Shown here: piece by piece, positions 1 to 64,000 of the stretch
Layout of the letters: each line of letters begins with the position of its first letter
Position numbering within the stretch: the first letter of the stretch is position 1
From: Sphingobacteriales bacterium
GTDB taxonomy: Bacteria > Bacteroidota > Bacteroidia > Chitinophagales > Chitinophagaceae
Length of the DNA stretch: 64,000 nucleotides
Direction of reading: 5' to 3'
NCBI GenBank assembly: GCA_004144185.1
Contig: SEFP01000001.1
Span: 992,001-1,056,000 of the forward strand
The notes under the pieces: model-generated
What the model saw: the letters and a program-made list of their open reading frames with translations, nothing else
Told to the model about the DNA's origin: nothing
Databases searched by the model: none
Position numbers and translations under genes: made by a program

Positions 1-495
1 GTGGGCCAGCGACAAAATCTGGAGCGAGGTCAGGCTACCAATAGCAGCGGGCAGGGCCGAAAGCTGGTTCCAGTCCAGATCCAGCACTTCCAGGGTATGC
101 AGGTTGCCGATGTTGGGGTGCAGATCCACGAGCTCGTTTTGGTCGGCCTGTAAAAACCGGAGCGCCGTCAGTCGCCCGATGGTTTCCGGAAACCGGCGCA
201 ACTGGTTTTCGGTTAGCGTCAGGTGGTTCAGTCGCTTCAGCGTTCCGATTTCGTTGGGCAGATAGGTAAAGGCGTTGCTTTTCAGGTCCAGCATTTCCAG
301 CCGGGTCAGCTCCCGGATGCGGGTACTCAACACCTCTTTTTTACGCACCCGGTACGAAAAATCCTTCACACAGTCTTTCTGTGTCAATGCCTCGGCCAGG
401 TTGTAATAGGTTTTCCGGACCGGGCAGTCTACCTGACCCAAAAGGCAATTGCCTTTCAGAAGAAAGGCAATTGCAAACAGATATTTCAGCGACAT
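1..495 (-). CDS. Leucine-rich-repeat protein, C-terminal end missing (window edge)
   Basis: An open frame of 165 codons runs off the left edge. It begins with a hydrophobic, signal-peptide-like stretch (residues 1-21, ending in LLGQ). From about residue 65 it has leucine-rich repeats of roughly 23 residues with the pattern LxxLxxLxLxxNxLxxLPxxIG (for instance LEMLDLKSN, LNHLTLTENQL, LEVLDLDWNQL). This is the bacterial/plant-type LRR, a protein-binding scaffold. The ATG lies 9 nt after the stop of the secreted PhoX-like gene on the same strand, so the two are probably co-transcribed. The function and the missing C-terminus cannot be judged from here. Confidence 0.85.
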   Translation of the reverse strand, partial: MSLKYLFAIAFLLKGNCLLGQVDCPVRKTYYNLAEALTQKDCVKDFSYRVRKKEVLSTRIRELTRLEMLDLKSNAFTYLPNEIGTLKRLNHLTLTENQLRRFPETIGRLTALRFLQADQNELVDLHPNIGNLHTLEVLDLDWNQLSALPAAIGSLTSLQILSLAH

Positions 496-504
496 GAACT
501 CCTC

Positions 505-2697
505 TTACTTCTTGATGATTTTGGCTCCATGCTGTCGACCGTTTACCGTAACGATCGCGTTGTAAATGCCTTCCGGAAGGTTGGCCATATCGACGGTCAG
601 GATGTTGGTTCCCATGCTCATCGACTTGCTCAGCACCCGGACCATACTGCCTTTCAGATCGTAGACATGAACGAATACCGGCGCGCTCCGGTCCAGATCC
701 AGCTGAATGTTCAGCAAACCGGTCGTTGGGTTCGGATACACGTCCAGATTGGAAACCTGTGTAGGCACCTGAGCGACCGCGGTCGGCGTTTGCGAACGAA
801 TGGCAGCCGGGCCCATCATTTCCTTCCGGGCAATCACGATGCAGCTTTCCTTGTTGAACTTCACCTGCGCACCGGACGCATCGGTCTGAACGGTCGTATT
901 GGTGGAACTCGGGTGCTGCATGGAGATAAACATGAAGCGGTTGTCCGGAGAAAAGGTCATGCCTGTAGGCTCGCAACCAGCCGGAGTCACCATAAACAGT
1001 TTTACCGCGGGGTTGGTCTGGGTGTGGCAGGGCGGAACCATGTACACGTGGTTGCGGCCGCCATCCTGAATCACATACAGGTTGCCTTCGTTGTCGAAGC
1101 AGAGGTTGTCGACCCCGTCGCGCCATTGTTCCGGAACGAGTCCGTTCTGCGTTTGGATGTTATACACCTGCGCCGTATTGCCGACAAACACTTCAAAATC
1201 GGACACGCCTACCGTCGTGCCATGATCTTCAAAGCGGTAGACACGGCTGCTGGTCTTGGAGGTAAAGTAGATCTTGCCGTCGTGCGGACCGATCTCGACA
1301 TCTTCGACGTTGAAAAAGTTGGTAGCGCCTACCGAAGCGGCGTACGCCTTGGTGTTGTTGCAATCAGCCGGGGTATTGTTCGGAATGCCGATCCATTTTC
1401 CGGAGGTTACGCTGTCGAGCGCGCCGTCCAGCTTCAGTACGTACAGGTTGCCGTCACTCAGATCCTGCGGGTTGTCGGCGACGAATTTGAAGATAAAGCC
1501 TGGGTTTTCGTCATTGCCGTAATACGCGGTGCGCATATCACTGTCGACGCAAATATTTTCGTGCGACATCCGGCCCATCTTCCACAGTTTCTGCTGTGTG
1601 CCGTTGTAGGATTTGACCGAAGCGGTTGCCGGGTCGATTTCTACGTGCCAGCCAATGTCCTGGTACCCATCGCTGTTGGCATCCGCCGTCGGCAGAATTT
1701 CTTCCGAGGTAATGGTGGTGCCCCAAGGGGTAATGCCGCCCGAGCAGTTGCGACCGGTGCCCTGTACCGGACCGAAATCAACGGGTACATTCTTCGTCAG
1801 GTTCCAGGCATGGGTGGCGGTGTCAAAATGCACCGACAACACGGACACACCGGCCGCCGGGAAGCTGCCCAATTCGTGGTTAAGGGAAATATAGCCGCTG
1901 TCGCTGCGACCGCCGATGCCGGTATAGCCGGTAAAGTCAAACAAGCCTTTGGTTACGCCATTGGCCGCGTTGGTATAGGCATCGCCTTCCTGCACCAGCA
2001 TCTGGAAGGTGTGGGTCGACGGAATGCGGAGGCTGTCGGGCTGGGCACTGGGCAGTACGGATACAAACCGGGAAATATGCAGGCTGTCCAGGGTACCGTC
2101 GCAGGCCACCGGAGCAAGCAACGTTTTGTACGCCAGTTCCAGATCAAAGCTGAGATCGGAGCTGTTGGCGCGGTCCTGATGCACCTCTACCGCAATGGTG
2201 TTCACGCCAAGCTGGAGCGCAGAACTGCTGAGTATGGATTCAAAGAACGTGCTTTCGTCGGTTCCGGCAACGGATACGCTGGCATAGGTGCTGTACAGTG
2301 GGGTTCCGGAAGGCATGTTCACCCGGTAGGCTTCGGTACCATTGATGTAAACCACAGCACCGTCATCGCGCTTCAGGCGCAGCAGGATTTGCTGGTTGGC
2401 GGTCGGCAATGCCGTCAGGGTAAAACTGGTCCGGAAGTACGTGGTCGGGTAGCGGTTGGTGGCCGAAGGACCAAAACCAACTACCGTGATTTCATCGCCG
2501 TCGCCATAGCCCAGTTCAGCCGCGCCGGATGCCCAGGAGGTATCTACAAATGAACTTGCCTGCCAGGTCGTGCCCTGGTTGCTGCCGTTGTCCAGGTATT
2601 TCCAGGTGCTGTTGCGCGGAAAGACCACGCTGGTTTGCGCCTGCGCTGCTGCCAGACTGCCTGCTGCAAAAAGGGTAAAAAGTAGTTTTCTAAACAT
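505..2697 (-). CDS. Secreted PhoX-like (DUF839-type) protein with a type IX secretion sorting domain
   Basis: 730 residues. A signal peptide (about 1-20, ending AAAQAQ) is followed by a beta-rich domain of about 170 residues that looks like a carbohydrate-binding sandwich (FRTSFTL, LRLKRDDGAVVYING). Next comes a long beta-propeller-like region resembling the alkaline phosphatase PhoX/DUF839 family (ISLNHE near residue 270, GRMSHEN, VEDVEIGPHDGKIYFTSK, DNLCFDNEGNLYV, EPTGMTFSPDNRFMF). The last 80 residues form a typical Por/T9SS sorting domain (YPNPTTGLLNIQL ... LPEGIYNAIV). It is probably exported to the cell surface or medium. Phosphatase activity is an inference from weak family resemblance. 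The LRR gene follows after 9 nt. Confidence 0.8.
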   Translation of the reverse strand: MFRKLLFTLFAAGSLAAAQAQTSVVFPRNSTWKYLDNGSNQGTTWQASSFVDTSWASGAAELGYGDGDEITVVGFGPSATNRYPTTYFRTSFTLTALPTANQQILLRLKRDDGAVVYINGTEAYRVNMPSGTPLYSTYASVSVAGTDESTFFESILSSSALQLGVNTIAVEVHQDRANSSDLSFDLELAYKTLLAPVACDGTLDSLHISRFVSVLPSAQPDSLRIPSTHTFQMLVQEGDAYTNAANGVTKGLFDFTGYTGIGGRSDSGYISLNHELGSFPAAGVSVLSVHFDTATHAWNLTKNVPVDFGPVQGTGRNCSGGITPWGTTITSEEILPTADANSDGYQDIGWHVEIDPATASVKSYNGTQQKLWKMGRMSHENICVDSDMRTAYYGNDENPGFIFKFVADNPQDLSDGNLYVLKLDGALDSVTSGKWIGIPNNTPADCNNTKAYAASVGATNFFNVEDVEIGPHDGKIYFTSKTSSRVYRFEDHGTTVGVSDFEVFVGNTAQVYNIQTQNGLVPEQWRDGVDNLCFDNEGNLYVIQDGGRNHVYMVPPCHTQTNPAVKLFMVTPAGCEPTGMTFSPDNRFMFISMQHPSSTNTTVQTDASGAQVKFNKESCIVIARKEMMGPAAIRSQTPTAVAQVPTQVSNLDVYPNPTTGLLNIQLDLDRSAPVFVHVYDLKGSMVRVLSKSMSMGTNILTVDMANLPEGIYNAIVTVNGRQHGAKIIKK

Positions 2698-2870
2698 CGT
2701 TGTTGGGGTTACTGATAGAGCTGCAAAAGTGCTTGAAGCATATTACCTCAGGAACGCCTTACCGTTACGCCCTCGTAACCTCTGTGTTACGCCCGGATGA
2801 ATAAGCACTTTTGATTCAGCGTGTTATGAGGCTACGATCGGTTTCCGTTTTAGCCATTCGGAACCCCGGT

Positions 2871-2878
2871 TATCTTTG
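2871..2878 (+). promoter_or_regulatory. Bacteroidota -7 promoter element (TATCTTTG)
   Basis: TATCTTTG matches the TAnnTTTG -7 consensus and lies 21 nt upstream of the ATG at 2900, in the divergent gap between the PhoX-like gene and the membrane protein-sulP pair. A TTG codon inside this element could extend the downstream frame upstream, but it would lie within the promoter and is unlikely to be the start. Confidence 0.6.
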
Positions 2879-2899
2879 AACGCTATCCTTTTATCTCGT

Positions 2900-3445
2900 A
2901 TGTCTGACCGTAACCGGCTTTACACTATACTTTTTTTCGTAACGGTGTTGATTCTGGGCACCTATTTAATTGTAGAGTTGTTTCAGATGCCTGAACTGAT
3001 CTGGCTCGGCTTGGCAGCCAACGGGATCTACCTGGTGTGGTTTTTCATTCTCTGGCGACAGTCCCGGTTCCGGAAAAGTCCCTACAAAGCCGGCTGGTAT
3101 CTTGGTATTTCGGCCTTACTGGTCGGAACCCTAAGCCGGATTCAGCACTGGTCGTTTGCAAGCATCTGGCTCACCACCGGTTGTTTGCTTCTCCTGGGGT
3201 CCTATGTGCTCTGGTATCTGCGAAATCCGGTTAAAACCACCTTTGATCACCTGAAGATGATCTGGCTGGGTAGTTTTCTTCTGGCCAAATGGGCCCTTTG
3301 GTATCGCTTCTTTCCGGAATCGTATCTGCTGCTGCTGTACGGCAATCTGCTGTTTATGCTGGTGCTGTTCTACTTCATCCGGCAGCAACGCGCGCATGCA
3401 GCCGATCTCAATGCTCAACAAAACACCGCTCCGCACCTTTCATGA
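2900..3445 (+). CDS. Small polytopic membrane protein of unknown function
   Basis: 181 residues from the ATG at 2900, chosen because in-frame upstream codons overlap the promoter element. It is very hydrophobic with about five or six predicted membrane segments (near residues 8-28, 33-50, 65-82, 88-108, 120-135, 142-162) and a short polar, Gln/Ala-rich C-terminal tail. I recognise no family. Its stop overlaps the ATG of the SulP transporter (ATGA), so the two are translationally coupled and may work together in anion transport or membrane homeostasis; that link is inference from gene order only. Confidence 0.75.
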   Translation: MSDRNRLYTILFFVTVLILGTYLIVELFQMPELIWLGLAANGIYLVWFFILWRQSRFRKSPYKAGWYLGISALLVGTLSRIQHWSFASIWLTTGCLLLLGSYVLWYLRNPVKTTFDHLKMIWLGSFLLAKWALWYRFFPESYLLLLYGNLLFMLVLFYFIRQQRAHAADLNAQQNTAPHLS

Positions 3446-4977
3446 CCCGGTTGTTTGATTTTCGTCAGCCGATCCGGTACAAAACCGAGATTCTGGCCGG
3501 CCTGACTGTAGCGATGACCATGATTCCGGAATCGCTGTCGTTTGCGATCCTGGCTGGGTTCCCGCCGCTCACCGGGTTGTACGCGGCATTTATCATGGGA
3601 CTGGTCACGGCCATCTTTGGCGGGCGGCCCGGCATGGTATCGGGTGGGGCCGGCGCTACGGCGATTGTCCTGATTGCCCTGATGCAGTCGCACGGCTTGC
3701 AGTATGTATTTGCCGCCGTAGCGCTGTCCGGACTTTTTCAACTGCTGATCGGCGCGTTCCGGTGGGGAAAGTTTGTGCGACTGGTGCCGCAGCCGGTGAT
3801 GTATGGATTTGTCAACGGGCTCGCCTTCATCATCTTCACCTCACAGCTCAGCCAGTTCAAAACGCTGGTCAACGGTCAGTCGGTCTGGCTCAGCGGTTCG
3901 CCGCTGTATACGATGCTGGGACTGGTGGCCTTGACCATCGGCGTGGTGTTTCTGTTTCCCAAGCTGACCAAGGCGGTTCCGGCATCGCTGGCCGCTATTG
4001 TGGTGGTCTTCGCAGTCGTCTGGTTCGGCAATATCGAAACCAAAACCGTCGGCGACATCGCAGCCATCAGCGGCAGCCTGCCCAACTTCCACCTTCCGGA
4101 AGTGCCGTTCACGTTCTCTACCCTGCAAATCATCTTTCCGTATGCGCTGATTATGGCCGGTGTAGGCACCATCGAATCGCTGCTGACGCTGAATGTAGCC
4201 GATGAAATCACCGGTACCCGCGGCAATGGCAACCGTGAATGCCTGGCCCAGGGCAGCGCTAATATCCTCAATGGCGTCTTCGGCGGCATGGGCGGCTGTG
4301 CCATGATTGCACAAACGTTCGTCAATCTCTCGGCCGGCTCCCGCGCCCGTCTTTCCGGAATCATCGGTGCGCTGACCATTCTGCTGATTGTGCTGGTAGG
4401 TGCGCCGGTGATCGAACAACTGCCGATGGCTGCGCTGGTCGGGGTGATGATGATGGTGGCGATGGGTACGTTTGAGTGGATTTCGCTGCGCATCATCAAC
4501 AAAATGCCGAAATCCGATATCCTGACCGGGATGCTGGTAGCCGGGATTACCGTCTGGCTGCACAATCTGGCGTTGGCCGTCCTGCTGGGCGTGGTGGTTG
4601 CCGCACTGGTGTTTGCCTGGGAAAGCGCTAAGCGCATCCGTGCCCGCAAATACACCGACGAAGCCGGGATCAAGCACTATGAGCTCTACGGACCGCTGTT
4701 TTTTGGCTCTGTCATGGCGTTCGGTGAAAAGTTCGATGTAGCGGGCGATCCCGCTGAAGTGGTGGTTGATTTCAAAGAAAGCCGAATTGCCGATATGAGC
4801 GGAATTGATGCCGTAAACCGGATCAGCGAACGCTACCGGCAGGCTGGTAAACACCTGCGCCTGCGGCACCTGAGTCCCGACTGCCGCCAGTTGCTGCACA
4901 ACGCCGCCGGGATCATTGAGGTCGATATTATCGAAGATCCGGAATACCATGTAGCCATAGAGGCCGGTGTCCGTTAG
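3442..4977 (+). CDS. SulP-family inorganic anion transporter with STAS domain
   Basis: 511 residues from the ATG that overlaps the previous stop. The N-terminal membrane domain carries SulP hallmarks: MTMIPESLSFAILAG, TGLYAAFIMGL, GGRPGMVSGGAGAT and a central NRECLAQGSANI segment followed by GGMGGCAMIAQT. About ten to twelve membrane spans precede a short C-terminal STAS domain (about 415-500; VVDFKESRIADMSGIDAV). SulP proteins move sulfate, bicarbonate or other anions, often with H+ or Na+. The substrate cannot be deduced; the short length is typical of bacterial members. It forms a two-gene operon with the upstream membrane protein. Confidence 0.9.
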   Translation: MTRLFDFRQPIRYKTEILAGLTVAMTMIPESLSFAILAGFPPLTGLYAAFIMGLVTAIFGGRPGMVSGGAGATAIVLIALMQSHGLQYVFAAVALSGLFQLLIGAFRWGKFVRLVPQPVMYGFVNGLAFIIFTSQLSQFKTLVNGQSVWLSGSPLYTMLGLVALTIGVVFLFPKLTKAVPASLAAIVVVFAVVWFGNIETKTVGDIAAISGSLPNFHLPEVPFTFSTLQIIFPYALIMAGVGTIESLLTLNVADEITGTRGNGNRECLAQGSANILNGVFGGMGGCAMIAQTFVNLSAGSRARLSGIIGALTILLIVLVGAPVIEQLPMAALVGVMMMVAMGTFEWISLRIINKMPKSDILTGMLVAGITVWLHNLALAVLLGVVVAALVFAWESAKRIRARKYTDEAGIKHYELYGPLFFGSVMAFGEKFDVAGDPAEVVVDFKESRIADMSGIDAVNRISERYRQAGKHLRLRHLSPDCRQLLHNAAGIIEVDIIEDPEYHVAIEAGVR

Positions 4978-5131
4978 GAAGGGCTTGTAAACAGCAGCCG
5001 TGTAGACCTGCTCAAAACACGTTACAGCTGACGACCCGCAGGAGTGCCGGTGGCGTGTGTGACCCACTCCGGGCACGTATCCATATAAAACGAATGCTCC
5101 GTAGCTGCAAATGCAGCCTTCGCCGAGTAAA

Positions 5132-5194
5132 ACAGACGCTTCGCTAACCAAGACAGATGCTTCGCTAACCAAGACAGATGCTCCGCTAACCAAA
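5132..5194 (+). repeat. Three 21-bp tandem repeats in a 370-bp intergenic region
   Basis: The gap 4978-5347 holds three nearly identical 21-bp units (5132-5152, 5153-5173, 5174-5194; core ACAGATGCTTCGCTAACCAA) and a decayed fourth copy to about 5215. The period is a multiple of three, so the region is open in several frames, and a 72-codon frame (5111-5329) would encode a KTDASLT repeat. I see no start signal or promoter for it and regard the repeat as non-coding. The remainder of the gap holds only the promoter of the next gene at its right end. Confidence 0.8.
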
Positions 5195-5320
5195 ACTAGC
5201 GCTCAGTTAAGTAGCCCTAATCATATGTTCGGCTTCCGGAGGCTAGGATCGGGCAGCGAAGAGCGTCGCATCCGGATCAGGAGGTGTGAGAGCGTTATGT
5301 TCCGGCGCAGATCGTTCAAC

Positions 5321-5328
5321 TATCTTTG
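5321..5328 (+). promoter_or_regulatory. Bacteroidota -7 promoter element (TATCTTTG)
   Basis: TATCTTTG lies 19 nt before the ATG at 5348 and fits the TAnnTTTG consensus. It is the only good promoter match in the 370-bp gap ahead of the M2 peptidase gene. Confidence 0.6.
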
Positions 5329-5347
5329 AGATGCTTCCTTTACAATC

Positions 5348-7201
5348 ATGATGACTTCCTTCTTTACACGTCGGGCCATTCGCCGGACGCTTCTGTTGGT
5401 TCCCGTTGCGTTAGCAGCCACGTTTGAACCGGCAGCGGCCCAGAAAAAAGCGGTTTCCGGAACCAACGCGCAGCAGGACGCCCACGCCTTTCTCGACCGC
5501 TATACCCGCGAGTATGTGCGGCTGTATACACAATCGTCGGAGGCGCAGTGGAGCGCCCAGACTGTTATTAAAGAAGGGGATACCACAGTGGCCCACGCCG
5601 CGCAGGTGGCGGATGAAGCGATAGCCGCCTTTACCGGCAGTAGCGAAAACATTACGACGGCCCGCCGCTACATGGCCAAGCCCAAAACGCTGACACCGAT
5701 TCAGCGCAAGCAGTTTGAACTCATCCTGTACGCTGCGGCCAACAATCCGCAGACCATTGCGCCGTTGGTCAAAAAGCATATTGCAGCCGAAATCCAGCAA
5801 ACGCAGGATTTGTATGGCTACCAGTTTATGCTAAACGGGCAGAAAACTGCTCCCAATGAGCTGGACGATTTGCTCCGGACCGAAACCGATCCGGCCAAAC
5901 GGCTTCAGGTCTGGGAAGCCACCAAGGCCATTGGCCCGACGCTGAAACCGGGGTTGCTGCGGCTGCGCGAGATGCGCAACGAAACCGTGGGGGCGCTCGG
6001 CTACCCGGATTATTTTACCTATCAGGTCAGCGATTACGGGTTGAAAACGCCGGAGATGATGAACCTGATGCAGGGGCTGCTGCGCGATCTGTGGCCGCTG
6101 TACCGCGAGTTGCATACCTGGATGCGCTATGAAGCCGCGAAGAAATATGGCGTCCAATCGGTTCCGGAACTGCTGCCTGCCCACTGGCTGCCCAACCGCT
6201 GGGGACAGGACTGGTCGTCGTTTGTGCAGGTATCGGGCATTAACCTGGACTCGGTATTGCATACCAAATCGCCGGAATGGATTGTGCAGAATGCGGAAGG
6301 CCTGTATACCTCCATCGGGTTCCCGAAGCTCCCGGCGTCCTTTTATGCCAAGAGCAGCCTATACCCGTATCCGGCCGACAGTGCGGTGAAGAAAAACACC
6401 CACGCCTCTGCCTGGCATATCGATCTCAACAACGATGTGCGCTCGCTGATGAGCGTAGAACCCAACAGCGAATGGTGGGAAACCACCAACCATGAGCTGG
6501 GCCATATTTACTACTACCTGTCGTACACCAATCCCAACGTGCCGCCGTTGCTCCGGCAGGGCGCCAACCGCGCCTATCACGAAGCCATCGGTACTATGAT
6601 GGGCCTGGCTGCGATGCAGAAACCGTATCTGATCGGGCGCGGGCTGATCCCGGCGAATACCCAGACGGATGAGGTGCAGTTACTGCTTAAGGAAGCGCTG
6701 AACTCGGTCGTGTTTATCTTTTTCTCGGCGGGTACCATGAGTCATTTCGAAAAAGCAATGTATACCGACAAGCTGCCGGCCGATCGCTTCAACAGTGAAT
6801 GGTGGACGCTGGCCCGTAAGTATCAGGGCATTGTGCCGCCGACTCCCCGTGGTGAGCAGTACTGCGATGCGGCTACCAAAACGCATATCAACGATGACCC
6901 GGCGCAGTATTACGATTATGCCCTTTCGTATGCGCTGTTGTACCAGTTGCACAACCACATTGCCAAGACCATTTTGCACCAGGACCCACGGGCGACCAAT
7001 TACTGGGGCAATAAGCAAGTGGGCGATTTCATCAAATCGATTCTGGTCACCGGCGCGGCGAAAGACTGGCGCACCATCCTCAAAGAAACCACCGGTGATA
7101 CCCTGAACGCCAAGGCCATGCTGGAATACTTTTCGCCGCTCACGGCCTGGCTGAAAGCGCAGAACAAAGGCCGCACCTACACCCTTCCGGAAACCCTGTA
7201 A
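5348..7201 (+). CDS. M2-family (ACE-like) zinc metallopeptidase, exported
   Basis: 617 residues with an N-terminal signal peptide (about 1-31, ending AAAQ). The zinc site is HELGH at residues 382-386, with the third ligand Glu412 in RAYHEAIG, exactly the arrangement of peptidyl-dipeptidase A (angiotensin-converting-enzyme family M2); RQGANRAYHEAIG matches the ACE pattern REGANxxFHEAIG, with two extra residues between the motifs. It should release dipeptides from peptide C-termini in the periplasm. Two ATGs are adjacent (5348 and 5351); I keep the first. A bidirectional terminator separates it from the convergent DUF3276 gene. Confidence 0.92.
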   Translation: MMTSFFTRRAIRRTLLLVPVALAATFEPAAAQKKAVSGTNAQQDAHAFLDRYTREYVRLYTQSSEAQWSAQTVIKEGDTTVAHAAQVADEAIAAFTGSSENITTARRYMAKPKTLTPIQRKQFELILYAAANNPQTIAPLVKKHIAAEIQQTQDLYGYQFMLNGQKTAPNELDDLLRTETDPAKRLQVWEATKAIGPTLKPGLLRLREMRNETVGALGYPDYFTYQVSDYGLKTPEMMNLMQGLLRDLWPLYRELHTWMRYEAAKKYGVQSVPELLPAHWLPNRWGQDWSSFVQVSGINLDSVLHTKSPEWIVQNAEGLYTSIGFPKLPASFYAKSSLYPYPADSAVKKNTHASAWHIDLNNDVRSLMSVEPNSEWWETTNHELGHIYYYLSYTNPNVPPLLRQGANRAYHEAIGTMMGLAAMQKPYLIGRGLIPANTQTDEVQLLLKEALNSVVFIFFSAGTMSHFEKAMYTDKLPADRFNSEWWTLARKYQGIVPPTPRGEQYCDAATKTHINDDPAQYYDYALSYALLYQLHNHIAKTILHQDPRATNYWGNKQVGDFIKSILVTGAAKDWRTILKETTGDTLNAKAMLEYFSPLTAWLKAQNKGRTYTLPETL

Positions 7202-7225
7202 GCCGTTTTGAAGGCGTCTATGCAG

Positions 7226-7308
7226 GCTTTGACAAGCTGAGCTTGTCAAAGCATTACAGCGCCACAGTACATGTGTCACCCTAAGCCTGTCGAAGAACAG
7301 CCTGACAC
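7226..7308. repeat. REP-like extragenic palindromes
   Basis: A perfect inverted repeat with 13-bp arms and a 1-nt centre (7226-7252; arm GCTTTGACAAGCT) sits 24 nt after the M2 peptidase stop. It is followed by a second imperfect hairpin (outer arms GTGTCA 7273-7278 and TGACAC 7303-7308, enclosing CCTGTCGAAG). Sequences of the CTTCGACAAGCTCAGG type are common extragenic palindromes in bacteria, and both hairpins resemble that class. I see no other copy in this window. Confidence 0.6.
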
Positions 7309-7402
7309 GTCGCTTATACAAGTACCACGTCCTACTGAGCAGTCTAAGGCATTTTCCGGACGCAAAGCCGGATTGTTCCGGAACAGGACGCGTCCGGAAA
7401 CC

Positions 7403-7438
7403 AAAAAGAGCACCTTCTTACGAGGGTGCTCTTTTTTT
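7403..7438. terminator. Bidirectional intrinsic terminator
   Basis: The hairpin GAGCACCTTC/GAGGGTGCTC (7408-7431) is flanked by AAAAA on the left and TTTTTTT on the right. It lies between the convergent M2 peptidase gene and the DUF3276 gene and can serve both. Confidence 0.85.
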
Positions 7439-7458
7439 AGTTAATTGACTGGTTGAAC

Positions 7459-8013
7459 TTACGCTTTCCAGCTGTCTACGTCTGCATCGCTGGTGCTATA
7501 CGATGCTTCAGTGCTGTAAGCGGGTTCGGTGCTATAAGAGGTTTCAGTCGCATACGCCACGTCGGCAGTTTCAACGGCTGGCTCAGCAACCAGGCTAGCT
7601 TCCGGAAGCACTTCAGCCGTATGACTTTCATAGCTACCAGTAGCCGAAGCATTGTGGTAATACTCTTCGTCGTTTTCGTGGTTGAAGGCGTCGAAATCAA
7701 AATCGGGCATCAGGTCGGTCTTCACGTAGTTGACCGTTTCCTGCAACGCGTTTACAAACTTGTGAAAATCTTCCTTGTACAGAAACATCTTGTGCCGGTC
7801 GTAGCCGCCGTCTTCAAAGCGTTTTTTGCTTTCAGTGATGGTGATAAAGTAATCATTACCACGGGTGGCGCGCACATCAAAGAAGTAGGTGCGGCGCTTT
7901 CCGGCTTTTACACGCTTGGAATAGATGCTGTCGTTGTTGCGACCGCCTTCACTGTTGGTACGGCCATAGCGATTGTCGGAGTCGCTGTAGTGGTTGTCGT
8001 TATCGTACGCCAC
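7459..8013 (-). CDS. PUR-alpha-like nucleic-acid-binding protein (DUF3276)
   Basis: 184 residues starting at a GTG (8013). After a polar Asn/Asp-rich N-terminus, residues about 30-105 match the DUF3276/PUR domain found throughout Bacteroidota: IYSKRVKAGKRRTYFFDVRATRGNDYFITITESKKR ... KMFLYKEDFHKFVNAL. The PUR fold binds single-stranded nucleic acid. The last 70 residues are acidic with repeated Tyr-Ser-Thr-Glu units and look disordered. A TAATTTTG promoter element (minus strand, 8061-8054) predicts a leader of about 35 nt. Its role in the cell is not established here. Confidence 0.85.
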   Translation of the reverse strand: MAYDNDNHYSDSDNRYGRTNSEGGRNNDSIYSKRVKAGKRRTYFFDVRATRGNDYFITITESKKRFEDGGYDRHKMFLYKEDFHKFVNALQETVNYVKTDLMPDFDFDAFNHENDEEYYHNASATGSYESHTAEVLPEASLVAEPAVETADVAYATETSYSTEPAYSTEASYSTSDADVDSWKA

Positions 8014-8159
8014 GGGTTCGGATGTTGAGAAAGAAAGAAAAAGAGTTCGGAGGCAAAATTAATCTCGCCTTACAGCTTTCCAAATGAAATGTGTTATGAA
8101 ATCGTACTTTTTTGAGTCATAGGCAGCCGTTTGGAAGACCTAAAGTGTTGGTATTCGGC

Positions 8160-9872
8160 TTAATACCAGAGATAATCCCGCCGGCTTAGATTCAGCCGCA
8201 ACCCGGTAAAGACCTGAAGGCTTTTCTGACTGGCACCATCCCGTTCCCAGGTTCTTCCGGAAACACCGGCATCCAGAAACAAGCGCGGCCAAGGTTCCCA
8301 GCTCACTGCCAGTTCACCCAGCAACACGTTTGCCGTCGGGCCAGGCGTCAGGCTGTAGCCGTAATCCATGAGTCTTCCCGACGTGTTGGGCCGGAAAATA
8401 TTGACGCCTGCATTGGCCGAACCGGAATCGGTGCCCTGCCGGTACAGACTGCCGCGCGCCGTAAGCTGCCATTTCTTAGCCGGCCGGTAACTGATTTTCC
8501 CTAACACTTCGACAAAGCCGGCTTCCAACGGATGCGCCAGCGGCTGGTTGTAGTGCGTATAGTTGGCCAGGGTATCGTTGTGGCCGTACGTAAACGGTCG
8601 CACCAGATTCAGCTCGCCCTGCAGATCCAGGTTTTTGATACCAAAGGCGTTGAAATAGCGGCCGCCCAGCTGCACGCCGAATTTATTGCCCCACCAGCCG
8701 TTTCCGGCGGTCAGCTCTTTGATCTTCAATTCATCAAGCAACAACTGCCCGTAGAACTGCAACCGCTTGGCAGCAATCGCCTTGAAGTTGAGCCCCACAA
8801 AGGCATTGTCCGGCGAGCCATTCATCCGCTCGACCTGGCGCAGAAAAATGATGGGGTTGAGGTACGCAAACGAGAAATGATCGGCACGGCCAAACACCAC
8901 CGCTTCAAACAAGCCTACGTTCAGCCAGCGGGTGGCATTAACGCTCAGGTGATGGATGGTGGCGTATTTATGCGGCAGTTGCTGATCCAGTCCGCGCTGG
9001 TACTGCGGGGTCAGCTCCAGGTACAGGTTTTCATACTGAAGCTTCCAGATCTTCGTGCGAATACGGGCAAACAAAGCTCCGGACGACGCGAAATCCGACA
9101 ACAACAGGCTGCGTTCGCCATCGCCGAGAAAATTGCGGTCGTAGCCAAACGTCACATTGACGTGGTTCCGGACGGCCGCGACATCCACATAGCCCCGTGC
9201 CTGCAGGTAATCGTAGGTGCCTTTAGAAGGCGTCTGGTAATAATCGGCACCCGGCACGGCCTGATGCGCTTCGGTCCATTGTTCCAGATGCCAGGGCATC
9301 CGCTCCTGGTTATCAGTGATAAAGGTGTACACGCCGATTCGATTGGCAATGGTGGCGCGTACTTCTGCCCCACGGGTGTTGAGATACCGGAAGGAAGATT
9401 CGCCCGGAACCTCAGGCGACCGCTTTTCGTACATGCCCTGGAATCCCAGCACCGGATTGACCGACAGAAAGAAATGGTCGTTTTTAACGCGGAACAGATC
9501 TGTTTTGGTTTCGTAGAAATGTTTCAGCACCGGTTTGCGGGCATACAGATCAGAACTGTTCCATTCGGCCGAGGATCCCATCGCCAGTCCGATCTGGTAC
9601 TGGTCGATGTCGGTGAGATAACTTTTGTAGCCTTCCTGCTCCATCCCGCTGTCGAGCGAAAACAGGTGGCGGTCCATTTCCTGGCTCAGCTCTTTGCGCG
9701 ACCAGCCTTTCTGGGTCGTAAAAAGCGTGTTGGATAAGCTTCCGGAAAGCGTTTCCAGCCGGTTGGTCAGCTCATATTCCGGACTTCCGGAAGGCAGGTA
9801 AGTGGTTTGGGCCGTAGCAGTAAGAGCGGTAACAGCGGGTACCAGTGCCAAAAGGCGTAGCAAAGCATTCAT
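8160..9872 (-). CDS. Outer-membrane beta-barrel protein of the capsule-assembly Wzi / RemB type
   Basis: 570 residues from the ATG at 9872; the frame is open further upstream, but only this start gives a signal peptide (MNALLRLLALV ... TATAQ). The body consists of alternating amphipathic strands rich in aromatic residues and ends in an aromatic residue (DYLWY), as outer-membrane barrels do. The segment GRADHFSFAYLNPIIFLRQVERMNGSPDN is typical of Bacteroidota proteins annotated as Wzi family or the gliding protein RemB. A role in surface polysaccharide or adhesion is inferred from family only. Its start region is divergent with the dihydroorotase gene. Confidence 0.75.
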   Translation of the reverse strand: MNALLRLLALVPAVTALTATAQTTYLPSGSPEYELTNRLETLSGSLSNTLFTTQKGWSRKELSQEMDRHLFSLDSGMEQEGYKSYLTDIDQYQIGLAMGSSAEWNSSDLYARKPVLKHFYETKTDLFRVKNDHFFLSVNPVLGFQGMYEKRSPEVPGESSFRYLNTRGAEVRATIANRIGVYTFITDNQERMPWHLEQWTEAHQAVPGADYYQTPSKGTYDYLQARGYVDVAAVRNHVNVTFGYDRNFLGDGERSLLLSDFASSGALFARIRTKIWKLQYENLYLELTPQYQRGLDQQLPHKYATIHHLSVNATRWLNVGLFEAVVFGRADHFSFAYLNPIIFLRQVERMNGSPDNAFVGLNFKAIAAKRLQFYGQLLLDELKIKELTAGNGWWGNKFGVQLGGRYFNAFGIKNLDLQGELNLVRPFTYGHNDTLANYTHYNQPLAHPLEAGFVEVLGKISYRPAKKWQLTARGSLYRQGTDSGSANAGVNIFRPNTSGRLMDYGYSLTPGPTANVLLGELAVSWEPWPRLFLDAGVSGRTWERDGASQKSLQVFTGLRLNLSRRDYLWY

Positions 9873-9983
9873 AAGCCGGAGATTGGCAGCGGTAAAAGTA
9901 GGGTTCGGATCGGGTTCCGGACCGGGAGCGTCCGGAATCGGTGCAACCGGATGGTGTAGATTTACGCCCTCAACACGCCGCTT

Positions 9984-11315
9984 ATGACCACGCTGTTTAA
10001 AAATGCTACGATTGTAAACGAAGGCCACCGCATAGAAGGCGATGTCCTGGTCAAAAACGGTCGCATCGAGCGCATTGATTCGTCGATTCCGGAACCGAAA
10101 GAAGCCTGTCGGGTGGTGGATTGCACCGGGCTGCACCTGCTGCCGGGCTGCATCGACGATCAGGTGCATTTCCGGGAGCCAGGCCTGACGCATAAAGCCG
10201 ATATCGCTACCGAAAGCCGGGCGGCCGTAGCGGGTGGGGTTACGTCGTTTATGGAGATGCCCAATACCGTTCCGCCGACGCTGAACCGGGAAAAGCTCGA
10301 AGAAAAGTTTGCGATTGCGGCCCGGACCTCACCAGCCAACCATTCCTTTTTTATGGGTGTGAGCAACGATAACGCAGACGAAGTACTCCGGGTCAACGAA
10401 CTCAAAGACCGGGTCTGCGGGGTCAAGATTTTTATGGGTTCCAGTACCGGCTCGATGCTGGTCGACAACTACCTGACGCTCGAAAAGATTTTTTCCGGAA
10501 CCGAGCTGCTGATTGCCACGCATTGCGAAGACGAACGCATCATTGCTGCAAATAAAGCCCAGTTTCCGGATGCAGATAACGCCTCATACCATCCGCTGAT
10601 CCGGAACGAAGCAGCTTGTTTTGAAAGCTCATTTGCCGCCGTGCAACTGGCCAAGAAACACGATACGCGGTTGCACATCCTGCACATCACCACGACTGAA
10701 GAATTGCGGTTGTTTGGCAATATGCTGCCGCTGGCTGAGAAGCGCATCACGGCTGAGGTCTGTGTGCATCATTTGCATTTTACAGCCGACGATTATGCCC
10801 AACTGGGTAATCAGATCAAATGCAATCCGGCCATTAAATCGGCCCGCCACAAACCGGCACTCTGGGAGGCGTTGCTCGACGACCGGCTTGATATCATTGC
10901 GACCGATCATGCGCCGCATACCCTTGCGGAAAAACAGCAGCCGTATCAACAGGCACCGGCCGGTCTGCCGCTGGTGCAGCACTCGCTGTTGCTGATGCTT
11001 CAGTATGTGCGTGAAGGCCGGATTTCGCTGGAGAAAGTGGTGGAGAAAATGGCCCATGCGCCGGCGATCTGCTTCAACATCCGCGAGCGGGGCTTTATCC
11101 GGGAAGGATACCACGCCGATCTGGTGCTGGTTGATCTGAACGACACCACTACCGTCCATCGGGAAAATCTTCTGTATAAATGCGGCTGGAGTCCGCTGGA
11201 AGGAAGGACGCTACCAGCCCGCGTTGCCCACACCTTTGTCAATGGTAACGAAGTATGGAATGGCAGTCAGATTCTGGAAGGCACCACCGGCGAGCGGCTG
11301 TATTTCGATCGGTAG
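9984..11315 (+). CDS. pyrC: Dihydroorotase
   Basis: 443 residues. It catalyses the reversible cyclisation of carbamoyl-aspartate to dihydroorotate in pyrimidine synthesis. Active-site motifs are present: DDQVHFREPG (His62, Arg64), KIFMGSSTG carrying the Lys that is carboxylated in class I enzymes, THCED, HILHITTT and ATDHAPHT. The first His of the usual HVH pair is Gln60, a form I recall from other Bacteroidota dihydroorotases. A degenerate paralogue lies at 58036-59283. It is transcribed divergently from the Wzi-like gene and ends at a terminator facing dps. Confidence 0.93.
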   Translation: MTTLFKNATIVNEGHRIEGDVLVKNGRIERIDSSIPEPKEACRVVDCTGLHLLPGCIDDQVHFREPGLTHKADIATESRAAVAGGVTSFMEMPNTVPPTLNREKLEEKFAIAARTSPANHSFFMGVSNDNADEVLRVNELKDRVCGVKIFMGSSTGSMLVDNYLTLEKIFSGTELLIATHCEDERIIAANKAQFPDADNASYHPLIRNEAACFESSFAAVQLAKKHDTRLHILHITTTEELRLFGNMLPLAEKRITAEVCVHHLHFTADDYAQLGNQIKCNPAIKSARHKPALWEALLDDRLDIIATDHAPHTLAEKQQPYQQAPAGLPLVQHSLLLMLQYVREGRISLEKVVEKMAHAPAICFNIRERGFIREGYHADLVLVDLNDTTTVHRENLLYKCGWSPLEGRTLPARVAHTFVNGNEVWNGSQILEGTTGERLYFDR

Positions 11316-11351
11316 GCGTTTCTTCCGGGAATCGGAACCCACCTGGATATA

Positions 11352-11386
11352 AAACGCCCCGCTGTTTTAGCAACAGCGGGACGTTT
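11352..11386. terminator. Intrinsic terminator between pyrC and dps
   Basis: A perfect 9-bp stem CCCGCTGTT/AACAGCGGG (11358-11366, 11372-11380), extended by AAACG/CGTTT on the outside, lies between two convergent genes and is close to symmetric, so it may act in both directions. Confidence 0.8.
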
Positions 11387-11410
11387 CAATACTTAGAGCT
11401 GTACGATCGC

Positions 11411-11899
11411 TTAGGCCAGATGGACGCGGAGCATCCAGGCCATTTGTTCGTGTTTTTCCATCACGCCGGTCAGGAAGTCGCTGGTGCCTTTGTCTTCGTA
11501 TTTGTCCTCAATGGTGTCGATATCTTTCCGGAGTTCGCGGATCAGCGTTTCCTGCTTGTCGACCAGTCCTTTGATCAGCTCTTCGGCCGTACCCAAGGCA
11601 GCTTCGTCTTTCAGGCGGGTGAGCTTCAGATAAGTACCAATAACTGTTTCGGCCTTGTAGCCCAGCTGCAGTACGCGCTCGGCTACTTCATCGGTGATTT
11701 CGCTCAATAGCTGGTACTGTTTCTCCAGAAACTTGTGCAATTCCGAGAAGTGGATTCCGGAAACGTTCCAGTGCGCGCCTTTCGTGGCGGTCGTCAGTAC
11801 ATATTCATCTGCCAGCAGGTGTTGTAGCAGGTCTACGATGGCTTTTTTCTTTTTTTCGTCGAGGCCGATGTTGGCTTTCGGTGGTTGTGGCTTAGTCAT
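11411..11899 (-). CDS. dps: Dps-type ferritin-like DNA-protection protein
   Basis: 162 residues, the usual Dps length. The ferroxidase pattern is intact: His43 in HWNVSG, His55 in SELHKF, Asp70 and Glu74 in DEVAER. Dps forms a dodecamer that oxidises Fe(II) with peroxide, stores iron and can coat DNA under starvation or oxidative stress. The Lys-rich N-terminus (MTKPQPPK ... DEKKKKA) could bind DNA. It is a single gene, convergent with pyrC. Confidence 0.93.
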   Translation of the reverse strand: MTKPQPPKANIGLDEKKKKAIVDLLQHLLADEYVLTTATKGAHWNVSGIHFSELHKFLEKQYQLLSEITDEVAERVLQLGYKAETVIGTYLKLTRLKDEAALGTAEELIKGLVDKQETLIRELRKDIDTIEDKYEDKGTSDFLTGVMEKHEQMAWMLRVHLA

Positions 11900-11956
11900 G
11901 TCAGAGGTTGAGAGTTAACGCAGGAACCTTCAAAAAACATGCCGCTGATGCAAGGG

Positions 11957-13183
11957 CTACTTCAGGGCAATACGATACAATTTACCGCCATCGGTCACGG
12001 CATAGACAGCACCATCTGTGCCTTCGGCCAGATCGCGGAATCGTTCGCCTTCGGTCGCCAGCAACCGCTCTTCACCTACGACCTTATTGTCCTGCAACAC
12101 CAGTCGGGCAATATGCTGACCGCTGAGACAACCGATGAGCAGGTTGTTTTTCCATTCCGGAATGGCCTTGCCACTGTAGAAGATCATCCCGCTGACCGAT
12201 ACAACCGGATCCCAGTAATACACGGGTTGTTCCAGCCCCGCTTTCTGGGTAATGCCTTCGCCGACTTTGGCACCGCTGTATTCGATGCCGTACGTAATGG
12301 TAGGCCAGCCGTAGTTTTTACCCGCTATAATCCGGTTTACCTCATCACCACCCCGCGGACCCATTTCGGCTTCCCACAAGTCGCCGGTTTCGGGGTGAAT
12401 GGCCAGACTTTGCGGATTGCGGTGGCCGTAGGTATAAATCTGCGGCAAGGCATTGGCCTGCCCGATAAACGGATTTCCGGAAACCGGCTGCCCGTCTTTG
12501 GTCAGGTGTAGAATCTTACCCAGTGCGGCATCCAGCTGCTGGGCCTTAGGCCGGGTCTCCAGATCAGAGCGCTCGCCGGTGCTGACAAACAAATTTCCGG
12601 ACCGGTCGAACACGATGCGGCCACCAAAATGCTTGTCGCCGTCGTACACCGGAATGGCGCGGTAGATTACCTGCGGATTTTCGATGCGGGTTTCGTCGTT
12701 GGAGAGGCGGCCTTTCCCAACAGCGGTCAGATTGCCGGGAGATACATTTTCCGAAAAAGTCCAGTAGATCATCCGGTTGGCCGTAAAATCCGGATCTGGT
12801 ACCACATCCAGCAACCCGCCCTGGCCGGCACTGTTGACATGGGTAATGCCGGTAATCGCAGCCGAGAGCGTGCCGTCCGGTTTCGCAATGCGCAGGGTGC
12901 CTTCTTTTTCAGTGATCAGCAACCGGCCATCCGGAAGCGTCACAATCCCCCAGGGCTTGTTCAGTGCCTTGCTGATGACCTGTGCATCCAGCGCAGCACT
13001 GGTTTTGACGCCCGGTGCGCGTGTCTGACCGGCAAACGCGGGTTGATAGGCACTGTTGGGTGATTCGGTTTCTACGGGTGGGTAATTTCCGGCTGCATCG
13101 GGGGTCTGAACAGGGGCGTCTTTCTTGGTGCAGGCCGCGCTCATCAGAAACAATGACCCGACAAAAGTTAAAAGCAATTTCAT
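11957..13183 (-). CDS. PQQ-dependent sugar dehydrogenase-like lipoprotein
   Basis: 408 residues. A lipoprotein signal (LMSAACTKK, Cys about 18) leads into a six-bladed propeller of the glucose/sorbosone dehydrogenase family: LNKPWGIVTLPDGRLLITEKEGT, GGLLDVVPDPDF, KHFGGRIVFDRSGNLFVSTGER, YGHRNPQSLAIHPETGDLWEAEMGPRGGDEVN, NLLIGCLSGQ. Family members oxidise aldose sugars in the periplasm with PQQ. No PQQ synthesis gene is in the window, so cofactor use is assumed. It is divergent from the L,D-transpeptidase gene. Confidence 0.88.
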   Translation of the reverse strand: MKLLLTFVGSLFLMSAACTKKDAPVQTPDAAGNYPPVETESPNSAYQPAFAGQTRAPGVKTSAALDAQVISKALNKPWGIVTLPDGRLLITEKEGTLRIAKPDGTLSAAITGITHVNSAGQGGLLDVVPDPDFTANRMIYWTFSENVSPGNLTAVGKGRLSNDETRIENPQVIYRAIPVYDGDKHFGGRIVFDRSGNLFVSTGERSDLETRPKAQQLDAALGKILHLTKDGQPVSGNPFIGQANALPQIYTYGHRNPQSLAIHPETGDLWEAEMGPRGGDEVNRIIAGKNYGWPTITYGIEYSGAKVGEGITQKAGLEQPVYYWDPVVSVSGMIFYSGKAIPEWKNNLLIGCLSGQHIARLVLQDNKVVGEERLLATEGERFRDLAEGTDGAVYAVTDGGKLYRIALK

Positions 13184-13284
13184 AGGAAGTGATGTTCCGG
13201 AACAGGTCTAAACAATAATGCCGGTTTAACGGAATGATTGTTGCAAGTGGCAAACAGATTCCTATGCTCTCTTCTCCTCTGCTC

Positions 13285-14676
13285 ATGAACAGCTTTTTTT
13301 CCGCGTCCCGTCGGCTGCCGCTCTACCTGCTGCTGGCCGGTACGTTTGCCGCCTGTACCAACAATTCCTCTACCAACAATACCGTCAATACCAAGACGAG
13401 CACTACTGGGACAGGCGACTCGGTAACAACCGTAGCGACAACACCGCAAGCGTCGATCGATCCGGGACTGACCTTGCCGGTTCTGGATGCCTTATTTTAC
13501 GAAGAAGGCTTTTCCGATGAATTGAAAAGCAAACTGGCCCTGACCGACGCGGAAGTCACCAAGATCAAGACTGTTGCCCATAGTTCCGTCAGCGATCTGG
13601 ACGAGAAAGGCGACGGTACTGCTTACTTGGGTTCGGCCCGGGAAGCGTCCAAGCAATCTGAAGCGCAACTGACCACCATTCTGGGAGCCGAGAAAGCGGC
13701 TCAGCTGCGCCAGTTTGTGGCCGACCGGTATGCCGGTGGCGATCTGGCGGCGCTCTTGCCAACCGAGCCCAACAGCGTTCCGAAAGACACCCGGATTGTG
13801 GTCAACGCACCTGCGTACCGGATGGATGTGTATCAGGAAGGCAAACTGTTGCGGACGTATAAGGTAGGTATCGGCTATCCGGAATTTCCGCTGCCCGCCG
13901 GGATGCGCCGGGCCGATCAGATCATTTTCAATCCAACTTGGACGCCACCGGATGAGCCGTGGGTAAAAGGCAAATTTGCACCCGGCAAAACAGTAGCGGC
14001 CGGCAGTAAAGACAACCCGCTGGGACCGATTAAAATTCCAATTGGCCTGCCGAGCCTGATTCACGGCGGCAAACAACCCGCCAAGCTGGGATCCTTTGCT
14101 TCGCACGGTTGCGTAGGCCTGACCAACGAAGGCGTTCAGGATTTTGCCGCTACGCTGTCGCAGCTGGGCGGTGATGCGGCCTTTAACTTAGATTCGGTGA
14201 AGAGCTACGCAGAAAACCGGTCCAAGACCAAAACCGAAAAGCTGCCCAAGCCGATTCCGGTGGAACTGCGGTACGAAACCATCGTGGCCGGCAACGGAAA
14301 TGTAACCGTATACCGGGATGTATATGAGCGGGGCACCAATACCGTAGCCAACGCCGACAAAGTGCTGGCAGTATATGGTCTCAAATTCGCTTCGCTTCCG
14401 GAACCGGAGAAGCGTGCCTTGTATGCGGCGCTCAACGAGATGAACGAAGACCCTAAAGGCAACCGGATTGTAGATAACATTGGCGATTCGATGAGTGCTG
14501 AAACCGACAGCAGCAGTACTAAAACATCCAAGCCGACTAAAGGTCGCGTAACGACTACCGTAAAAGGCCGGAAGGAAATTGTCGTACCGATTGCAGCCTT
14601 GGCAGGCAAAGGGTATCCGGCACCAGTCGATCTAGTGGGTGGAACTCCGCAAAAAGCAGTTGCAACCAATCAGTGA
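13285..14676 (+). CDS. L,D-transpeptidase (YkuD) lipoprotein
   Basis: 463 residues from the ATG at 13285; an ATG at 13264 is also possible. A lipobox (GTFAAC) follows a short hydrophobic stretch, then a Thr/Ser/Asn-rich linker. The YkuD domain spans about residues 165-300, with the catalytic segment SHGCVGLTN. The usual motif is HGCxR, so the Arg after Cys is replaced here by Gly. Family members make 3-3 cross-links or attach proteins to peptidoglycan. The C-terminal 130 residues are Lys/Thr-rich and unassigned. A strong hairpin terminator follows. Confidence 0.87.
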   Translation: MNSFFSASRRLPLYLLLAGTFAACTNNSSTNNTVNTKTSTTGTGDSVTTVATTPQASIDPGLTLPVLDALFYEEGFSDELKSKLALTDAEVTKIKTVAHSSVSDLDEKGDGTAYLGSAREASKQSEAQLTTILGAEKAAQLRQFVADRYAGGDLAALLPTEPNSVPKDTRIVVNAPAYRMDVYQEGKLLRTYKVGIGYPEFPLPAGMRRADQIIFNPTWTPPDEPWVKGKFAPGKTVAAGSKDNPLGPIKIPIGLPSLIHGGKQPAKLGSFASHGCVGLTNEGVQDFAATLSQLGGDAAFNLDSVKSYAENRSKTKTEKLPKPIPVELRYETIVAGNGNVTVYRDVYERGTNTVANADKVLAVYGLKFASLPEPEKRALYAALNEMNEDPKGNRIVDNIGDSMSAETDSSSTKTSKPTKGRVTTTVKGRKEIVVPIAALAGKGYPAPVDLVGGTPQKAVATNQ

Positions 14677-14704
14677 TTCTTTTGAATTCCGTTCAATACA
14701 GATA

Positions 14705-14741
14705 AAAAAGCCCCTGCATAATCGTTATGCAGGGGCTTTTT
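14705..14741 (+). terminator. Strong intrinsic terminator after the L,D-transpeptidase gene
   Basis: A perfect 17-bp stem with a 3-nt TCG loop (arms 14705-14721 and 14725-14741), GC-rich core GCCCCTGCAT and terminal A/T tracts. The symmetric A/T ends allow bidirectional action toward the convergent lipase gene. Confidence 0.9.
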
Positions 14742-14847
14742 AATGGCCCGCGCTTCCGGATATGTAAAGGACCGGACTCTTGTAGAAATGGGTCAAGCGC
14801 CACAAAGTCTCCTAACAGAAGAGTGCCTTTCCGGAACAACGAAACGC

Positions 14848-15894
14848 TTATTTAGCGGGAATGAGCGTAAACCCATATTTAAGCTTTCTGTCGTTGCATT
14901 TTTCACACCGGATCGGTTTCAGCCCTTTGGTATCGAAGACGGTTTCGCCCTTTCGGTAACGGTGTGCCACCTGTTCGGTACTATTGAGAGGGGATTGCAG
15001 GCGTTGCAGATAGGTTTCCATCGCATGCGTAACCATCAGCCGATTGATACTGAATTCTTTGGCCGTCCAACCCACGTAGTATTCGGTTTCACGATGCAGG
15101 ATTCCGGAATCCGAGAACCGCAGAAACGTACCGATGTGTTGCATATAGCGTTGCAGATACGGCGTACCAAGGGCTACCTGATCTTTGTAATTGACGATAT
15201 CGTAGACGAGGTTTCCATACCGTTTCCGGACGATCTCAGCATCGGGACAATAGATCGTCAGAGGCGGTGCAAACTGATAGGCGCCTCCAAACGAAAATTG
15301 TTCGGCTACACTCCGGATCAGAATACTGGAGTAGGCCGCGCCCATAGAGTGACCGGTCAGATACACCGGTACCTGTATGCTGCGACGGGTCATCTCCTGC
15401 CGGATCGTATCGAATAAGCCTTGGTTTTTGATGAGCTCTGCTGCACCATTCCGGAACCCGGCATGCCCACCGGGAATATGCCGCAGGATCGAGTCTACGG
15501 AATCACTGTTGACGAACAACCGGATTTTCAGATCGGTCAGCAGGTTGTCTTTATTTCCTTCCGTACCCCGAAAAGCTACGACGACAAACCGATCGGTGGC
15601 GCAGACCATTGCCCGGGTAGCCGTTTCGTTTGACTCTACATTCAGAATGGAAAAGGTACCTGCGCCGTAGCGCTCGTTCAGACTGCGTTCCAGCAACGGG
15701 TAATCGCCGGCTGCCATGTACGCACAATCCGAAAGCTGGGCACAAAAAACGGCCGTTGGCTGATCGTACGTCGAAAAATCGGTTTTGAAGGAAGCCGGGT
15801 TGAGGCGTTCGATCATTGGGGTCGTTACCAGTGGAACACCACCGGCATAGCTCCCAAAAGGAAGCAACAGCAAAAAAAGAAACAGTCGGTCCAT
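14848..15894 (-). CDS. Class-3 lipase-like alpha/beta hydrolase, exported
   Basis: 348 residues with a signal peptide (MDRLFLFLLLLPFGSYAGG). The nucleophile elbow GHSMGAA and the preceding VVVAFRGTEG strand are typical of class-3 (fungal-type) lipases; the catalytic Asp and His would be in VNYKDQV and a later His. It probably hydrolyses glycerides or other esters outside the inner membrane. A Cys pair near the end (RCEKCND) is unexplained. It is a single gene facing the L,D-transpeptidase gene. Confidence 0.85.
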   Translation of the reverse strand: MDRLFLFLLLLPFGSYAGGVPLVTTPMIERLNPASFKTDFSTYDQPTAVFCAQLSDCAYMAAGDYPLLERSLNERYGAGTFSILNVESNETATRAMVCATDRFVVVAFRGTEGNKDNLLTDLKIRLFVNSDSVDSILRHIPGGHAGFRNGAAELIKNQGLFDTIRQEMTRRSIQVPVYLTGHSMGAAYSSILIRSVAEQFSFGGAYQFAPPLTIYCPDAEIVRKRYGNLVYDIVNYKDQVALGTPYLQRYMQHIGTFLRFSDSGILHRETEYYVGWTAKEFSINRLMVTHAMETYLQRLQSPLNSTEQVAHRYRKGETVFDTKGLKPIRCEKCNDRKLKYGFTLIPAK

Positions 15895-16047
15895 CCTGAT
15901 GAATTCAGTAAAAGCTGCATCGCTTCTGCAAAAATGTCGCCAGTATACCTGGAAGACTGCTGCTCCAGGCTTGTATCCCGCCCCAAAAAGTGAAATCCGG
16001 TTCCGGAATTTCGGTTTCTACCCGGCAGCTTTTAATTTCGACCTCTT

Positions 16048-16479
16048 ATGAAAAAATGGTTCCTCCTATCGGTAGCGGCTGCGTTGCTGACCGCCTCCTG
16101 CTCAAAAGACGATGACACCCCGACGCCAACGCCCAATCCATCGCCAACATCTGTAAACGGAAAATTTATGGTCAGCTTTGACAGCACCAAATTTGCCATT
16201 GATTCGCTCCGGGGCTACTACCTAAATCCCGGTGGCACCCTAGATTCGACGACCCTTCGGGGCGTATACAGCTGGGAATCACCTTCCCGTCGATATGACA
16301 AAGACGATACGGGCTATGCGCGGGTATTCGCCTGGGGCGGCACCCGCATCAGTGGTTCAGAAGTTCCGGCAATGAAGTTTTCCGAAACGTTTACGCCGAC
16401 CCGGCTCAGCAACAGTAAAGGCAACAGCCTGAGAGATGGCAAAGCAGGGTTTCAGTCGTCCTACGGCTTCCGCTACTAG
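16048..16479 (+). CDS. Small lipoprotein of unknown function
   Basis: 143 residues. The lipoprotein signal ends at LLTASC, then a run of acidic residues and a Thr-Pro repeat linker (TPTPTPNPSP) that probably spans out from the membrane. The rest is polar with no family I recognise. A TAATTTCG element at 16033-16040 ends 7 nt before the ATG, predicting an almost leaderless mRNA. A perfect terminator follows. Confidence 0.75.
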   Translation: MKKWFLLSVAAALLTASCSKDDDTPTPTPNPSPTSVNGKFMVSFDSTKFAIDSLRGYYLNPGGTLDSTTLRGVYSWESPSRRYDKDDTGYARVFAWGGTRISGSEVPAMKFSETFTPTRLSNSKGNSLRDGKAGFQSSYGFRY

Positions 16480-16498
16480 CTGTTCCGGATACCCCATC

Positions 16499-16533
16499 AA
16501 AAAAGCAGCTTCCGGATCGGAAGCTGCTTTTTT
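16499..16533. terminator. Intrinsic terminator, bidirectional
   Basis: A perfect 16-bp stem with a 3-nt GAT loop (16499-16514, 16518-16533), A tract on the left and T tract on the right, between the convergent small lipoprotein gene and the 127-residue gene. The loop side includes a near-copy of the TTCCGGAA motif. Confidence 0.9.
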
Positions 16534-16553
16534 AATCACTTGTCTGGGGCAGA

Positions 16554-16937
16554 CTAGCCGTGAAACTTTTCTTTTACTTTGGTGACCAGGGCGTCGTCGC
16601 TCATTTGCTGGTCGGTATCCAGCATGGTCTGTACGTTTTTGAACTGTGGGGTGTCTTTCAGGAAGTTTGAAAAGGTTTCCTGAGCGGTTCCATACCCTGT
16701 TACATACACTTCTTCCGCGTTTTGCAGGTGTGTGGCGATTTCCTTGAAGAACATCGTTTCGGTGCGCACCTTGTCGTTGTTGAAGGTGTTTTCGTTGCTG
16801 TTGGGTAGCGTACCGGGCGCTTTTACATGGGCCAGTACTTTAAAACCATCTGCTTCATTATTTTGGCTAACGCCTACGACGGTGGCATGTTTCGTATCCA
16901 TCCAGATACCAAACTGCTTGAATTTCTTCTCGAGCAT
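16554..16937 (-). CDS. Small cytosolic protein, possibly of the bacterial eRF1/Pelota-like (translational machinery) group
   Basis: 127 residues, no signal or membrane segment. The N-terminus GIWMDTKHATVVGV and the C-terminal pattern YVTGYGTAQETFSNFLKD ... MSDDALVTKVKEKF resemble the short bacterial proteins related to the third domain of eRF1/Pelota that are annotated as translational machinery or host-factor proteins. This is a pattern-based guess; I would otherwise call it hypothetical. It lies 77 bp downstream of murA on the same strand. Confidence 0.7.
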   Translation of the reverse strand: MLEKKFKQFGIWMDTKHATVVGVSQNNEADGFKVLAHVKAPGTLPNSNENTFNNDKVRTETMFFKEIATHLQNAEEVYVTGYGTAQETFSNFLKDTPQFKNVQTMLDTDQQMSDDALVTKVKEKFHG

Positions 16938-17014
16938 ACAATAGGATTTAAGGGTTCTTTCCGGAAGTGGTTAAAAAAGCTGTGCCGCGTAGACTGTTCC
17001 GGTCACAAGCGTCC

Positions 17015-18328
17015 TTAGATCCGCCGGATCTGCGCACCCAGGGCGTTGAGCCGTTCGTCGATGCGCTCGTAGCCCCGGTCAATCTGTTCGATGTTCTGAA
17101 TCACGCTCGTGCCTTTGGCCGATAGCGCCGCGATGAGCAGTGCCACCCCAGCCCGGATATCCGGACTCACCATATTGATGCCCCGCAGTGGAATACGACG
17201 GTCGAGACCAATGACTACGGCCCGGTGCGGATCGCAAAGCACAATCTGCGCCCCCATATCAATCAGCTTGTCTACAAAAAACAACCGGCTTTCAAACATT
17301 TTCTGGTGCACCATCACCGTCCCTTGTGCCTGGGTGGCCGTTACCAAAACGATGCTCAGCAGATCGGGGGTGAAGCCTGGCCACGGATGATCGTAGACGG
17401 TCAGGATAGATCCGTCCAGAAAAGAGCCGATGCGGTACTGTTCCTGCGCCGGAATGTAAATATCATCACCCCGGATTTGGAGCTGAATGCCTAGTTTCCG
17501 GAAGGTATCGGGGATGTTTCCTAAATGCTTGACCCCTGCGTTCCGGATGGTGAGTTCACTTTGGGTCATCGCTGCCAGGCCAATAAAGGAGCCGACTTCG
17601 ATCATATCGGCCAGCATCCGGTGTTCGGCGCCGTGAAGTACGGCTACGCCTTCAATCGTAAGCAGGTTGGAGCCAATGCCACTGATGCGGGCACCCATGT
17701 TATTGAGCAGCAGGCACAATTGCTGTAAATACGGCTCACAGGCAGCGTTGTAAATGGTGGTGATGCCTTCAGCCATCACCGCAGCCATCAATACGTTGGC
17801 AGTTCCGGTTACGGAAGGTTCGTCCAGATAAATAAACGCGCCTTTCAGTCCACCGGGCGCATGGAGCCGAAACCGGTTTTTCTCCGCGTCGAAATCAAAC
17901 GAAGCACCCAGCTTTTCAAAGCCCAGAATATGGGTATCCAGCCGCCGGCGACCAATCTTGTCACCACCCGGTTGTGGAATTTGCGCCCGTCCGTAGCGCG
18001 CCAGCAGCGGTCCGGCCATCATTACCGCGCCACGCAGCTTTCCGCTTTTCTTCCGGAACTCGGGACTGTTGAAAAAGTCCAGGTCGGGATTGTCGGCTTG
18101 TAGGATTACCGTTCCCGGTTGCGGTCGGGTAACGGTCACCTGCATCGCTTCGAGCAACTCAATCAGCAGGTTTACGTCGATAATATCGGGAACATTATGA
18201 AAGATCACCGGCTCGGCAGTGAGCAGGCAGGTACACAACACCTGAAGCGCTTCGTTTTTAGCGCCCTGTGGGGTAATGATTCCGGAAAGCCTGTGGCCAC
18301 CGGTGATTTCAAAAGCGTTTTCGGGCAT
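17015..18328 (-). CDS. murA: UDP-N-acetylglucosamine 1-carboxyvinyltransferase (MurA) with Asp in place of the fosfomycin-target Cys
   Basis: 437 residues, normal MurA length. It transfers enolpyruvate from PEP to UDP-GlcNAc, the first committed step of peptidoglycan synthesis. Recognised by GAKNEALQVL, GKLRGAVMMAGPLLAR, TILSPDIR-like MVSPDIRAGVAL and RGYERIDERLNALGA. In the PGGxxIG loop, where E. coli has Cys115, this protein has Asp123 (GGDKIGRRR; codon 17962-17960). The Cys-to-Asp form is catalytically competent and is known to make MurA insensitive to fosfomycin. A TACATTCG element (minus strand, 18373-18366) predicts a leader of about 30 nt. Confidence 0.95.
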   Translation of the reverse strand: MPENAFEITGGHRLSGIITPQGAKNEALQVLCTCLLTAEPVIFHNVPDIIDVNLLIELLEAMQVTVTRPQPGTVILQADNPDLDFFNSPEFRKKSGKLRGAVMMAGPLLARYGRAQIPQPGGDKIGRRRLDTHILGFEKLGASFDFDAEKNRFRLHAPGGLKGAFIYLDEPSVTGTANVLMAAVMAEGITTIYNAACEPYLQQLCLLLNNMGARISGIGSNLLTIEGVAVLHGAEHRMLADMIEVGSFIGLAAMTQSELTIRNAGVKHLGNIPDTFRKLGIQLQIRGDDIYIPAQEQYRIGSFLDGSILTVYDHPWPGFTPDLLSIVLVTATQAQGTVMVHQKMFESRLFFVDKLIDMGAQIVLCDPHRAVVIGLDRRIPLRGINMVSPDIRAGVALLIAALSAKGTSVIQNIEQIDRGYERIDERLNALGAQIRRI

Positions 18329-18446
18329 GGAGTAGGGCCAGTGGCCGTTTGGAAAAAGACCGTCGCGAATGTAGGCACGCGAATTTTTAAGATTCCGCTA
18401 AGAAGCTTTTGGCGCTCAGAAATGTTTTAGTGCTTTGTTTCCCCGA

Positions 18447-19016
18447 ATGCCTCTCAAGTCTGCCTGTATTTTTCTTTTTCTGCTGCTGGGAAGCCGGTCC
18501 TTTTGGGGTCGGGCTCAATCCCCGTTTTCGGCAGGCACCTCCCGTCAGGAAGCGGTCGTAGCGGCCTTTCGGGCGGGCGGGATTCTTCCGGCTACCAGCC
18601 CGCTCCAATCCGAATCGGTCGGATTCCGGGTGGATACGCTCCGGCATTCGTGTATCAGCTGCGACGCATTGTTTATGGAACATCTGCGCAGTCATACCAC
18701 ACCGGCACAGTTGGCTACGTTGCTTCAGCAGACCGCCGGCAGTCCGGATCTTATGGCGTCGCCGGCAACCGCACTTCCGGAAACTGAAACGACGGTGTTC
18801 AGACCGCTGGTCGTCGATGATCTGGTATTTGTACTGGTGCAGCAGTGGGTTCCTTCCGGAATCCCGGAGGTACCGGCCCGTCCAATGGCCTTTCTGGTGG
18901 TGTTGCGGGAGGTCAACGGAAGGCTATTGATCCTGGAGCAATCACCCCGGTGTCGCCTGCGGACCGCTTCCGATCACCGTTCCGGAACAGGCCCGGGCTG
19001 TAAGGTTTCAAAATAA
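18447..19016 (+). CDS. Exported protein of unknown function
   Basis: 189 residues from the ATG at 18447; an in-frame TTG 12 nt upstream is less likely. Residues 1-22 form a signal peptide (ACIFLFLLLGSRSFWGRAQ). The rest has a CISCDALF segment with two close cysteines but no family I recognise. It is divergent from murA. Its 3' end overlaps the end of truB by 43 bp on the opposite strand, and two TTCCGGAA copies lie close to or within that end. Confidence 0.7.
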   Translation: MPLKSACIFLFLLLGSRSFWGRAQSPFSAGTSRQEAVVAAFRAGGILPATSPLQSESVGFRVDTLRHSCISCDALFMEHLRSHTTPAQLATLLQQTAGSPDLMASPATALPETETTVFRPLVVDDLVFVLVQQWVPSGIPEVPARPMAFLVVLREVNGRLLILEQSPRCRLRTASDHRSGTGPGCKVSK

Positions 19017-19684
19017 GCGATCCATTCTTCCATAGTCAGTGCCTCTTCAACCGAAAAATCACCAATACGGGTCCGGCGCAGTTCGGCCAGATGCGCACCG
19101 CAACCGAGTGCCACGCCCAGATCGTGAGCCAGCGAGCGGATATACGTGCCGGTGCTACAGGTAATCCGGAAATGCACATCCGCATTCTGCACATCCAAAA
19201 TATCAAAGGCCGTAACGGTTACCGGACGGGGTTGTAGTTTGGGATCGCCGCCTTTGCGGGCAATCTCGTAGGCGCGCTTCCCATCTTTCTTAACGGCAGA
19301 GTGGGCCGGCGGGGTTTGCAGGATATCCCCGGTGAAGGCTTCGGTTGCGTTCCGGATCGACTCTATACTGAGATGATCGTACGGCTGCGGATGTTCCGGA
19401 AGGGACTCCAGATCGTAGGTAGGTGTGGAAGTACCCAAGCGGATGATACCGGTGTACTCTTTCGCCTGCTTCTGATAGGTTTCGATCTGCTTGGTAAACG
19501 CACCGGTACAACAGATCAGCAATCCGGTTGCCAGCGGATCGAGGGTACCGGCATGACCGATTTTTCCGCCTTTTCCCAAGGGCCGCCGAAGCCGGTTTAC
19601 GACGTCAAAAGAGGTCCACCGGTACGGCTTATCCACCAGTAAAACAGCACCGGCACGCAGGGTTTCGAGAGACGGAAAATCCAT
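18974..19684 (-). CDS. truB: tRNA pseudouridine-55 synthase
   Basis: 236 residues from the ATG at 19684. It makes pseudouridine 55 in the T-loop of tRNA. The catalytic motif GHAGTLDPLATG contains the nucleophile Asp49; VDKPYRWTSFDVVNRLR and AHSAVKKDGKRAYEIARKG are also typical. The frame is open for 31 more codons upstream, but a TACCTTCG promoter element lies 6 nt before this ATG, so the longer form would not be transcribed. The gene overlaps the convergent exported-protein gene at its 3' end. Confidence 0.94.
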   Translation of the reverse strand: MDFPSLETLRAGAVLLVDKPYRWTSFDVVNRLRRPLGKGGKIGHAGTLDPLATGLLICCTGAFTKQIETYQKQAKEYTGIIRLGTSTPTYDLESLPEHPQPYDHLSIESIRNATEAFTGDILQTPPAHSAVKKDGKRAYEIARKGGDPKLQPRPVTVTAFDILDVQNADVHFRITCSTGTYIRSLAHDLGVALGCGAHLAELRRTRIGDFSVEEALTMEEWIAYFETLQPGPVPER

Positions 19685-19690
19685 AGTGCG

Positions 19691-19698
19691 CGAAGGTA
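19691..19698 (-). promoter_or_regulatory. -7 promoter element of truB (TACCTTCG), predicting a leaderless mRNA
   Basis: On the minus strand TACCTTCG ends 6 nt before the truB ATG. It fits TAnnTTTG with one change, and the spacing places the transcription start at or next to the start codon. Confidence 0.55.
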
Positions 19699-19776
19699 GG
19701 ACGGAGGACCAGGCGATTATCTTGTAATTTTCGTGGTTGGCTATTAGCTTTGAAAGCCCAATCTGTCTTTGATCCA

Positions 19777-20094
19777 ATGCGCTTACGTTTTCTTCCGGTT
19801 CTTCCTTTTGCCTTGTTAGTAGTGGCTTCGTGCAGCAAAGACCGCGACAAAGGGTTTGTATCGGCCACGGTGCGCGATAGCGGCGACCTCAGTGCAGACG
19901 GGTGTGGGTTCCTGCTTGACATCGACGGCGTGGGCGAAAAGCGTCCAGACTACCTGTTGAGTGGCTTCCAGCAAAACGGTGTTCGGGTGAAGGTCAAATA
20001 CCACGAAACGGGCGTGCTCGATACCTGCGGCAATGCAGCACCCTATCGCACGTTCCGCCTGATTGCTATCGACGATATCCAGCGCGATTTGTAA
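19777..20094 (+). CDS. Small lipoprotein of unknown function
   Basis: 105 residues from the ATG at 19777. The lipobox is VVASCSK. The mature part contains DGCGFLLDIDG, ..DYLLSGFQQNGVRVKVKYHETG and DTCGNAAPYRTFRLIAIDDI, a pattern I have seen in short Bacteroidota lipoproteins but cannot name; the two Cys (DGC, DTC) may form a disulfide. A TAGCTTTG promoter element at 19745-19752 gives a leader of about 20 nt. It converges on the DAHP synthase gene with 26 bp between stops. Confidence 0.75.
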   Translation: MRLRFLPVLPFALLVVASCSKDRDKGFVSATVRDSGDLSADGCGFLLDIDGVGEKRPDYLLSGFQQNGVRVKVKYHETGVLDTCGNAAPYRTFRLIAIDDIQRDL

Positions 20095-20120
20095 GTACAT
20101 TCGTTCCGGAAGGCTGTCTT

Positions 20121-21170
20121 TTACCGACCCAGAATCCGCAGTTGTTTCTTGACGCTGCTCAGATGGATTAGCTGAAACAAGGCTGTGATCTCTTCGGGTT
20201 CCAGCTGGTGCTTTTGGGCCCATTCGCTGCGGGTTTTCAGAATCTCACGCCAGCGTTCCGGCTGGTAGGCCGTCAGCCCCAGATTTTTCTTCAGTTCGCC
20301 GATTTGCCGGCTCAGATCCGCCCGACGCCCCAGCAGGTGAATAATTTCGGCATCAACGGCATCCAGCTGCCCCCGGATGGTTTCGAGATTTTCATCCTTG
20401 CAGCTTCGCTGCCGCACCACCAGCTGCTTCCAGATGTCTTCCAGCCGGGCCGGGGTGACCTGTTGCGCCGCATCGCTCAGCGCCGCATCCGGATCCGGAT
20501 GCGTTTCAATCATCAAACCTTCAAAGCCTAAGTTCAACGCTTTCTGCGAGATCGACTCAATGCCATTTCGGACACCGGAAATATGGCTCGGATCACAGAT
20601 AAGGGTCACATCCGGACGGCGTCGGCGCAGCTCAATCGGTACCGCCCAGGACGGTGGGTTGCGATACGGAGAAGCCCCGCCATAGTTGGGAAAGCCCCGG
20701 TGAATGGCCCAGACGTCGGCAAAGCCGGCCCGTTCCAGCCGCTCGATGCCTCCCAGCCATAAATCCACATCCGGAATCACCGGATTTTTGACCATTACCT
20801 GCACCGGTGCGCCTTTCAATGCATCGGCCAGCTGCTGCACCGCAAACGGATTGACGGTGGTCCGCGCACCAATCCATACGGCATCTATGCCCCGCCAGAG
20901 CGCCGCTTCTACATGCGTGGCATCCGCCACTTCCACCGCTACCGGAAGGTGGTAGGTCGCTTTTACTTCAGCCAGCCAGTCCAGCGCCAGTACACCAGCA
21001 CCTTCAAAAGCACCCGGCCGGGTCCGGGGTTTCCAGACGCCTGCCCGGAAGTAGCGGACCGGCAGCGAGGCCAGTCCGGCAGCGGTTTGGAGTACCTGCT
21101 CACGCGTTTCAGCGCTACAGGGCCCGGCAATCAGGATGGGAGATTCCTTAAATGAGCCTTCTTCTGCCAT
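20121..21170 (-). CDS. Bifunctional 3-deoxy-7-phosphoheptulonate synthase / chorismate mutase
   Basis: 349 residues with two domains. Residues about 10-255 are a KdsA-like (type I beta) DAHP synthase, joining PEP and erythrose 4-phosphate at the start of the shikimate pathway: IAGPCSAETREQV, FRAGVWKPRTRPGAFEG, MVKNPVIPD, CDPSHISG, IETHPDPD. Residues about 262-345 are an AroQ-type chorismate mutase (IRGQLDAVDAEIIHLLGRRADLSRQIGELKK). This domain order is the normal Bacteroidota fusion; the mutase domain often also provides feedback control by aromatic products or prephenate. No other aromatic-pathway gene adjoins it. Confidence 0.93.
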   Translation of the reverse strand: MAEEGSFKESPILIAGPCSAETREQVLQTAAGLASLPVRYFRAGVWKPRTRPGAFEGAGVLALDWLAEVKATYHLPVAVEVADATHVEAALWRGIDAVWIGARTTVNPFAVQQLADALKGAPVQVMVKNPVIPDVDLWLGGIERLERAGFADVWAIHRGFPNYGGASPYRNPPSWAVPIELRRRRPDVTLICDPSHISGVRNGIESISQKALNLGFEGLMIETHPDPDAALSDAAQQVTPARLEDIWKQLVVRQRSCKDENLETIRGQLDAVDAEIIHLLGRRADLSRQIGELKKNLGLTAYQPERWREILKTRSEWAQKHQLEPEEITALFQLIHLSSVKKQLRILGR

Positions 21171-21223
21171 ATCAATACAAAAAGCAAATTTACAACGACG
21201 GTTCCCAGTGACTTTCCTCCATC

Positions 21224-21231
21224 TACCTTCG
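21224..21231 (+). promoter_or_regulatory. -7 promoter element of lpxB (TACCTTCG)
   Basis: TACCTTCG ends 8 nt before the lpxB ATG at 21240, again predicting a transcript that starts at or beside the start codon. Confidence 0.5.
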
Positions 21232-21239
21232 CCTTCCTA

Positions 21240-22370
21240 ATGAGGCGTTATTATATTATTGCCGGCGAAGCCAGTGGCGATCTTCATGGCGCAGGATTGA
21301 TCCGTGCGCTGGCCGAGCGGGAACCCCAGGCAGCATTCCGGGCCTGGGGCGGCGACCGTATGGAAGCAGCCGGTGCCACACTGGTGAAGCACTACCGCGA
21401 CCTGGCTTTTATGGGCTTTGTCGAAGTGATTAAGCATCTGGGTACCATCCTGCGCAATATCCGGTTTGCCAAAGAAGACATTCTGGCCTTCCGGCCCGAT
21501 GTGTTGATTCTGATCGACTATCCGGGGTTCAATATGCGTATTGCCAAATGGGCCAAGGAACAGGGCATCCGGGTGGTGTATTACATCTCGCCGCAGATCT
21601 GGGCCTGGAAAGAAGGACGGGTTCATGCGTTGCGCCGTGATGTAGATCAGATGCTGGTGATTCTACCGTTCGAGAAACCGTTTTATCAGAAACACGGGAT
21701 GGAGGTGGATTATGTAGGCCATCCACTGATTCAGACGGTCGCGGCACAGCAGGCGCAACCAGTGGATCCCAGCCTGACATTCGACAAACCGGTGATTGCA
21801 CTATTGCCGGGCTCCCGTGCGCAGGAAATAGAGCAAAAGCTGCCCCGGATGCTGTCGGTGGTGAAGCATTTTCCGCAGTATCAGTTTGTGGTCGCAGCGG
21901 CTCCGGCCCAGCCGGTGTCGCTGTATGAATCCCTAACCAGTGAATTGCCGGTACAGATCGTTTCCGGAAAAACCTATCCGCTGTTACAGATTGCGCAGGC
22001 CGCTTTGGTGACCAGCGGTACCGCCACACTCGAAACGGCTTTGTTTGGCGTTCCGCAGATTGTGTGCTACCGCGGTAATCCGATCTCCTATCAGCTCGCC
22101 AAGCGCCTGATCAAAGTCAAGTACATCTCACTGGTGAACCTGATTCTGGATAAGCCGGCCGTTCCGGAACTGATTCAGGATGCGCTGAACGAATCCAATC
22201 TGACGGCTCATCTGAAACCGCTGCTGTCTCCGGAGAGTGTGCAACGGCAGCAGATGCTTGCAGAGTACCGGAACCTGTGGACCCTGCTGGGCAGCATCCC
22301 TGCCGCCGAAGAAGCAGCCCAGCTCATTACAGACGCCCTTCCGGAACCGTCTAAAAACACTTCTTTATGA
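21240..22370 (+). CDS. lpxB: Lipid-A-disaccharide synthase
   Basis: 376 residues, typical length. It condenses UDP-2,3-diacylglucosamine with lipid X to form the lipid A disaccharide at the inner membrane. Motifs: IAGEASGDLHGAGLIRAL at the N-terminus, DYPGFNMRIAKWAKE, YISPQIWAWKEGRV, YVGHPLIQ, LLPGSRAQEIE, VTSGTATLETALFGVPQIVCYR. Its TGA overlaps the ATG of rsmI (ATGA), so the pair is co-translated. Confidence 0.96.
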   Translation: MRRYYIIAGEASGDLHGAGLIRALAEREPQAAFRAWGGDRMEAAGATLVKHYRDLAFMGFVEVIKHLGTILRNIRFAKEDILAFRPDVLILIDYPGFNMRIAKWAKEQGIRVVYYISPQIWAWKEGRVHALRRDVDQMLVILPFEKPFYQKHGMEVDYVGHPLIQTVAAQQAQPVDPSLTFDKPVIALLPGSRAQEIEQKLPRMLSVVKHFPQYQFVVAAAPAQPVSLYESLTSELPVQIVSGKTYPLLQIAQAALVTSGTATLETALFGVPQIVCYRGNPISYQLAKRLIKVKYISLVNLILDKPAVPELIQDALNESNLTAHLKPLLSPESVQRQQMLAEYRNLWTLLGSIPAAEEAAQLITDALPEPSKNTSL

Positions 22371-23068
22371 TGACCGAATCCAGTGAATCGACGGTTACCG
22401 GCCGACTGTACCTCGTCCCGACGCCTATCGGCAATCTGGGGGATATGACCTACCGGGCGGTAGCCGTTCTGAAGGGCGCCGACCTGATTCTGTGCGAGGA
22501 CACCCGTACCTCCGGTGTGCTCCTGAAGCATTACGAGATTCAGCGGCCGCTGGCGGCGTATCACCTGCACAACGAGCACGCCCTGACCGAAAAATTTGCC
22601 CAGCAAATCGCGGATGGCCGGACGATCGCCCTGATTACCGACGCCGGTACGCCGGGCATCTCTGATCCGGGATTTCTGCTGGCGCGGGCCTGTCGCCGGA
22701 TGGGGCTGCCAGTGGAATGCTTACCCGGTGCTACGGCGTTTGTACCGGCGCTGGTGCAAAGTGGACTGCCGGCTACCAGCTTTGTATTTGAAGGCTTTCT
22801 ACCTGTCAAGAAAGGCCGGCAAACCGCCATGCAGCAACTGGCCCAAGAAACGCGGACCATCGTTTTGTACGAATCGCCGCACCGGCTGGTTAAAACCTTA
22901 ACAGAGCTGGTAACCCATTTCGGAGCTGATCGGGCAGCCTGTGTCTGCCGCGAGCTGACCAAGAAATTTGAAGACACCCGTGCCGGCACCTTAACCGAAC
23001 TGGCGGCGCATTACGAGGCCCATCCGCCCAAAGGCGAAATCGTTCTGGTGGTAGGCGGCGTTGCTTAA
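22367..23068 (+). CDS. rsmI: 16S rRNA (cytidine-1402 2'-O) methyltransferase
   Basis: 233 residues of the tetrapyrrole-methylase fold: LYLVPTPIGNLGDMTYRAV, LILCEDTRTSGVLLKHYEI, ITDAGTPGISDPGFLLAR, LPGATAFVPALVQSGLP, FEGFLPVKKGR, IVLYESPHRLVKTL, REL(T)KKFED. RsmI methylates the ribose of C1402 in the ribosomal P site. It starts within the lpxB stop and ends 19 bp before the stop of the convergent hutH. Confidence 0.95.
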   Translation: MMTESSESTVTGRLYLVPTPIGNLGDMTYRAVAVLKGADLILCEDTRTSGVLLKHYEIQRPLAAYHLHNEHALTEKFAQQIADGRTIALITDAGTPGISDPGFLLARACRRMGLPVECLPGATAFVPALVQSGLPATSFVFEGFLPVKKGRQTAMQQLAQETRTIVLYESPHRLVKTLTELVTHFGADRAACVCRELTKKFEDTRAGTLTELAAHYEAHPPKGEIVLVVGGVA

Positions 23069-23087
23069 ACCGTTTCCGGAAGATTTT

Positions 23088-24563
23088 TTACAGCGGTGCT
23101 TTTTGATTGAGAAGGGCCTCGGCTTTGATGAGATCGTCGTGCAGGATGCGGTCGCGGTCCATAAACGAAATCTGGCTGCGCACCATCGAATGCACTTTTT
23201 CCAAGATCGGCGAGGTTTTGGCCGGACGCCGGAAATCGAGCGCCTGCGCTGCGGTAAGCAATTCAATCGACAGTACCCGCTGCACATTCAGCAAGACACG
23301 ACGCAGTTTAGTAGCAGCGTTGGCACCCATGCTGACATGATCTTCCTGCCCGTTGCTGCTGACGATGCTATCCACCGAAGCCGGCATACACAAGCCTTTG
23401 TTTTGGCTTACGATCGCTGCGGCTGTGTATTGGGCAATCATAAAGCCGCTATTTAGTCCGGCTTCCGGTGCCAGAAACGGCGGTAAGCCGCGCTGTCCGG
23501 AAACCAGCAGGTACGTGCGGCGCTCGGAGATATTGGCCAGTTCAGCCATGGCAATCGCCAGGAAGTCGAGGTGAAGTGCCAAGGGCTGTCCGTGAAAATT
23601 TCCACCGCTGAGGATCGCGTCTTCGTCGTGGAATACAATCGGGTTGTCGGTCACGGAATTCATCTCGATCTCCACCACGCGGGTTACCGTTTCCAGTACG
23701 TCTTTGGTGGCGCCATGCACCTGCGGTACACACCGGAACGAGTACGGATCCTGAACCTGCTTTTTTTCCTGCTGCTGGATCTCACTGTTGCGCAGCAATG
23801 CTTCCATCTGGGCGGCTGTCTCCACCTGACCGGCATGGGGCCGCACCCGGTGAATCGCATTCCGGTACGGTTCGGCTTTGGCATCAAACGCATCGGCCGA
23901 CAAGGCAGCAATGGCATCCGCCCACTGCGACAACCGGCGGGACGCGAGCAGTGCCCAGGCACCGTAACTGCTCATAAACTGGGTACCGTTGAGCAATGCC
24001 AGTCCTTCTTTGGCCGCTAATGGCAACGGTTCCAGTCCGGCTTTTTGGAGCGCTTCTGCCGCCGGCATCCGAACGCCGTCCATCCAGACTTCGCCGGCGC
24101 CAAACAATGGCAACGACAGATGCGCCAAGGGTGCCAGATCACCGGACGCACCAAGTGAGCCCAGTTCGTAAATAATTGGGGTGATACCCAGAGTGTAAAA
24201 CTGCGCCAGCCGCTCTACCACCGGCGTCCGGATGCCGCTGTACCCTTGGCTAAGCCCATGAATTTTGAGCAGCAGCATCGTCCGGACAATTTCTTCCGGA
24301 ACCTCGTCGCCCATGCCGCAGGCATGACTGCGCACGAGATTTTCCTGCAACAACGACAGTTCGTCATCTGCAATGCGGACATTGCACAGCGAACCAAAGC
24401 CGGTGTTGATGCCGTAGTAGGTTTCGCCTTTTTGCAGAATGGCATCCAGGTAAAACCGATTGGCAGCAATGCGGTCGGTAGCGGCGTCGGAGAGCTGAAC
24501 CGCCTCTTCGGTCAGCAGGCGTTCCAGGTCATCAAGCGAAAGATAATCGGGCAGGGCAGTCAT
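23088..24563 (-). CDS. hutH: Histidine ammonia-lyase
   Basis: 491 residues. It removes ammonia from L-histidine to give urocanate. The Ala139-Ser140-Gly141 triplet in GSLGASGDLAPLAHLS forms the MIO cofactor; YYGINTGFGSLCN, NLVRSHACG and the later SVTDNPIVF and SSNGQEDHVSMGANAA are family signatures. Tyrosine/phenylalanine ammonia-lyases share this fold; the bacterial length favours HutH. No other hut genes are nearby, so the pathway is split or the enzyme acts alone. The start codon lies 7 nt after a TACCTTTG element. Confidence 0.93.
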   Translation of the reverse strand: MTALPDYLSLDDLERLLTEEAVQLSDAATDRIAANRFYLDAILQKGETYYGINTGFGSLCNVRIADDELSLLQENLVRSHACGMGDEVPEEIVRTMLLLKIHGLSQGYSGIRTPVVERLAQFYTLGITPIIYELGSLGASGDLAPLAHLSLPLFGAGEVWMDGVRMPAAEALQKAGLEPLPLAAKEGLALLNGTQFMSSYGAWALLASRRLSQWADAIAALSADAFDAKAEPYRNAIHRVRPHAGQVETAAQMEALLRNSEIQQQEKKQVQDPYSFRCVPQVHGATKDVLETVTRVVEIEMNSVTDNPIVFHDEDAILSGGNFHGQPLALHLDFLAIAMAELANISERRTYLLVSGQRGLPPFLAPEAGLNSGFMIAQYTAAAIVSQNKGLCMPASVDSIVSSNGQEDHVSMGANAATKLRRVLLNVQRVLSIELLTAAQALDFRRPAKTSPILEKVHSMVRSQISFMDRDRILHDDLIKAEALLNQKAPL

Positions 24564-24570
24564 AGCAGCG

Positions 24571-24578
24571 CAAAGGTA
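24571..24578 (-). promoter_or_regulatory. -7 promoter element of hutH (TACCTTTG)
   Basis: A perfect TAnnTTTG match on the minus strand ending 7 nt before the hutH ATG. The mRNA should begin at or within a nucleotide or two of the start codon. Confidence 0.6.
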
Positions 24579-24630
24579 GCGGTGCAGAAAATCTTCCGGA
24601 CCCGGACTGCATCAATTTTTCGGGAGAGGA

Positions 24631-24918
24631 CTACGCCTTTGGCCGACCCTGGATGCGCATCCAAAGTTTTCGCAGGTAGCGGGTGAAAAAGACCCACTGG
24701 CCCAGCGGAATGCTGATAACCAACACACAGAGCGGCCAGAACAACGTAATCAGCACGATATACAGCGGCACGCGCAGCCACGCCGAGTCGATGGCCAGCA
24801 GCCCGAGCAGATACGCTCCAATGCGTCCGCAGAGGGAACCGCCGATGGCAAACGTGCCTAAAATCAGCAACAGCCGGACCGGGCCGACGCCCCATTTCTG
24901 TTGCAGCTTTTTAAACAC
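24631..24918 (-). CDS. Small membrane protein resembling DUF6787
   Basis: 95 residues from a GTG at 24918, chosen because a TACTTTTG promoter element ends 5 nt upstream of it; longer upstream extensions would lie outside the transcript. It has a basic start (KKLQQKWGV), two membrane spans (about 15-40 and 48-72) and a basic C-terminus (RYLRKLWMRIQGRPKA). KWGVGPVRLLLILGTFAIGGSLCG resembles the Bacteroidota DUF6787 family as I remember it; no function is known. Confidence 0.7.
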   Translation of the reverse strand: MFKKLQQKWGVGPVRLLLILGTFAIGGSLCGRIGAYLLGLLAIDSAWLRVPLYIVLITLFWPLCVLVISIPLGQWVFFTRYLRKLWMRIQGRPKA

Positions 24919-24923
24919 GGACG

Positions 24924-24968
24924 CAAAAGTAGGGTGGAGTTCAGGAACCCGCCGCCGCGCTACCTTGC
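24924..24968. promoter_or_regulatory. Divergent pair of -7 elements serving two leaderless genes
   Basis: On the minus strand TACTTTTG (24931-24924) ends 5 nt before the GTG at 24918. On the plus strand TACCTTGC (24961-24968) ends 4 nt before the ATG at 24973. The two start codons are only 54 bp apart, so the two promoters must overlap in their upstream parts. Confidence 0.5.
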
Positions 24969-24972
24969 GGCC

Positions 24973-26631
24973 ATGCGCATTCGTCTTTTGCTGCTGCTGC
25001 TGGCAGTGACGTTCCGGAGCCTGGGGCAGTCTTCCTATCCACAAACGCTGTTCCGGAATCCGCTAGCCATTCCCATCCAGCTGGCGGGCAATTTCGGGGA
25101 ATGCCGGCCGGCGCATTTCCATTCCGGAATCGACATTAAGACCGACGGCGTTGAAAACAAGCCTGTGTATGCAGCGGCAGGCGGCTATATCTCCCGCATC
25201 AGTCTGAAGCCCGGCGGGTTTGGGCACTGCCTGTATGTGACGCATCCGGAAGGCTATACGACGGTGTATGCCCACCTCAACGACTTTGTAAAGCCGTTGC
25301 AGACCTTTATCCGGGCGGCACAGTACCGGAATGAAGCCTGGGAACTGGATACCGCGCTTCCGGCAACCTTTTTTCCCGTCCGGAAAGGACAGCAGATTGC
25401 CTTTAGCGGCAATACCGGTGGCTCTACCGCGCCGCACCTCCACTTTGAAATCCGAAATACCCGAACCGAGCGCCCGCTGAACCCGCAGTTGTTCGGACTG
25501 ATGCCGCAGGATCATCGCGCGCCGGTGCTGCGAAACCTGTACCTCTACCATCTCGACGGCAGTTTGTACGAGACTACACCCCGCAAAATCGCCTTCCGGA
25601 AGGTAGGCGACCGGTACCGGCCTGCAGGCAGCGATACGGTGACCGTGGATGCGCAACAGATCGGTATCGGGATTGACGGCGATGATTACGCCGATGGCAG
25701 CGAAAATACCCTGGCACCGGTGCGGACAAGTCTTTCGGTAGCCGGACAGCTGGTCTGCGATATTACGCTGGATGATATCGGCTATGACGAAACCAAATAC
25801 CTCAATGCATACGCCGATTATTCCACCAAACAAAAAGGAGGGCCGTGGGTGCAACTGATGTTCCGGTCACCCGGCAACGGCCTGACCCGGATTTATGATG
25901 CAACGGCCGATGGCGTGTTTTCGGTAGGTACCCAGCCAGTCCGGGTGGAGGGATTCTGGGAAGATGCGGCGGGCCTGCGAAGTAGCTATTCCTTTTGGGT
26001 GAAGGGCAAGAACTCAAAGCAACTACCCTGCACACCTGGTTTTAAGACCGGGCAGCCGATGCGCTACCAGAACACCAATCTCCGGCTTCAGGCATCCGGC
26101 ACCGCACTGTATGACGATGTCTGTGAGGGCATTGACGTCACACCCAAGGCTGGGGCCTTCTCGGATGCATTCCGGATTGGTCGGGCGGATATTCCGCTGC
26201 ATACGGCACTGACGCTCTGGATTAAGCCCAACCGTCCCATTCCGTTCGAGTTGCGGTCGAAGCTGGTGGCGTTTTACAGCGATGGTAAGAAAACGTCCGG
26301 AACACAGGCAGGAGTGGATTCGGAACGCTGGTACCAATTTTCCGGAAAATCATTCGGCACGTACTGGCTCGGCTGCGATACAACCAAACCGGTCATCAAA
26401 CCATCCGGAAAGACGGCTACCAGTATCCGGTTTGACGTGACCGATCTGAATACGTCTGTAGCCGCCGTACGCGGCACGATTGACGGTCGGTGGGTTCTTT
26501 TTGAGCAGCACTACGACTCCTGGACGTACGTATTTGACGACCGGCTACCAACGGGTACGCATACGTTGATTCTTACCGCTACCGACGCTATTGGGAATCA
26601 GGCTGTTTACAAGGCACAGGTGATGCGGTAA
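24973..26631 (+). CDS. M23-family metallopeptidase (peptidoglycan endopeptidase-like), exported
   Basis: 552 residues from the ATG at 24973. A signal peptide (about 1-19, ending SLGQ) precedes the lysostaphin-like M23 domain (about 28-180). Zinc ligands are His50 and Asp54 in HFHSGID and His157 in HLHFE, with His155 as the catalytic partner. A 50-residue insertion lies between the two halves (ALPATFFPVRKGQQIAFSG). The remaining 370 residues are beta-rich and may bind cell wall. It probably cleaves or regulates peptidoglycan cross-links. It is divergent from the DUF6787-like gene. Confidence 0.88.
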   Translation: MRIRLLLLLLAVTFRSLGQSSYPQTLFRNPLAIPIQLAGNFGECRPAHFHSGIDIKTDGVENKPVYAAAGGYISRISLKPGGFGHCLYVTHPEGYTTVYAHLNDFVKPLQTFIRAAQYRNEAWELDTALPATFFPVRKGQQIAFSGNTGGSTAPHLHFEIRNTRTERPLNPQLFGLMPQDHRAPVLRNLYLYHLDGSLYETTPRKIAFRKVGDRYRPAGSDTVTVDAQQIGIGIDGDDYADGSENTLAPVRTSLSVAGQLVCDITLDDIGYDETKYLNAYADYSTKQKGGPWVQLMFRSPGNGLTRIYDATADGVFSVGTQPVRVEGFWEDAAGLRSSYSFWVKGKNSKQLPCTPGFKTGQPMRYQNTNLRLQASGTALYDDVCEGIDVTPKAGAFSDAFRIGRADIPLHTALTLWIKPNRPIPFELRSKLVAFYSDGKKTSGTQAGVDSERWYQFSGKSFGTYWLGCDTTKPVIKPSGKTATSIRFDVTDLNTSVAAVRGTIDGRWVLFEQHYDSWTYVFDDRLPTGTHTLILTATDAIGNQAVYKAQVMR

Positions 26632-26669
26632 ATTTTTAAACGAAATGCTTTCTCTAAATAAACTACTGG

Positions 26670-27371
26670 CTACTCTAACAGGTACTTCACCGGCACTGTA
26701 AGCGTTCCGGTATATGGCTCGCCATTCCACATCGCCGGCTGCGCAAACCGAACTATCCGGAATACTCGCATTGTTTCTTTGTCTAAAGATGGGTGAACGC
26801 CCCTGACAATAGCTACGTCCTGAGTTTCACCCTGCCTGTTGACTTTAAACTGCACTACCACCTTTCCGGAAATGCCTCCTTCCCGTGCAAAACCGGGGTA
26901 GTTGACCTGCTGCGCAAGGTAGTAATTGATGTCTGGCGACTTACCGGTAACTTTGGGAGACTCGTAGCCAGCTGTCGGATTGGGTTTCCCGTAGTCGCCT
27001 ACCAGTATGGCGGCTAATGTGTCGGGGCTTACGGCTGCGTACACCAGCGGAAAATTGTAGTCAATGGTAGTCTTGCCTTCCCGCCGGGTGTAAAATGGTT
27101 CCTCATACGCGATAATCTCGTTGGAAAGCACCTTTCCGGAAGGCCACTCCGCTACCGTGTACTCAATATCGCCATTAGGCAAAACCGCTGCTGTTTGCCG
27201 GGCGGTGGCATTTGATGCTTCGGTTTGTTTGCGCAGGGTTTTGTCTTTAAAGTACGTATCCGAAAGAACGTGCGTTTTCTCGGCGCGCTGCCCAAAGGCG
27301 GCTTCCGTACCCAACAGCCCGAAAACCAACAGCAGTGGGAAAGCCCATTTCGCAAGTGCCCGGTAAATCAT
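26670..27371 (-). CDS. TonB C-terminal-domain protein
   Basis: 233 residues. A hydrophobic N-terminus that looks like a cleavable signal (about 1-28, TEAAFGQ) is followed by about 110 residues with MORN-like character (NGDIEYTVAEWPSGKVLSNEI). A TonB C-terminal domain occupies about 145-232 (YYLAQQVNYPGFAREGGISGKVVVQFKVNRQGETQDVAIVRG). It lacks an obvious Pro-rich spacer, so it may not be a classical energy transducer but one of the short TonB-domain proteins common in Bacteroidota. It lies 250 bp downstream of uvrB on the same strand. Confidence 0.8.
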   Translation of the reverse strand: MIYRALAKWAFPLLLVFGLLGTEAAFGQRAEKTHVLSDTYFKDKTLRKQTEASNATARQTAAVLPNGDIEYTVAEWPSGKVLSNEIIAYEEPFYTRREGKTTIDYNFPLVYAAVSPDTLAAILVGDYGKPNPTAGYESPKVTGKSPDINYYLAQQVNYPGFAREGGISGKVVVQFKVNRQGETQDVAIVRGVHPSLDKETMRVFRIVRFAQPAMWNGEPYTGTLTVPVKYLLE

Positions 27372-27464
27372 TAGTCAAGGTTACGTCTTTTTAACCGGTA
27401 CTGATCGTCTTTCCACCCACAAGTCTTGTCTAAATTTCCGGAAGTCTTCTTTCCGGAGCACATA

Positions 27465-27499
27465 TCATGTGGGGACATGTGTTGCGTGTTCCCACATGA
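27465..27499. other. Inverted repeat of unknown function
   Basis: The arms TCATGTGGG (27465-27473) and CCCACATGA (27491-27499) enclose a 17-nt loop that itself contains ACATGT. No T tract follows on either strand, so it does not look like a terminator. It lies between uvrB and the TonB-domain gene, near two CCGGA-type motifs; it may be an operator or an RNA structure. The rest of the gap 27372-27621 holds nothing I can name. Confidence 0.5.
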
Positions 27500-27621
27500 C
27501 ATGAAGGCAGCCCAGATATATACCGGGTTCACTTAACACCTTCGATTCTGGAAATGCATCTTCCAATATCACAGCGTCCGATCCACTAATTCAGGAAAAG
27601 CCCTTTTCTGGAACAGATTTC

Positions 27622-29658
27622 TTACGCCTCTACCTGCTTTTTCAGTTTGAACAGTTCATCGCGCAGACGGGCCGCTTCCATAAAGTCGAGGTCTTTGGCT
27701 GCTTTCTGCATCGCTTTCTGGGTTTGAGCGATCAGTTTTTCCAGATCGGCGGGCTTTTTGGCGTAGTCGGTACCCGCCTCCGCAGCCATCGACAAGGGCG
27801 TATCGGGTTGGGCATAGGCAGCTGCCATCTTTTTAGGATCGCCGCCTTTTATTTCCAGCACAGAGGTCTGTTTCAGGATTTGCTCCACGCTCTTGCGAAC
27901 CGTTGTCGGGGTAATGCCGTGTTCGGTGTTGTAGGCCACCTGTTTGGCGCGCCGCCGGTCGGTTTCGTCCATCGTCCGCTGCATCGACTCGGTGATCTTA
28001 TCGGCGTAAAAAATGACCGTTCCTTTTTCGTTCCGCGCGGCCCGTCCGGCCATCTGTGTCAACGAACGTTCATCGCGCAAAAAGCCTTCTTTGTCAGCAT
28101 CGAGAATGGCCATCAGCGACACTTCCGGAAGATCGAGGCCTTCCCGAAGCAGATTTACACCCACCAGTACATCAATATTTCCCAGTCGCAGATCACGCAA
28201 AATTTCAACCCGCTCCAGCGTATCCACCTCCGAGTGGATGTACCGGCTCTTGATATTGATGCGCCCCAGGTATTTATCCAGTTCCTCCGCCATCCGTTTG
28301 GTCAGCGTGGTCACCAGTACGCGGTCGCCGTCTTTAACCCGGTTGTCAATTTCATCCAGCAAATCATCAATCTGATTGATCGAGGGCCGGATTTCAATCG
28401 GCGGATCGAGTAGGCCGGTTGGACGGACCACTTGCTCTACCACCACGCCTTCGCAGATATCCAGCTCGTATTTGCCCGGTGTAGCCGATACAAAAACAGT
28501 CTGGTTCATTTGTTTCTCAAACTCGTGGAAGTTGAGCGGCCGGTTGTCGAGCGCGCTGGGTAAGCGGAAGCCGAAGTCTACCAGATTCAGCTTGCGCGAG
28601 CGGTCGCCGCCATACATGCCGGAAATCTGCGGGATGGTGACGTGGCTTTCGTCGACGATCAGCAGGAAATCGTCCGGAAAATAATCGAGCAGGCAGAACG
28701 GACGGGTGCCCGGCAGTCGTCGGTCGAGAAAGCGCGAATAGTTTTCGATGCCGGAGCAGAATCCGAGTTCCTGGATCATTTCCAGGTCGTAGTTCACCCG
28801 CTCTTTAATTCGTTGTGCTTCGAGGGGCTTGTTGATGCTTTGGAAATAGGCAACCTGGGCGGCCAGCTCATCCTGAATTTCGTGGATAATAGACGCCATT
28901 TGCCCTTTGGGAGCCATGTACAGGTTGGCCGGGAAAATAGCCGCCGTATCCATCCGGCCAATGCGTTTTCCGGATTCGATTTCAAACGATTCGATTTCCT
29001 CAATCTCGTCGCCGAAGAACGTAATCCGGTAGCCATAATCCACATACGGAAGATTGATATCCACTGTGTCTCCTTTCACCCGGAACGACCCACGACCAAA
29101 CTCCAGTTGCGCCCGGGAATACAGGGCGTTGACCAGCCCGTGCAAAAACGCCTGCCGGCCGATGTTCTGTCCGCGGTTCAGCCGGATGATCCCGTTGGCA
29201 TATTCGGTCGGGTTCCCCATACCGTAAATGCAGCTGACCGAAGCCACCACCAGAATGTCGCGCCGTCCGGAAAGCAGGTTGGACGTAGCCCGCAACCGAA
29301 GCTTTTCTAATTCTTCATTAATAGACAGATCCTTCTCAATATACGTATCCGTTGTCGGGAGATACGCTTCCGGCTGGTAGTAATCGTAGTACGAAACAAA
29401 GTATTCGACCGCATTGTGTGGGAAAAACTGTTTGAACTCGCCGTACAGCTGCGCTACCAGTGTCTTATTATGCGTCAACACCAGCGTCGGCTTCTGAACT
29501 TCCTGCACCACGTTGGCCATGGTAAAGGTTTTCCCGGAACCCGTTACGCCCAACAGGGTCTGATACGGATCACCGGCCTGAATGCCTTCGACCAGTTGAC
29601 GAATTGCTTCGGGTTGATCCCCAGCAGGCAGGTACGGACGTTCGATATTAAAAGCCAT
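27622..29658 (-). CDS. uvrB: Excinuclease ABC subunit B
   Basis: 678 residues, usual UvrB size. It verifies DNA damage and loads UvrC in nucleotide-excision repair. The Walker A is GVTGSGKTFT; the beta-hairpin region YYDYYQPEAYLPTTDTYIEKD, the DESH-type box LLIVDESHVTIPQI, motif VGVNLLREGLDLPEVSL and QMAGRAARNEKG are all present, and a C-terminal UVR domain (FMEAARLRDELFKLKK) would contact UvrC. A TATCTTTC element ends 9 nt before the ATG. Confidence 0.97.
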   Translation of the reverse strand: MAFNIERPYLPAGDQPEAIRQLVEGIQAGDPYQTLLGVTGSGKTFTMANVVQEVQKPTLVLTHNKTLVAQLYGEFKQFFPHNAVEYFVSYYDYYQPEAYLPTTDTYIEKDLSINEELEKLRLRATSNLLSGRRDILVVASVSCIYGMGNPTEYANGIIRLNRGQNIGRQAFLHGLVNALYSRAQLEFGRGSFRVKGDTVDINLPYVDYGYRITFFGDEIEEIESFEIESGKRIGRMDTAAIFPANLYMAPKGQMASIIHEIQDELAAQVAYFQSINKPLEAQRIKERVNYDLEMIQELGFCSGIENYSRFLDRRLPGTRPFCLLDYFPDDFLLIVDESHVTIPQISGMYGGDRSRKLNLVDFGFRLPSALDNRPLNFHEFEKQMNQTVFVSATPGKYELDICEGVVVEQVVRPTGLLDPPIEIRPSINQIDDLLDEIDNRVKDGDRVLVTTLTKRMAEELDKYLGRINIKSRYIHSEVDTLERVEILRDLRLGNIDVLVGVNLLREGLDLPEVSLMAILDADKEGFLRDERSLTQMAGRAARNEKGTVIFYADKITESMQRTMDETDRRRAKQVAYNTEHGITPTTVRKSVEQILKQTSVLEIKGGDPKKMAAAYAQPDTPLSMAAEAGTDYAKKPADLEKLIAQTQKAMQKAAKDLDFMEAARLRDELFKLKKQVEA

Positions 29659-29733
29659 AGAGAGTGCGAAAGATAAAACAAGTGCGCCGCAGGATGGTTG
29701 AAGATTTGTAGCCTTAAAACATTCTTTGTAAGA

Positions 29734-30159
29734 TTACTCTGAATCAGGTGCATAAATGGAAATCTCAATACCTATTTCTAATTCTCCTGCCAGTTTAATG
29801 AGGGCTGGAGGAAAGAAATCAGATTGACAAAAGCCATTTCCGGAAGCCGAATACATCCGCAATTCGATTCCAAAGTCCAACGTGGCAAAATCAACTCCTT
29901 TCGTTGATTTCAATAAGACCAGTTTATCGTAATTGCGCTTTAGGAAACGGATGGCACCTGCAATCTGCTTTTTAGGTTCATGGAAACCGGCTTTACATGC
30001 ATATACCGAAAAGAACGAGTGCGTTCTTTTCTTGCCTTCCGGCTCTGACCTGAAACGCGGCGCTCCTTTATACCTTCTGGTTGCACCCCGAAACTTGGCT
30101 TCTTCCAGAAAAGCATCTACGTCGAAATTCTTCCCGATTACCGAAAATACACATCCCAT
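29734..30159 (-). CDS. Hypothetical protein, possibly DUF4279-like, AT-rich
   Basis: 141 residues, no signal peptide. The start FSVIGKNFDVDAFLEEAKF and the end LIKLAGELEIGIEISIYAPD are laid out like DUF4279 proteins, which are often found with polymorphic toxins or as immunity proteins, but the match is weak. The coding DNA is visibly richer in A+T than its neighbours and uses codons such as aga and tta, which hints at acquisition, although it does carry one TTCCGGAA. It lies 75 bp upstream of uvrB on the same strand. Confidence 0.65.
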   Translation of the reverse strand: MGCVFSVIGKNFDVDAFLEEAKFRGATRRYKGAPRFRSEPEGKKRTHSFFSVYACKAGFHEPKKQIAGAIRFLKRNYDKLVLLKSTKGVDFATLDFGIELRMYSASGNGFCQSDFFPPALIKLAGELEIGIEISIYAPDSE

Positions 30160-30208
30160 AAAAGCTGATTCTGAGAATACTCGTAGATTTCAGTTCCGGA
30201 AGCAGTTC

Positions 30209-30712
30209 CTACCGGCCGCTAACAATCACGGCCAGATCTTCTTCCAGTGTTTTACGCGGCGATTCGACAATCCGGCCCAGTTCGTTGTCGCCGTCCAGCA
30301 CGATGATGGTCGGAACGCGTTCTACTTTATAGGTTTCAGACTCGGGTCCGCGGCTTTTTTTGGCCCGGTCCACGCCGTAGAGGGTAATCTGGTTTTCCGG
30401 AACCTTCGCGTCCTGCAAAATCTTATACAGATGGGGGAGCTGCAACTGCGAATCGGAACACCAGGAACCGAACAGCACGACCATCCGATGTTTAAGCAGT
30501 TCTTTTTGAAGTACCGCCATTGGTTCGGCCTTGGGCTTGTAGGCCGTGGCCGCCTGCATCCAGGTAAAGACGGGATTCGCGTTTAAGTCCTGAAACCGGC
30601 AGCTGCCTTTGAGGATGACTTCTCCGGAAGCACTGTCTTTTTCGGTGGTAAAGGTTTGGGCCTGCATGGAAACGGATAGCAATAGGATCAGAAAAGAAAA
30701 TACAACTCGCAT
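30209..30712 (-). CDS. Exported thioredoxin-like protein with a single active-site cysteine
   Basis: 167 residues from the ATG at 30712; the longer frame starts upstream of the promoter. Residues 1-19 form a signal peptide (SFLILLLSVSMQAQ). A thioredoxin fold follows with MVVLFGSWCSDSQLQLP in place of WCxxC and cis-Pro in ERVPTIIVLDG. Only the first Cys of the usual pair is present (WCSDS), so it cannot be an ordinary disulfide oxidoreductase; a peroxiredoxin-, glutathionylation- or metal-related role is possible. A TACCTTGC element (minus strand, 30725-30718) ends 5 nt before the ATG. Confidence 0.82.
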   Translation of the reverse strand: MRVVFSFLILLLSVSMQAQTFTTEKDSASGEVILKGSCRFQDLNANPVFTWMQAATAYKPKAEPMAVLQKELLKHRMVVLFGSWCSDSQLQLPHLYKILQDAKVPENQITLYGVDRAKKSRGPESETYKVERVPTIIVLDGDNELGRIVESPRKTLEEDLAVIVSGR

Positions 30713-30833
30713 AGAAGGCAAGGTAGAAAAGCCATGCCCAGCCCCATTCACATAATTCAATTTTTTGCTTATTTATCCCTGCCAGGCTTCAAGCGACGCC
30801 TACTGCTGTTGGTTCCGGATTGAAGTCCAATAA

Positions 30834-30861
30834 AAAAGAAGCACCCGGGAGTGCTTCTTTT
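30834..30861 (-). terminator. Intrinsic terminator of the 289-residue lipoprotein gene
   Basis: A perfect 11-bp stem (AAAAGAAGCAC 30834-30844 with GTGCTTCTTTT 30851-30861) and a 6-nt loop lie 30 bp past the stop of the minus-strand lipoprotein gene; read on that strand it ends in a T tract. Confidence 0.8.
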
Positions 30862-30890
30862 AAAATTCATCTTAGGAATGGTGTTTCTGC

Positions 30891-31760
30891 CTATGGCATG
30901 GGCTCTGCGGCGGCCAAGCGAATATTCTCACGGGTTACTTCGCTTTGCGGACCTGCTACCGTGTTACCGGAACCGTCCACGAGGCGAAGCTTGACTTTAG
31001 CTACGCCGGTGCCCAGGCCTTCTACAAACATGGGTTTCCAGCTGGTGAAGGTCTGGCTGCCTTTCGTGCCGGTTGTGGTGTTTTCCACATCGGCCATCAC
31101 TTTCAGGTCGTTGCCCAGCGTACCGTTCCATACATAGAAATCGAGCAGCACTTTGGCGGTATCAGCACCCTTGTAGTCGCCTTTTGGACGGCTGTAAAAC
31201 AACATCGGAACGGATGGATTGCCCAACAGCTGCATCACGCCTTTATCATCTACTTTGAAATGCACCAGTACGCCAGCTTTCGGCGCTTTCACAGACTCAT
31301 GATACGATCGGCTCAGGAAGCACATCGCATAATGCTCGGAGCTCTTGGCAACAGTCGCTTCATGTTTCGGCTCATACAAGGCCACATAGGGTGCATTGTC
31401 GAGAATAAAGTGGATGTGTTGGCCCTGGGCTGAATTGTTGCAGCCTTTAGTAGAGGCATCTGCCGTTTGGCCTTTCAGCTCATAGCCGCTGACATTAAAA
31501 CTAAACTTCACCTTGGCAGAGTCGGTTCCGGAAGCGGCCGAAGTCACGCTGCCAATCGCCAGTGAGGCATTCGGAAAATCAGGTGATGCTGGTACTTCTA
31601 CAAACGAAAGTGCCCCGGCGGGTTGCATCCCTGTCGCTGCGGTAGCGCTGTCGCCCATTACAGTGGTACTGTTGACTTCTTTATTTGTGGTGGTTTCAGA
31701 GTTGCAGGAAGCCAGTGAGGCCAGAGCCAGCAGCACTGGTGCGAGGCGAAGGGTGTTCAT
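30891..31760 (-). CDS. Lipoprotein of unknown function
   Basis: 289 residues. The signal ends with the lipobox LASLASC, followed by a Thr/Asn-rich linker (SETTTNKEVNSTT). The mature part contains beta-strand-rich segments (SAKVKFSFNVSGYEL, GQHIHFILDNAPYVALYEPKHEATV) with several His residues that loosely resemble DUF4399-type periplasmic proteins, and FYVWNGTLGNDLKVMADVENTTTG. I cannot assign a function. It stands alone, with its own terminator. Confidence 0.72.
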   Translation of the reverse strand: MNTLRLAPVLLALASLASCNSETTTNKEVNSTTVMGDSATAATGMQPAGALSFVEVPASPDFPNASLAIGSVTSAASGTDSAKVKFSFNVSGYELKGQTADASTKGCNNSAQGQHIHFILDNAPYVALYEPKHEATVAKSSEHYAMCFLSRSYHESVKAPKAGVLVHFKVDDKGVMQLLGNPSVPMLFYSRPKGDYKGADTAKVLLDFYVWNGTLGNDLKVMADVENTTTGTKGSQTFTSWKPMFVEGLGTGVAKVKLRLVDGSGNTVAGPQSEVTRENIRLAAAEPMP

Positions 31761-31933
31761 ATAAGAGCGTGATTAAAGAAGCACAAAGCTACTAGGCAAG
31801 GTCCGGAAGTAAAACGGTGCCAGCATTCGGATGGATTATTCTTCTTACCTATCGATGTGTATGCACGTTTTCGCTTTCCGGAAAACGTTTGATCCGGACC
31901 GACAGATGCTAAGCCGACTCCTGCTTAGTGCTG

Positions 31934-31941
31934 TACCTTTG
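31934..31941 (+). promoter_or_regulatory. -7 promoter element of the korA-like gene (TACCTTTG)
   Basis: A perfect TAnnTTTG match ending 8 nt before the ATG at 31950; a leaderless or 1-2-nt leader transcript is predicted. Confidence 0.6.
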
Positions 31942-31949
31942 CCGCCCTT

Positions 31950-33794
31950 ATGGCTACCCTTCAAACAGTCGAAGATGTTGTAATCAAGTTTGCCGGTGAC
32001 TCTGGCGACGGGATGCAGCTTACCGGCTCGCAGTTTACCAACAACACGGCCCTGATGGGTGCCGACCTGTCGACCTTTCCGGACTTTCCGGCCGAGATCC
32101 GCGCCCCTCAGGGGACCGTGCCCGGCGTCAGTGGTTTCCAGCTGCATTTTTCGTCCAACGAAATTTACACGCCGGGCGATACCTGCGACGTGCTGGTGGC
32201 GATGAACGCTGCTGCACTCAAAGTCAATCTCCAGCACCTCAAAAAAGGCGGCATCATCATCGTTAATACCGATGGTTTTGATGCCAAAAACCTCCGGCTG
32301 GCGCATTATCCGGAAGGCTCCAATCCCATTGAAGACGGCACCCTGATCGGGTATGAAGTCTTCAAGATTGATGTGACCCGCCTCACCCGCGAAGCCCTGA
32401 AAGACATTCAGCTGGGCACCAAGGAGAAAGACCGCGCCAAAAACATGTTTGTGCTGGGCTTTGTCTACTGGTTGTACAACCGGGAACTGAGCAGCACGGT
32501 GTCATTCCTGCACGATAAGTTTGGCAAAAAGCCGGAGATTCTGCAAAGCAACATCCAGGCGCTTCAGGCCGGGTACAACTTCGGCGATACCATCGAAGCG
32601 TCGATGACGCGCTACCAGGTCGAAAAAGCCAAGCTGCCACCGGGCCATTACCGCAGCATGACGGGCAACGTAGCCTTGGCGTATGGTTTGATTGCCGCTT
32701 CGCAGATGAGCCAGTTGCCGATGTTTCTGGGTACCTATCCAATTACACCGGCTTCCGATATCCTGCACGAACTGGCCCGTCACAAGCAGTTTGGCATCCG
32801 CACCTTCCAGGCCGAAGATGAAATTGCCGGTATTACCGCTGCTATTGGCGCGTCGTACGGCGGTTCGCTGGGCGTAACCACTACGTCCGGGCCCGGCATG
32901 GCGCTGAAAGCCGAAGCGATGGGGCTGGCCGTGATGCTGGAAATTCCACTGGTGATTATCAACGTACAGCGGGGTGGACCTTCTACCGGCCTGCCAACCA
33001 AAACCGAGCAGAGCGATTTGTTGCAGGCCTACTACGGTCGCAACGGCGAATGTCCGATGCCGATCGTATCCGCGTCTACACCTACCGATTGCTTTGATGC
33101 GGTGTATGAAGCCGTCCGGATTTCCGTGCAGCACATGACGCCGGTGATCTTCCTCAGCGACGGTTACCTGGCCAACGGCGCAGAGCCCTGGCGCTTTCCG
33201 CAGACCGCCGATCTGAAGCCGATTGAGGTGGCCTTTAAGAAAGCACTCAACGAAGGCGAAGACACCTTTTTACCGTATGCCCGCGACGAGCGGTTGGTCC
33301 GTCCCTGGGTGGTACCCGGCACGCCCGCGCTGGAACATCGCATCGGCGGACTGGAAAAGCAGGATCTGACCGGCAACGTCAGCTACGATCCGGACAATCA
33401 CCAGCATATGGTGCTACTCCGGGAAGAAAAAGTAGCCCGTGTAGCCGATGACATTCCGCTGCAAACCCTCGATAGCGGTCCGGAAACCGGCGACGTACTG
33501 GTTGTGGGCTGGGGTTCGACCTATGGTGCGATCAAAAGTGCCGTAGCGACCTTACAGGCGGAGGGCGTTGCCGTATCGCACGCACAGATCCGGCACCTTC
33601 GGCCCTTCCCTAAAAATCTGGGTGAACTGCTGGGTCGTTTCCGGAAAATTCTGGTTCCGGAACTCAACAACGGGCAGCTGGTCAAACTGCTGCGTGATCA
33701 GTTTCTGGCAGACGCGGTGCCGTACAACAAGATCAAAGGCGTACCGTTTACCCGTGCCGAACTGGTAGAGAAAATTCAAAACATGCTCGATTAA
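31950..33794 (+). CDS. korA: 2-oxoglutarate (2-oxoacid):ferredoxin oxidoreductase, fused gamma-alpha subunit
   Basis: 614 residues. The N-terminal 190 residues are the gamma domain (VIKFAGDSGDGMQLTGSQF, AMNAAALKVNL); the alpha domain follows (GTYPITPASDILHEL, FQAEDEIAGITAAIGASYGGSLGVTTTSGPG, INVQRGGPSTGLPTKTEQSDL), then the C-terminal transketolase-like domain (LVVGWGSTYGAI, IRHLRPFPKNL). With a beta subunit carrying TPP and an FeS cluster it decarboxylates 2-oxoacids and reduces ferredoxin. The beta gene usually follows, but here a terminator does, so it must be elsewhere. Substrate is assumed from the family. Confidence 0.9.
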   Translation: MATLQTVEDVVIKFAGDSGDGMQLTGSQFTNNTALMGADLSTFPDFPAEIRAPQGTVPGVSGFQLHFSSNEIYTPGDTCDVLVAMNAAALKVNLQHLKKGGIIIVNTDGFDAKNLRLAHYPEGSNPIEDGTLIGYEVFKIDVTRLTREALKDIQLGTKEKDRAKNMFVLGFVYWLYNRELSSTVSFLHDKFGKKPEILQSNIQALQAGYNFGDTIEASMTRYQVEKAKLPPGHYRSMTGNVALAYGLIAASQMSQLPMFLGTYPITPASDILHELARHKQFGIRTFQAEDEIAGITAAIGASYGGSLGVTTTSGPGMALKAEAMGLAVMLEIPLVIINVQRGGPSTGLPTKTEQSDLLQAYYGRNGECPMPIVSASTPTDCFDAVYEAVRISVQHMTPVIFLSDGYLANGAEPWRFPQTADLKPIEVAFKKALNEGEDTFLPYARDERLVRPWVVPGTPALEHRIGGLEKQDLTGNVSYDPDNHQHMVLLREEKVARVADDIPLQTLDSGPETGDVLVVGWGSTYGAIKSAVATLQAEGVAVSHAQIRHLRPFPKNLGELLGRFRKILVPELNNGQLVKLLRDQFLADAVPYNKIKGVPFTRAELVEKIQNMLD

Positions 33795-33796
33795 AA

Positions 33797-33839
33797 AAAG
33801 CAAACCGCCCTGTTCCAGCCAAGCAGGGCGGTTTGCTTT
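33797..33839. terminator. Strong intrinsic terminator between korA-like and GreA-like genes
   Basis: A perfect 16-bp stem (33797-33812, 33824-33839; AAAGCAAACCGCCCTG and its complement) with an 11-nt loop begins 2 nt after the korA stop. Preceding A and following T residues allow use from both convergent genes. A TTCCGGAA copy touches its right edge. Confidence 0.9.
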
Positions 33840-33856
33840 CCGGAACCGGCGTTCAA

Positions 33857-34306
33857 TCAATACAACTCTTCGATGGTATAGGTGGTATCGCCGAGTGTAA
33901 AGGAATCACCTTTGTGCAGGCCTTCTATACCAGCATAGGCCGGTGCCTGAGCCGAGATGCCCATCAGTTCCGTTTCGCCGAACGGAATGCTGCGATGCGA
34001 CGACCCGATAAAAAAGGTGCGGTCAGCCGTTTGGACAAAGGCACCGGGGCCTACCTCGCGGACATCGGTGTTTTCCAACGCCTTTACATTAGCCAGTTCC
34101 GCCTGGGCGTTTTCGAGGGCCACCCGCAGCGTGTTCCGGATATCGCTTTGTTCGCCCTGCTGGCTCATGGCACTGCTGGTACGGGTTTCAGTTTCGTCGA
34201 GATCGACCTGATCCTGCGTCTGGTGATACGACTGATCGTGGCTGCTGACGGTTTCGGTCAGAGCGTGTACAAGCGCTTCGAAGGCTTTTTTACGTTTGGT
34301 ATGCAT
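33857..34306 (-). CDS. GreA/GreB C-terminal-domain-like protein
   Basis: 149 residues from the ATG at 34306. Residues 1-75 are polar and helical, probably a coiled coil (TRTSSAMSQQGEQSDIRNTLRVALENAQAEL). Residues 80-149 match the GreA/B C-terminal FKBP-like fold (VGPGAFVQTADRTFFIGSS ... ISAQAPAYAGIEGLHKGDSF). Such proteins bind the secondary channel of RNA polymerase; this type, common in Bacteroidota, has a shorter coiled coil than GreA and may be a Gre-like regulator rather than a cleavage factor. Confidence 0.75.
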   Translation of the reverse strand: MHTKRKKAFEALVHALTETVSSHDQSYHQTQDQVDLDETETRTSSAMSQQGEQSDIRNTLRVALENAQAELANVKALENTDVREVGPGAFVQTADRTFFIGSSHRSIPFGETELMGISAQAPAYAGIEGLHKGDSFTLGDTTYTIEELY

Positions 34307-34443
34307 ACAATTCGGGAAAGCAGTAGCGCTAAAAAAAGTATTCCGGGATAGCTTATCCGGCATTAAAAAACGGGTGGCTTTACTTTTGCGCTCTCTTTCG
34401 ACTTCTTTTCCGGAAAGCCGCTTCATTCTTTCCTCCTCCGCTT

Positions 34444-36759
34444 ATGTGGCATCGCCTGGCTCGGCTGGTTCTTCGGTTCCGGTTGCCTTTTTTAATTCTT
34501 CTCGCCGCAGCTACTGCGTTTATGGGCTGGCAGGCACGGAATGTGCAGCTTTCCTATGAGTTTACCAACGCCATTCCTACCAATCATCCGAAGTACATTG
34601 CGTACCAGGATTTCCGGAACACCTTTGGTGAAGACGGCACCACACTGGTAACCGGCGTACAGTCGGACCGGTTTTTCGAACCCAGTTTTTTTGCTGCGTA
34701 TCAGCGACTGGTGCGCCGCTGGCAGCAGGTAGCCGGCGTCGAGAATGTTTTGTCGGTGCCAACGGCCATCCGGCTTCAGAAGGATACGTTGGCAGATAAA
34801 TTAGCAGCCGTTCCGGCCTTCGATAGCAGCGCTGTACATTTTGAAACCGACCTCAGTGCCTTCCGGAATTTGCCGTTTTACAATGGTTTGCTGTATAATC
34901 CGAAGACGCACGTGTACATCGCGGCGCTGCGGATCCGGAAAGAAGTACTGGCGTCTAAAAACCGGGTGAAGGTTGTTTCCGCCATTCAGGACGCAGGTGC
35001 AGCCTTTAGAAAAGAAACCGGCACAGTGATTCATTATTCCGGATTGCCGTTTATCCGGACGCGGATGGCAGCGCAGGTTCAGAAAGAAATGCAGCTGTTC
35101 CTCATCTTGTCGCTGGCTTTGACGGCTACGATCCTGGCGCTGTTTTTCCGGTCGGTGTCGGCAGTGGTCGTCTCCATGATCGTGGTAGCGGTGGGGGTGG
35201 TCTGGAGCATCGGTACGCTGGTGCTGCTGGGCTATAAAATCACCCTGCTGACGGCGTTGATTCCACCACTCATCGTAGTGATCGGCATTCCCAACTGCAT
35301 TTACCTGCTCAATCAATACCATATCCAGTACCGCGCTTTGGGTGATAAGATGGCTGCGCTCCGCGAAACGATTGCCCGGATGGGCGTCGTAACGCTCCTC
35401 ACCAACCTGACGGCGGCCATCGGATTCGGGGTGTTTTTCTTTACCAAAAGTGCGTTGCTCAAAGAGTTTGGACTGGTTTCCGGAATCAACATTCTGGTGG
35501 TCTTCGTGATCTCGCTGGTATTCATCCCGGCCTTCTTCTCGTACCTGTCACCTCCAACCGAGCGCGAAACCCGCTACCTCGACAACCAGCGGATGCTGGC
35601 CACACTCGACCGCGTGACCCGCTGGGTATTCGTGCGCCGGGGTGTCATCTTTGCCGCCACGGCGGTGCTGGTGGGGATTGGTTTGATGGGTGCCTTCCGG
35701 CTGCGCAACGAATCGCATATTGTAGATGACCTGCCCAAGAAAGATCCGATCTACACTGATCTGAAATTCTTTGAAACCCATATGCAGGGCGTGATGCCAC
35801 TGGAAATCGTAATTGACTCCCGGCGTAAGAACGGCGCGGTTTCGCTTTCGTTTCTGCAAAAGCTGGATGAACTGGATGCGTATTTACGGAGTCTTCCGGA
35901 AGGGGGGCGGCCCTTGTCGATTGTCAATGGCGTCAAGTTTGCCCGGCAGGCCTTTTACGATGGCGACAGTACCTCGTACGGCGTGCCCAATCTGTTTGAC
36001 GGTGCCTTCCTGCAACCGTACCTGCGGGGCAGTAAAGACAGCGACTCAACCGCCTCCGGAAGTATGGCGTTCAATACCCTGATCCGTTCGTTTGTAGACA
36101 GCAACCGGCAGCGGGCGCGGGTGTCGGTCAGCATTGCCGATATTGGTTCGGTGCGGTTGCCGGCGCTGTTGGCCACCATCCGGAAGCGAACCCAGGAGCT
36201 GTTTCCGGAAAAACAATTTACTGTAACAACGACCGGTACCAGTGTGGTATTCCTGGAAGGCTCCGGCTTTATCACAGACTCGTTGCGTGACTCTATTTTA
36301 ATGGCACTGGCCATGATCGTGATCTGCATTCTGGTACTGGTCCGGTCCATTCCGGTAACGCTCATTGCCGTGTTGGTCAATCTGGTGCCGTTGTTGCTGA
36401 CCGCCGGCGTGATGGGCTGGGCTGGGGTGCCACTGAAACCTTCGACAGTGCTGGTATTCAGCATTGCACTGGGCATCACGGTAGACGTCACCATCCGCTT
36501 CCTGGTGTCGTACCGGCGCGAGCGCGAAACCCGTTCCGCAACTGATGCCGTACGGGCTACGTTGCACGAAACCGGTCTAAGCATTATCTATACCTCGCTG
36601 GTACTGGCCGCTGGTTTTGGGGTATTTGCCGTGTCGCAGTTTGACGGCACGCGCTCCCTCGGATTGCTCACCGGTGGGACCTTACTGCTGGCGATGGCAG
36701 CCAACCTGATTCTGCAACCCGCACTGCTGATCAGCCTGGCCCGGCGGCGGGAGCGTTGA
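34444..36759 (+). CDS. MMPL/RND-superfamily exporter
   Basis: 771 residues with the RND layout: one N-terminal span (about 12-28), a large periplasmic loop, five spans (about 215-365), another single span (about 395-415), a second periplasmic loop and five spans (about 610-765). Conserved motifs include LSLALTATILALFFRSVSAVVVSMIVV and the TM4-type GIPNCIYLLNQYH and IALGITVDVTIRFLVSYRRE. MMPL members export lipids, hopanoids or pigments by proton motive force; no adaptor or outer-membrane channel is adjacent, which fits this subclass. The substrate is unknown. Confidence 0.88.
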   Translation: MWHRLARLVLRFRLPFLILLAAATAFMGWQARNVQLSYEFTNAIPTNHPKYIAYQDFRNTFGEDGTTLVTGVQSDRFFEPSFFAAYQRLVRRWQQVAGVENVLSVPTAIRLQKDTLADKLAAVPAFDSSAVHFETDLSAFRNLPFYNGLLYNPKTHVYIAALRIRKEVLASKNRVKVVSAIQDAGAAFRKETGTVIHYSGLPFIRTRMAAQVQKEMQLFLILSLALTATILALFFRSVSAVVVSMIVVAVGVVWSIGTLVLLGYKITLLTALIPPLIVVIGIPNCIYLLNQYHIQYRALGDKMAALRETIARMGVVTLLTNLTAAIGFGVFFFTKSALLKEFGLVSGINILVVFVISLVFIPAFFSYLSPPTERETRYLDNQRMLATLDRVTRWVFVRRGVIFAATAVLVGIGLMGAFRLRNESHIVDDLPKKDPIYTDLKFFETHMQGVMPLEIVIDSRRKNGAVSLSFLQKLDELDAYLRSLPEGGRPLSIVNGVKFARQAFYDGDSTSYGVPNLFDGAFLQPYLRGSKDSDSTASGSMAFNTLIRSFVDSNRQRARVSVSIADIGSVRLPALLATIRKRTQELFPEKQFTVTTTGTSVVFLEGSGFITDSLRDSILMALAMIVICILVLVRSIPVTLIAVLVNLVPLLLTAGVMGWAGVPLKPSTVLVFSIALGITVDVTIRFLVSYRRERETRSATDAVRATLHETGLSIIYTSLVLAAGFGVFAVSQFDGTRSLGLLTGGTLLLAMAANLILQPALLISLARRRER

Positions 36760-36859
36760 GGCAAATACCTTTCCGGAAGATTTCTTAAAAAGGTGTTGGC
36801 ACATGTTTTAAAGACCTCAGAGACATTCGAAAAAAACCTCTCCTTTCAAAACCTTTCTT

Positions 36860-37531
36860 ATGAAAAAGATCTTCCTTCCGGCTTTGGCTATTACGGCACT
36901 GGCAGCGTCCTGCACGTCTTCCAACGAAACCAACACCACTGTCAACAATGATACGACAATGGTAGCACCTGCCACCACCACTACGGTAACAACCACCCGT
37001 ACGATCATCACCCCGCTGGATGAAAGCGCCAAGTTCATTGATCTGCGCAGCGGTAAGCCACTGGCGATCCGTAAAAATGATATGGGCATCTACTCGTCTG
37101 ACATGGGCGATCTGGATCTGTACTACAACCCGGCTACCAACGACACTTTCTACATGGGTGAAGCCTATCCGGTAAATGGTCACCTGATGCGCCAGGGTAC
37201 TGAATACATGGTAGACCGCAGCTGGTTTGAAACGACGTATCCGACTGCCTACAATGCCAGCACGACTGCTACCGCGTCCGGAACGCTGCCGGTAACCGGC
37301 GAAGCCGAGAAAATGCGCGTCGAAGCGGATGGCGACGTGAAAATGAAAAATGACGACGGCACCATCAAAGAAAAATACAAGCAGGATGGTGAAGGGGACG
37401 ACATGAAATACAAAGTGAAGAACAAGGAAACCGGTGAGAAAGTAAAAGTCACCGAAGACCAGATCAAAATCAAAGATGCAGCCGGCAACAAAACCGTGGT
37501 TGAGCGCGACGGCGATGTGAAGGTTAAATAA
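36860..37531 (+). CDS. Lipoprotein with a charged, repetitive C-terminus
   Basis: 223 residues. The lipobox is LAASCTS; a Thr-rich linker follows. A middle domain (FIDLRSGKPLAIRKNDMGIYSSDMGDLDLYYNPATNDTF) has the look of a short beta domain. The last 75 residues are a run of charged beta-hairpin-like repeats (EADGDVKMKNDDGTIKEKYKQ ... KVERDGDVKVK-like). I recognise no family. It is the first of a series of small lipoprotein genes reaching to 39 kb; a good terminator follows it. Confidence 0.75.
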   Translation: MKKIFLPALAITALAASCTSSNETNTTVNNDTTMVAPATTTTVTTTRTIITPLDESAKFIDLRSGKPLAIRKNDMGIYSSDMGDLDLYYNPATNDTFYMGEAYPVNGHLMRQGTEYMVDRSWFETTYPTAYNASTTATASGTLPVTGEAEKMRVEADGDVKMKNDDGTIKEKYKQDGEGDDMKYKVKNKETGEKVKVTEDQIKIKDAAGNKTVVERDGDVKVK

Positions 37532-37548
37532 GAACGCTTAGTCTGAAC

Positions 37549-37592
37549 GTCCGGCCATTTACCGTCTTGCAGTAAATGGCCGGACTTTTTTA
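37549..37592 (+). terminator. Intrinsic terminator
   Basis: A perfect 14-bp stem (GTCCGGCCATTTAC 37549-37562, complement 37572-37585) followed by TTTTTTA, 18 bp after the lipoprotein stop. Confidence 0.88.
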
Positions 37593-37631
37593 TGCTCCGG
37601 AATCTAAACGTCCGGAAGAAGCGTTCGTCCT

Positions 37632-38198
37632 ATGACTATGAAAAAATACCTACCTGTTCTGCTGCTGGTTTTGATGGCCGGCTTCAGTGCCTGCAACAAG
37701 ATTGATGGCGGCCCCAGTAATTCACAGGCGCAGCTATATCCGCAGCAGGCCGTATTGCAGTTTACGACCAGCAACGGTTGGACTGCCGATAACTACTTCG
37801 AAAATGCACCAGGCTCCAGCTTTGCCCAGTATGGTCCGCTGTACAACAGCAACAATATCCCCGGCATTCGGATAGAAGGGTATGTACCGGTGCAAAGCGG
37901 CCAGACGCTCATCGCGTCGATTAACCTCGAAGACTGGACCAACAATCCCATCCGGGCCGGGCAGACCATTCCGATTCAGCCGGTGGGCAACGCTACCCAA
38001 GCACTGATTACGCTGGAAACCCAGCAAAACGGTCAGTATTACGATACCTGGTACAGCGATTACGGGGAGGTGTACATTCAGAACTACAACGGCTCGATCA
38101 TCGAAGGCAGTTTTTCCGCCCGGATGTATCTCAACGCTGATCCCCGGCAGACCATGGACATCCGGAACGGACGATTTTATGCCCGGTTGCAGCAATAA
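37632..38198 (+). CDS. Lipoprotein of unknown function
   Basis: 188 residues (186 if the ATG at 37638 is used, which gives the more usual MKKYLPV start). The lipobox is MAGFSACNK. The mature domain has regular beta strands (AVLQFTTSNGWTADNYFE, IRIEGYVPVQSGQTLIASINLED, TQALITLETQQNGQYYDTWYSDYGEVYIQNYNGS) but no family I know. It ends 9 bp before the hairpin that surrounds the next start codon. Confidence 0.75.
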   Translation: MTMKKYLPVLLLVLMAGFSACNKIDGGPSNSQAQLYPQQAVLQFTTSNGWTADNYFENAPGSSFAQYGPLYNSNNIPGIRIEGYVPVQSGQTLIASINLEDWTNNPIRAGQTIPIQPVGNATQALITLETQQNGQYYDTWYSDYGEVYIQNYNGSIIEGSFSARMYLNADPRQTMDIRNGRFYARLQQ

Positions 38199-38207
38199 CT
38201 GAAAAAC

Positions 38208-38262
38208 AGCCCTTCCGGAACAGTATATTTAAACATGCTTAGCCAATCATTCCGGAAGGGCT
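38208..38262 (+). promoter_or_regulatory. Hairpin built from two TTCCGGAA copies that encloses a start codon
   Basis: A 13-bp perfect inverted repeat (AGCCCTTCCGGAA 38208-38220 and its complement 38250-38262) closes a 29-nt loop that contains the ATG of the next gene at 38235. It may terminate the upstream transcript or, if transcribed through, hold the start codon in a loop and control translation. No T tract follows. Confidence 0.55.
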
Positions 38263-39002
38263 TGTTTCCGGGTCGATGGATCTGCCTGCTGCTCTTGGTC
38301 GCGAGTCTGCTGACGAGTTGCGACCAGGTACGGACCAGCTATACAGGCACCTATAAGAACCAACCGGTGACGGTGTACAGCCGTGAGGTGAAAGGATTTT
38401 CAACCAATCGGATTACGTATGAAGTGCAATTAGGCAATTTGCCCAGGGTAAAAATCGACGCTCTCAGTACAGATCGCGCCGGTGCACCGTACCGGACTGA
38501 TCTGTACCGGAACGTACCCCATCAGTGGATCCACAACCCGGTTACAAAAGCAGCGGATACATCTGTTATCGGAACCACCATGCTGTACTTCGATCCCGGC
38601 CAGTTCAGCCGCGCTGAATACGATGCATATGCCGGTTTCTTTCAGCAGGCGTGGCCGGCGATCAACGCGCAGATCAACAATGACTATGTGTATCTGCACG
38701 AGCAGGTTATCGGTACGGTGTATGGGCGGCAGGATGATTTTGTACAGTATTTTTCCGGAACCGAAGTGGACGGGCCGTATTACTTCGACATTCAGCCCGA
38801 TGGCGCTATTTCCTACCATAAAGGAGCTGGTCCGGAAGAGTCGACCGGTTTTCAGGGCAGTGGACTGGCCCAACAGGTCCAAATGCCGGGAAGTATAATC
38901 CGCATCGAGGATACGATGTATTTCAACCGCGCCAAACTGCGTAGGTACAAAGACAAAAGCGGAAACTCTATGGAGGCGTATTTCAGGGTGGTAGAGGAGT
39001 AG
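38235..39002 (+). CDS. Lipoprotein of unknown function
   Basis: 255 residues. After a basic start, LLLLVASLLTSC gives the lipobox. Mature segments include YKNQPVTVYSREVKGFSTNRITYEVQL and a Tyr/Asp-rich middle (NNDYVYLHEQVIGTVYGRQDDFVQYFSGTEVDGPYYFDIQ). I recognise no domain. The start codon is inside the loop of the TTCCGGAA-derived hairpin (38208-38262). Confidence 0.75.
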   Translation: MLSQSFRKGLFPGRWICLLLLVASLLTSCDQVRTSYTGTYKNQPVTVYSREVKGFSTNRITYEVQLGNLPRVKIDALSTDRAGAPYRTDLYRNVPHQWIHNPVTKAADTSVIGTTMLYFDPGQFSRAEYDAYAGFFQQAWPAINAQINNDYVYLHEQVIGTVYGRQDDFVQYFSGTEVDGPYYFDIQPDGAISYHKGAGPEESTGFQGSGLAQQVQMPGSIIRIEDTMYFNRAKLRRYKDKSGNSMEAYFRVVEE

Positions 39003-39068
39003 GGCACCTGTAACTGCGGTTCGATTTTCCGGAATCAAAAAACAGCTTTATATGCAGGCGCTTCCGTC

Positions 39069-39076
39069 TACTTTTG
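39069..39076 (+). promoter_or_regulatory. Bacteroidota -7 promoter element (TACTTTTG)
   Basis: TACTTTTG fits TAnnTTTG and lies 20 nt before the ATG of the T9SS cargo gene at 39097. Confidence 0.6.
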
Positions 39077-39096
39077 TGCGGTTCTAACACTCCCCT

Positions 39097-40278
39097 ATGA
39101 AACGATTTTCTACTCTGGGTCTGTTGCTGCTGGCCGCTACCGGTCTCCACGCGCAGATCACCCTCACCAATACGGGCTACACCACTGTAGGCACCGATAC
39201 CTTAAGCATGCTAGCAACCGGTTCGGTGGCCGGGCCTACGGTGATGGATTCGCTGGGTACTCCAGCGTCCAACAAAAGCTGGGATATAAGCGTGGTGCCG
39301 TTCACCGGTTCTACCTTTTATTATAAAAACCAGTTTCCCAATTCGCCGTTTCCGACAGCGGATTATGCCCACGTGGCTACGTATAGCTTCAGCAGTTCGC
39401 TTTCGTACGCCACCAATATGTACATCAAGATGGACAACGCCGGAATTCTGCGACTAGGCCAGAATAAGTACAACCGGGACGCCATCAGCATCGGATCTCA
39501 AACAGGCAATCCCAACGACAGCCTGATATTCCCGGTACAAACCATTCCGCACACGGCTACGGGTACCGAACTGGCCTTTCCGGCGACCCTAAACTCCAAC
39601 TGGACCTCTTCGTACGGCACCACGACGCAGTTTAATCTGACCCTCACAGCGTTTGGATTGAACAACACACCGGGTGAGCGTCGCAGCTTTTTTACCTATA
39701 AAGACTCTGTAGTGGGCTGGGGACAGATGCGGGTCCGGGATTTCCGGAACAACCAGCGAAGCGCCTGGATTCCCGTGTTGCAGGTCCGGGAATATGTATC
39801 GACCCGCGACTCATTCTTCCTGGGCGGCGCACCCGCGCCGGCCACACTCCTGTTTGCATTTGGCCTTTCCCAAGGACAGATCACCAACAGCTACCGGATG
39901 AAGTACTACCGCGCCGGCGAACAATATCCGCTGGTTCAGACTCAATACGACAATCCGTCTTTTGCCGGTACACCAACCCAGGCCGAGGCCAATATGATGC
40001 GTCTGCCCGTTGCCACAGCAGTAACATCGGTGGAAGGGCTGGGTGCTATCCGGGTCTTCCCGAATCCGGTACATAACGGCGTTTTGCACATTGAAGGCCT
40101 TCAGACTGCCGGAACGGTGCAGTATTCGTTGTCCAATATGGGCGGACAACTGCTGAAGGCCGGTGACCTGTCTGCTTCCGGAACCCTGACGCTCCCTGCC
40201 GGGCTGAGCACCGGAACCTATTATCTGCGTCTCTCCAACACCGCCACTACAGCCGTTTATCCGGTGTTGGTACCGTAA
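39097..40278 (+). CDS. Secreted protein with type IX secretion sorting domain
   Basis: 393 residues. A signal peptide (about 1-20, LLLLAATGLHAQ) is followed by about 290 residues of beta-rich sequence without a recognised enzyme motif, and a C-terminal T9SS domain from about 315 (IRVFPNPVHNGVLHIEG ... LSTGTYYLRLSNT). It should be exported across the outer membrane and attached or released. Together with the protein at 505-2697 this shows that the organism has a type IX secretion system. A hairpin made of two TTCCGGAA copies terminates it. Confidence 0.82.
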   Translation: MKRFSTLGLLLLAATGLHAQITLTNTGYTTVGTDTLSMLATGSVAGPTVMDSLGTPASNKSWDISVVPFTGSTFYYKNQFPNSPFPTADYAHVATYSFSSSLSYATNMYIKMDNAGILRLGQNKYNRDAISIGSQTGNPNDSLIFPVQTIPHTATGTELAFPATLNSNWTSSYGTTTQFNLTLTAFGLNNTPGERRSFFTYKDSVVGWGQMRVRDFRNNQRSAWIPVLQVREYVSTRDSFFLGGAPAPATLLFAFGLSQGQITNSYRMKYYRAGEQYPLVQTQYDNPSFAGTPTQAEANMMRLPVATAVTSVEGLGAIRVFPNPVHNGVLHIEGLQTAGTVQYSLSNMGGQLLKAGDLSASGTLTLPAGLSTGTYYLRLSNTATTAVYPVLVP

Positions 40279-40299
40279 GTACATTTGATAGTCTTAACT

Positions 40300-40333
40300 C
40301 AGAAGGGTTCCGGAAGTTTCCGGAACCCTTCTG
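40300..40333 (+). terminator. Terminator hairpin made of two inverted TTCCGGAA copies
   Basis: A perfect 16-bp inverted repeat with a 2-nt gap (40300-40315 and 40318-40333); each arm is CAGAAGGG plus the palindrome. It starts 21 bp after the T9SS cargo stop and is followed by CTTTTA. The use of the iterated motif as a terminator arm recalls the paired uptake sequences of Neisseria and Haemophilus. Confidence 0.75.
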
Positions 40334-40484
40334 CTTTTACCCTGCTACTACATAGACTCATTCAGGCCTTTTCAATATCAGCACGTGCGTATAAGATTAT
40401 CCCGCAGGAAACGTTATGGATCCAATTGTTTTCTGTTATCTGCGCTCATTACTTGCGGGGCCCTTTCGATGACGGCAGGACTTT

Positions 40485-40492
40485 TATCTTTG
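40485..40492 (+). promoter_or_regulatory. -7 promoter element of mfd (TATCTTTG)
   Basis: TATCTTTG ends 7 nt before the GTG at 40500, with a TTTC -33 candidate 18 nt upstream (40464). The transcript should start at or next to the GTG. Confidence 0.6.
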
Positions 40493-40499
40493 CACCCGC

Positions 40500-43400
40500 G
40501 TGAATCTGAGTGTACTTCAAGGTTTGTATGATGCCGATACCCGTGTCCGGAATATCGCGGGGCGGCTCGGTGTGCCTGGTGGCGAAGGCCGGTTTCTGCT
40601 TCAGGGGCTGTACGGCTCCGCAGCGGCGTTTATTACTACGGCCGTCTGGCGCGCTACCGATGCCAATCACGTCTTCATTCTGCGCAACAAAGAAGAAGCG
40701 GCGTATTTCCACAACGACCTGGAACGGCTGACCGGGGCACTGGATATTTTCTTTTTTCCGGATTCGTTTAAGAAAACAGGCTACATCGGCGGCGATCTCA
40801 ATGCCAGCCATGTCATGCTTCGCACCGAAGCGCTGGCCAAGTTTACCCCCGACTCGCGGAAGAAAGTATTGGTGACCTATCCGGAAGCATTGGTCGAGAA
40901 GGTCGTCAATCCCAAAGCGCTTTCCAAAGACACCATTCACATTAAAGTCGGCGAGCAAATTCAGGTAGCGACACTGCTGGAACGACTTGTAACCCTCGGC
41001 TTCCGGAAAGAAGATTTTGCCTATGAGCCAGGCCAGTTCGCCGTCCGCGGGGGCATTCTCGATATTTATTCCTTCGGCAACGAGCATCCCTACCGGATTG
41101 AATTGTTTGGCCGGGAAGTCGATTCCATCCGCATTTTCAACCCTGAAACGCAGCTTTCGGAACGCAAACTCCTGAGCGTGACGATCCTGCCCAACGTCGA
41201 AACCAAGTTTGAAACCGGCGAAAAAGTCTCCTTGTCGGATTACCTTCCGGAGCAAACCTGCTTCTGGGCACGCGACTGGGAATTTGTTACCGGCCGGATG
41301 GCGCTGTTGCTCGATGAGGTGCCGGACCTGCTGCCGATGGGACCGGGACGTCCGGAAGACGACGATTCCGGAACGCCGCTGAGCCGGGCCGATTTTGAAG
41401 ACATGCCGCTGTGGCGACGCAAACTGGCGGGACGCAACCTGCTGGAATGGGACGGCAGCGGACTGGCACAACTGGAGGCGTCTACCGTCGAAACCTTTAC
41501 GTTTAAAACCGAAGAGCAGCCGGTGTTTAACCGCAACTTTCAGATGCTGATCGACGATCTGAAATCCCGGACCGAACCACCAGCCAACGGAGCCGTGTTC
41601 CTTTTTGCAGAGAACCCGCGGCAGCTGGAACGGCTGCGGAGCATCTTCGCCGATTTACAGGCGGATGTGGATTTTGTGGCCATTCCGGAAGCGTTGTCCA
41701 AAGGCTTTATCGACCACGAAAAAAACGTAGCCTGCTATACCGACCACCAGGTTTTCGGTCGCTATCATAAGTATAACGTCAAGCAGGCCTATAGTAAAGG
41801 CAAGGCACTAACGATTAAAGCGCTGCGCGACCTGCAACCGGGCGATTTTGTGACGCACATCGATCACGGCGTCGGGACCTACAGTGGGTTGCAGAAAATC
41901 GAGGTAAACGGTTCGATGCAGGAAGCCGTGCGCATCATCTATAAAGACGGCGACGTGCTGTATGTAAACGTTTCCTCGCTACACAAGATCTCCAAGTATA
42001 CCGGCAAGGAAGGCACCCCGCCGCGCATCAACAAGCTGGGTTCCGACGCCTGGGAAAAGCTTAAAAACAAAACCAAGCGGCAGGTCAAAGACATTGCAGC
42101 CGACCTTATCCGGTTGTACGCCAAGCGCAAGGCCAGCATCGGGTTTGCCCATAGTCCGGATACCTATTTACAAACCGAGCTCGAAGCGTCCTTTATCTAC
42201 GAAGACACGCCCGATCAGGCCAAGGCCACAGCCGACGTCAAAAAAGATATGGAAGCCGAAGCCCCGATGGACCGGCTGGTCTGCGGCGACGTTGGGTTTG
42301 GTAAAACGGAAGTGGCGATACGGGCGGCGTTTAAAACCGTCGTGGATGGAAAGCAGGCTGCGATTATGGTGCCGACTACGATCCTGGCATACCAGCACTT
42401 CCAGACCTTCTCCGAGCGGTTGAAAGACTTTCCGTGTACGGTTGATTTTATCAACCGGTTTAAGTCGGCCAAGGAAAAACGGGAAACGCTGCAAAAACTG
42501 GCCGATGGCAAAGTCGACATCATTGTAGGTACTCACGCGTTGTTGTCGAAAGACGTCCGGTTCAAAGATCTTGGTGTGCTGATCATCGACGAGGAGCAGA
42601 AATTCGGGGTTTCGGCGAAAGAAAAACTGCGGGAGCGGAAAGCCAATGTGGATACCCTGACCCTGACGGCAACGCCGATTCCGCGGACGCTTCAGTTTTC
42701 GCTGATGAACGCCCGCGACCTGAGCATCATCAATACGCCGCCGCCCAACCGCCAGCCGGTCCATACCGAACTGATGGGCTTTGACGAGGAATTTATACGC
42801 GATGCCATCTATTACGAGACCGAGCGGGGCGGGCAGGTCTATTTCGTGCACAACCGGGTGCAGAGTCTTCCGGATATGGTCTCCAAACTACGCAGTTTGT
42901 GTCCCGACCTACACTTCAGCATGGCGCATGGGCAAATGGAAGGCAATAAACTGGAAGAAACCCTATTGGATTTTATCAGCCATAAGTTTGACGTACTGGT
43001 TTGTACCACGATTGTGGAAAGCGGCGTCGACATCACCAACGCCAATACGATCTTCATCAATAATGCGCACCAGTTTGGTCTCAGCGACCTGCACCAGATG
43101 CGCGGCCGCGTAGGGCGGAACAACAAAAAAGCGTTCTGCTATCTCATTGCCCCGTCGATGATCACCCTGCCCGACGAAAGCCGGAAACGACTGCAGACGC
43201 TGGAGCAGTTCAACGAGTTGGGCAGCGGGTTCCAGATTGCCATGCGCGACCTCGACATCCGGGGAGCCGGCAATATGCTGGGCGGTGAACAGAGTGGCTT
43301 TATTGCTGAGATCGGACTGGAGATGTACCAAAAGATCCTGGAGGAAGCCGTGCGGGAGTTGAAGCGTACGGAATTTGCCGATCTCTTCGCCGATGAAATC

Positions 43401-43871
43401 AAGAAAGAGCTCGACTACGTAACCGATTGCGCTATCGATACCGATCTGGAAATTCTGATTCCGGATGCGTACGTGGAAAGCATTACGGAGCGGCTGAGCT
43501 TATATACTACACTCGACGGGCTGGAGAAAGACGAAGACCTGCGCGCCTTCCACGAAATGCTGGCCGACCGCTTTGGTCCGGTGCCCCGGCAGGTAGAAAG
43601 CTTATTCACCACTATCCGTTGTCGGCGGATGGCCAAAGAACTGGGCTTTGAAAAGATGATCGTGAAAGGCGGCCAGATGCGGCTGTATTTTATCTCCAAT
43701 CCGGAATCCCCGTATTTCGAAGGCGAGACGTTCCATCACATCATGCAGTACATCCAGACACGGGTGGCCCATGCCAAGATGAAACAAAACGGCAAGCTGT
43801 TCTATCTCACCGTCGACAACGTAGACAATATGGAGGAAGCCGAGTGGTTCCTAAAGGGAATGATGCGGTAG
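40500..43871 (+). CDS. mfd: Transcription-repair coupling factor
   Basis: 1123 residues from a GTG start. Mfd removes RNA polymerase stalled at lesions and recruits UvrA. Order of parts: UvrB-like N-terminal modules (about 1-340), the RNA-polymerase-interacting domain (about 440-530, LQPGDFVTHIDHGVGTYSGLQKIEVNG), the helicase with Walker A GDVGFGKTEVA, DEEQ box LIIDEEQKFGV, TATPIPRTL, VCTTIVESGVDI and QMRGRVGR, then the TRG motif and C-terminal TRCF domain. The GTG sits 7 nt after a promoter element; no upstream in-frame ATG is supported. The DNA after about 41.7 kb lacks TTCCGGAA. Confidence 0.96.
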   Translation: MNLSVLQGLYDADTRVRNIAGRLGVPGGEGRFLLQGLYGSAAAFITTAVWRATDANHVFILRNKEEAAYFHNDLERLTGALDIFFFPDSFKKTGYIGGDLNASHVMLRTEALAKFTPDSRKKVLVTYPEALVEKVVNPKALSKDTIHIKVGEQIQVATLLERLVTLGFRKEDFAYEPGQFAVRGGILDIYSFGNEHPYRIELFGREVDSIRIFNPETQLSERKLLSVTILPNVETKFETGEKVSLSDYLPEQTCFWARDWEFVTGRMALLLDEVPDLLPMGPGRPEDDDSGTPLSRADFEDMPLWRRKLAGRNLLEWDGSGLAQLEASTVETFTFKTEEQPVFNRNFQMLIDDLKSRTEPPANGAVFLFAENPRQLERLRSIFADLQADVDFVAIPEALSKGFIDHEKNVACYTDHQVFGRYHKYNVKQAYSKGKALTIKALRDLQPGDFVTHIDHGVGTYSGLQKIEVNGSMQEAVRIIYKDGDVLYVNVSSLHKISKYTGKEGTPPRINKLGSDAWEKLKNKTKRQVKDIAADLIRLYAKRKASIGFAHSPDTYLQTELEASFIYEDTPDQAKATADVKKDMEAEAPMDRLVCGDVGFGKTEVAIRAAFKTVVDGKQAAIMVPTTILAYQHFQTFSERLKDFPCTVDFINRFKSAKEKRETLQKLADGKVDIIVGTHALLSKDVRFKDLGVLIIDEEQKFGVSAKEKLRERKANVDTLTLTATPIPRTLQFSLMNARDLSIINTPPPNRQPVHTELMGFDEEFIRDAIYYETERGGQVYFVHNRVQSLPDMVSKLRSLCPDLHFSMAHGQMEGNKLEETLLDFISHKFDVLVCTTIVESGVDITNANTIFINNAHQFGLSDLHQMRGRVGRNNKKAFCYLIAPSMITLPDESRKRLQTLEQFNELGSGFQIAMRDLDIRGAGNMLGGEQSGFIAEIGLEMYQKILEEAVRELKRTEFADLFADEIKKELDYVTDCAIDTDLEILIPDAYVESITERLSLYTTLDGLEKDEDLRAFHEMLADRFGPVPRQVESLFTTIRCRRMAKELGFEKMIVKGGQMRLYFISNPESPYFEGETFHHIMQYIQTRVAHAKMKQNGKLFYLTVDNVDNMEEAEWFLKGMMR

Positions 43872-43895
43872 TAGAGCTATTTTTATTTTACAACG

Positions 43896-43923
43896 TTGCA
43901 GAATTAAAATGACCGTATATTTG
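43896..43923 (+). promoter_or_regulatory. Complete Bacteroidota promoter ahead of the AbiF RNA/gene
   Basis: TTG (43896-43898), exactly 17 nt, then TATATTTG (43916-43923) make the best two-part match to the Bacteroidota housekeeping promoter in the window. The predicted start is near 43929, directly before the first hairpin and more than 100 nt before the AbiF-like ATG, so a long structured 5' RNA is made. Confidence 0.75.
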
Positions 43924-43928
43924 CAATA

Positions 43929-44036
43929 ACAGTACGCACCGCACTTCCCTTTAGAACAGTGTCCCAGGGTGCGTCTTTTCTTTTATACTATTTTTGAAGC
44001 TGCCCAAAAGAATTAAAATCTTTTGGGCAGCTTTTT
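43929..44036 (+). ncRNA. Candidate structured RNA upstream of the AbiF-like gene
   Basis: From the predicted start to the ATG there are two hairpins. The first pairs ACGCACC (43934-43940) with GGTGCGT (43968-43974), with an inner CACT/AGTG pairing, and is followed by a T-rich run (CTTTTCTTTTA). The second has a perfect 14-bp stem (AAGCTGCCCAAAAG 43997-44010, complement 44020-44033) and a TTTTT tract that ends right at the ATG (44037). AbiF-type genes are known to be preceded by a conserved non-coding RNA that acts as an RNA antitoxin; position and structure fit, but I cannot align it to the published model. Confidence 0.5.
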
Positions 44037-44945
44037 ATGGAATACAGCAAGGAGAAGATTACAATAGAAGCGCAAATCAAACTTCTACAGCAGCGTGGGC
44101 TTATCATAGAGGATGCGGAAGAAGCAAAAAGGTTTTTGAGCCATGTGAGCTATTATCGCTTGGCAGGTTATTGGTGGCCTTTTCAACAGGATAAGATAAA
44201 TCACATTTTTAAGCCTGATAGCTTTTTTAAGGACGTTGTCTCTCTTTATGAATTTGACCGTAAACTTCGTTTGCTTCTATTTAAAGTTATTGAACGAATA
44301 GAAATCAGCCTTCGCACAAAGCTGATTTATCATCTTTCACATGAGTTTGACCCGTGGTGGTTTCAGCGAACAGAACTCTTCATCAATGTTCGCGAACTGG
44401 CTATGACACTTGCTTTGCTGGACGAAGAAATAAGCAGATCCAGAGAGGCATTCATTAAAGAGCACAAGAAGAAATATACTGATGACGGACGCTTTCCACC
44501 TGCCTGGAAATCTTTAGAATTAACCAGTTTTGGTGCGCTGTCTAAATTGTATGGCAATCTAAAACATACCTGTAAATCAAAAGACCTTATTGCAGCAGAG
44601 TTCGGAACCGTAAACCATACGTACTTACCGAGCTGGCTTCAATCGATTACGCAGATCAGAAATCATTGCGCCCATCATAATCGATTGTGGAATCGAAACC
44701 TACCGGGTAGACCTAAATTACTTTCAAGACCACCCTTTTCTTGGGTAGTAAATGTTCCTAAGGAGAATGAATTTGAAAAGTTGTATGTGCACTTATGTTG
44801 TATGAAATATTTGCTTGACCGCATAGAGCCTATCAATTCTTTCACTCAAGAGTTAGAACGGATCTTAATCGAGCACCCTAATGTTGACCCTAACGCGCTT
44901 GGGTTAAAACCTGACTGGCAAGAAGAGCCGCTTTGGAAGATATGA
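44037..44945 (+). CDS. AbiF/Abi_2-family HEPN protein (abortive-infection toxin)
   Basis: 302 residues. The N-terminus ITIEAQIKLLQQRGLIIEDAEEAKRFLSHVSYYRLAGYWWPF is the Abi_2 (AbiD/AbiF) signature, so the protein is complete. The HEPN ribonuclease motif Rx4H is Arg208-Asn-His-Cys-Ala-His213 in QIRNHCAHHNRLWNR; a second candidate is RTKLIYH near residue 93. AbiF proteins block phage growth, probably by cutting RNA. The gene is clearly AT-richer than its surroundings and has no TTCCGGAA, in line with horizontal gain. The ATG follows a terminator-like hairpin with no room for a ribosome-binding site. It converges on the next operon. Confidence 0.9.
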   Translation: MEYSKEKITIEAQIKLLQQRGLIIEDAEEAKRFLSHVSYYRLAGYWWPFQQDKINHIFKPDSFFKDVVSLYEFDRKLRLLLFKVIERIEISLRTKLIYHLSHEFDPWWFQRTELFINVRELAMTLALLDEEISRSREAFIKEHKKKYTDDGRFPPAWKSLELTSFGALSKLYGNLKHTCKSKDLIAAEFGTVNHTYLPSWLQSITQIRNHCAHHNRLWNRNLPGRPKLLSRPPFSWVVNVPKENEFEKLYVHLCCMKYLLDRIEPINSFTQELERILIEHPNVDPNALGLKPDWQEEPLWKI

Positions 44946-44961
44946 TCTCCGGAAGTTCTCT

Positions 44962-45666
44962 TTACCCAAATGCAATCGCGATTTTCTTTTTCACCTCCCA
45001 GGCGCTTCCGTCAAGTACCGCGAGTCCTGGCTGCTGGGTAAATCGGAACGTAGCTGGATCGGGCATCCCGGAAAATGTACAGGCAGGCAGCAGTTCTAGA
45101 TCCCGGAACGCCTGTGCATTGCGCATATCAGTCGCGTCCCCGGCAAAAACAATCTCAGCTTCGTCGGGCGTTTCCGGAGCTACCGTAAACCGGTACAAAC
45201 AACCCGTCGGCTGGCTTTTGCGCGCCCCGGCGGCAAACCGGCCATCGGTACCCGGTACCGTCAGGTAAAACACATCCGGCATAGGCGCTTCAGGCTCTTC
45301 AGCAACGGGTGCTTCGGTTACGTCCGGTTGAGGTTCCGGTGCTTTTTTAATCACCGGCTCCGGCACCACAATGGTTTCCGGAATAAACGGGGGAGGTGCA
45401 GGAATCGCTTCTTCCACTACTTCCTGTTCGGTCGGTTCCGCAAGGACTTCTATCTTTTTTCTTCGCTTCAGCTTCCGGAAATTCAGGAACAGCCCCAGCG
45501 TAGCAAACACCACCACCACGATAATCAACCCGATCAAAAACGGCATATTGACGCCGTCAAACGCATTGCTCGACTTCCGGACGCGTACAATCTGGGTGGT
45601 AGTGTCCTGTGCCCTTCCGGAAAAAGCAGTCGCCAGCAGTAGCAGCGGTAAGAATACAATTCGCAT
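44962..45666 (-). CDS. Membrane-anchored partner protein of the actin-like ATPase operon
   Basis: 234 residues from the ATG at 45666. A probable signal peptide (1-19, FSGRAQ) is followed by a short periplasmic part and a membrane span (about 42-62, FLIGLIIVVVVFATLGLFLNF). Then comes a basic patch (RKLKRRKK), a long Pro/Glu/Val-rich cytoplasmic linker (about 75-140) and a compact C-terminal domain (about 145-234, VFYLTVPGTDGRFAAGARK ... WEVKKKIAIAF). I recognise no family. It begins 7 nt after the stop of the giant ATPase gene, so the two are an operon, and its cytoplasmic domain could tether the ATPase to the membrane. Confidence 0.8.
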   Translation of the reverse strand: MRIVFLPLLLLATAFSGRAQDTTTQIVRVRKSSNAFDGVNMPFLIGLIIVVVVFATLGLFLNFRKLKRRKKIEVLAEPTEQEVVEEAIPAPPPFIPETIVVPEPVIKKAPEPQPDVTEAPVAEEPEAPMPDVFYLTVPGTDGRFAAGARKSQPTGCLYRFTVAPETPDEAEIVFAGDATDMRNAQAFRDLELLPACTFSGMPDPATFRFTQQPGLAVLDGSAWEVKKKIAIAFG

Positions 45667-45673
45667 GGTCAAC

Positions 45674-48600
45674 TCAGGCGGGTGTTTGGGCAATTTGAGC
45701 GGCCAACTGATTTAGCAATGGGATGAGCGGGTAGAAAAACAACGTTTCCTGCAACGGCTCTACCGATTCAGTGGTCTGGTCGCCCCGCTTTTTATTAATG
45801 CCTTCTTCCAGCGAAATCCGCAGGTCCCGGCGAAGGATCGCATCGTAGCGTGTGTACGACTGCATATCGACATCAAACAGCGATTTCAGATTCAGTTGCT
45901 GGTTCCAGTCCCGGAACCAATCCAGGAAACGGGTCACTTCTGCGACGGCACCGTCCTGCACCTCGGGCCGGTCCAGATCCGCGTAGGTCAGCGATTGCCC
46001 TTCCTGATCCTTTACAGCGGGCAACACACTGCGTTTCACGTCTTCGGTCAGCTCCCGGCTGGTCAGGTTCAGCCCCCCTTTGGCAGTTACTTCCTTGGGA
46101 TTGTCTACACGCTTCAGGCGGATGTCATTCACCGGCTGTTCGTACACCGATGTAAAAATGGCATTGGTAAAGAGTGCCAGATTCTTCAGCGGCGGGTTGC
46201 GGCTGGTATCGAGCAGGTCGAGGAATTTAGAGCCGCTTCCGCTAAACGTAATATTCTGCGGGTACGGATACTGACCCGCTTCCATCCAGCGGGCCGTATG
46301 ATAAATCATCGCGGCAAACGCCAGCAACGGTACCATCTTCAACTGGGTATGCTCCTGCAGATACCGCGTAAAGTCGATCCCGTACTGCCGGTATTCGGGG
46401 TGACGGTGCAGCGTAAACAGAAACGAAATCACATCATCGGAATCCTGCCGGGCTTTAAGCGACCGGTATACCTCGCGGAACTGGCCCAGGCTGATGTTGG
46501 GATCGTCCATGATGCGGCGTAACTGCCCGTCTTCAAACGCCCGGATAAAGCCGTTGTTATCGGCATTGCTGCCATAGCCATCTCCAAAAATGGCATTGCC
46601 CGCAAAACGGAACGAGGTACTGTCAACCGGCGATTCGCCTTTAAAAAGTACCAGATCGGTGGTACCACCGCCAATGTCGATATTGACGGAATGACTGTTG
46701 CCGACGATCATGCCGCCGCTGTGTTTGTAATAGTAGAATGGCGCAACCGACTCCGACAGCCGCTCGATACGTGCCTGTGGCGACAGATAGGTCCGTACAG
46801 CCATGTCCCAGATTTCTTCCAGCCGGCCGCGCTCATACGAGGTCATACTCGACGGGTAAAACCAAACGATTTTGGCGGTCTCTACGCGGCCGCCATTCAT
46901 CAGAATTTTGTTCCGGATCAGCATCACCAGTTCCTCAATAAAGGTGCTGATGCGGTTGCGGCTTTTACCACCCGGATCATTGCCGGCCCATTTCAGGTTG
47001 GTAATCGCATCCTGATAGTTGGAGGTATCGCCGCGCTCGTAGGTAAAGGCAATATTGTTTCCGGCCAGGGCCTTGCCTACGGCCATGCGTCCCAGTCGCT
47101 TGCTTTCGTACAGGACCGTACGCTGCGGAAACGCATAGTTTCCGTCGCCGATGGTTTCCGGAAGCAAATCAGCATGGTGGGCTTTGAGGAGTACGCCCAG
47201 GCCCCGGCGCATCTGGCTCAGCTGGTTGTAGTTAGCGTCGGTATCCAGATGAAGTAGTCCTACCTGGCTCTCCTTACCGCCCATGGTAAATGGCTGTGCC
47301 GGACCGCCGTTCACGCTGTATTCGATATGCGTGTTGGTGGTTCCAAAATCTACGGAGAAGACAAACTGCGCCTGTCCGTCGGGTGGGTTCCGGAACTTCG
47401 GAATCAGCAGTCCGGCGAGCGGCAGATTGCTGATGACCTGGATAAAGTCAAACTCGCCGTCGAGGGCGTAGATATCGGTGGTGAAGTATTCCTCGCTTTT
47501 ATCTTCTTTACGTTGCACCGCGGCAACCGGTCGTTCGGTTCCGGAAGCGTCGTCTTTGAAGAACGCCAGCCGGTAGTTCAGGTGGCGGGTATGGGCTTCT
47601 TTGTCGGCATCGGCCAGCAGCACGCGGTAGTGCGCATTTTCATCGGTGCCGGTTTTCAGAAACGGATACAGCGCCAGGGTAAAAGCCGCGTCGCTGATCA
47701 CGCCTTTGTTTTCGTCCGGAGCCGGTCGTTGCGGCAGTTCTACACTCTGGCTGGTTTTGTAAGTGCGCTTGAGTTCAATAAAATTGCCTTTCTGAATGGG
47801 CAGCCGCAACACCGCATCGATGGATCCGGCCACGCCTTTTTTCAGCTCAAACATTTTCAATCCGGTACCCGGCAGTACGCCCTGAAGATCGGCGACCGAG
47901 AAATAGCGGAATACGGCCGGCTTCAACGGTAGTGCATAGCCGGTTTCAGACTCAAGATGCCCGGTAAAAAACCGCTCCCCATCCATGGCAAACGGCAAGC
48001 GGATGAGATAGTCTTCCAGCAAATCGGAGACGGTCAGATACGGGTAGGAGACCTGCGCCATTCCGGGCAACCGCCGACTTTCAATCGGTGCGGCATCGGC
48101 ATAGGGCACACGGGTATCGGCACTCCAAGGCGAGCCTACATACTGCAACGGCCGTGGATAACTGTAGGTCGGCAGTACCAAGGGCAGCGTTCCGGATGCC
48201 ATTTTGCCGGCACCGGGCAGCAGCCGGAAGTCGGATGCTGCCACCTGTTCGTCTACACCGGCAATGCCTTTGAGCGGATGCCCGAGGATTTCAGGATGAT
48301 CGCCCGCACCGGTGGTTGCAATCGTAATATCGGTGTAGGTACTGTCGTAATAAAGTGGGTTAAGCGCACGGATTTGCGCCTGTGCCGCTTCCGGAAGCTT
48401 TGGAAAAATGCCGTCGAGCAGGTAGCCGTTGAAGTCGCTGAACCGCTCGCCAAACTGCGGAATCGACTCGCGCAGGGCAAATACGTACCGGATAAAATCT
48501 CCGGTTCGCCGGTGCAGGGCGCGGGGCGGACCGGCAAAAGCTTTGCGATCGCCGAGGTTGATGTTGACAAACGACAGATCGTTTCCGGACGAAAAGGTGA

Positions 48601-49153
48601 TCGTGGCCGGAGAGGTACCGCCAATGATGTTCAGCGGGTTCGGTCCGGCAGTGTAATTGAGCAGATACAGTTGCCGGAGCTGCGTGAAATTGTACGAAGC
48701 CGCGTCCTGCTGGAGGAACATTTTCAGGGTTTGGCCAAACAGCCGCTGGGCCGGACCGGATTGAGTGCCGAGCAGTTCGCCCAGATCGCTGGCCGGATCG
48801 ATTGTAATTTCCGATCCCTGCAACCGTACGCCGCTGTTCCAGGGAATGATTTCAACCGTATTGCCGAGCAGCGGTGCCTGAAAGAAAATCTCCAGGACGT
48901 CGAGGCAGTCGGAGACAATTTTATGATAGATGGTGGTGCCGTCGAGCTGCCCAGTGGCATTGAGCTGCCGGTAGGCATTTTTGGCCACATCAATACGGGC
49001 AAAAGGAGTGGGAATCGAGGTAATCTCATGGCTCACCTGGGCACCGGCCGGATCGGGGATGGTGGCAATATGCACATCCTGCATCGGTGCGGTTTCCTGC
49101 CAGTCTTCAACCGTTTCAGAGCCGTTGGTATGGAGGCGAAAAATCTTGTTCAT
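45674..49153 (-). CDS. Giant actin/Hsp70-fold ATPase with a large unknown N-terminal region
   Basis: 1159 residues, no signal peptide. From about 596 to 1010 there is an actin-superfamily ATPase: phosphate-1 VDFGTTNTHIEYS (Asp602), phosphate-2 NIDIGGGTTDLVLF (Asp826), and the adenosine motif FSGSGSKFLDLL (Gly972 region). The first 590 residues match nothing I know (beta-rich, with DVLEIFFQAPLLGNTVEIIPWNSGVRL and YSYPRPLQYVGSPW), and about 150 C-terminal residues are also unassigned. SrfB-type and other long actin-like proteins share this size class, but I cannot assign it. It is the first gene of a two-gene operon with a membrane protein. Confidence 0.85.
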   Translation of the reverse strand: MNKIFRLHTNGSETVEDWQETAPMQDVHIATIPDPAGAQVSHEITSIPTPFARIDVAKNAYRQLNATGQLDGTTIYHKIVSDCLDVLEIFFQAPLLGNTVEIIPWNSGVRLQGSEITIDPASDLGELLGTQSGPAQRLFGQTLKMFLQQDAASYNFTQLRQLYLLNYTAGPNPLNIIGGTSPATITFSSGNDLSFVNINLGDRKAFAGPPRALHRRTGDFIRYVFALRESIPQFGERFSDFNGYLLDGIFPKLPEAAQAQIRALNPLYYDSTYTDITIATTGAGDHPEILGHPLKGIAGVDEQVAASDFRLLPGAGKMASGTLPLVLPTYSYPRPLQYVGSPWSADTRVPYADAAPIESRRLPGMAQVSYPYLTVSDLLEDYLIRLPFAMDGERFFTGHLESETGYALPLKPAVFRYFSVADLQGVLPGTGLKMFELKKGVAGSIDAVLRLPIQKGNFIELKRTYKTSQSVELPQRPAPDENKGVISDAAFTLALYPFLKTGTDENAHYRVLLADADKEAHTRHLNYRLAFFKDDASGTERPVAAVQRKEDKSEEYFTTDIYALDGEFDFIQVISNLPLAGLLIPKFRNPPDGQAQFVFSVDFGTTNTHIEYSVNGGPAQPFTMGGKESQVGLLHLDTDANYNQLSQMRRGLGVLLKAHHADLLPETIGDGNYAFPQRTVLYESKRLGRMAVGKALAGNNIAFTYERGDTSNYQDAITNLKWAGNDPGGKSRNRISTFIEELVMLIRNKILMNGGRVETAKIVWFYPSSMTSYERGRLEEIWDMAVRTYLSPQARIERLSESVAPFYYYKHSGGMIVGNSHSVNIDIGGGTTDLVLFKGESPVDSTSFRFAGNAIFGDGYGSNADNNGFIRAFEDGQLRRIMDDPNISLGQFREVYRSLKARQDSDDVISFLFTLHRHPEYRQYGIDFTRYLQEHTQLKMVPLLAFAAMIYHTARWMEAGQYPYPQNITFSGSGSKFLDLLDTSRNPPLKNLALFTNAIFTSVYEQPVNDIRLKRVDNPKEVTAKGGLNLTSRELTEDVKRSVLPAVKDQEGQSLTYADLDRPEVQDGAVAEVTRFLDWFRDWNQQLNLKSLFDVDMQSYTRYDAILRRDLRISLEEGINKKRGDQTTESVEPLQETLFFYPLIPLLNQLAAQIAQTPA

Positions 49154-49286
49154 AGGAGAGACGGGCAGCGCATGAAAATTCGATTCCGGAAAAGCCCGAT
49201 CCCGGAGCGCTCAAAGATGAGACGGATTGCTGAATTGAACCCCCGAAAGCCACGATCGCTAGCAATTGAAGGTTCCGAAGACGCTT

Positions 49287-50792
49287 TTAGGAAGCCGGAC
49301 TGCCTTCGATACTTTGGGGATACCGGAAGCGATTGTCCGGGTCGTACTGCGCTTTGAGCTGCCGGAGCTTTTCGTAGTTGAAGCCGTAGTAAGCATGCTG
49401 CCAGTCGGGAAACTCCACATCGGGATAGTTGCGGTACTGCGCGGTGACCCCTACACCCCGGACCAGTTGCTGGATATTCCGGAAGCCTTCCAGAATACTG
49501 CTTTCCTGCGCCGGCCGGTCATAATATCCTTGCAGTTCGCTCAGAAACGGCAGACTGCGGTGGGGATAGCAGGACGCCGCTTCAAATTCCGGACTTGCAA
49601 CCGCACCGCCGAGCGTATTGACCTGAAACAGCAGTCCCGGGTGTGCCAGCAACTGATCGAAGATCGACGCGGCAACAGATGCGATATCATCAAACGATTT
49701 ATAGTAGCCACAGGAGGCATTCTTGAAATACAGCGGTTCGGCCCGACCGTAAAACCGCTTCAGTGCCTGCGTAAATGGCTTTCCGACAGAAGACGAGCTG
49801 CTGGTTGAACGGGCACCTTCGGACATTGCAGTCGTAATGGTGGCCATCGATCCGGAACCGTAATTGGTAAACAGCAGGGTCAGCGTTTTACCGTTTTGTA
49901 CAAAGGCTCCAAAAGCTTCGGGCGGTAACTGCGGCACCAGGTTCATCCATTTTTGCAGGATGGCTGCAAACGACGCACTGTCTCCAATGGTATGCTTGAT
50001 GGTGGTGGCATTCAGCGTTTGAGGCATGGGATGCGTCTTAAAGCGCAGACTGGTGACCACGCCAAAATTGCCATTTCCACCACCACGGAGCGCCCAGAGC
50101 AGCTCTGTATCAGAGGCGGCCGACAACACCTGCCCATCGGCTTTGACCAGCGTGGCATCTACCAGACTGTCGCAGGTAAAGCCATATTTACGGCTGAAAA
50201 AACCATAGCCACCGCCCAGCGTGAGCCCGGCAATGCCGACGCCCCCACAGGAACCTGCCGGGACCAGTTTGCCTTTCGCATAGACCTGATCGTGCAATTC
50301 GCGCAACAGCAGTCCGGGACCTACGGTTACCGTTCCATCATCGTTCCAGTCTACTGCTTTCATCTGCGACAGGTTGATCACCATCCCGCCGTTGTTCGAC
50401 GAAAAGCCTTCGAACGAGTGCCCGCCGCTTTTGATGCTTACAGGCAGGTTTTGTTGTTGTGCCAGTTGCAGGGCATGGCACACACCAGCATCCGTAAAGC
50501 AGACCGCGATATACTTGGGCAGCAACGCAATCCGCTTATTATAGGATCCATTGTATTGTGTATACCGGGCATCGTCGCGCTCCAGTACGATTACATCCTG
50601 TTCAGTGACTGCCTCGGCCGGAGTAGTGGTGTTTTCCGGACCGGTCGTTGTCGTTCCGGAAGCAGGTGTTTCCGGAGTATTCTTTTCCGGCTTTCGTTCG
50701 TTGAAACAACCCATCAGGGGCAGAAAGCCGAGGCTGAGGCCGCCAAGCAGTTTCAGAAAATCCCGCTTAGAAAGGTGATTGGAATCGCGCAT
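49287..50792 (-). CDS. FAD-linked oxidase of the BBE (berberine-bridge-enzyme-like) family, probably bicovalent flavin
   Basis: 501 residues. The N-terminus SKRDFLKLLGGLSLGFLPLMGC looks like a Tat-type signal with Lys-Arg in place of Arg-Arg, ending in a possible lipobox Cys. The FAD domain has SGGHSFEG (His125) and GSCGGVGIAGLTLGGGYG (Cys182), the two residues that bind flavin covalently in sugar oxidases and BBE-like enzymes. The C-terminal BBE segment (YYGFNYEKLRQLKAQYDPDNRFRYPQSI) is complete. It oxidises a sugar or other alcohol with O2; substrate unknown. Confidence 0.88.
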   Translation of the reverse strand: MRDSNHLSKRDFLKLLGGLSLGFLPLMGCFNERKPEKNTPETPASGTTTTGPENTTTPAEAVTEQDVIVLERDDARYTQYNGSYNKRIALLPKYIAVCFTDAGVCHALQLAQQQNLPVSIKSGGHSFEGFSSNNGGMVINLSQMKAVDWNDDGTVTVGPGLLLRELHDQVYAKGKLVPAGSCGGVGIAGLTLGGGYGFFSRKYGFTCDSLVDATLVKADGQVLSAASDTELLWALRGGGNGNFGVVTSLRFKTHPMPQTLNATTIKHTIGDSASFAAILQKWMNLVPQLPPEAFGAFVQNGKTLTLLFTNYGSGSMATITTAMSEGARSTSSSSSVGKPFTQALKRFYGRAEPLYFKNASCGYYKSFDDIASVAASIFDQLLAHPGLLFQVNTLGGAVASPEFEAASCYPHRSLPFLSELQGYYDRPAQESSILEGFRNIQQLVRGVGVTAQYRNYPDVEFPDWQHAYYGFNYEKLRQLKAQYDPDNRFRYPQSIEGSPAS

Positions 50793-50825
50793 ACGGATGG
50801 GGTAGGAGAGGGAAAATGAACGAGC

Positions 50826-51836
50826 TTATTGAATATTGTTTTGCTTCACCCAGTTGCGATACACCGCTGCGTTTTTTTCCTGCTCGGCCAGCGTCTTGGC
50901 ATAGAGGTGATACCCCGGGCGCGACGGATCAGCTACAAAGTAAATAAAATCGCTTTTTTGAGGGGCCAGCACCGCATCCATCGCCGAAGGGTTAGGCATG
51001 CATACCGGACCGGGTGGAAGCCCTTTATTGACATAGGTATTGTAGGGCGACGGAATCCGCAGGTCTTTGAAGTACACCCGTTCAATCTTGGTGGTCCAGG
51101 TGCCTTGTTGCTGCTTTTTAGCAAAGATGACCGTCGGGTCGGCGTCCAGCTTCATGCCCAGTTTCAGCCGGTTGAAGTACAGCCCGGCCACCCGCGGCTG
51201 CTCATCTTTCTGGTAGGATTCCAGTTGTACGATTGACGCCAGGGTAGTGGCTTGTAGTTCCGTCAGACCAGAGGCGTTGAGTTGGTCACGCTTCTCGGCA
51301 GTCCAGTATTTCTGATAGGGGAGGGCAATCTTGGCGATAATTTCATCCGGTGTCTGCGTCCAGTTAAAACGATAAGTGTTGGGTGCCAGAAAGTAAATCC
51401 ACTGCAAAGAATCCAATCCTTTAGCTTCGTCCCGACGGGCAATGGCGGCTATGATCTGAGCAGCAGAGGTTTCCAATAATGGGTCCAGCTTTCCAGAAAG
51501 CTCAAAAATGCTGTTATAGTTTCCAACCGTAATGTCAATTTCATCTTGCTTACCAGTCAATAATTTATCAATAATAATTTTGTTTGTTTCGCCTTTCCGG
51601 AAGGTGTATCGACCCGGATAAATCCGTTTGAGCCGCATACTTGAAGCGGCATTCTTAAACGCTTCGATATTTTCTACGTGGGGAGCAACCGAATCCAGGA
51701 GCGTCTGATAGGTAGCGCCGGTGGGCAGAAACAGTTTAAAATCGGCTCCAACATTTTCCTTTGAACGGTCGAAATAACCACAGCCACCCAGCAGGAGAAG
51801 CAGTACAAAACCGATGTATAATTTAGTTCCGGACAC
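50826..51836 (-). CDS. mltG: Endolytic murein transglycosylase MltG
   Basis: 336 residues from the GTG at 51836; an ATG 72 nt upstream is possible but lies before a TAACTTGC promoter-like element. A single N-terminal span (LYIGFVLLLLLGGC) precedes a LysM-like part and the YceG domain: TTLASIVQLESYQKDEQPRVAGLYFNRLKLGMKLDADPTVIFA, with the catalytic Glu in LES, and SPYNTYVNKGLPPGPVCMPNPSAMDAVL. MltG cleaves nascent glycan strands and helps set their length. Confidence 0.9.
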   Translation of the reverse strand: MSGTKLYIGFVLLLLLGGCGYFDRSKENVGADFKLFLPTGATYQTLLDSVAPHVENIEAFKNAASSMRLKRIYPGRYTFRKGETNKIIIDKLLTGKQDEIDITVGNYNSIFELSGKLDPLLETSAAQIIAAIARRDEAKGLDSLQWIYFLAPNTYRFNWTQTPDEIIAKIALPYQKYWTAEKRDQLNASGLTELQATTLASIVQLESYQKDEQPRVAGLYFNRLKLGMKLDADPTVIFAKKQQQGTWTTKIERVYFKDLRIPSPYNTYVNKGLPPGPVCMPNPSAMDAVLAPQKSDFIYFVADPSRPGYHLYAKTLAEQEKNAAVYRNWVKQNNIQ

Positions 51837-51932
51837 AGGTAAATAAGAAGTCGTTTGATTGCAAGTTAGGATTCGGCTCGGGTTCCGGAAAAGAGTTGAC
51901 GCCGGCACTTCCGGCGTTTGATTTTCGCCTGG

Positions 51933-52463
51933 CTACCGAGTGGACAGCAAGCTGTAGCAGTCCGAATCTTCATATACGCCGTCGACGAGGTAATGCTCGC
52001 GGGCGGTACCTTCTTTCCGGAATCCAAAGTGTAGCAGCAGCTTTTCAGACGGAATATTTCCAGGCTTTACAAAGGCTTCAATCCGGTGCAACCTCATCTC
52101 CTCCAGCCCATAGGCCAGTACCGATTGCAACGCCTCTTTCATATACCCGTTTCCTTTGTCGGCATCGTGGTGGAGCATATAAAATACTTCGGCCCGGTCG
52201 TGAAAGCGATTCCAGCTGTGATAGCCACATTGGCCGAGGGTATGCCCGGTTGCAGCGTCGATCAGCAGAAAAAACAGCAGCGACAGCCGGTCGGTTTCCA
52301 TACCTTTTTCTACCATACCGCGATACCGCTCATAGCCAGCGGTATCTACGTCAAATAGTTTCCGGAAGTCTGCCTCACTTAAATTCCAGAACTGTTCAGT
52401 CAGGATGGCCGGTGTGATCGGGCGTAGCCGGAGACGGGTCGTTACAAGATCGTTTAGCTGCAT
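51933..52463 (-). CDS. GNAT N-acetyltransferase (RimJ/RimL type)
   Basis: 176 residues. TTRLRLRPIT at the start, a middle GHTLGQCGYHSWN, the acetyl-CoA loop (HHDADKGNGYMKEALQ, an altered QxxGxG/A) and the end VKPGNIPSEKLLLHFGFRKEGTAREHY are the RimJ/RimL layout; it acetylates an amino group of a protein N-terminus or small molecule. Its ATG shares one base with the stop of the preceding gene (TAATG), so the two are coupled. Confidence 0.88.
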   Translation of the reverse strand: MQLNDLVTTRLRLRPITPAILTEQFWNLSEADFRKLFDVDTAGYERYRGMVEKGMETDRLSLLFFLLIDAATGHTLGQCGYHSWNRFHDRAEVFYMLHHDADKGNGYMKEALQSVLAYGLEEMRLHRIEAFVKPGNIPSEKLLLHFGFRKEGTAREHYLVDGVYEDSDCYSLLSTR

Positions 52464-52933
52464 TACGGATTCGGTTTGATTTCAATATCCAGCTGCCGGC
52501 CTTCTTTGAGCGCCTTTTTATCCATGGAAGCACCTACTGCAACACCAATCCCCATCCCGATCGGAAGGCCGATTCCCAGCATCGCCGTGTTTTTAACCAG
52601 CAAGCCATACAGCACTCCGAAGGGAAGCCCGAAAACAGACATTCCCAGTACCATCCAAAGTGTACGGTAATAGTTCTTCGGAACGATTTTCAGCTTTTTC
52701 TCCACCAGTCGCAGGATCTGCGTTTGCCGGCTATAGATGACGCGTTTGAGTTTGGGAGACGCATCCGATTCCTGGTCCACCCGCAGCAGCTCTTGGTTGA
52801 GCTGCGCAATCAAATCCGGTAGCAAGGGCTGCGTTTGCAGTTCGGCTATCAGGTTTTGAAATTGCTGATACATCCGACCCGTCTTTTCGGGCAAGGCCGG
52901 GCGCGGACGGAGCTCCATCAAGGATTCATTCAT
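52463..52933 (-). CDS. Small membrane protein of unknown function
   Basis: 156 residues. A helical, Gln-rich N-terminal half (RMYQQFQNLIAELQTQPLLPDLIAQLNQELL, possibly a coiled coil) is followed by two membrane spans (about 92-112 and 117-135; the second is a Gly-rich GIGLPIGMGIGVAVG) and a short charged tail. No family recognised. It is upstream of and coupled to the GNAT gene, and 23 bp downstream of the polA stop on the same strand. Confidence 0.75.
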   Translation of the reverse strand: MNESLMELRPRPALPEKTGRMYQQFQNLIAELQTQPLLPDLIAQLNQELLRVDQESDASPKLKRVIYSRQTQILRLVEKKLKIVPKNYYRTLWMVLGMSVFGLPFGVLYGLLVKNTAMLGIGLPIGMGIGVAVGASMDKKALKEGRQLDIEIKPNP

Positions 52934-52956
52934 GGAGTAAAGTTCCGGAATCGGTT

Positions 52957-55785
52957 TTAATGCGCTTCCAGCCAGTTTTTGCCGTAGCCGGTTTCAGCTT
53001 TGATCGCCACGCCGTTGGGCAGCACCATAGCCTTTTCCATACAGCCTTCAATCAGATCACGGACTTCTTCCAGTTCAGGGTACGGCACATCAAAAATGAG
53101 TTCATCGTGTACCTGCAAGACCATCCGGGATTCCAGCGGACGCTTGCTGAGTTCCTGGTGCACGGCAATCATTGCCTTTTTAATCATATCCGCCGCCGTG
53201 CCCTGAATTGGCATGTTGATGGCGTTGCGCTCGGCAAAGCTCCGCACCGTCGGGTTGCTCGACCGGATATCGCGCAGCCACCGCCGCCGTCCATCCAAGG
53301 TTTCGGCATAGAGATGCTTCCTGGCAAATTCGGTACGCTCTTCGATATACGTCTGGATCGCCGGGTACTGCTCAAAATACGCTTTGATCACCTCGCTGGC
53401 TTCCTTCCGCGGAATGCCGAGTTTCTCCGCCAGTCCAAAGGCACTTTGCCCGTAGATAATCCCGAAGTTGGTAGTCTTGGCTACGCGGCGCATATCGCCG
53501 GTAACCTCGCTTTCCGGAACCCCAAACACCTTGGCCGCCGTTGCCGTATGGACGTCCCGCCCGGTAGCAAACGCTTCCATCATGGTTGCTTCTTTGGCAA
53601 TGGCCGCGATGATGCGCAACTCGATCTGGGAATAATCAGCGCTTACCAGCGTCCAGCCTTCTCCGCGCGGGATAAACGCTTTCCGGATTTCGCGGCCCCG
53701 GTCGGTGCGTACGGGAATATTTTGCAGGTTGGGATTGCTGGACGACAACCGGCCGGTGCTGGCGACCGTCTGGTTAAAGGACGTGTGAATCCGGCCGGTT
53801 TTCGGATGAATCAGCTGCGGCAGGGCATCTACATACGTCGCTTTCAGCTTGGTCAGCTCGCGGTAGGTGGTAATGGCGTCGATGATCGGATGCTTGCCGC
53901 GCAGCCGGGCCAGCACATCCTCACCGGTGGCATACTGACCAGTTTTGGTTTTGCGACCGCCGCCTTCAATCTTCATCACATCAAAGAGTACCTCGCCCAG
54001 TTGCTTCGGCGAACCGATGTTGAACCGCAGCCCGGCTTCAGCAAATACCTGCTCTTCGGCAGCCACAATATCTCCGGAAAGCACCTTGCCGTACTCTTCC
54101 AAGAAAGGTACATCGATGCCCACCCCTTCATATTCCATATCGGCCAGTACGGGTACCAGCGGCGCTTCAACGTCGTGGAAAAGAGTTTCCATCCGGTCGG
54201 CTTTCAGTGCAGGCTCAAAAACGTCTTTGAGCTGCCAGACCACATCGGCATCTTCACCGGCGTATTCCTTGACCAGGTTTACATCCACCTGCCGCATCGT
54301 CAGCTGGTCTTTTCCTTTTTTGCCGATCAGCGATAAAATCGAAACCGGTTCATAGCCCAGGTATTTTCCGGCCAGCACATCCATGTTGCGCTTGCCCTCC
54401 GGCTCCAGCAGATAATGCGCCAGCATGGTATCCCAGACCGGGCCTTTGGGTTCGATGCCATACCACTTCAGCACCAGCCAGTCGTACTTCAGATTCTGGC
54501 CTACCCAGGTGATCTGCGCGTCATCGAACAAAAACTGAAACTTCGCCAGGATGCGGAGCACGTCTTCACGGGCTTCCGGAAGCGCTACATACCAGGCTTC
54601 GCCCTGCTGCCAGCAAAAGCTCATGCCGACTAGCTCTGCCAGATTCGCATCGATGGAGGTGGTTTCGGTATCAAACGAAATCGTGAGTTTTCCGGAAAGC
54701 GCCGCGACCAGCGTATCGATCTCGGCATCGGTCTGCACCAGATGATAGGTGTGCGGCGTATTTGTAATATTCTTGTCTACAACCGGTGCGCTGCCTTCTG
54801 TATCCTCCCCGGTTCCGGAAGCCGCAGGTTGCAGGTGTGCCGGCAATGGGTTTCCAAACAAATCCAGTGCGCCTTGCGTAATGGCTACCGGGGGTGCAAA
54901 ATCATCGCCCAGAATGCGGCGGCCCATGGCTTTAAACTCCAGCTGGTCAAACATCTTGGCCAGGGCATCCCGGTTCCAGTCGCCCACTTCACAGGCCGCT
55001 TCATCAAAATCGACTGGTGCGTCGGTCATGATGGTGGCCAGTTGCTTGCTCATAATCGCCGATTCGATCCCGGCCCGTACTTTCTCACCCAGGGCACCTT
55101 TGATCTTGTCGGCATTTTCAATCACGCCTTCTACTGAGCCGTATTCGGACAGCAGCTTGGCAGCGGTTTTTTCGCCCACCCCGGCAATTCCCGGAATGTT
55201 ATCCACCGCATCGCCCATCAGTCCGAGGATATCGATGACCTGATGGACGTTTTGGATATTCCACTTGGCACAGATCGCGGCACTGTCGAGGATTTCATGG
55301 GAAGACCCCATGTAACCGGGCTTATACATATAAATACCATCGCCGACCAGTTGGCCCATGTCTTTATCCGGCGTCACCATATACACTTCATAGCCCTGTG
55401 CAGCCGCCTTCTTGGCAATAGTCCCGATCACGTCATCGGCCTCGTAGCCTTTTGAAGACAAACAGGGCAGGTTAAAACCTTCAATGATGGCTTTAATATC
55501 CGGAAGTGCGCTTTTAATGTCTTCGGGTTGTTCGGCCCGGTTGGCTTTATAATCGGCAAACAGATTGGTGCGATGTACGTCGGTATCCGACTTGCCGCCT
55601 TCAAATACCACCGCCAGATGGGTGGGCTTTTCTTTATTGAGCAGCTCCACCAGCGTGTTGGTAAAGCCAAACTGCGCATTGGTATTGCGCCCCGCACTCG
55701 TAATGCGCGGCGAGCGGACCAGCGAAAAATACGCGCGGTAGATCAGCGCCATGGCATCCAGCAGAAACAGCTTCTTATCGTTCAT
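52957..55785 (-). CDS. polA: DNA polymerase I
   Basis: 942 residues from the ATG at 55785 (MNDKKLFLLDAMALIYRAYF). The frame stays open for 198 more codons upstream, but the sequence there is not PolA-like. Three domains: 5'-3' exonuclease (1-290), 3'-5' exonuclease with intact Asp-Glu (FDTETTS), Asn-Asp (GQNLKYDW) and Tyr-Asp (EYAGEDAD) motifs, so proofreading is kept, and the polymerase (VSADYSQIELRI, QVHDELIFDVP). It works in Okazaki-fragment processing and repair. Confidence 0.96.
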   Translation of the reverse strand: MNDKKLFLLDAMALIYRAYFSLVRSPRITSAGRNTNAQFGFTNTLVELLNKEKPTHLAVVFEGGKSDTDVHRTNLFADYKANRAEQPEDIKSALPDIKAIIEGFNLPCLSSKGYEADDVIGTIAKKAAAQGYEVYMVTPDKDMGQLVGDGIYMYKPGYMGSSHEILDSAAICAKWNIQNVHQVIDILGLMGDAVDNIPGIAGVGEKTAAKLLSEYGSVEGVIENADKIKGALGEKVRAGIESAIMSKQLATIMTDAPVDFDEAACEVGDWNRDALAKMFDQLEFKAMGRRILGDDFAPPVAITQGALDLFGNPLPAHLQPAASGTGEDTEGSAPVVDKNITNTPHTYHLVQTDAEIDTLVAALSGKLTISFDTETTSIDANLAELVGMSFCWQQGEAWYVALPEAREDVLRILAKFQFLFDDAQITWVGQNLKYDWLVLKWYGIEPKGPVWDTMLAHYLLEPEGKRNMDVLAGKYLGYEPVSILSLIGKKGKDQLTMRQVDVNLVKEYAGEDADVVWQLKDVFEPALKADRMETLFHDVEAPLVPVLADMEYEGVGIDVPFLEEYGKVLSGDIVAAEEQVFAEAGLRFNIGSPKQLGEVLFDVMKIEGGGRKTKTGQYATGEDVLARLRGKHPIIDAITTYRELTKLKATYVDALPQLIHPKTGRIHTSFNQTVASTGRLSSSNPNLQNIPVRTDRGREIRKAFIPRGEGWTLVSADYSQIELRIIAAIAKEATMMEAFATGRDVHTATAAKVFGVPESEVTGDMRRVAKTTNFGIIYGQSAFGLAEKLGIPRKEASEVIKAYFEQYPAIQTYIEERTEFARKHLYAETLDGRRRWLRDIRSSNPTVRSFAERNAINMPIQGTAADMIKKAMIAVHQELSKRPLESRMVLQVHDELIFDVPYPELEEVRDLIEGCMEKAMVLPNGVAIKAETGYGKNWLEAH

Positions 55786-55983
55786 AGCAGTGTGTGGCCA
55801 GTGCGTTCCGGCAAAGGAAAAACAGCATACCGGCACCTTCGGTTGAAATAAAGTCCTGAAAAGGATGCAACAAAGATGCAGCCAGTACAGGCAGAAAACG
55901 CTGCTTGGATATACAACCGGATTTAAGTCCCCCGGTTTCGGTTTATTATTGCAATGAACCTCCTGAACTTTTTTACAGGGGAT

Positions 55984-55991
55984 TATTTTTG
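55984..55991 (+). promoter_or_regulatory. -7 promoter element of the BatA-domain gene (TATTTTTG)
   Basis: TATTTTTG ends 5 nt before the GTG at 55997, so a leaderless GTG-start mRNA is predicted. Confidence 0.6.
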
Positions 55992-55996
55992 TAGCT

Positions 55997-58039
55997 GTGG
56001 GATTTCTGTATCCGCTTTTTCTGTTGGCTGGCCTGGCCGTTGCCATCCCTATTTTTCTGCACCTGTTCGATCTGCGACGGTTCCGGAAGGTCATCTTTCC
56101 GGGCACCCGCTTTTTACAGGAGGTGCTGCTGCGCTCGCAACGGCAGCGCAAGGTGCGCGACTGGCTGCTGCTGGCGCTGCGCTGTGCGTTTATCATTGCC
56201 TTAGTGCTGGCTTTTGCCCAACCGCTATGGCCCGGTGCCCAGACGTCCAACGCCCGCCGCATCCAGGTCATTGTACTCGACAACAACCCCGCAACCGGTG
56301 CCCGCAAAGACGGTCGTACGCTGCTGGAAAATGGTAAAGATGTCGCCCGGCAGATTCTACGAAGCAGCGGCAGACCCACGTATCTGCTACTCGCAACGGG
56401 TCCGTATAGCTATAGCCCGCTCACCACAGCTGCCGCTGAAGCGGCTCTTACTACCATTCAACCCGCTACTGGCAGCCAAACCAGCCCGGCAACCCTGGCT
56501 ACCATTCAGGGACTCATTACAGAAGAAGGCGCTACCGGTGCCGATCTGTGGTGGATTTCCCCATTTTCCAAACCCCGTTTTGAGCTGCGTCCGGAACGCA
56601 GCCTGTTGAAAGGGATTGCCTTTAACGGAGTGGTGATGCCTTCCGGAACGGCTGCCAATACGTGGATCGATACCGCGTTTGTTTTACCGACAGCGGATCC
56701 GACCAGTGAACTGCGTCTCGTAGCCCGTAGCCGTACAAATCTCAGTACACCGCCTGCTACAGCCCCCCTGCGACTGACGGCCAACAATCGCTTTCAGAGT
56801 GCCTCTGCCGCAGGAAACTGGCAAAACGGCCTGCGGACGGATACACTGGCGTTTAGTGGTCAGAGCCAAACCTGGCAACAATTGGAACTGACGTTGGCTG
56901 ATGGCGTTGGCCCCAGCTACGACGATACCTTCCGGATTGCGGTGCGACCCCTGCGACCGTTACCGGTGCTGGTATTGGAAGACGGCGCTCCCAATCCCTA
57001 TCTCCAGACAGCCCTTGCCGCTTCCGGACGGTTTGAGATCACCCGCCAGTCACTGGGGGCAGCTATCAACACTCCTGAAAAATATGCGCTCATCCTGCTG
57101 AGCGGCCTCCGGAGTCTGCCGGCATCCACGGTAACCGCAGTACGTCCGGCGATTACCCGCAGCGTACCGCTGATGGTGTTCCCGGCCCGCACCAGCGATG
57201 TAGAGGCACTGGAAACCGGTCTACGCCAACTGGTCGACATCCGGATTTCCGGACTTGATACGGCGCTGCAAACGGCCACCTCTCTGCAAAGTGAGAATCC
57301 GGTGATCACCGAGATTTTTGAGTCGACACCACCCAATATGGAGTTGCCTGCCGCCAGCTGGCATTATAAAGTACAGGCAGGTTTTAATGCGCAACCGCAG
57401 GCAATTTTGTCGTTCCGCAATGGTGATCCGCTGTTTGCAGAGTACAGCACCGGTTCCGGAAAACTGTATTTACTTACGTCCGGGGCCGAAGCGGCTTCCG
57501 GATCCTTCAGCCGGTCATACTTTTTTGCGCCACTCCTGCATGCGGCGGCCGTTTCGGCAGCGGGTGCGACGTCTGTGGCGTATACCTCCGGAAGTGGTAC
57601 ATCTGTATTTCTGCCGCGTGCGGCCGAATCGGGCAGCCGCAATGTGGTGAAGCTGATCCGGAATGGTGAAGAAGCCATTCCGATGCAGCGACAGGCGACA
57701 GGCGGTATTGAAATCTTCCCGGATGGCGCTTTGACCCAAACCGGGTTTTACACCGTTGCCGGTGCAGGAGCGGATACCTTATTAATGGCCTTCAACGCCA
57801 GTCGACAGGAAAGCAACGCGGCCGTATGGACGCTGGAACAACTCCGTGGAGGCTGGCCCGGAATGCCGGCGCGTTGGCTGCAACCGGATGCCGTTAACGC
57901 CGATGCCGTCCTGTCAGAGGCGGCACCGTTCCCGCTGTGGAAAATCCTTGCTACCTTGGCGCTGATTTTGCTGTTCGCCGAAACCGCTGTGCTCATCCGC
58001 GCACGCCGGTTGGCGGGCAACCCGATTCCGCAGCCATGA
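55997..58039 (+). CDS. BatA-domain membrane protein
   Basis: 680 residues from a GTG start. The first 80 residues are the BatA N-terminal domain: FLYPLFLLAGLAVAIPIFLHLFDLRR, KVIFPGTRFLQEVL, then RKVRDWLLLALRCAFIIALVLAFAQP, giving two membrane spans. The large middle part is periplasmic or cytoplasmic with vWA-like remnants and no metal-site motif that I can see; a last span lies at about 645-665 (LWKILATLALILLFAETAVLI). Bat proteins act in envelope stress or secretion in Bacteroidota. The stop overlaps the ATG of the dihydroorotase-like gene. Confidence 0.85.
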   Translation: MGFLYPLFLLAGLAVAIPIFLHLFDLRRFRKVIFPGTRFLQEVLLRSQRQRKVRDWLLLALRCAFIIALVLAFAQPLWPGAQTSNARRIQVIVLDNNPATGARKDGRTLLENGKDVARQILRSSGRPTYLLLATGPYSYSPLTTAAAEAALTTIQPATGSQTSPATLATIQGLITEEGATGADLWWISPFSKPRFELRPERSLLKGIAFNGVVMPSGTAANTWIDTAFVLPTADPTSELRLVARSRTNLSTPPATAPLRLTANNRFQSASAAGNWQNGLRTDTLAFSGQSQTWQQLELTLADGVGPSYDDTFRIAVRPLRPLPVLVLEDGAPNPYLQTALAASGRFEITRQSLGAAINTPEKYALILLSGLRSLPASTVTAVRPAITRSVPLMVFPARTSDVEALETGLRQLVDIRISGLDTALQTATSLQSENPVITEIFESTPPNMELPAASWHYKVQAGFNAQPQAILSFRNGDPLFAEYSTGSGKLYLLTSGAEAASGSFSRSYFFAPLLHAAAVSAAGATSVAYTSGSGTSVFLPRAAESGSRNVVKLIRNGEEAIPMQRQATGGIEIFPDGALTQTGFYTVAGAGADTLLMAFNASRQESNAAVWTLEQLRGGWPGMPARWLQPDAVNADAVLSEAAPFPLWKILATLALILLFAETAVLIRARRLAGNPIPQP

Positions 58040-59283
58040 ATGAAGTGATTTTGCGCCAGGTGCGTATCTGGCATCCAACCTCCGCACGCCACGGTCAACA
58101 ACTGGATGTCCGCCTCCGTCCGGATGGCAGCCTGACCGAACTGACGGCTACCGCTATTCCGGAAGGCAGTACTGTGTATGAATGGCCCGACGCCGAACTT
58201 TCGATTGGCTGGACCGACTTGTTTGCCGACTATCGGGAACCCGGTCAGGAGCATAAAGAAACGCTGGCTTCCGGTACCGCTGCCGCCCGCGCCGGTGGCT
58301 TTACGCAGGTGGGGGTTTTGCCCAATACCGCGCCTCCTGCCGATTCTAAAATGGCGATTGAAACCATACGACGGGCGGCTTCCGGAACCGGTGTCACCCT
58401 GTTGCCATACGGTGCTTTATCGCAAAAAACAGACGGCAAAGCCCTGGCCGAAATGCTGGACATGCGCACTGGTGGGGCCGTAGGCTTTACCGACGGCTGG
58501 AAATCCGTGCAGAACAGTGGCCTGATGCTCAAAGCACTGGAATACGTAAAGGCCTTCGAAGGGCTGATCGTACAATTTCCCAACGATGCAGCACTGGCAC
58601 AGGGCGGACTGATGCACGAAGGCTTAATGAGTACCCGCCTGGGTATGGCCGGTATTCCGGCAATTGCCGAAACGATGGCCGTATACCGCGATATCGAACT
58701 GCTGCGGTATACTGGTTCCCGGTTGCACTTAAGTGGTATCAGTACGGCTGCATCAGTCGAACTGATTCGTCGGGCCAAAGCTGATGGTCTACAACTCACC
58801 TGTTCGGTAACGCCGTATCACCTGTTGCTCACCGACGAAGCACTTTCCGGATACGATTCCAGCTGGAAGCTGACACCTCCGTTGCGACCCGATGCGGACC
58901 GGCAGGCGTTGATTGCCGCCCTGGCAGACGGCACGATCGATGCCGTGACGTCGCAACACCGGCCGCAGGACTGGGATGCCAAAACCAAAGAATTTGAATA
59001 CGCTTCCGAAGGACTGGCGGTACAGGAACTGCTGTTTCCGCTGCTGCTGAAAGCGGTTGGTACACAGGTTCCTAAAGATCGTGTACTCGAAGCATTAACA
59101 ACCGGGCCACGCCGGGTACTGGGCCTTCCGGACATGGAGTTAGAAGATTCCGGAAGCTGGACGGTTTTTTCGACGACCGGAGAAACGTTGCTGAGCCGTA
59201 CCGAAGCGAAATCCAAGGCTTTTAATAATCCGTTTTTAGGCCAACCTTTGCCGGGACAAGTGCTGCGCACCTTTTCCGCATAA
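58036..59283 (+). CDS. Dihydroorotase-like protein that lacks the metal ligands (probably inactive paralogue)
   Basis: 415 residues. The overall dihydroorotase fold is clear (DLFADYREPGQEHKETLASGTAAARAGGFTQVGVLPNTAPP). The HxHxR metal and substrate motif has become DYREPG, the carboxylated-Lys segment reads VGFTDGWKS, and the final Asp of ATDHAPH is replaced (TSQHRPQD). It cannot bind the two zinc ions as the active enzyme at 9984-11315 does. Non-catalytic dihydroorotase paralogues that stabilise aspartate transcarbamoylase are known; a structural or scaffold role is the best guess. It is coupled to the BatA-domain gene. Confidence 0.88.
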   Translation: MNEVILRQVRIWHPTSARHGQQLDVRLRPDGSLTELTATAIPEGSTVYEWPDAELSIGWTDLFADYREPGQEHKETLASGTAAARAGGFTQVGVLPNTAPPADSKMAIETIRRAASGTGVTLLPYGALSQKTDGKALAEMLDMRTGGAVGFTDGWKSVQNSGLMLKALEYVKAFEGLIVQFPNDAALAQGGLMHEGLMSTRLGMAGIPAIAETMAVYRDIELLRYTGSRLHLSGISTAASVELIRRAKADGLQLTCSVTPYHLLLTDEALSGYDSSWKLTPPLRPDADRQALIAALADGTIDAVTSQHRPQDWDAKTKEFEYASEGLAVQELLFPLLLKAVGTQVPKDRVLEALTTGPRRVLGLPDMELEDSGSWTVFSTTGETLLSRTEAKSKAFNNPFLGQPLPGQVLRTFSA

Positions 59284-59311
59284 CTTTTTCTCTGTTTAAC
59301 TTCCTTTCGCT

Positions 59312-59851
59312 ATGATGCAGCCCGTGAACGATCCAATGCTCCGGCCACTTGTTCAAACCCATAAAACGTATGGTCTGATTACCGGTCTGGTGATTATTGT
59401 ATTGAGCGCAGTAGTGTACGTCACAAACCTTTCGGAAGAAAGCTGGATTAAGTATCTGTTATATGCTGTTTTCCTGGGCGGGTTGATCCTGAATGCAATG
59501 GCGTTTTCGAAAGCAAACGAAGGCGCGGTTACGTTTGGTCAGGTCTTTAGTTCTGGTTTTAAAGCAACGGCAATCGTTACAATACTAGCAGTGGCTTGGG
59601 TGATTCTGTCCATCAATATCTTTCCGGAAATGAAAGATAAAGCCCTTGAAATAGCCCGGATGCAGATGGAAAAAGACGGTACGATGGATCCCGATATGAT
59701 GGAAAAGGCCCTTACCATGACGCGTAACAACTTTACAACCTTTCTGGTGATGGGTGCGGTGTTTGGCTATCTGATCATGGGCCTGATTTTCTCGCTGCTG
59801 GCGGCGGCGGTAGCCCCGAAAAATAAACGCCCCCTGACACCCGTTGTATAA
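59312..59851 (+). CDS. DUF4199-family membrane protein
   Basis: 179 residues with four membrane spans (about 22-40, 46-64, 80-100 and 147-170) and a charged, Met-rich loop between the third and fourth (KALEIARMQMEKDGTMDPDMMEKAL). This is the layout of the Bacteroidota DUF4199 family: EGAVTFGQVFSSGFKATAIVTI is the conserved segment. No function is known. It lies between the dihydroorotase-like and glycosyltransferase genes, an order I have seen in other Bacteroidota. Confidence 0.82.
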   Translation: MMQPVNDPMLRPLVQTHKTYGLITGLVIIVLSAVVYVTNLSEESWIKYLLYAVFLGGLILNAMAFSKANEGAVTFGQVFSSGFKATAIVTILAVAWVILSINIFPEMKDKALEIARMQMEKDGTMDPDMMEKALTMTRNNFTTFLVMGAVFGYLIMGLIFSLLAAAVAPKNKRPLTPVV

Positions 59852-59875
59852 TCTTTTTCCGGAAAACCCTTGCCT

Positions 59876-60838
59876 GTGACTCTGCCTGCTTCTTTGGACC
59901 TTTCAATTGTCGTTCCGCTTTATAATGAAGCAGAATCGTTGCCTGAGCTGATGGACTGGATCGCGCGGGTCTGCAGCGAAAACGCCTACTGGTATGAGGT
60001 GGTATTTGTAGATGATGGCAGTACGGATGAGAGCTGGCAGGTGATCGAATCCTTATCCAAATCCTTTCCGGAACAGGTGCGGGCACTGCATTTTCAGCGC
60101 AATTATGGCAAAAGTGCCGCCTTGAACGAAGGGTTTAAAGCGACCCGCGGCCGGGTGGTGATTACCATGGATGCCGATTTGCAGGATTCCCCCGATGAGA
60201 TTCCGGAACTGTACCGGATGATCGCGCAGGACGGTTATGACCTGGTCAGCGGCTGGAAAAAAGTGCGGCACGACAATGCCGTCACCAAAAATCTGCCGTC
60301 TAAACTGTACAACTGGGTCAACCGGAAAGTCAGCGGTATCCAGTTGCACGATATGAACTGCGGACTGAAATCGTATCGGTCTAAGGTTATCAAAAGCATT
60401 GAAGTGTATGGCGAAATGCATCGGTTTATCCCGGTACTGGCCAAATCGGCCGGCTTCCGGAAAATCGGCGAAAAAGTAGTGGTGCACCAGGCCCGTAAAT
60501 ATGGGGTAAGCAAATTTGGCTGGGAGCGGTTTATCAACGGCTTCCTGGATCTGTTATCAGTGCAGTTTATGGGCCGGTTTGGTAAAAAACCCATGCACTT
60601 TTTTGGTTTTTGGGGCACCATCATGTTTTTAGTCGGACTGGTGGCCATCCTGTGGCTGATCGTACTAAAATTTATGGGCGATCTGGACAACGGGCTGACC
60701 AACAAACCCGGTTTTTACATCTCGCTGACGGCGATGGTCCTGGGCAGCCAGTTTTTCCTGGCGGGTTTTGTAGCTGAACTGGTGAGCCGCAATGCGTCCG
60801 ATCGCAATCATTATCTGGTTGACGAGCGGATCGGGTAG
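59876..60838 (+). CDS. Family-2 glycosyltransferase with two C-terminal membrane spans (DPM1/GtrB type)
   Basis: 320 residues from a GTG at 59876; a TTG at 59870 is an alternative. The GT-A domain has LSIVVPLYNEAESLPEL, VVFVDDGSTDES, FQRNYGKSAALNEGFKAT and the DXD-like MDADLQDSP. Two spans at the end (about 240-262, 280-300) and FMGRFGKKPMHFFGFWG are typical of enzymes that move a sugar from a nucleotide to undecaprenyl or dolichyl phosphate. The donor sugar is not predictable. Confidence 0.9.
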   Translation: MTLPASLDLSIVVPLYNEAESLPELMDWIARVCSENAYWYEVVFVDDGSTDESWQVIESLSKSFPEQVRALHFQRNYGKSAALNEGFKATRGRVVITMDADLQDSPDEIPELYRMIAQDGYDLVSGWKKVRHDNAVTKNLPSKLYNWVNRKVSGIQLHDMNCGLKSYRSKVIKSIEVYGEMHRFIPVLAKSAGFRKIGEKVVVHQARKYGVSKFGWERFINGFLDLLSVQFMGRFGKKPMHFFGFWGTIMFLVGLVAILWLIVLKFMGDLDNGLTNKPGFYISLTAMVLGSQFFLAGFVAELVSRNASDRNHYLVDERIG

Positions 60839-60862
60839 GGTTTTTGCGTTCCTATATTCGTT

Positions 60863-61591
60863 ATGGCCTTACTTCCCTGGCAATCCGCAATTGTAGAACA
60901 GGTGCTTCCGGAATCGCCCGGTACCAACCGGTATTTTTTGCGGCTTCCGGATACGCAGGCGTTCGATTTCGTTCCGGGTCAGTTTATTACGGTCGATCTG
61001 CCCATTCATGAGCAGCGCAACAAACGCTGGCGTTCCTACAGCATTGCCTCTGCGCCGTCCGGAACCAATACCATTGAGCTGCTGATTGTACGGGCCGAAC
61101 CGAGCGAAGGTGGCAGCGCGTACATCTGGGAACACTGGAAGCCGGGCACGGTGGTACCAATGCGCGGTCCGCAGGGCACGTTTACAGTTCCTTCATTGCT
61201 TCCGGAAGAGTCGTTGTTTTTAATTTGTACCGGTACAGGCGTCGCGCCGTTCCGGAGCATGCTGCAACACTGGCATCAGTCGGGTACTTTTCCACAGCAA
61301 CCCATTTATCTGATTTTCGGCGGCCGGCGTCGCGAGGATTTGCTGTATGAAAGTGAACTGCGCGGGCTAGCCGATCAGTATCCGCAGTTCAGGTACCTGC
61401 CAACGCTTTCGCGGGAAGCCTGGGATGGGGCCATGGGCTATGTACATGCCGTATATGAACCGTATTGCAGCCAGTGTCCCAGTGCGCAGTTTATGATTTG
61501 CGGCTGGCGCACGATGGTGGATGAAACCAAGCATCGCCTGGAAGCGCTGGGCTACGACCGCAAGCAGATTCATCTGGAACTGTACGGGTAA
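60863..61591 (+). CDS. Ferredoxin-NADP+ reductase-type flavoprotein
   Basis: 242 residues. The FAD-binding motif RSYSIAS, the FAD/NAD segment ICTGTGVAPFRSML and MICGWRTMVDETKHRLEALGY are characteristic of the ferredoxin reductase fold; VPGQFITVDLP is the FAD domain start. No ferredoxin domain is fused. It moves electrons between NAD(P)H and a ferredoxin or flavodoxin. A TATATTCG element ends only 2 nt before the ATG. Confidence 0.88.
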   Translation: MALLPWQSAIVEQVLPESPGTNRYFLRLPDTQAFDFVPGQFITVDLPIHEQRNKRWRSYSIASAPSGTNTIELLIVRAEPSEGGSAYIWEHWKPGTVVPMRGPQGTFTVPSLLPEESLFLICTGTGVAPFRSMLQHWHQSGTFPQQPIYLIFGGRRREDLLYESELRGLADQYPQFRYLPTLSREAWDGAMGYVHAVYEPYCSQCPSAQFMICGWRTMVDETKHRLEALGYDRKQIHLELYG

Positions 61592-61698
61592 GGGAGCTTT
61601 TTCCGGAAAGTAAGTGATTTTCTAACGAATGCTTTATCGGAGCTCTACTTCCGGATCATCTTGTAGGCAACCCTTAACCTAATTTAGATACCCTGCTT

Positions 61699-62016
61699 AT
61701 GTCTGCTGATTTTAAAATCAAGCCGATGCTATCGGGTAAAGTTGCTTTTTGGATCAGTCTCCTGATTATGGCTGTGGTCACAGGTCCTTCTATGAATGCG
61801 ATCCCTCCCCGTGGAGCGCCACCTTTTGGATTGCAACTTGCTGTATTGTGTGTAGCTCTCAATACCCCGTTGGCTCTTATGTCTATTCGCAAGAAAAACT
61901 TGGGTGCTTTCACAACCCGTTTCTTCTTGTTGAGTCTCAGCTCCTTTATAGGTCTGATTGTTGGGGTAATCTACGCACTTGTTACTTATAAAGGAAGTTT
62001 TAAAGTTGGCGGGTAA
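61699..62016 (+). CDS. Small DUF4199-like or unknown membrane protein
   Basis: 105 residues with three membrane spans (about 16-32, 44-60 and 75-97) and a polar loop (SIRKKNLGAFTTR). It could be a distant DUF4199 relative but the match is weak. The coding DNA is somewhat AT-richer than its neighbours and carries no TTCCGGAA. The stop converges with that of the second L,D-transpeptidase gene 14 bp away. Confidence 0.65.
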   Translation: MSADFKIKPMLSGKVAFWISLLIMAVVTGPSMNAIPPRGAPPFGLQLAVLCVALNTPLALMSIRKKNLGAFTTRFFLLSLSSFIGLIVGVIYALVTYKGSFKVGG

Positions 62017-62030
62017 CCCTTTCCGGAGTC

Positions 62031-62747
62031 TTATTTCCGGATAAAGACCTTAGTGCCTACGCCTACCAGCGAGTAGAGTTCATCTACGTCTCTGTTGCGC
62101 AGCGCGATGCAACCATCGGTCCAGCCGACACCCATTTCAATCATATCGTCGCCGCCGGGCCAGATGCCATGAATACCAATCGAATGACCGATGGTAGCGG
62201 AAGCCGGTAACAGTCCCTGCGATTTAAGCTTTGCAAACCGGATGCGCGACGAATCGGTTGGGTAGCTCAGCAGCATAAACTTGTTGTACTGCGAGCGGGG
62301 ATTCATATTCTGAATGGTAAAAGAGCCTTCGGGCGTACAGCGGTCGCCTTCCCGGCATTTATCGTCCTGCGGCCGTGGACCAAATACGGCTTTATAGTTC
62401 CGGATCGCGCGCTTGTTGTAATAGACCTGCACCGAATAATCGGATTTGTCGATCAGCAGCATGACCTTATCTTTTTTCAGGGTATCGGTATTCACTTTTA
62501 CGAGCTGACCCATCTTCACCGGAATCGGCATGATAATGGTCTGACGAACCCGCATAATGCCTTCATCGTACTGTACTTTGCGTACAATATTGCCTTTGCC
62601 ATCGGGAAATTCTTCCAGCACTTTAAAATTCCGGAGAATCGGTTGCACCGGAGCGCTTCCGGAAGCCGTTGCAGGTTGCTGGGCACGACCCGGCAATCCA
62701 CAGGCTATAATCATCAATACCAGCAGCAGGGCACGAAGCATATTCAC
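62031..62747 (-). CDS. L,D-transpeptidase (YkuD family), exported
   Basis: 238 residues. A signal peptide (about 1-22, IIACGLPGRAQ) precedes a 75-residue linker and the YkuD domain (about 95-238): MLLIDKSDYSVQVYYNKRAIRNYKAVFGP, GSFTIQNMNPRSQYNKFMLLSYP, IGIHGIWPGGDD and the catalytic WTDGCIALRN. It lacks the usual Ser/Thr-His-Gly-Cys and has Thr-Asp-Gly-Cys, with the distal His in IGIHG. It makes 3-3 cross-links or attaches proteins. It is the second L,D-transpeptidase in the window (also 13285-14676). Confidence 0.87.
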   Translation of the reverse strand: MNMLRALLLVLMIIACGLPGRAQQPATASGSAPVQPILRNFKVLEEFPDGKGNIVRKVQYDEGIMRVRQTIIMPIPVKMGQLVKVNTDTLKKDKVMLLIDKSDYSVQVYYNKRAIRNYKAVFGPRPQDDKCREGDRCTPEGSFTIQNMNPRSQYNKFMLLSYPTDSSRIRFAKLKSQGLLPASATIGHSIGIHGIWPGGDDMIEMGVGWTDGCIALRNRDVDELYSLVGVGTKVFIRK

Positions 62748-62765
62748 AGTTTAATGACGAAACAA

Positions 62766-62795
62766 AAAGCCAGCGTTTCGGAGATCGCTGGCTTT
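62766..62795 (-). terminator. Intrinsic terminator of the DUF2480 gene
   Basis: A perfect 10-bp stem (AAAGCCAGCG 62766-62775 with CGCTGGCTTT 62786-62795) lies 38 bp past the DUF2480 stop on the minus strand; the A run at 62764-62768 gives the T tract on that strand. Confidence 0.8.
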
Positions 62796-62833
62796 GATGG
62801 GCAAGCAGCCCAAAAGTAAAAATTTCCGGAACA

Positions 62834-63355
62834 CTAGCCGGCAGCCGGAGCCGCTTTTTTCTTGTAAAGCGGTACCGTTGAGCAGGGTTCGCCAAACATC
62901 AGCGACTGTACAACCGGCTGTAGCAGATCGGTTGCAGCAATGTACGCAGCCGGTGGAATATTGACATCACCGCAGCCTTTGAGGACCAGCCGTGCGCCTT
63001 CGTACTGGGTCGGATCGATTTCCCGACGGATCGTAGCTGCAATGACGGCATCCCGTATTGCCGCTTCAACGCCAAAATGAACACCAGCGGCTACCGGATG
63101 CAACACGACAGCAACCAAAGCATAGGCCCATACCGGAACAATGGCATCGACACTGCAATACACCGCAACCTGCTTGCCTGTAAACGGTTGCAGATCGATC
63201 GTTTTGAGCGCTTCCCGGAAGTCTTTTTCTTTCAGAATGAGTCCGCGAAACAAGTGGGGCTGTAAATCAAAACCAATGATCTCGGGCTCACAGTAAGGGG
63301 CCAGATCGAGGGTTTGAATACCACTCGCAGCGACCTTGTTGACAAACATTTCCAT
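62834..63355 (-). CDS. DUF2480-family protein
   Basis: 173 residues, cytosolic. The conserved pattern VNKVAASGIQTLDLAPY ... FDLQPHLFRGLILKEKDFREALKTID and YCSVDAIVPVWAYALVA matches the Bacteroidota family DUF2480 as I know it. Function unknown. The last 20 residues are Ala/Lys-rich. It has terminators on both sides and is a single transcription unit. Confidence 0.82.
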   Translation of the reverse strand: MEMFVNKVAASGIQTLDLAPYCEPEIIGFDLQPHLFRGLILKEKDFREALKTIDLQPFTGKQVAVYCSVDAIVPVWAYALVAVVLHPVAAGVHFGVEAAIRDAVIAATIRREIDPTQYEGARLVLKGCGDVNIPPAAYIAATDLLQPVVQSLMFGEPCSTVPLYKKKAAPAAG

Positions 63356-63424
63356 AGACGTATCAGACGTTGTGACACAAACTTACGGCTTTCCGGAGCG
63401 GTTGCTTTGATACCGGTATCAATG

Positions 63425-63462
63425 AAAACAGGGCTTCACAAGTATTTGTGAAGCCCTGTTTT
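63425..63462 (-). terminator. Strong intrinsic terminator of the PPIase gene
   Basis: A perfect 17-bp stem with a 4-nt GTAT loop (63425-63441, 63446-63462; AAAACAGGGCTTCACAA), 32 bp past the stop of the minus-strand PPIase gene. The right arm runs straight into a TTCCGGAA copy. Confidence 0.9.
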
Positions 63463-63493
63463 CCGGAAAAGAGCTGTTGGGAAAAAACTTTCG

Positions 63494-64000
63494 TTACAGC
63501 ATCTTCGAATTGTACGTGATTTTGGCGTTGCGCATGGCAGCTTGTTGCAGTCCGCTGCCCATCGCCTGACGCAGTTGCATGGTCAGTGACATTTTTTGCT
63601 GATCCAGAACCGCTTTGTCTACTGCCGGCATTGGGTTGCTGAAGCGACGTGCCAGCGACAGGAAGAATACGCCATCATTGCCGCGGATGGCAGGTGAGGT
63701 TGCATTTTCTTTAAAGCCCGGGTAGAAGGAATAACCGATTACTTTAGGCTCGAAGCCCAGATTCGGTGCAAACGGATTGGCCATGCTAAACGAATCGGCC
63801 GTCATGACAGACTGCTTGCTGGCGGTAGCCACAGCATCGAGCGATTGCATTTTGCCATAGCGTTGCAGCAACAGATCGCCTTTTTTCTGGGCTTTCACCA
63901 AAGCTTCGATTTGCGGACGCGAACTGGCATCCAGCGTCATCAGACCCGCTTCCTTGATTCCGGAAAGTTTGGCAACGACATAGCGGCCATCAATGTTGAA
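63494..64000 (-). CDS. SurA/PpiD-type peptidylprolyl isomerase, C-terminal end (cut by the right edge)
   Basis: The frame is open from the right edge (reading FNIDGRYVVAKLSG) to a stop at 63494; 168 residues are visible. ALVKAQKKGDLLLQRYG, NPFAPNLGFEPKVIGYSFYP and IRGNDGVFFLSLARR resemble the C-terminal part of Bacteroidota peptidylprolyl isomerases with SurA_N/PpiC domains that fold outer-membrane proteins. The N-terminus and PPIase domains lie outside the window, so the family call is tentative. Confidence 0.7.
   Translation of the reverse strand, partial: FNIDGRYVVAKLSGIKEAGLMTLDASSRPQIEALVKAQKKGDLLLQRYGKMQSLDAVATASKQSVMTADSFSMANPFAPNLGFEPKVIGYSFYPGFKENATSPAIRGNDGVFFLSLARRFSNPMPAVDKAVLDQQKMSLTMQLRQAMGSGLQQAAMRNAKITYNSKML

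Follow-up and report, generated by a model that had tools for sequence, protein, structure and literature searches.

Two adjacent genes on the minus strand of the window, as the whole 64,000-nucleotide stretch of DNA analysed here is called, encode a large actin-fold ATPase (ACT) and a membrane-tethered partner (PAR):

45674..49153, minus strand: ACT (P0001), large actin-fold ATPase of 1159 aa, from the open reading frame (ORF), motif reading and family alignment
44962..45666, minus strand: PAR, membrane-tethered partner of 234 aa, from the ORF, hydrophobicity and composition
44965..45285, minus strand: C-terminal domain of PAR, 107 aa as folded, predicted to be mixed beta with one helix
45667..45673, minus strand: gap of 7 nt between the ACT and PAR frames, from the frame coordinates

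The ACT frame is free of internal stops over its 1159 aa. The protein begins with a region of about 590 aa, followed by the motifs DFGTTNT (D602), SESVAP (E801), DIGGGTTD (D826) and GSGSK (G972), and ends with some 150 aa lacking a family match. The four residues do not vary in any of the 14 aligned family members and the motifs are therefore not a product of chance, in agreement with a first-pass annotation that had recognised an actin/Hsp70 ATPase from Asp602, Asp826 and GSGSK near 972. The phosphate, connect and adenosine motifs are shared with the MreB/FtsA/Hsp70 superfamily, but ACT matches it over only about 30-40 residues and adds the 590-aa N-terminal region: the nearest solved structures by profile are those of MreB (3.7e-4, 39 positions only), the best FtsA score across the 14 members is 1.6e-5, and with P0001 no Pfam family, the MreB/FtsA actin families included, reaches its curated cut-off. 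SrfB (PF07520), also a large actin-fold protein, matches 3 of the 14 members, but its best score (0.0042) is far too weak for an assignment. The N-terminal region, which the same annotation could not place, has no match to a known family, strong or otherwise, in Pfam and NCBIfam at E ≤ 1; it co-aligns with the remainder of the protein as far out as the homologue on a cyanobacterial plasmid. AlphaFold2 modelling of the 1159-aa protein from five sequences gave a mean pLDDT of 36.3. A scan of genome contigs found a single relative, and P0001 found no match in the phage collection.

The ACT stop codon (TGA, 45676-45674) and the PAR start codon (ATG, 45666-45664) delimit the 7-nt gap, across which the two genes may be translationally coupled; the mechanical ORF list starts PAR earlier, at the in-frame TTG 45693. 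PAR consists of an N-terminal signal-like stretch, one strong hydrophobic segment (residues 34-66), a Pro-rich linker (residues 76-130, with 15 Pro) and a small C-terminal domain of about 105 aa, so that the membrane span, linker, domain and spacing read from the sequence at the outset are all present. Since the basic stretch RKLKRRKK follows the hydrophobic segment, the C-terminus is probably cytoplasmic. Of five models of the C-terminal domain, the top one reaches a mean pLDDT of 76.8 (the other four 31-65) and matches no PDB structure at E ≤ 0.001; in the alignment of this domain, G, W and C columns are nearly invariant. A match to the PAR profile adjoins the actin gene in 13 of 24 loci, 12 of which supplied the profile and match by construction, and the proteins that occupy the position of PAR in G409 (L027) and in the cyanobacterial loci are not among the matches of the PAR HMM. 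PAR is the less constant element.

The pair had been regarded as a two-gene system; the actin gene instead belongs with genes that, in the genome of the window (G000), are sited elsewhere. In related loci it comes after a block encoding a lipoprotein with a vWA-like motif, a small membrane protein and a tubulin/FtsZ-like GTPase. This order is conserved across loci, according to blastp clustering, which gave the first unsupervised evidence for the gene set, and to HMMs over 24 loci, whose training members come from these very loci and match by construction. The recurring core comprises a predicted lipoprotein, a putative membrane protein of about 145 aa with one to three hydrophobic segments, a tubulin/FtsZ-like GTPase and an actin-like ATPase of about 1040-1300 aa; frequent additions are a predicted TM-tethered partner and a ZorA/ZorB-like (MotA/MotB-type) pair. 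The lipobox-like Cys is invariant in 13/13 aligned lipoprotein rows and a MIDAS-like pattern, [ED]xSxS, occurs in 14 of 15 lipoprotein sequences (the exception is L028); as Pfam VWA matches 0/13 of them, the vWA call is based on the motif only. Pfam Tubulin_2 matches 13 of the 14 tubulin-like proteins at E ≤ 0.1 (best 3.2e-9), with the scores of the first member (1.6e-3) and of the tubulin of G000 (1.9e-4) below the Pfam gathering score. In G000 the parts found lie at three places on one contig: the lipoprotein/membrane protein/tubulin block is about 482 kb from ACT-PAR, and a ZorA-like gene is about 180 kb away. The tubulin and the actin of G000, on either side of those 482 kb, share their four nearest relatives, ranked identically. 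ORF calling was greedy and length-based and in places picked the wrong strand; it hid the ZorA-like gene of L002, found among all ORFs, and likewise affected L036.

No known nuclease or other effector was recognised among the core proteins. Several loci contain a retropepsin-like protein, and a TerD gene (PF02342, 1.4e-70) follows the divergent set in G238; of the partners suggested beforehand, tubulin-like, vWA-like and, once, TerD-type proteins were thus found. These additions, together with the tubulin, HSP70-type fold, vWA and membrane proteins, resemble the ingredients of the NTP-dependent conflict systems (GTPase/HSP70/tubulin/vWA) grouped by Kaur et al. (2020), in which the NTPases would be polymerising "effectors". 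Membership of that group is nevertheless quite improbable: in the parts of that study considered here (PMC7159879), the systems include DO-GTPase and GAP1, neither of which was noticed in the present loci, and tubulin and HSP70 appear in separate themes.

The distribution of the two NTPases was followed in 395 genomes of the phylum, 14 of which have the tubulin-like gene and 381 of which lack it. The actin (A2) profile matches 351 of the 395, and only long or N-terminal matches were counted; among the matches listed, these occur in 11 genomes, all 11 with the tubulin (Fisher p 5e-19 on 11/0/3/381, relatedness not corrected for). The remaining listed matches, spanning about 30-80 positions round one nucleotide motif, are probably FtsA/MreB/Hsp70-type proteins. 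In the genus of the window, two of four genomes have both genes and two have neither, one of the latter being 83% complete. Three genomes (G336, G269 and G440) have only the tubulin by this count. In G336 a weakly actin-like ORF of 1166 aa lies directly downstream of the tubulin (blastp 2.5e-6); in the divergent draft genome G269 a single ORF of 1615 aa spans tubulin- and actin-like regions (pairwise hhalign E 4e-9 and 1.5e-8, respectively); G440 has a broken copy and no actin match. Because the actin HMM lists neither the G336 (L094) nor the G269 (L097) protein at E < 0.05, their assignment is by blastp and hhalign only. Tubulin and actin distances are correlated (Mantel r 0.94, a value reached in 0/5000 permutations), which partly mirrors shared ancestry. 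The G336 protein found no match in the phage collection, nor did the G238 protein among plasmids.

ZorA- and/or ZorB-like motor genes are added in 10 of the 24 loci. Such genes lie downstream of the set in six genomes (G006, G008, G220, G437, G409 and G126) and two near-identical IMG/VR contigs; the PADLOC matches are ZorA2-like (1.7e-9), ZorB1-like (6.8e-12) and, in G359, ZorB3-like (1.8e-27). The ZorB-like proteins have their best PDB matches in 8vvn, 8vvi and 8qyd, presumably Zorya structures, which score better than MotB (6ykp). An OmpA domain was detected in L020 (3.9e-6) and the OmpA-protein family in 9 further loci, by means of an HMM to which 7 of these loci contributed (L085/L086 are near-identical and L096 is broken). 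As in Zorya, a MotA/TolQ-like protein is paired with an OmpA/MotB-like one, and this pairing, with the preference of the PADLOC and PDB profiles for ZorB over MotB, would suit a Zorya-type defence proper, in which a ZorAB motor detects incoming phage and the actin/tubulin block stands in for the usual effectors. We consider this unlikely. The motor is not constant, since a ZorA-like protein was not detected in 6 of 8 genomes searched, which retain the block, nor a ZorB-like one in 7 of 11, G000 among them; in G000 the motor amounts to the lone, distant ZorA-like gene, recognised by the profile of this gene set and without a Pfam match. In further difference from Zorya, PADLOC detected no ZorC/ZorD, ZorE or ZorF/ZorG effector in the 10 proteins tested; in the flanks, where it covered 129 of the 155 ORFs, neither such an effector nor any other Zor family appeared (E ≤ 1e-15).

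The gene beside ACT-PAR, previously called AbiF, is AbiD by PADLOC (1.2e-78) and Abi_2 by Pfam (1.9e-56), and hence not specifically AbiF. It has no match within the corresponding locus (23 kb) of G002, a sister genome, and flanks in general are not clearly enriched in defence genes: 14 PADLOC family rows were obtained from 129 flanking proteins and 10 from 133 control proteins, a difference that leaves a modest enrichment possible. Of the flanking ORFs, 16 belonging to L084 and L085 (both IMG/VR loci) and 10 that were short, cut or oversized were set aside; the control holds 133 of 204 ORFs from 12 of 13 regions, at round rather than random coordinates, after manual removal of L110 and of many ORFs that were long or short, and it includes no region for G022 or the Prevotella record. 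When 15 window genes were compared with the G002 locus, only the ACT-PAR pair matched, and the surroundings thus differ between two species of one genus. The set also occurs on two plasmids of Cyanobacteriota and, with phage genes alongside, on an IMG/VR contig. Patchiness (14/395), plasmid copies, the phage-side copy, the broken G440 copy and differing surroundings fit an accessory, movable function. A T9SS-like gliding or secretion accessory of Bacteroidota, suggested by the phylum and the PMF-motor-like genes, is highly improbable given the cyanobacterial plasmids and the 381 genomes without the tubulin.

The explanation we favour, at about even chances, is that actin- and tubulin-like NTPases cooperate at the inner membrane as part of an accessory envelope machine, which probably receives its trigger on the periplasmic side and often has a PMF motor coupled to it. 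The ACT-PAR pair would be one piece of this trans-envelope machine, whose lipoprotein may lie on the periplasmic side and there sense or bind some target at the outer membrane or the wall; the small membrane protein would relay the state inward. On the cytoplasmic face, the GTPase and the ATPase would bind each other, as suggested by the single reading frame of G269, and form or control an assembly that the single TM and flexible linker of PAR would hold at the membrane. Where present, the ZorAB-like motor might tie this assembly to peptidoglycan, the proton gradient powering or triggering it. More specifically, the GTPase of the tubulin family and the ATPase of the actin family might co-assemble on the inner membrane (in G269 as a single polypeptide) into a mixed cytomotive or signalling structure for which a Zorya-like proton motor provides the drive or the trigger, in a plasmid-borne and once phage-side system of at least two phyla; this version is put forward tentatively. 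The likeliest use would be a conditional response to envelope insult rather than housekeeping, with phage attack as the leading candidate, and from sequence an anti-phage role is plausible but unproven. The set looks like the membrane-bound machine first suspected, and is not described as such in the literature searched. Alternatively, the NTPases could shape the inner membrane as a remodelling or vesicle-forming cytoskeleton with no defence role, in line with the proposal of Makarova and Koonin (2010) for FtsZl1. The composition given in the portions of PMC2875224 used here (Tubulin_2, here in 13/14, vWA-like lipoprotein, OmpA/MotB-like genes and several membrane proteins), the unenriched flanks and the retention of parts at three loci in G000 agree with this; the very patchy occurrence, plasmid and phage-side copies and Zorya-like motor genes speak against it, and it is the less probable of the two. 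The likelihoods attached to all these explanations, favoured and rival, overlap and need not sum to one.

Among known systems, the vWA force transducers beside TolQ-like motors (PMC12204202) likewise place a vWA-type periplasmic protein, with no role assigned in the sections consulted, near PMF-motor genes; those are TM-tethered, whereas here a predicted lipoprotein is accompanied by tubulin- and actin-like proteins. The closest, judged from the same portions of PMC2875224, is the FtsZl1/vWA/OmpA "membrane remodelling" system, which also has a divergent Tubulin_2-class FtsZ/tubulin in an operon with vWA-type, membrane and sometimes OmpA-domain proteins, and is patchy in many phyla. In the present set, by contrast, the tubulin nearly always comes with a large actin-like ATPase (in one case within a single frame), a ZorA-like protein is paired with the OmpA protein, itself ZorB/MotB-like, and the genes may be scattered. 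In the main text of PMC2875224 no use of the word "actin" denotes an operon partner, and this partner may be among families A1-A2 and B1-B9, left unnamed there. In the literature searched we found no tested function for the system proposed in 2010 and, in the open-licence PMC part, recognised no description of this actin-tubulin set. FtsZ-FtsA is the classic tubulin/actin pair; a small accessory gene set that almost always pairs an actin-fold NTPase with a tubulin-fold one would be very unusual. To the FtsZl1 system the present loci add an actin partner, in many loci also a motor module, and hosts that are tractable (Picosynechococcus plasmids), and the one-frame form of G269 suggests direct tubulin-actin contact; the gene set could be a new kind of defence that senses the envelope, or could supply a part so far missing from bacterial membrane remodelling.

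The two minus-strand genes agree with the first-pass annotation, which had described an actin-fold ATPase followed 7 nt downstream by a membrane-tethered partner. They are listed here with their convergent neighbour and with the related genes found elsewhere in the same genome (G000, contig C1).

Window 45674-49153, minus strand: actin-like ATPase P0001, 1159 aa
Window 44962-45666, minus strand: partner, 234 aa
Window 44037-44945, convergent with the pair: AbiD/Abi_2 gene
C1:554025-555485: tubulin-like gene, one strong match to the tubulin profile (4.8e-172)
C1:1221582-1222808, minus strand: solitary ZorA-like gene at a third locus, profile match 5.5e-63 (ORF of 443 aa, L115:7489-8820, C1 ~1221489-1222820)

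P0001 carries D602, E801, D826 and G972 in actin/Hsp70 nucleotide motifs, all four invariant in 14/14 aligned family members, and on these motifs the protein is predicted to bind nucleotide. Pfam and NCBIfam gave weak short matches only, at residues ~820-855 (EutA, 0.0021; FtsA, 0.0072; BeeR, 0.003), and neither matched residues 1-590. The 234-aa partner has the anatomy claimed for it, namely a membrane span, a Pro-rich linker and a C-terminal domain, which signal, hydrophobic segment and charge would place on the cytoplasmic side.

Counting its own genome in both cases, P0001 has matches in 6 of 59 relatives and in 10 genomes of a phylum-wide sample of 395, as well as in a 1.77-Mb Prevotella record (NC_022111.1, 30% identity) that is labelled 'plasmid' yet is chromosome-sized and perhaps mislabelled. 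When neighbourhoods of up to 20 kb were read and their ORFs clustered by blastp, the pair was found to belong to a larger linked set, whose composition and linkage are directly observed: upstream of the actin gene lie, in repeated order, genes for a predicted lipoprotein of roughly 410-530 aa, a small protein (~145 aa) whose hydrophobic segments number three in locus L020 and one above threshold in the G000 copy, and a ~490-aa tubulin-like protein. On the downstream side the partner follows, joined at many loci by MotA/ExbB-like and OmpA/MotB-like genes. Among the conserved neighbours that the first-pass annotation had named, the tubulin-like protein was thus recovered, together with a vWA-like protein (by motif) and, in genome G238, TerD-type proteins. 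One tubulin-like member matches Pfam Tubulin (3e-4) and Tubulin_2 (1.6e-3), the latter being matched by 13/14 members at E<=0.1 (best 3.2e-9); the protein carries GG[ST]G and FGGTG loops, motifs pointing to GTP binding. The N-terminal Cys of the lipoprotein is invariant in 13/13 aligned rows, and signal, hydrophobic segment and charge suggest a periplasmic location. An [ED]xSxS pattern, as in MIDAS sites, occurs in 14/15 lipoproteins and Pfam VWA matches 0/13, so that the protein may be called vWA-like by motif only. A retropepsin-like (gag-asp_proteas) protein also recurs near the set (L024:12896-13471, L023:5636-6184, L117:291-866), with a 38% identical stretch in G000 on another contig, C15.

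Eight family HMMs were run on 29 loci plus two cyanobacterial loci, and 24 actin-bearing loci were examined: G000, its congeneric sister genome G002, NC_022111, G004, G006, G022, G008, G303, G220, G437, G409, G126, G421, G073, G359, G145, three IMG/VR contigs (two near-identical), G238, G336, G269 and two Picosynechococcus plasmids. The actin HMM did not list G336 and G269 at E<0.05, their actin call coming from blastp (2.5e-6) and hhalign (1.5e-8), respectively. The tubulin gene lies directly upstream of actin in 21 loci, elsewhere in the genome in two and in the same frame in one. A partner profile match adjoins actin in 13/24, of which 12 built the profile; the G145 locus is cut by its contig end. 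Since these loci had been chosen through actin or tubulin searches, co-occurrence in the 395 genomes is the fairer test. There, tubulin is found in 14 genomes and actin in 11, all within those 14, counting only long or N-terminal actin matches (the other listed actin-profile matches span ~30-80 positions around one motif). The three additional tubulin genomes are G336, with an adjoining weakly actin-like ORF, G440, with a degraded copy, and G269, with a one-frame ORF. In G440 (listed at 13% contamination; C38, L096:1924-7413) the tubulin gene is cut by a stop and the small membrane-protein gene is in two pieces; the locus has no actin match, and ZorA/ZorB-like and retropepsin-like genes are still recognisable. 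In G269, whose draft assembly has ~190 contigs, a single ORF of 1615 aa (C35, L097:548-5395) aligns by pairwise hhalign with the tubulin profile over residues 1-224 (E 4e-9, probability 96) and with the actin domain over residues 1020-1303 (E 1.5e-8, probability 95.5). This one-frame protein and the co-occurrence suggest that the tubulin and actin proteins contact each other. Their distances also correlate (r 0.94, reached by 0 of 5000 permutations), partly from common ancestry.

In G000 the genes for the small membrane protein and the lipoprotein are with the tubulin gene, and this locus and the actin gene are ~482 kb apart on one contig. The ZorA-like gene, flanked by pheS and a response regulator as judged by eye, gave no Pfam match as a lone ORF, and no ZorB-like gene was detected in this genome by profile at E<=0.01. 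This three-place distribution indicates that the operon was split and its parts retained in the genome, and this speaks for a function in common. The sister genome G002 has one tubulin profile match and a ZorA-like gene ~340 nt after the partner; close to the beginning of a different contig it also has a short ZorB-like C-terminus (1.4e-5). The other two genomes searched in the genus have neither tubulin nor actin by the tubulin profile and P0001. Of 15 window genes compared with the 23-kb G002 locus, only actin and partner match, and therefore the surroundings differ even within the genus.

The motor genes downstream of actin score as ZorA2- and ZorB1-like in PADLOC, and ZorA- and/or ZorB-like genes stand at the locus in 10/24 cases (G002, G006, G008, G220, G437, G409, G126, G359 and two IMG/VR contigs), a synteny from which we infer that the motor is coupled to the set. 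The best solved relatives of the ZorB-like profile are 8vvn, 8vvi and 8qyd (8e-8 to 2e-6), ahead of the MotB structure 6ykp (0.026); we take all three to be Zorya entries, a point not evident from the names under which they were deposited. For the ZorA-like profile, 8vvi_F is a weak match (0.012), an unrelated coiled-coil protein scoring about equally.

The divergent G359 actin has matches on four Picosynechococcus plasmids. The two examined (L119, L120) agree with the set in gene order and sizes, and the HMMs for lipoprotein, tubulin and actin all find matches there (1e-15, 5e-48 and 5e-34 in PCC 8807, where hhalign gives 1e-7, 6e-38 and, over profile positions 63-1036, 2e-39); the small membrane-protein gene was assigned by position, and the partner HMM has no match at either locus. 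The proteins of these plasmid sets are annotated as hypothetical or unknown, and a protein of partner-like layout follows. In G238 (C4, L095:1171-3062) TerD-type genes come after a divergent lipoprotein-TM-tubulin-actin set; the one tested matches PF02342 (1.4e-70), its neighbours being alike by eye. A five-gene set (L084:815-8116), which lies at one end of IMG/VR contig 3300034171_000222 (27 kb, carrying phage tail genes), adjoins matches to PHROG tail, DNA-methyltransferase and metalloprotease families, with more phage-like genes by eye; at a contig end, phage cargo and host flank are indistinguishable.

The set might respond to phage; the first-pass annotation had named defence, secretion or a cytoskeletal role as candidates for a system next to an Abi gene. 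That gene has no match in the G002 locus, and at E<=1e-15 the PADLOC families yielded 14 rows for the 129 proteins of the flanks (the window AbiD gene included) vs 10 for 133 control proteins; the flanks thus show no clear enrichment of PADLOC families, which counts against defence.

The closest known relative of the set is the FtsZl1 system, in which a tubulin-like protein, a vWA protein, an OmpA-family protein and membrane proteins have been proposed to act in membrane remodelling; in the main text of that report 'actin' never names an operon partner, and families A1-A2 and B1-B9 are unnamed there (PMC2875224). Tubulin, HSP70 and vWA are also brought together by Kaur et al. (2020), in GTPase-centred conflict systems built on a DO-GTPase/GAP1 core (PMC7159879).
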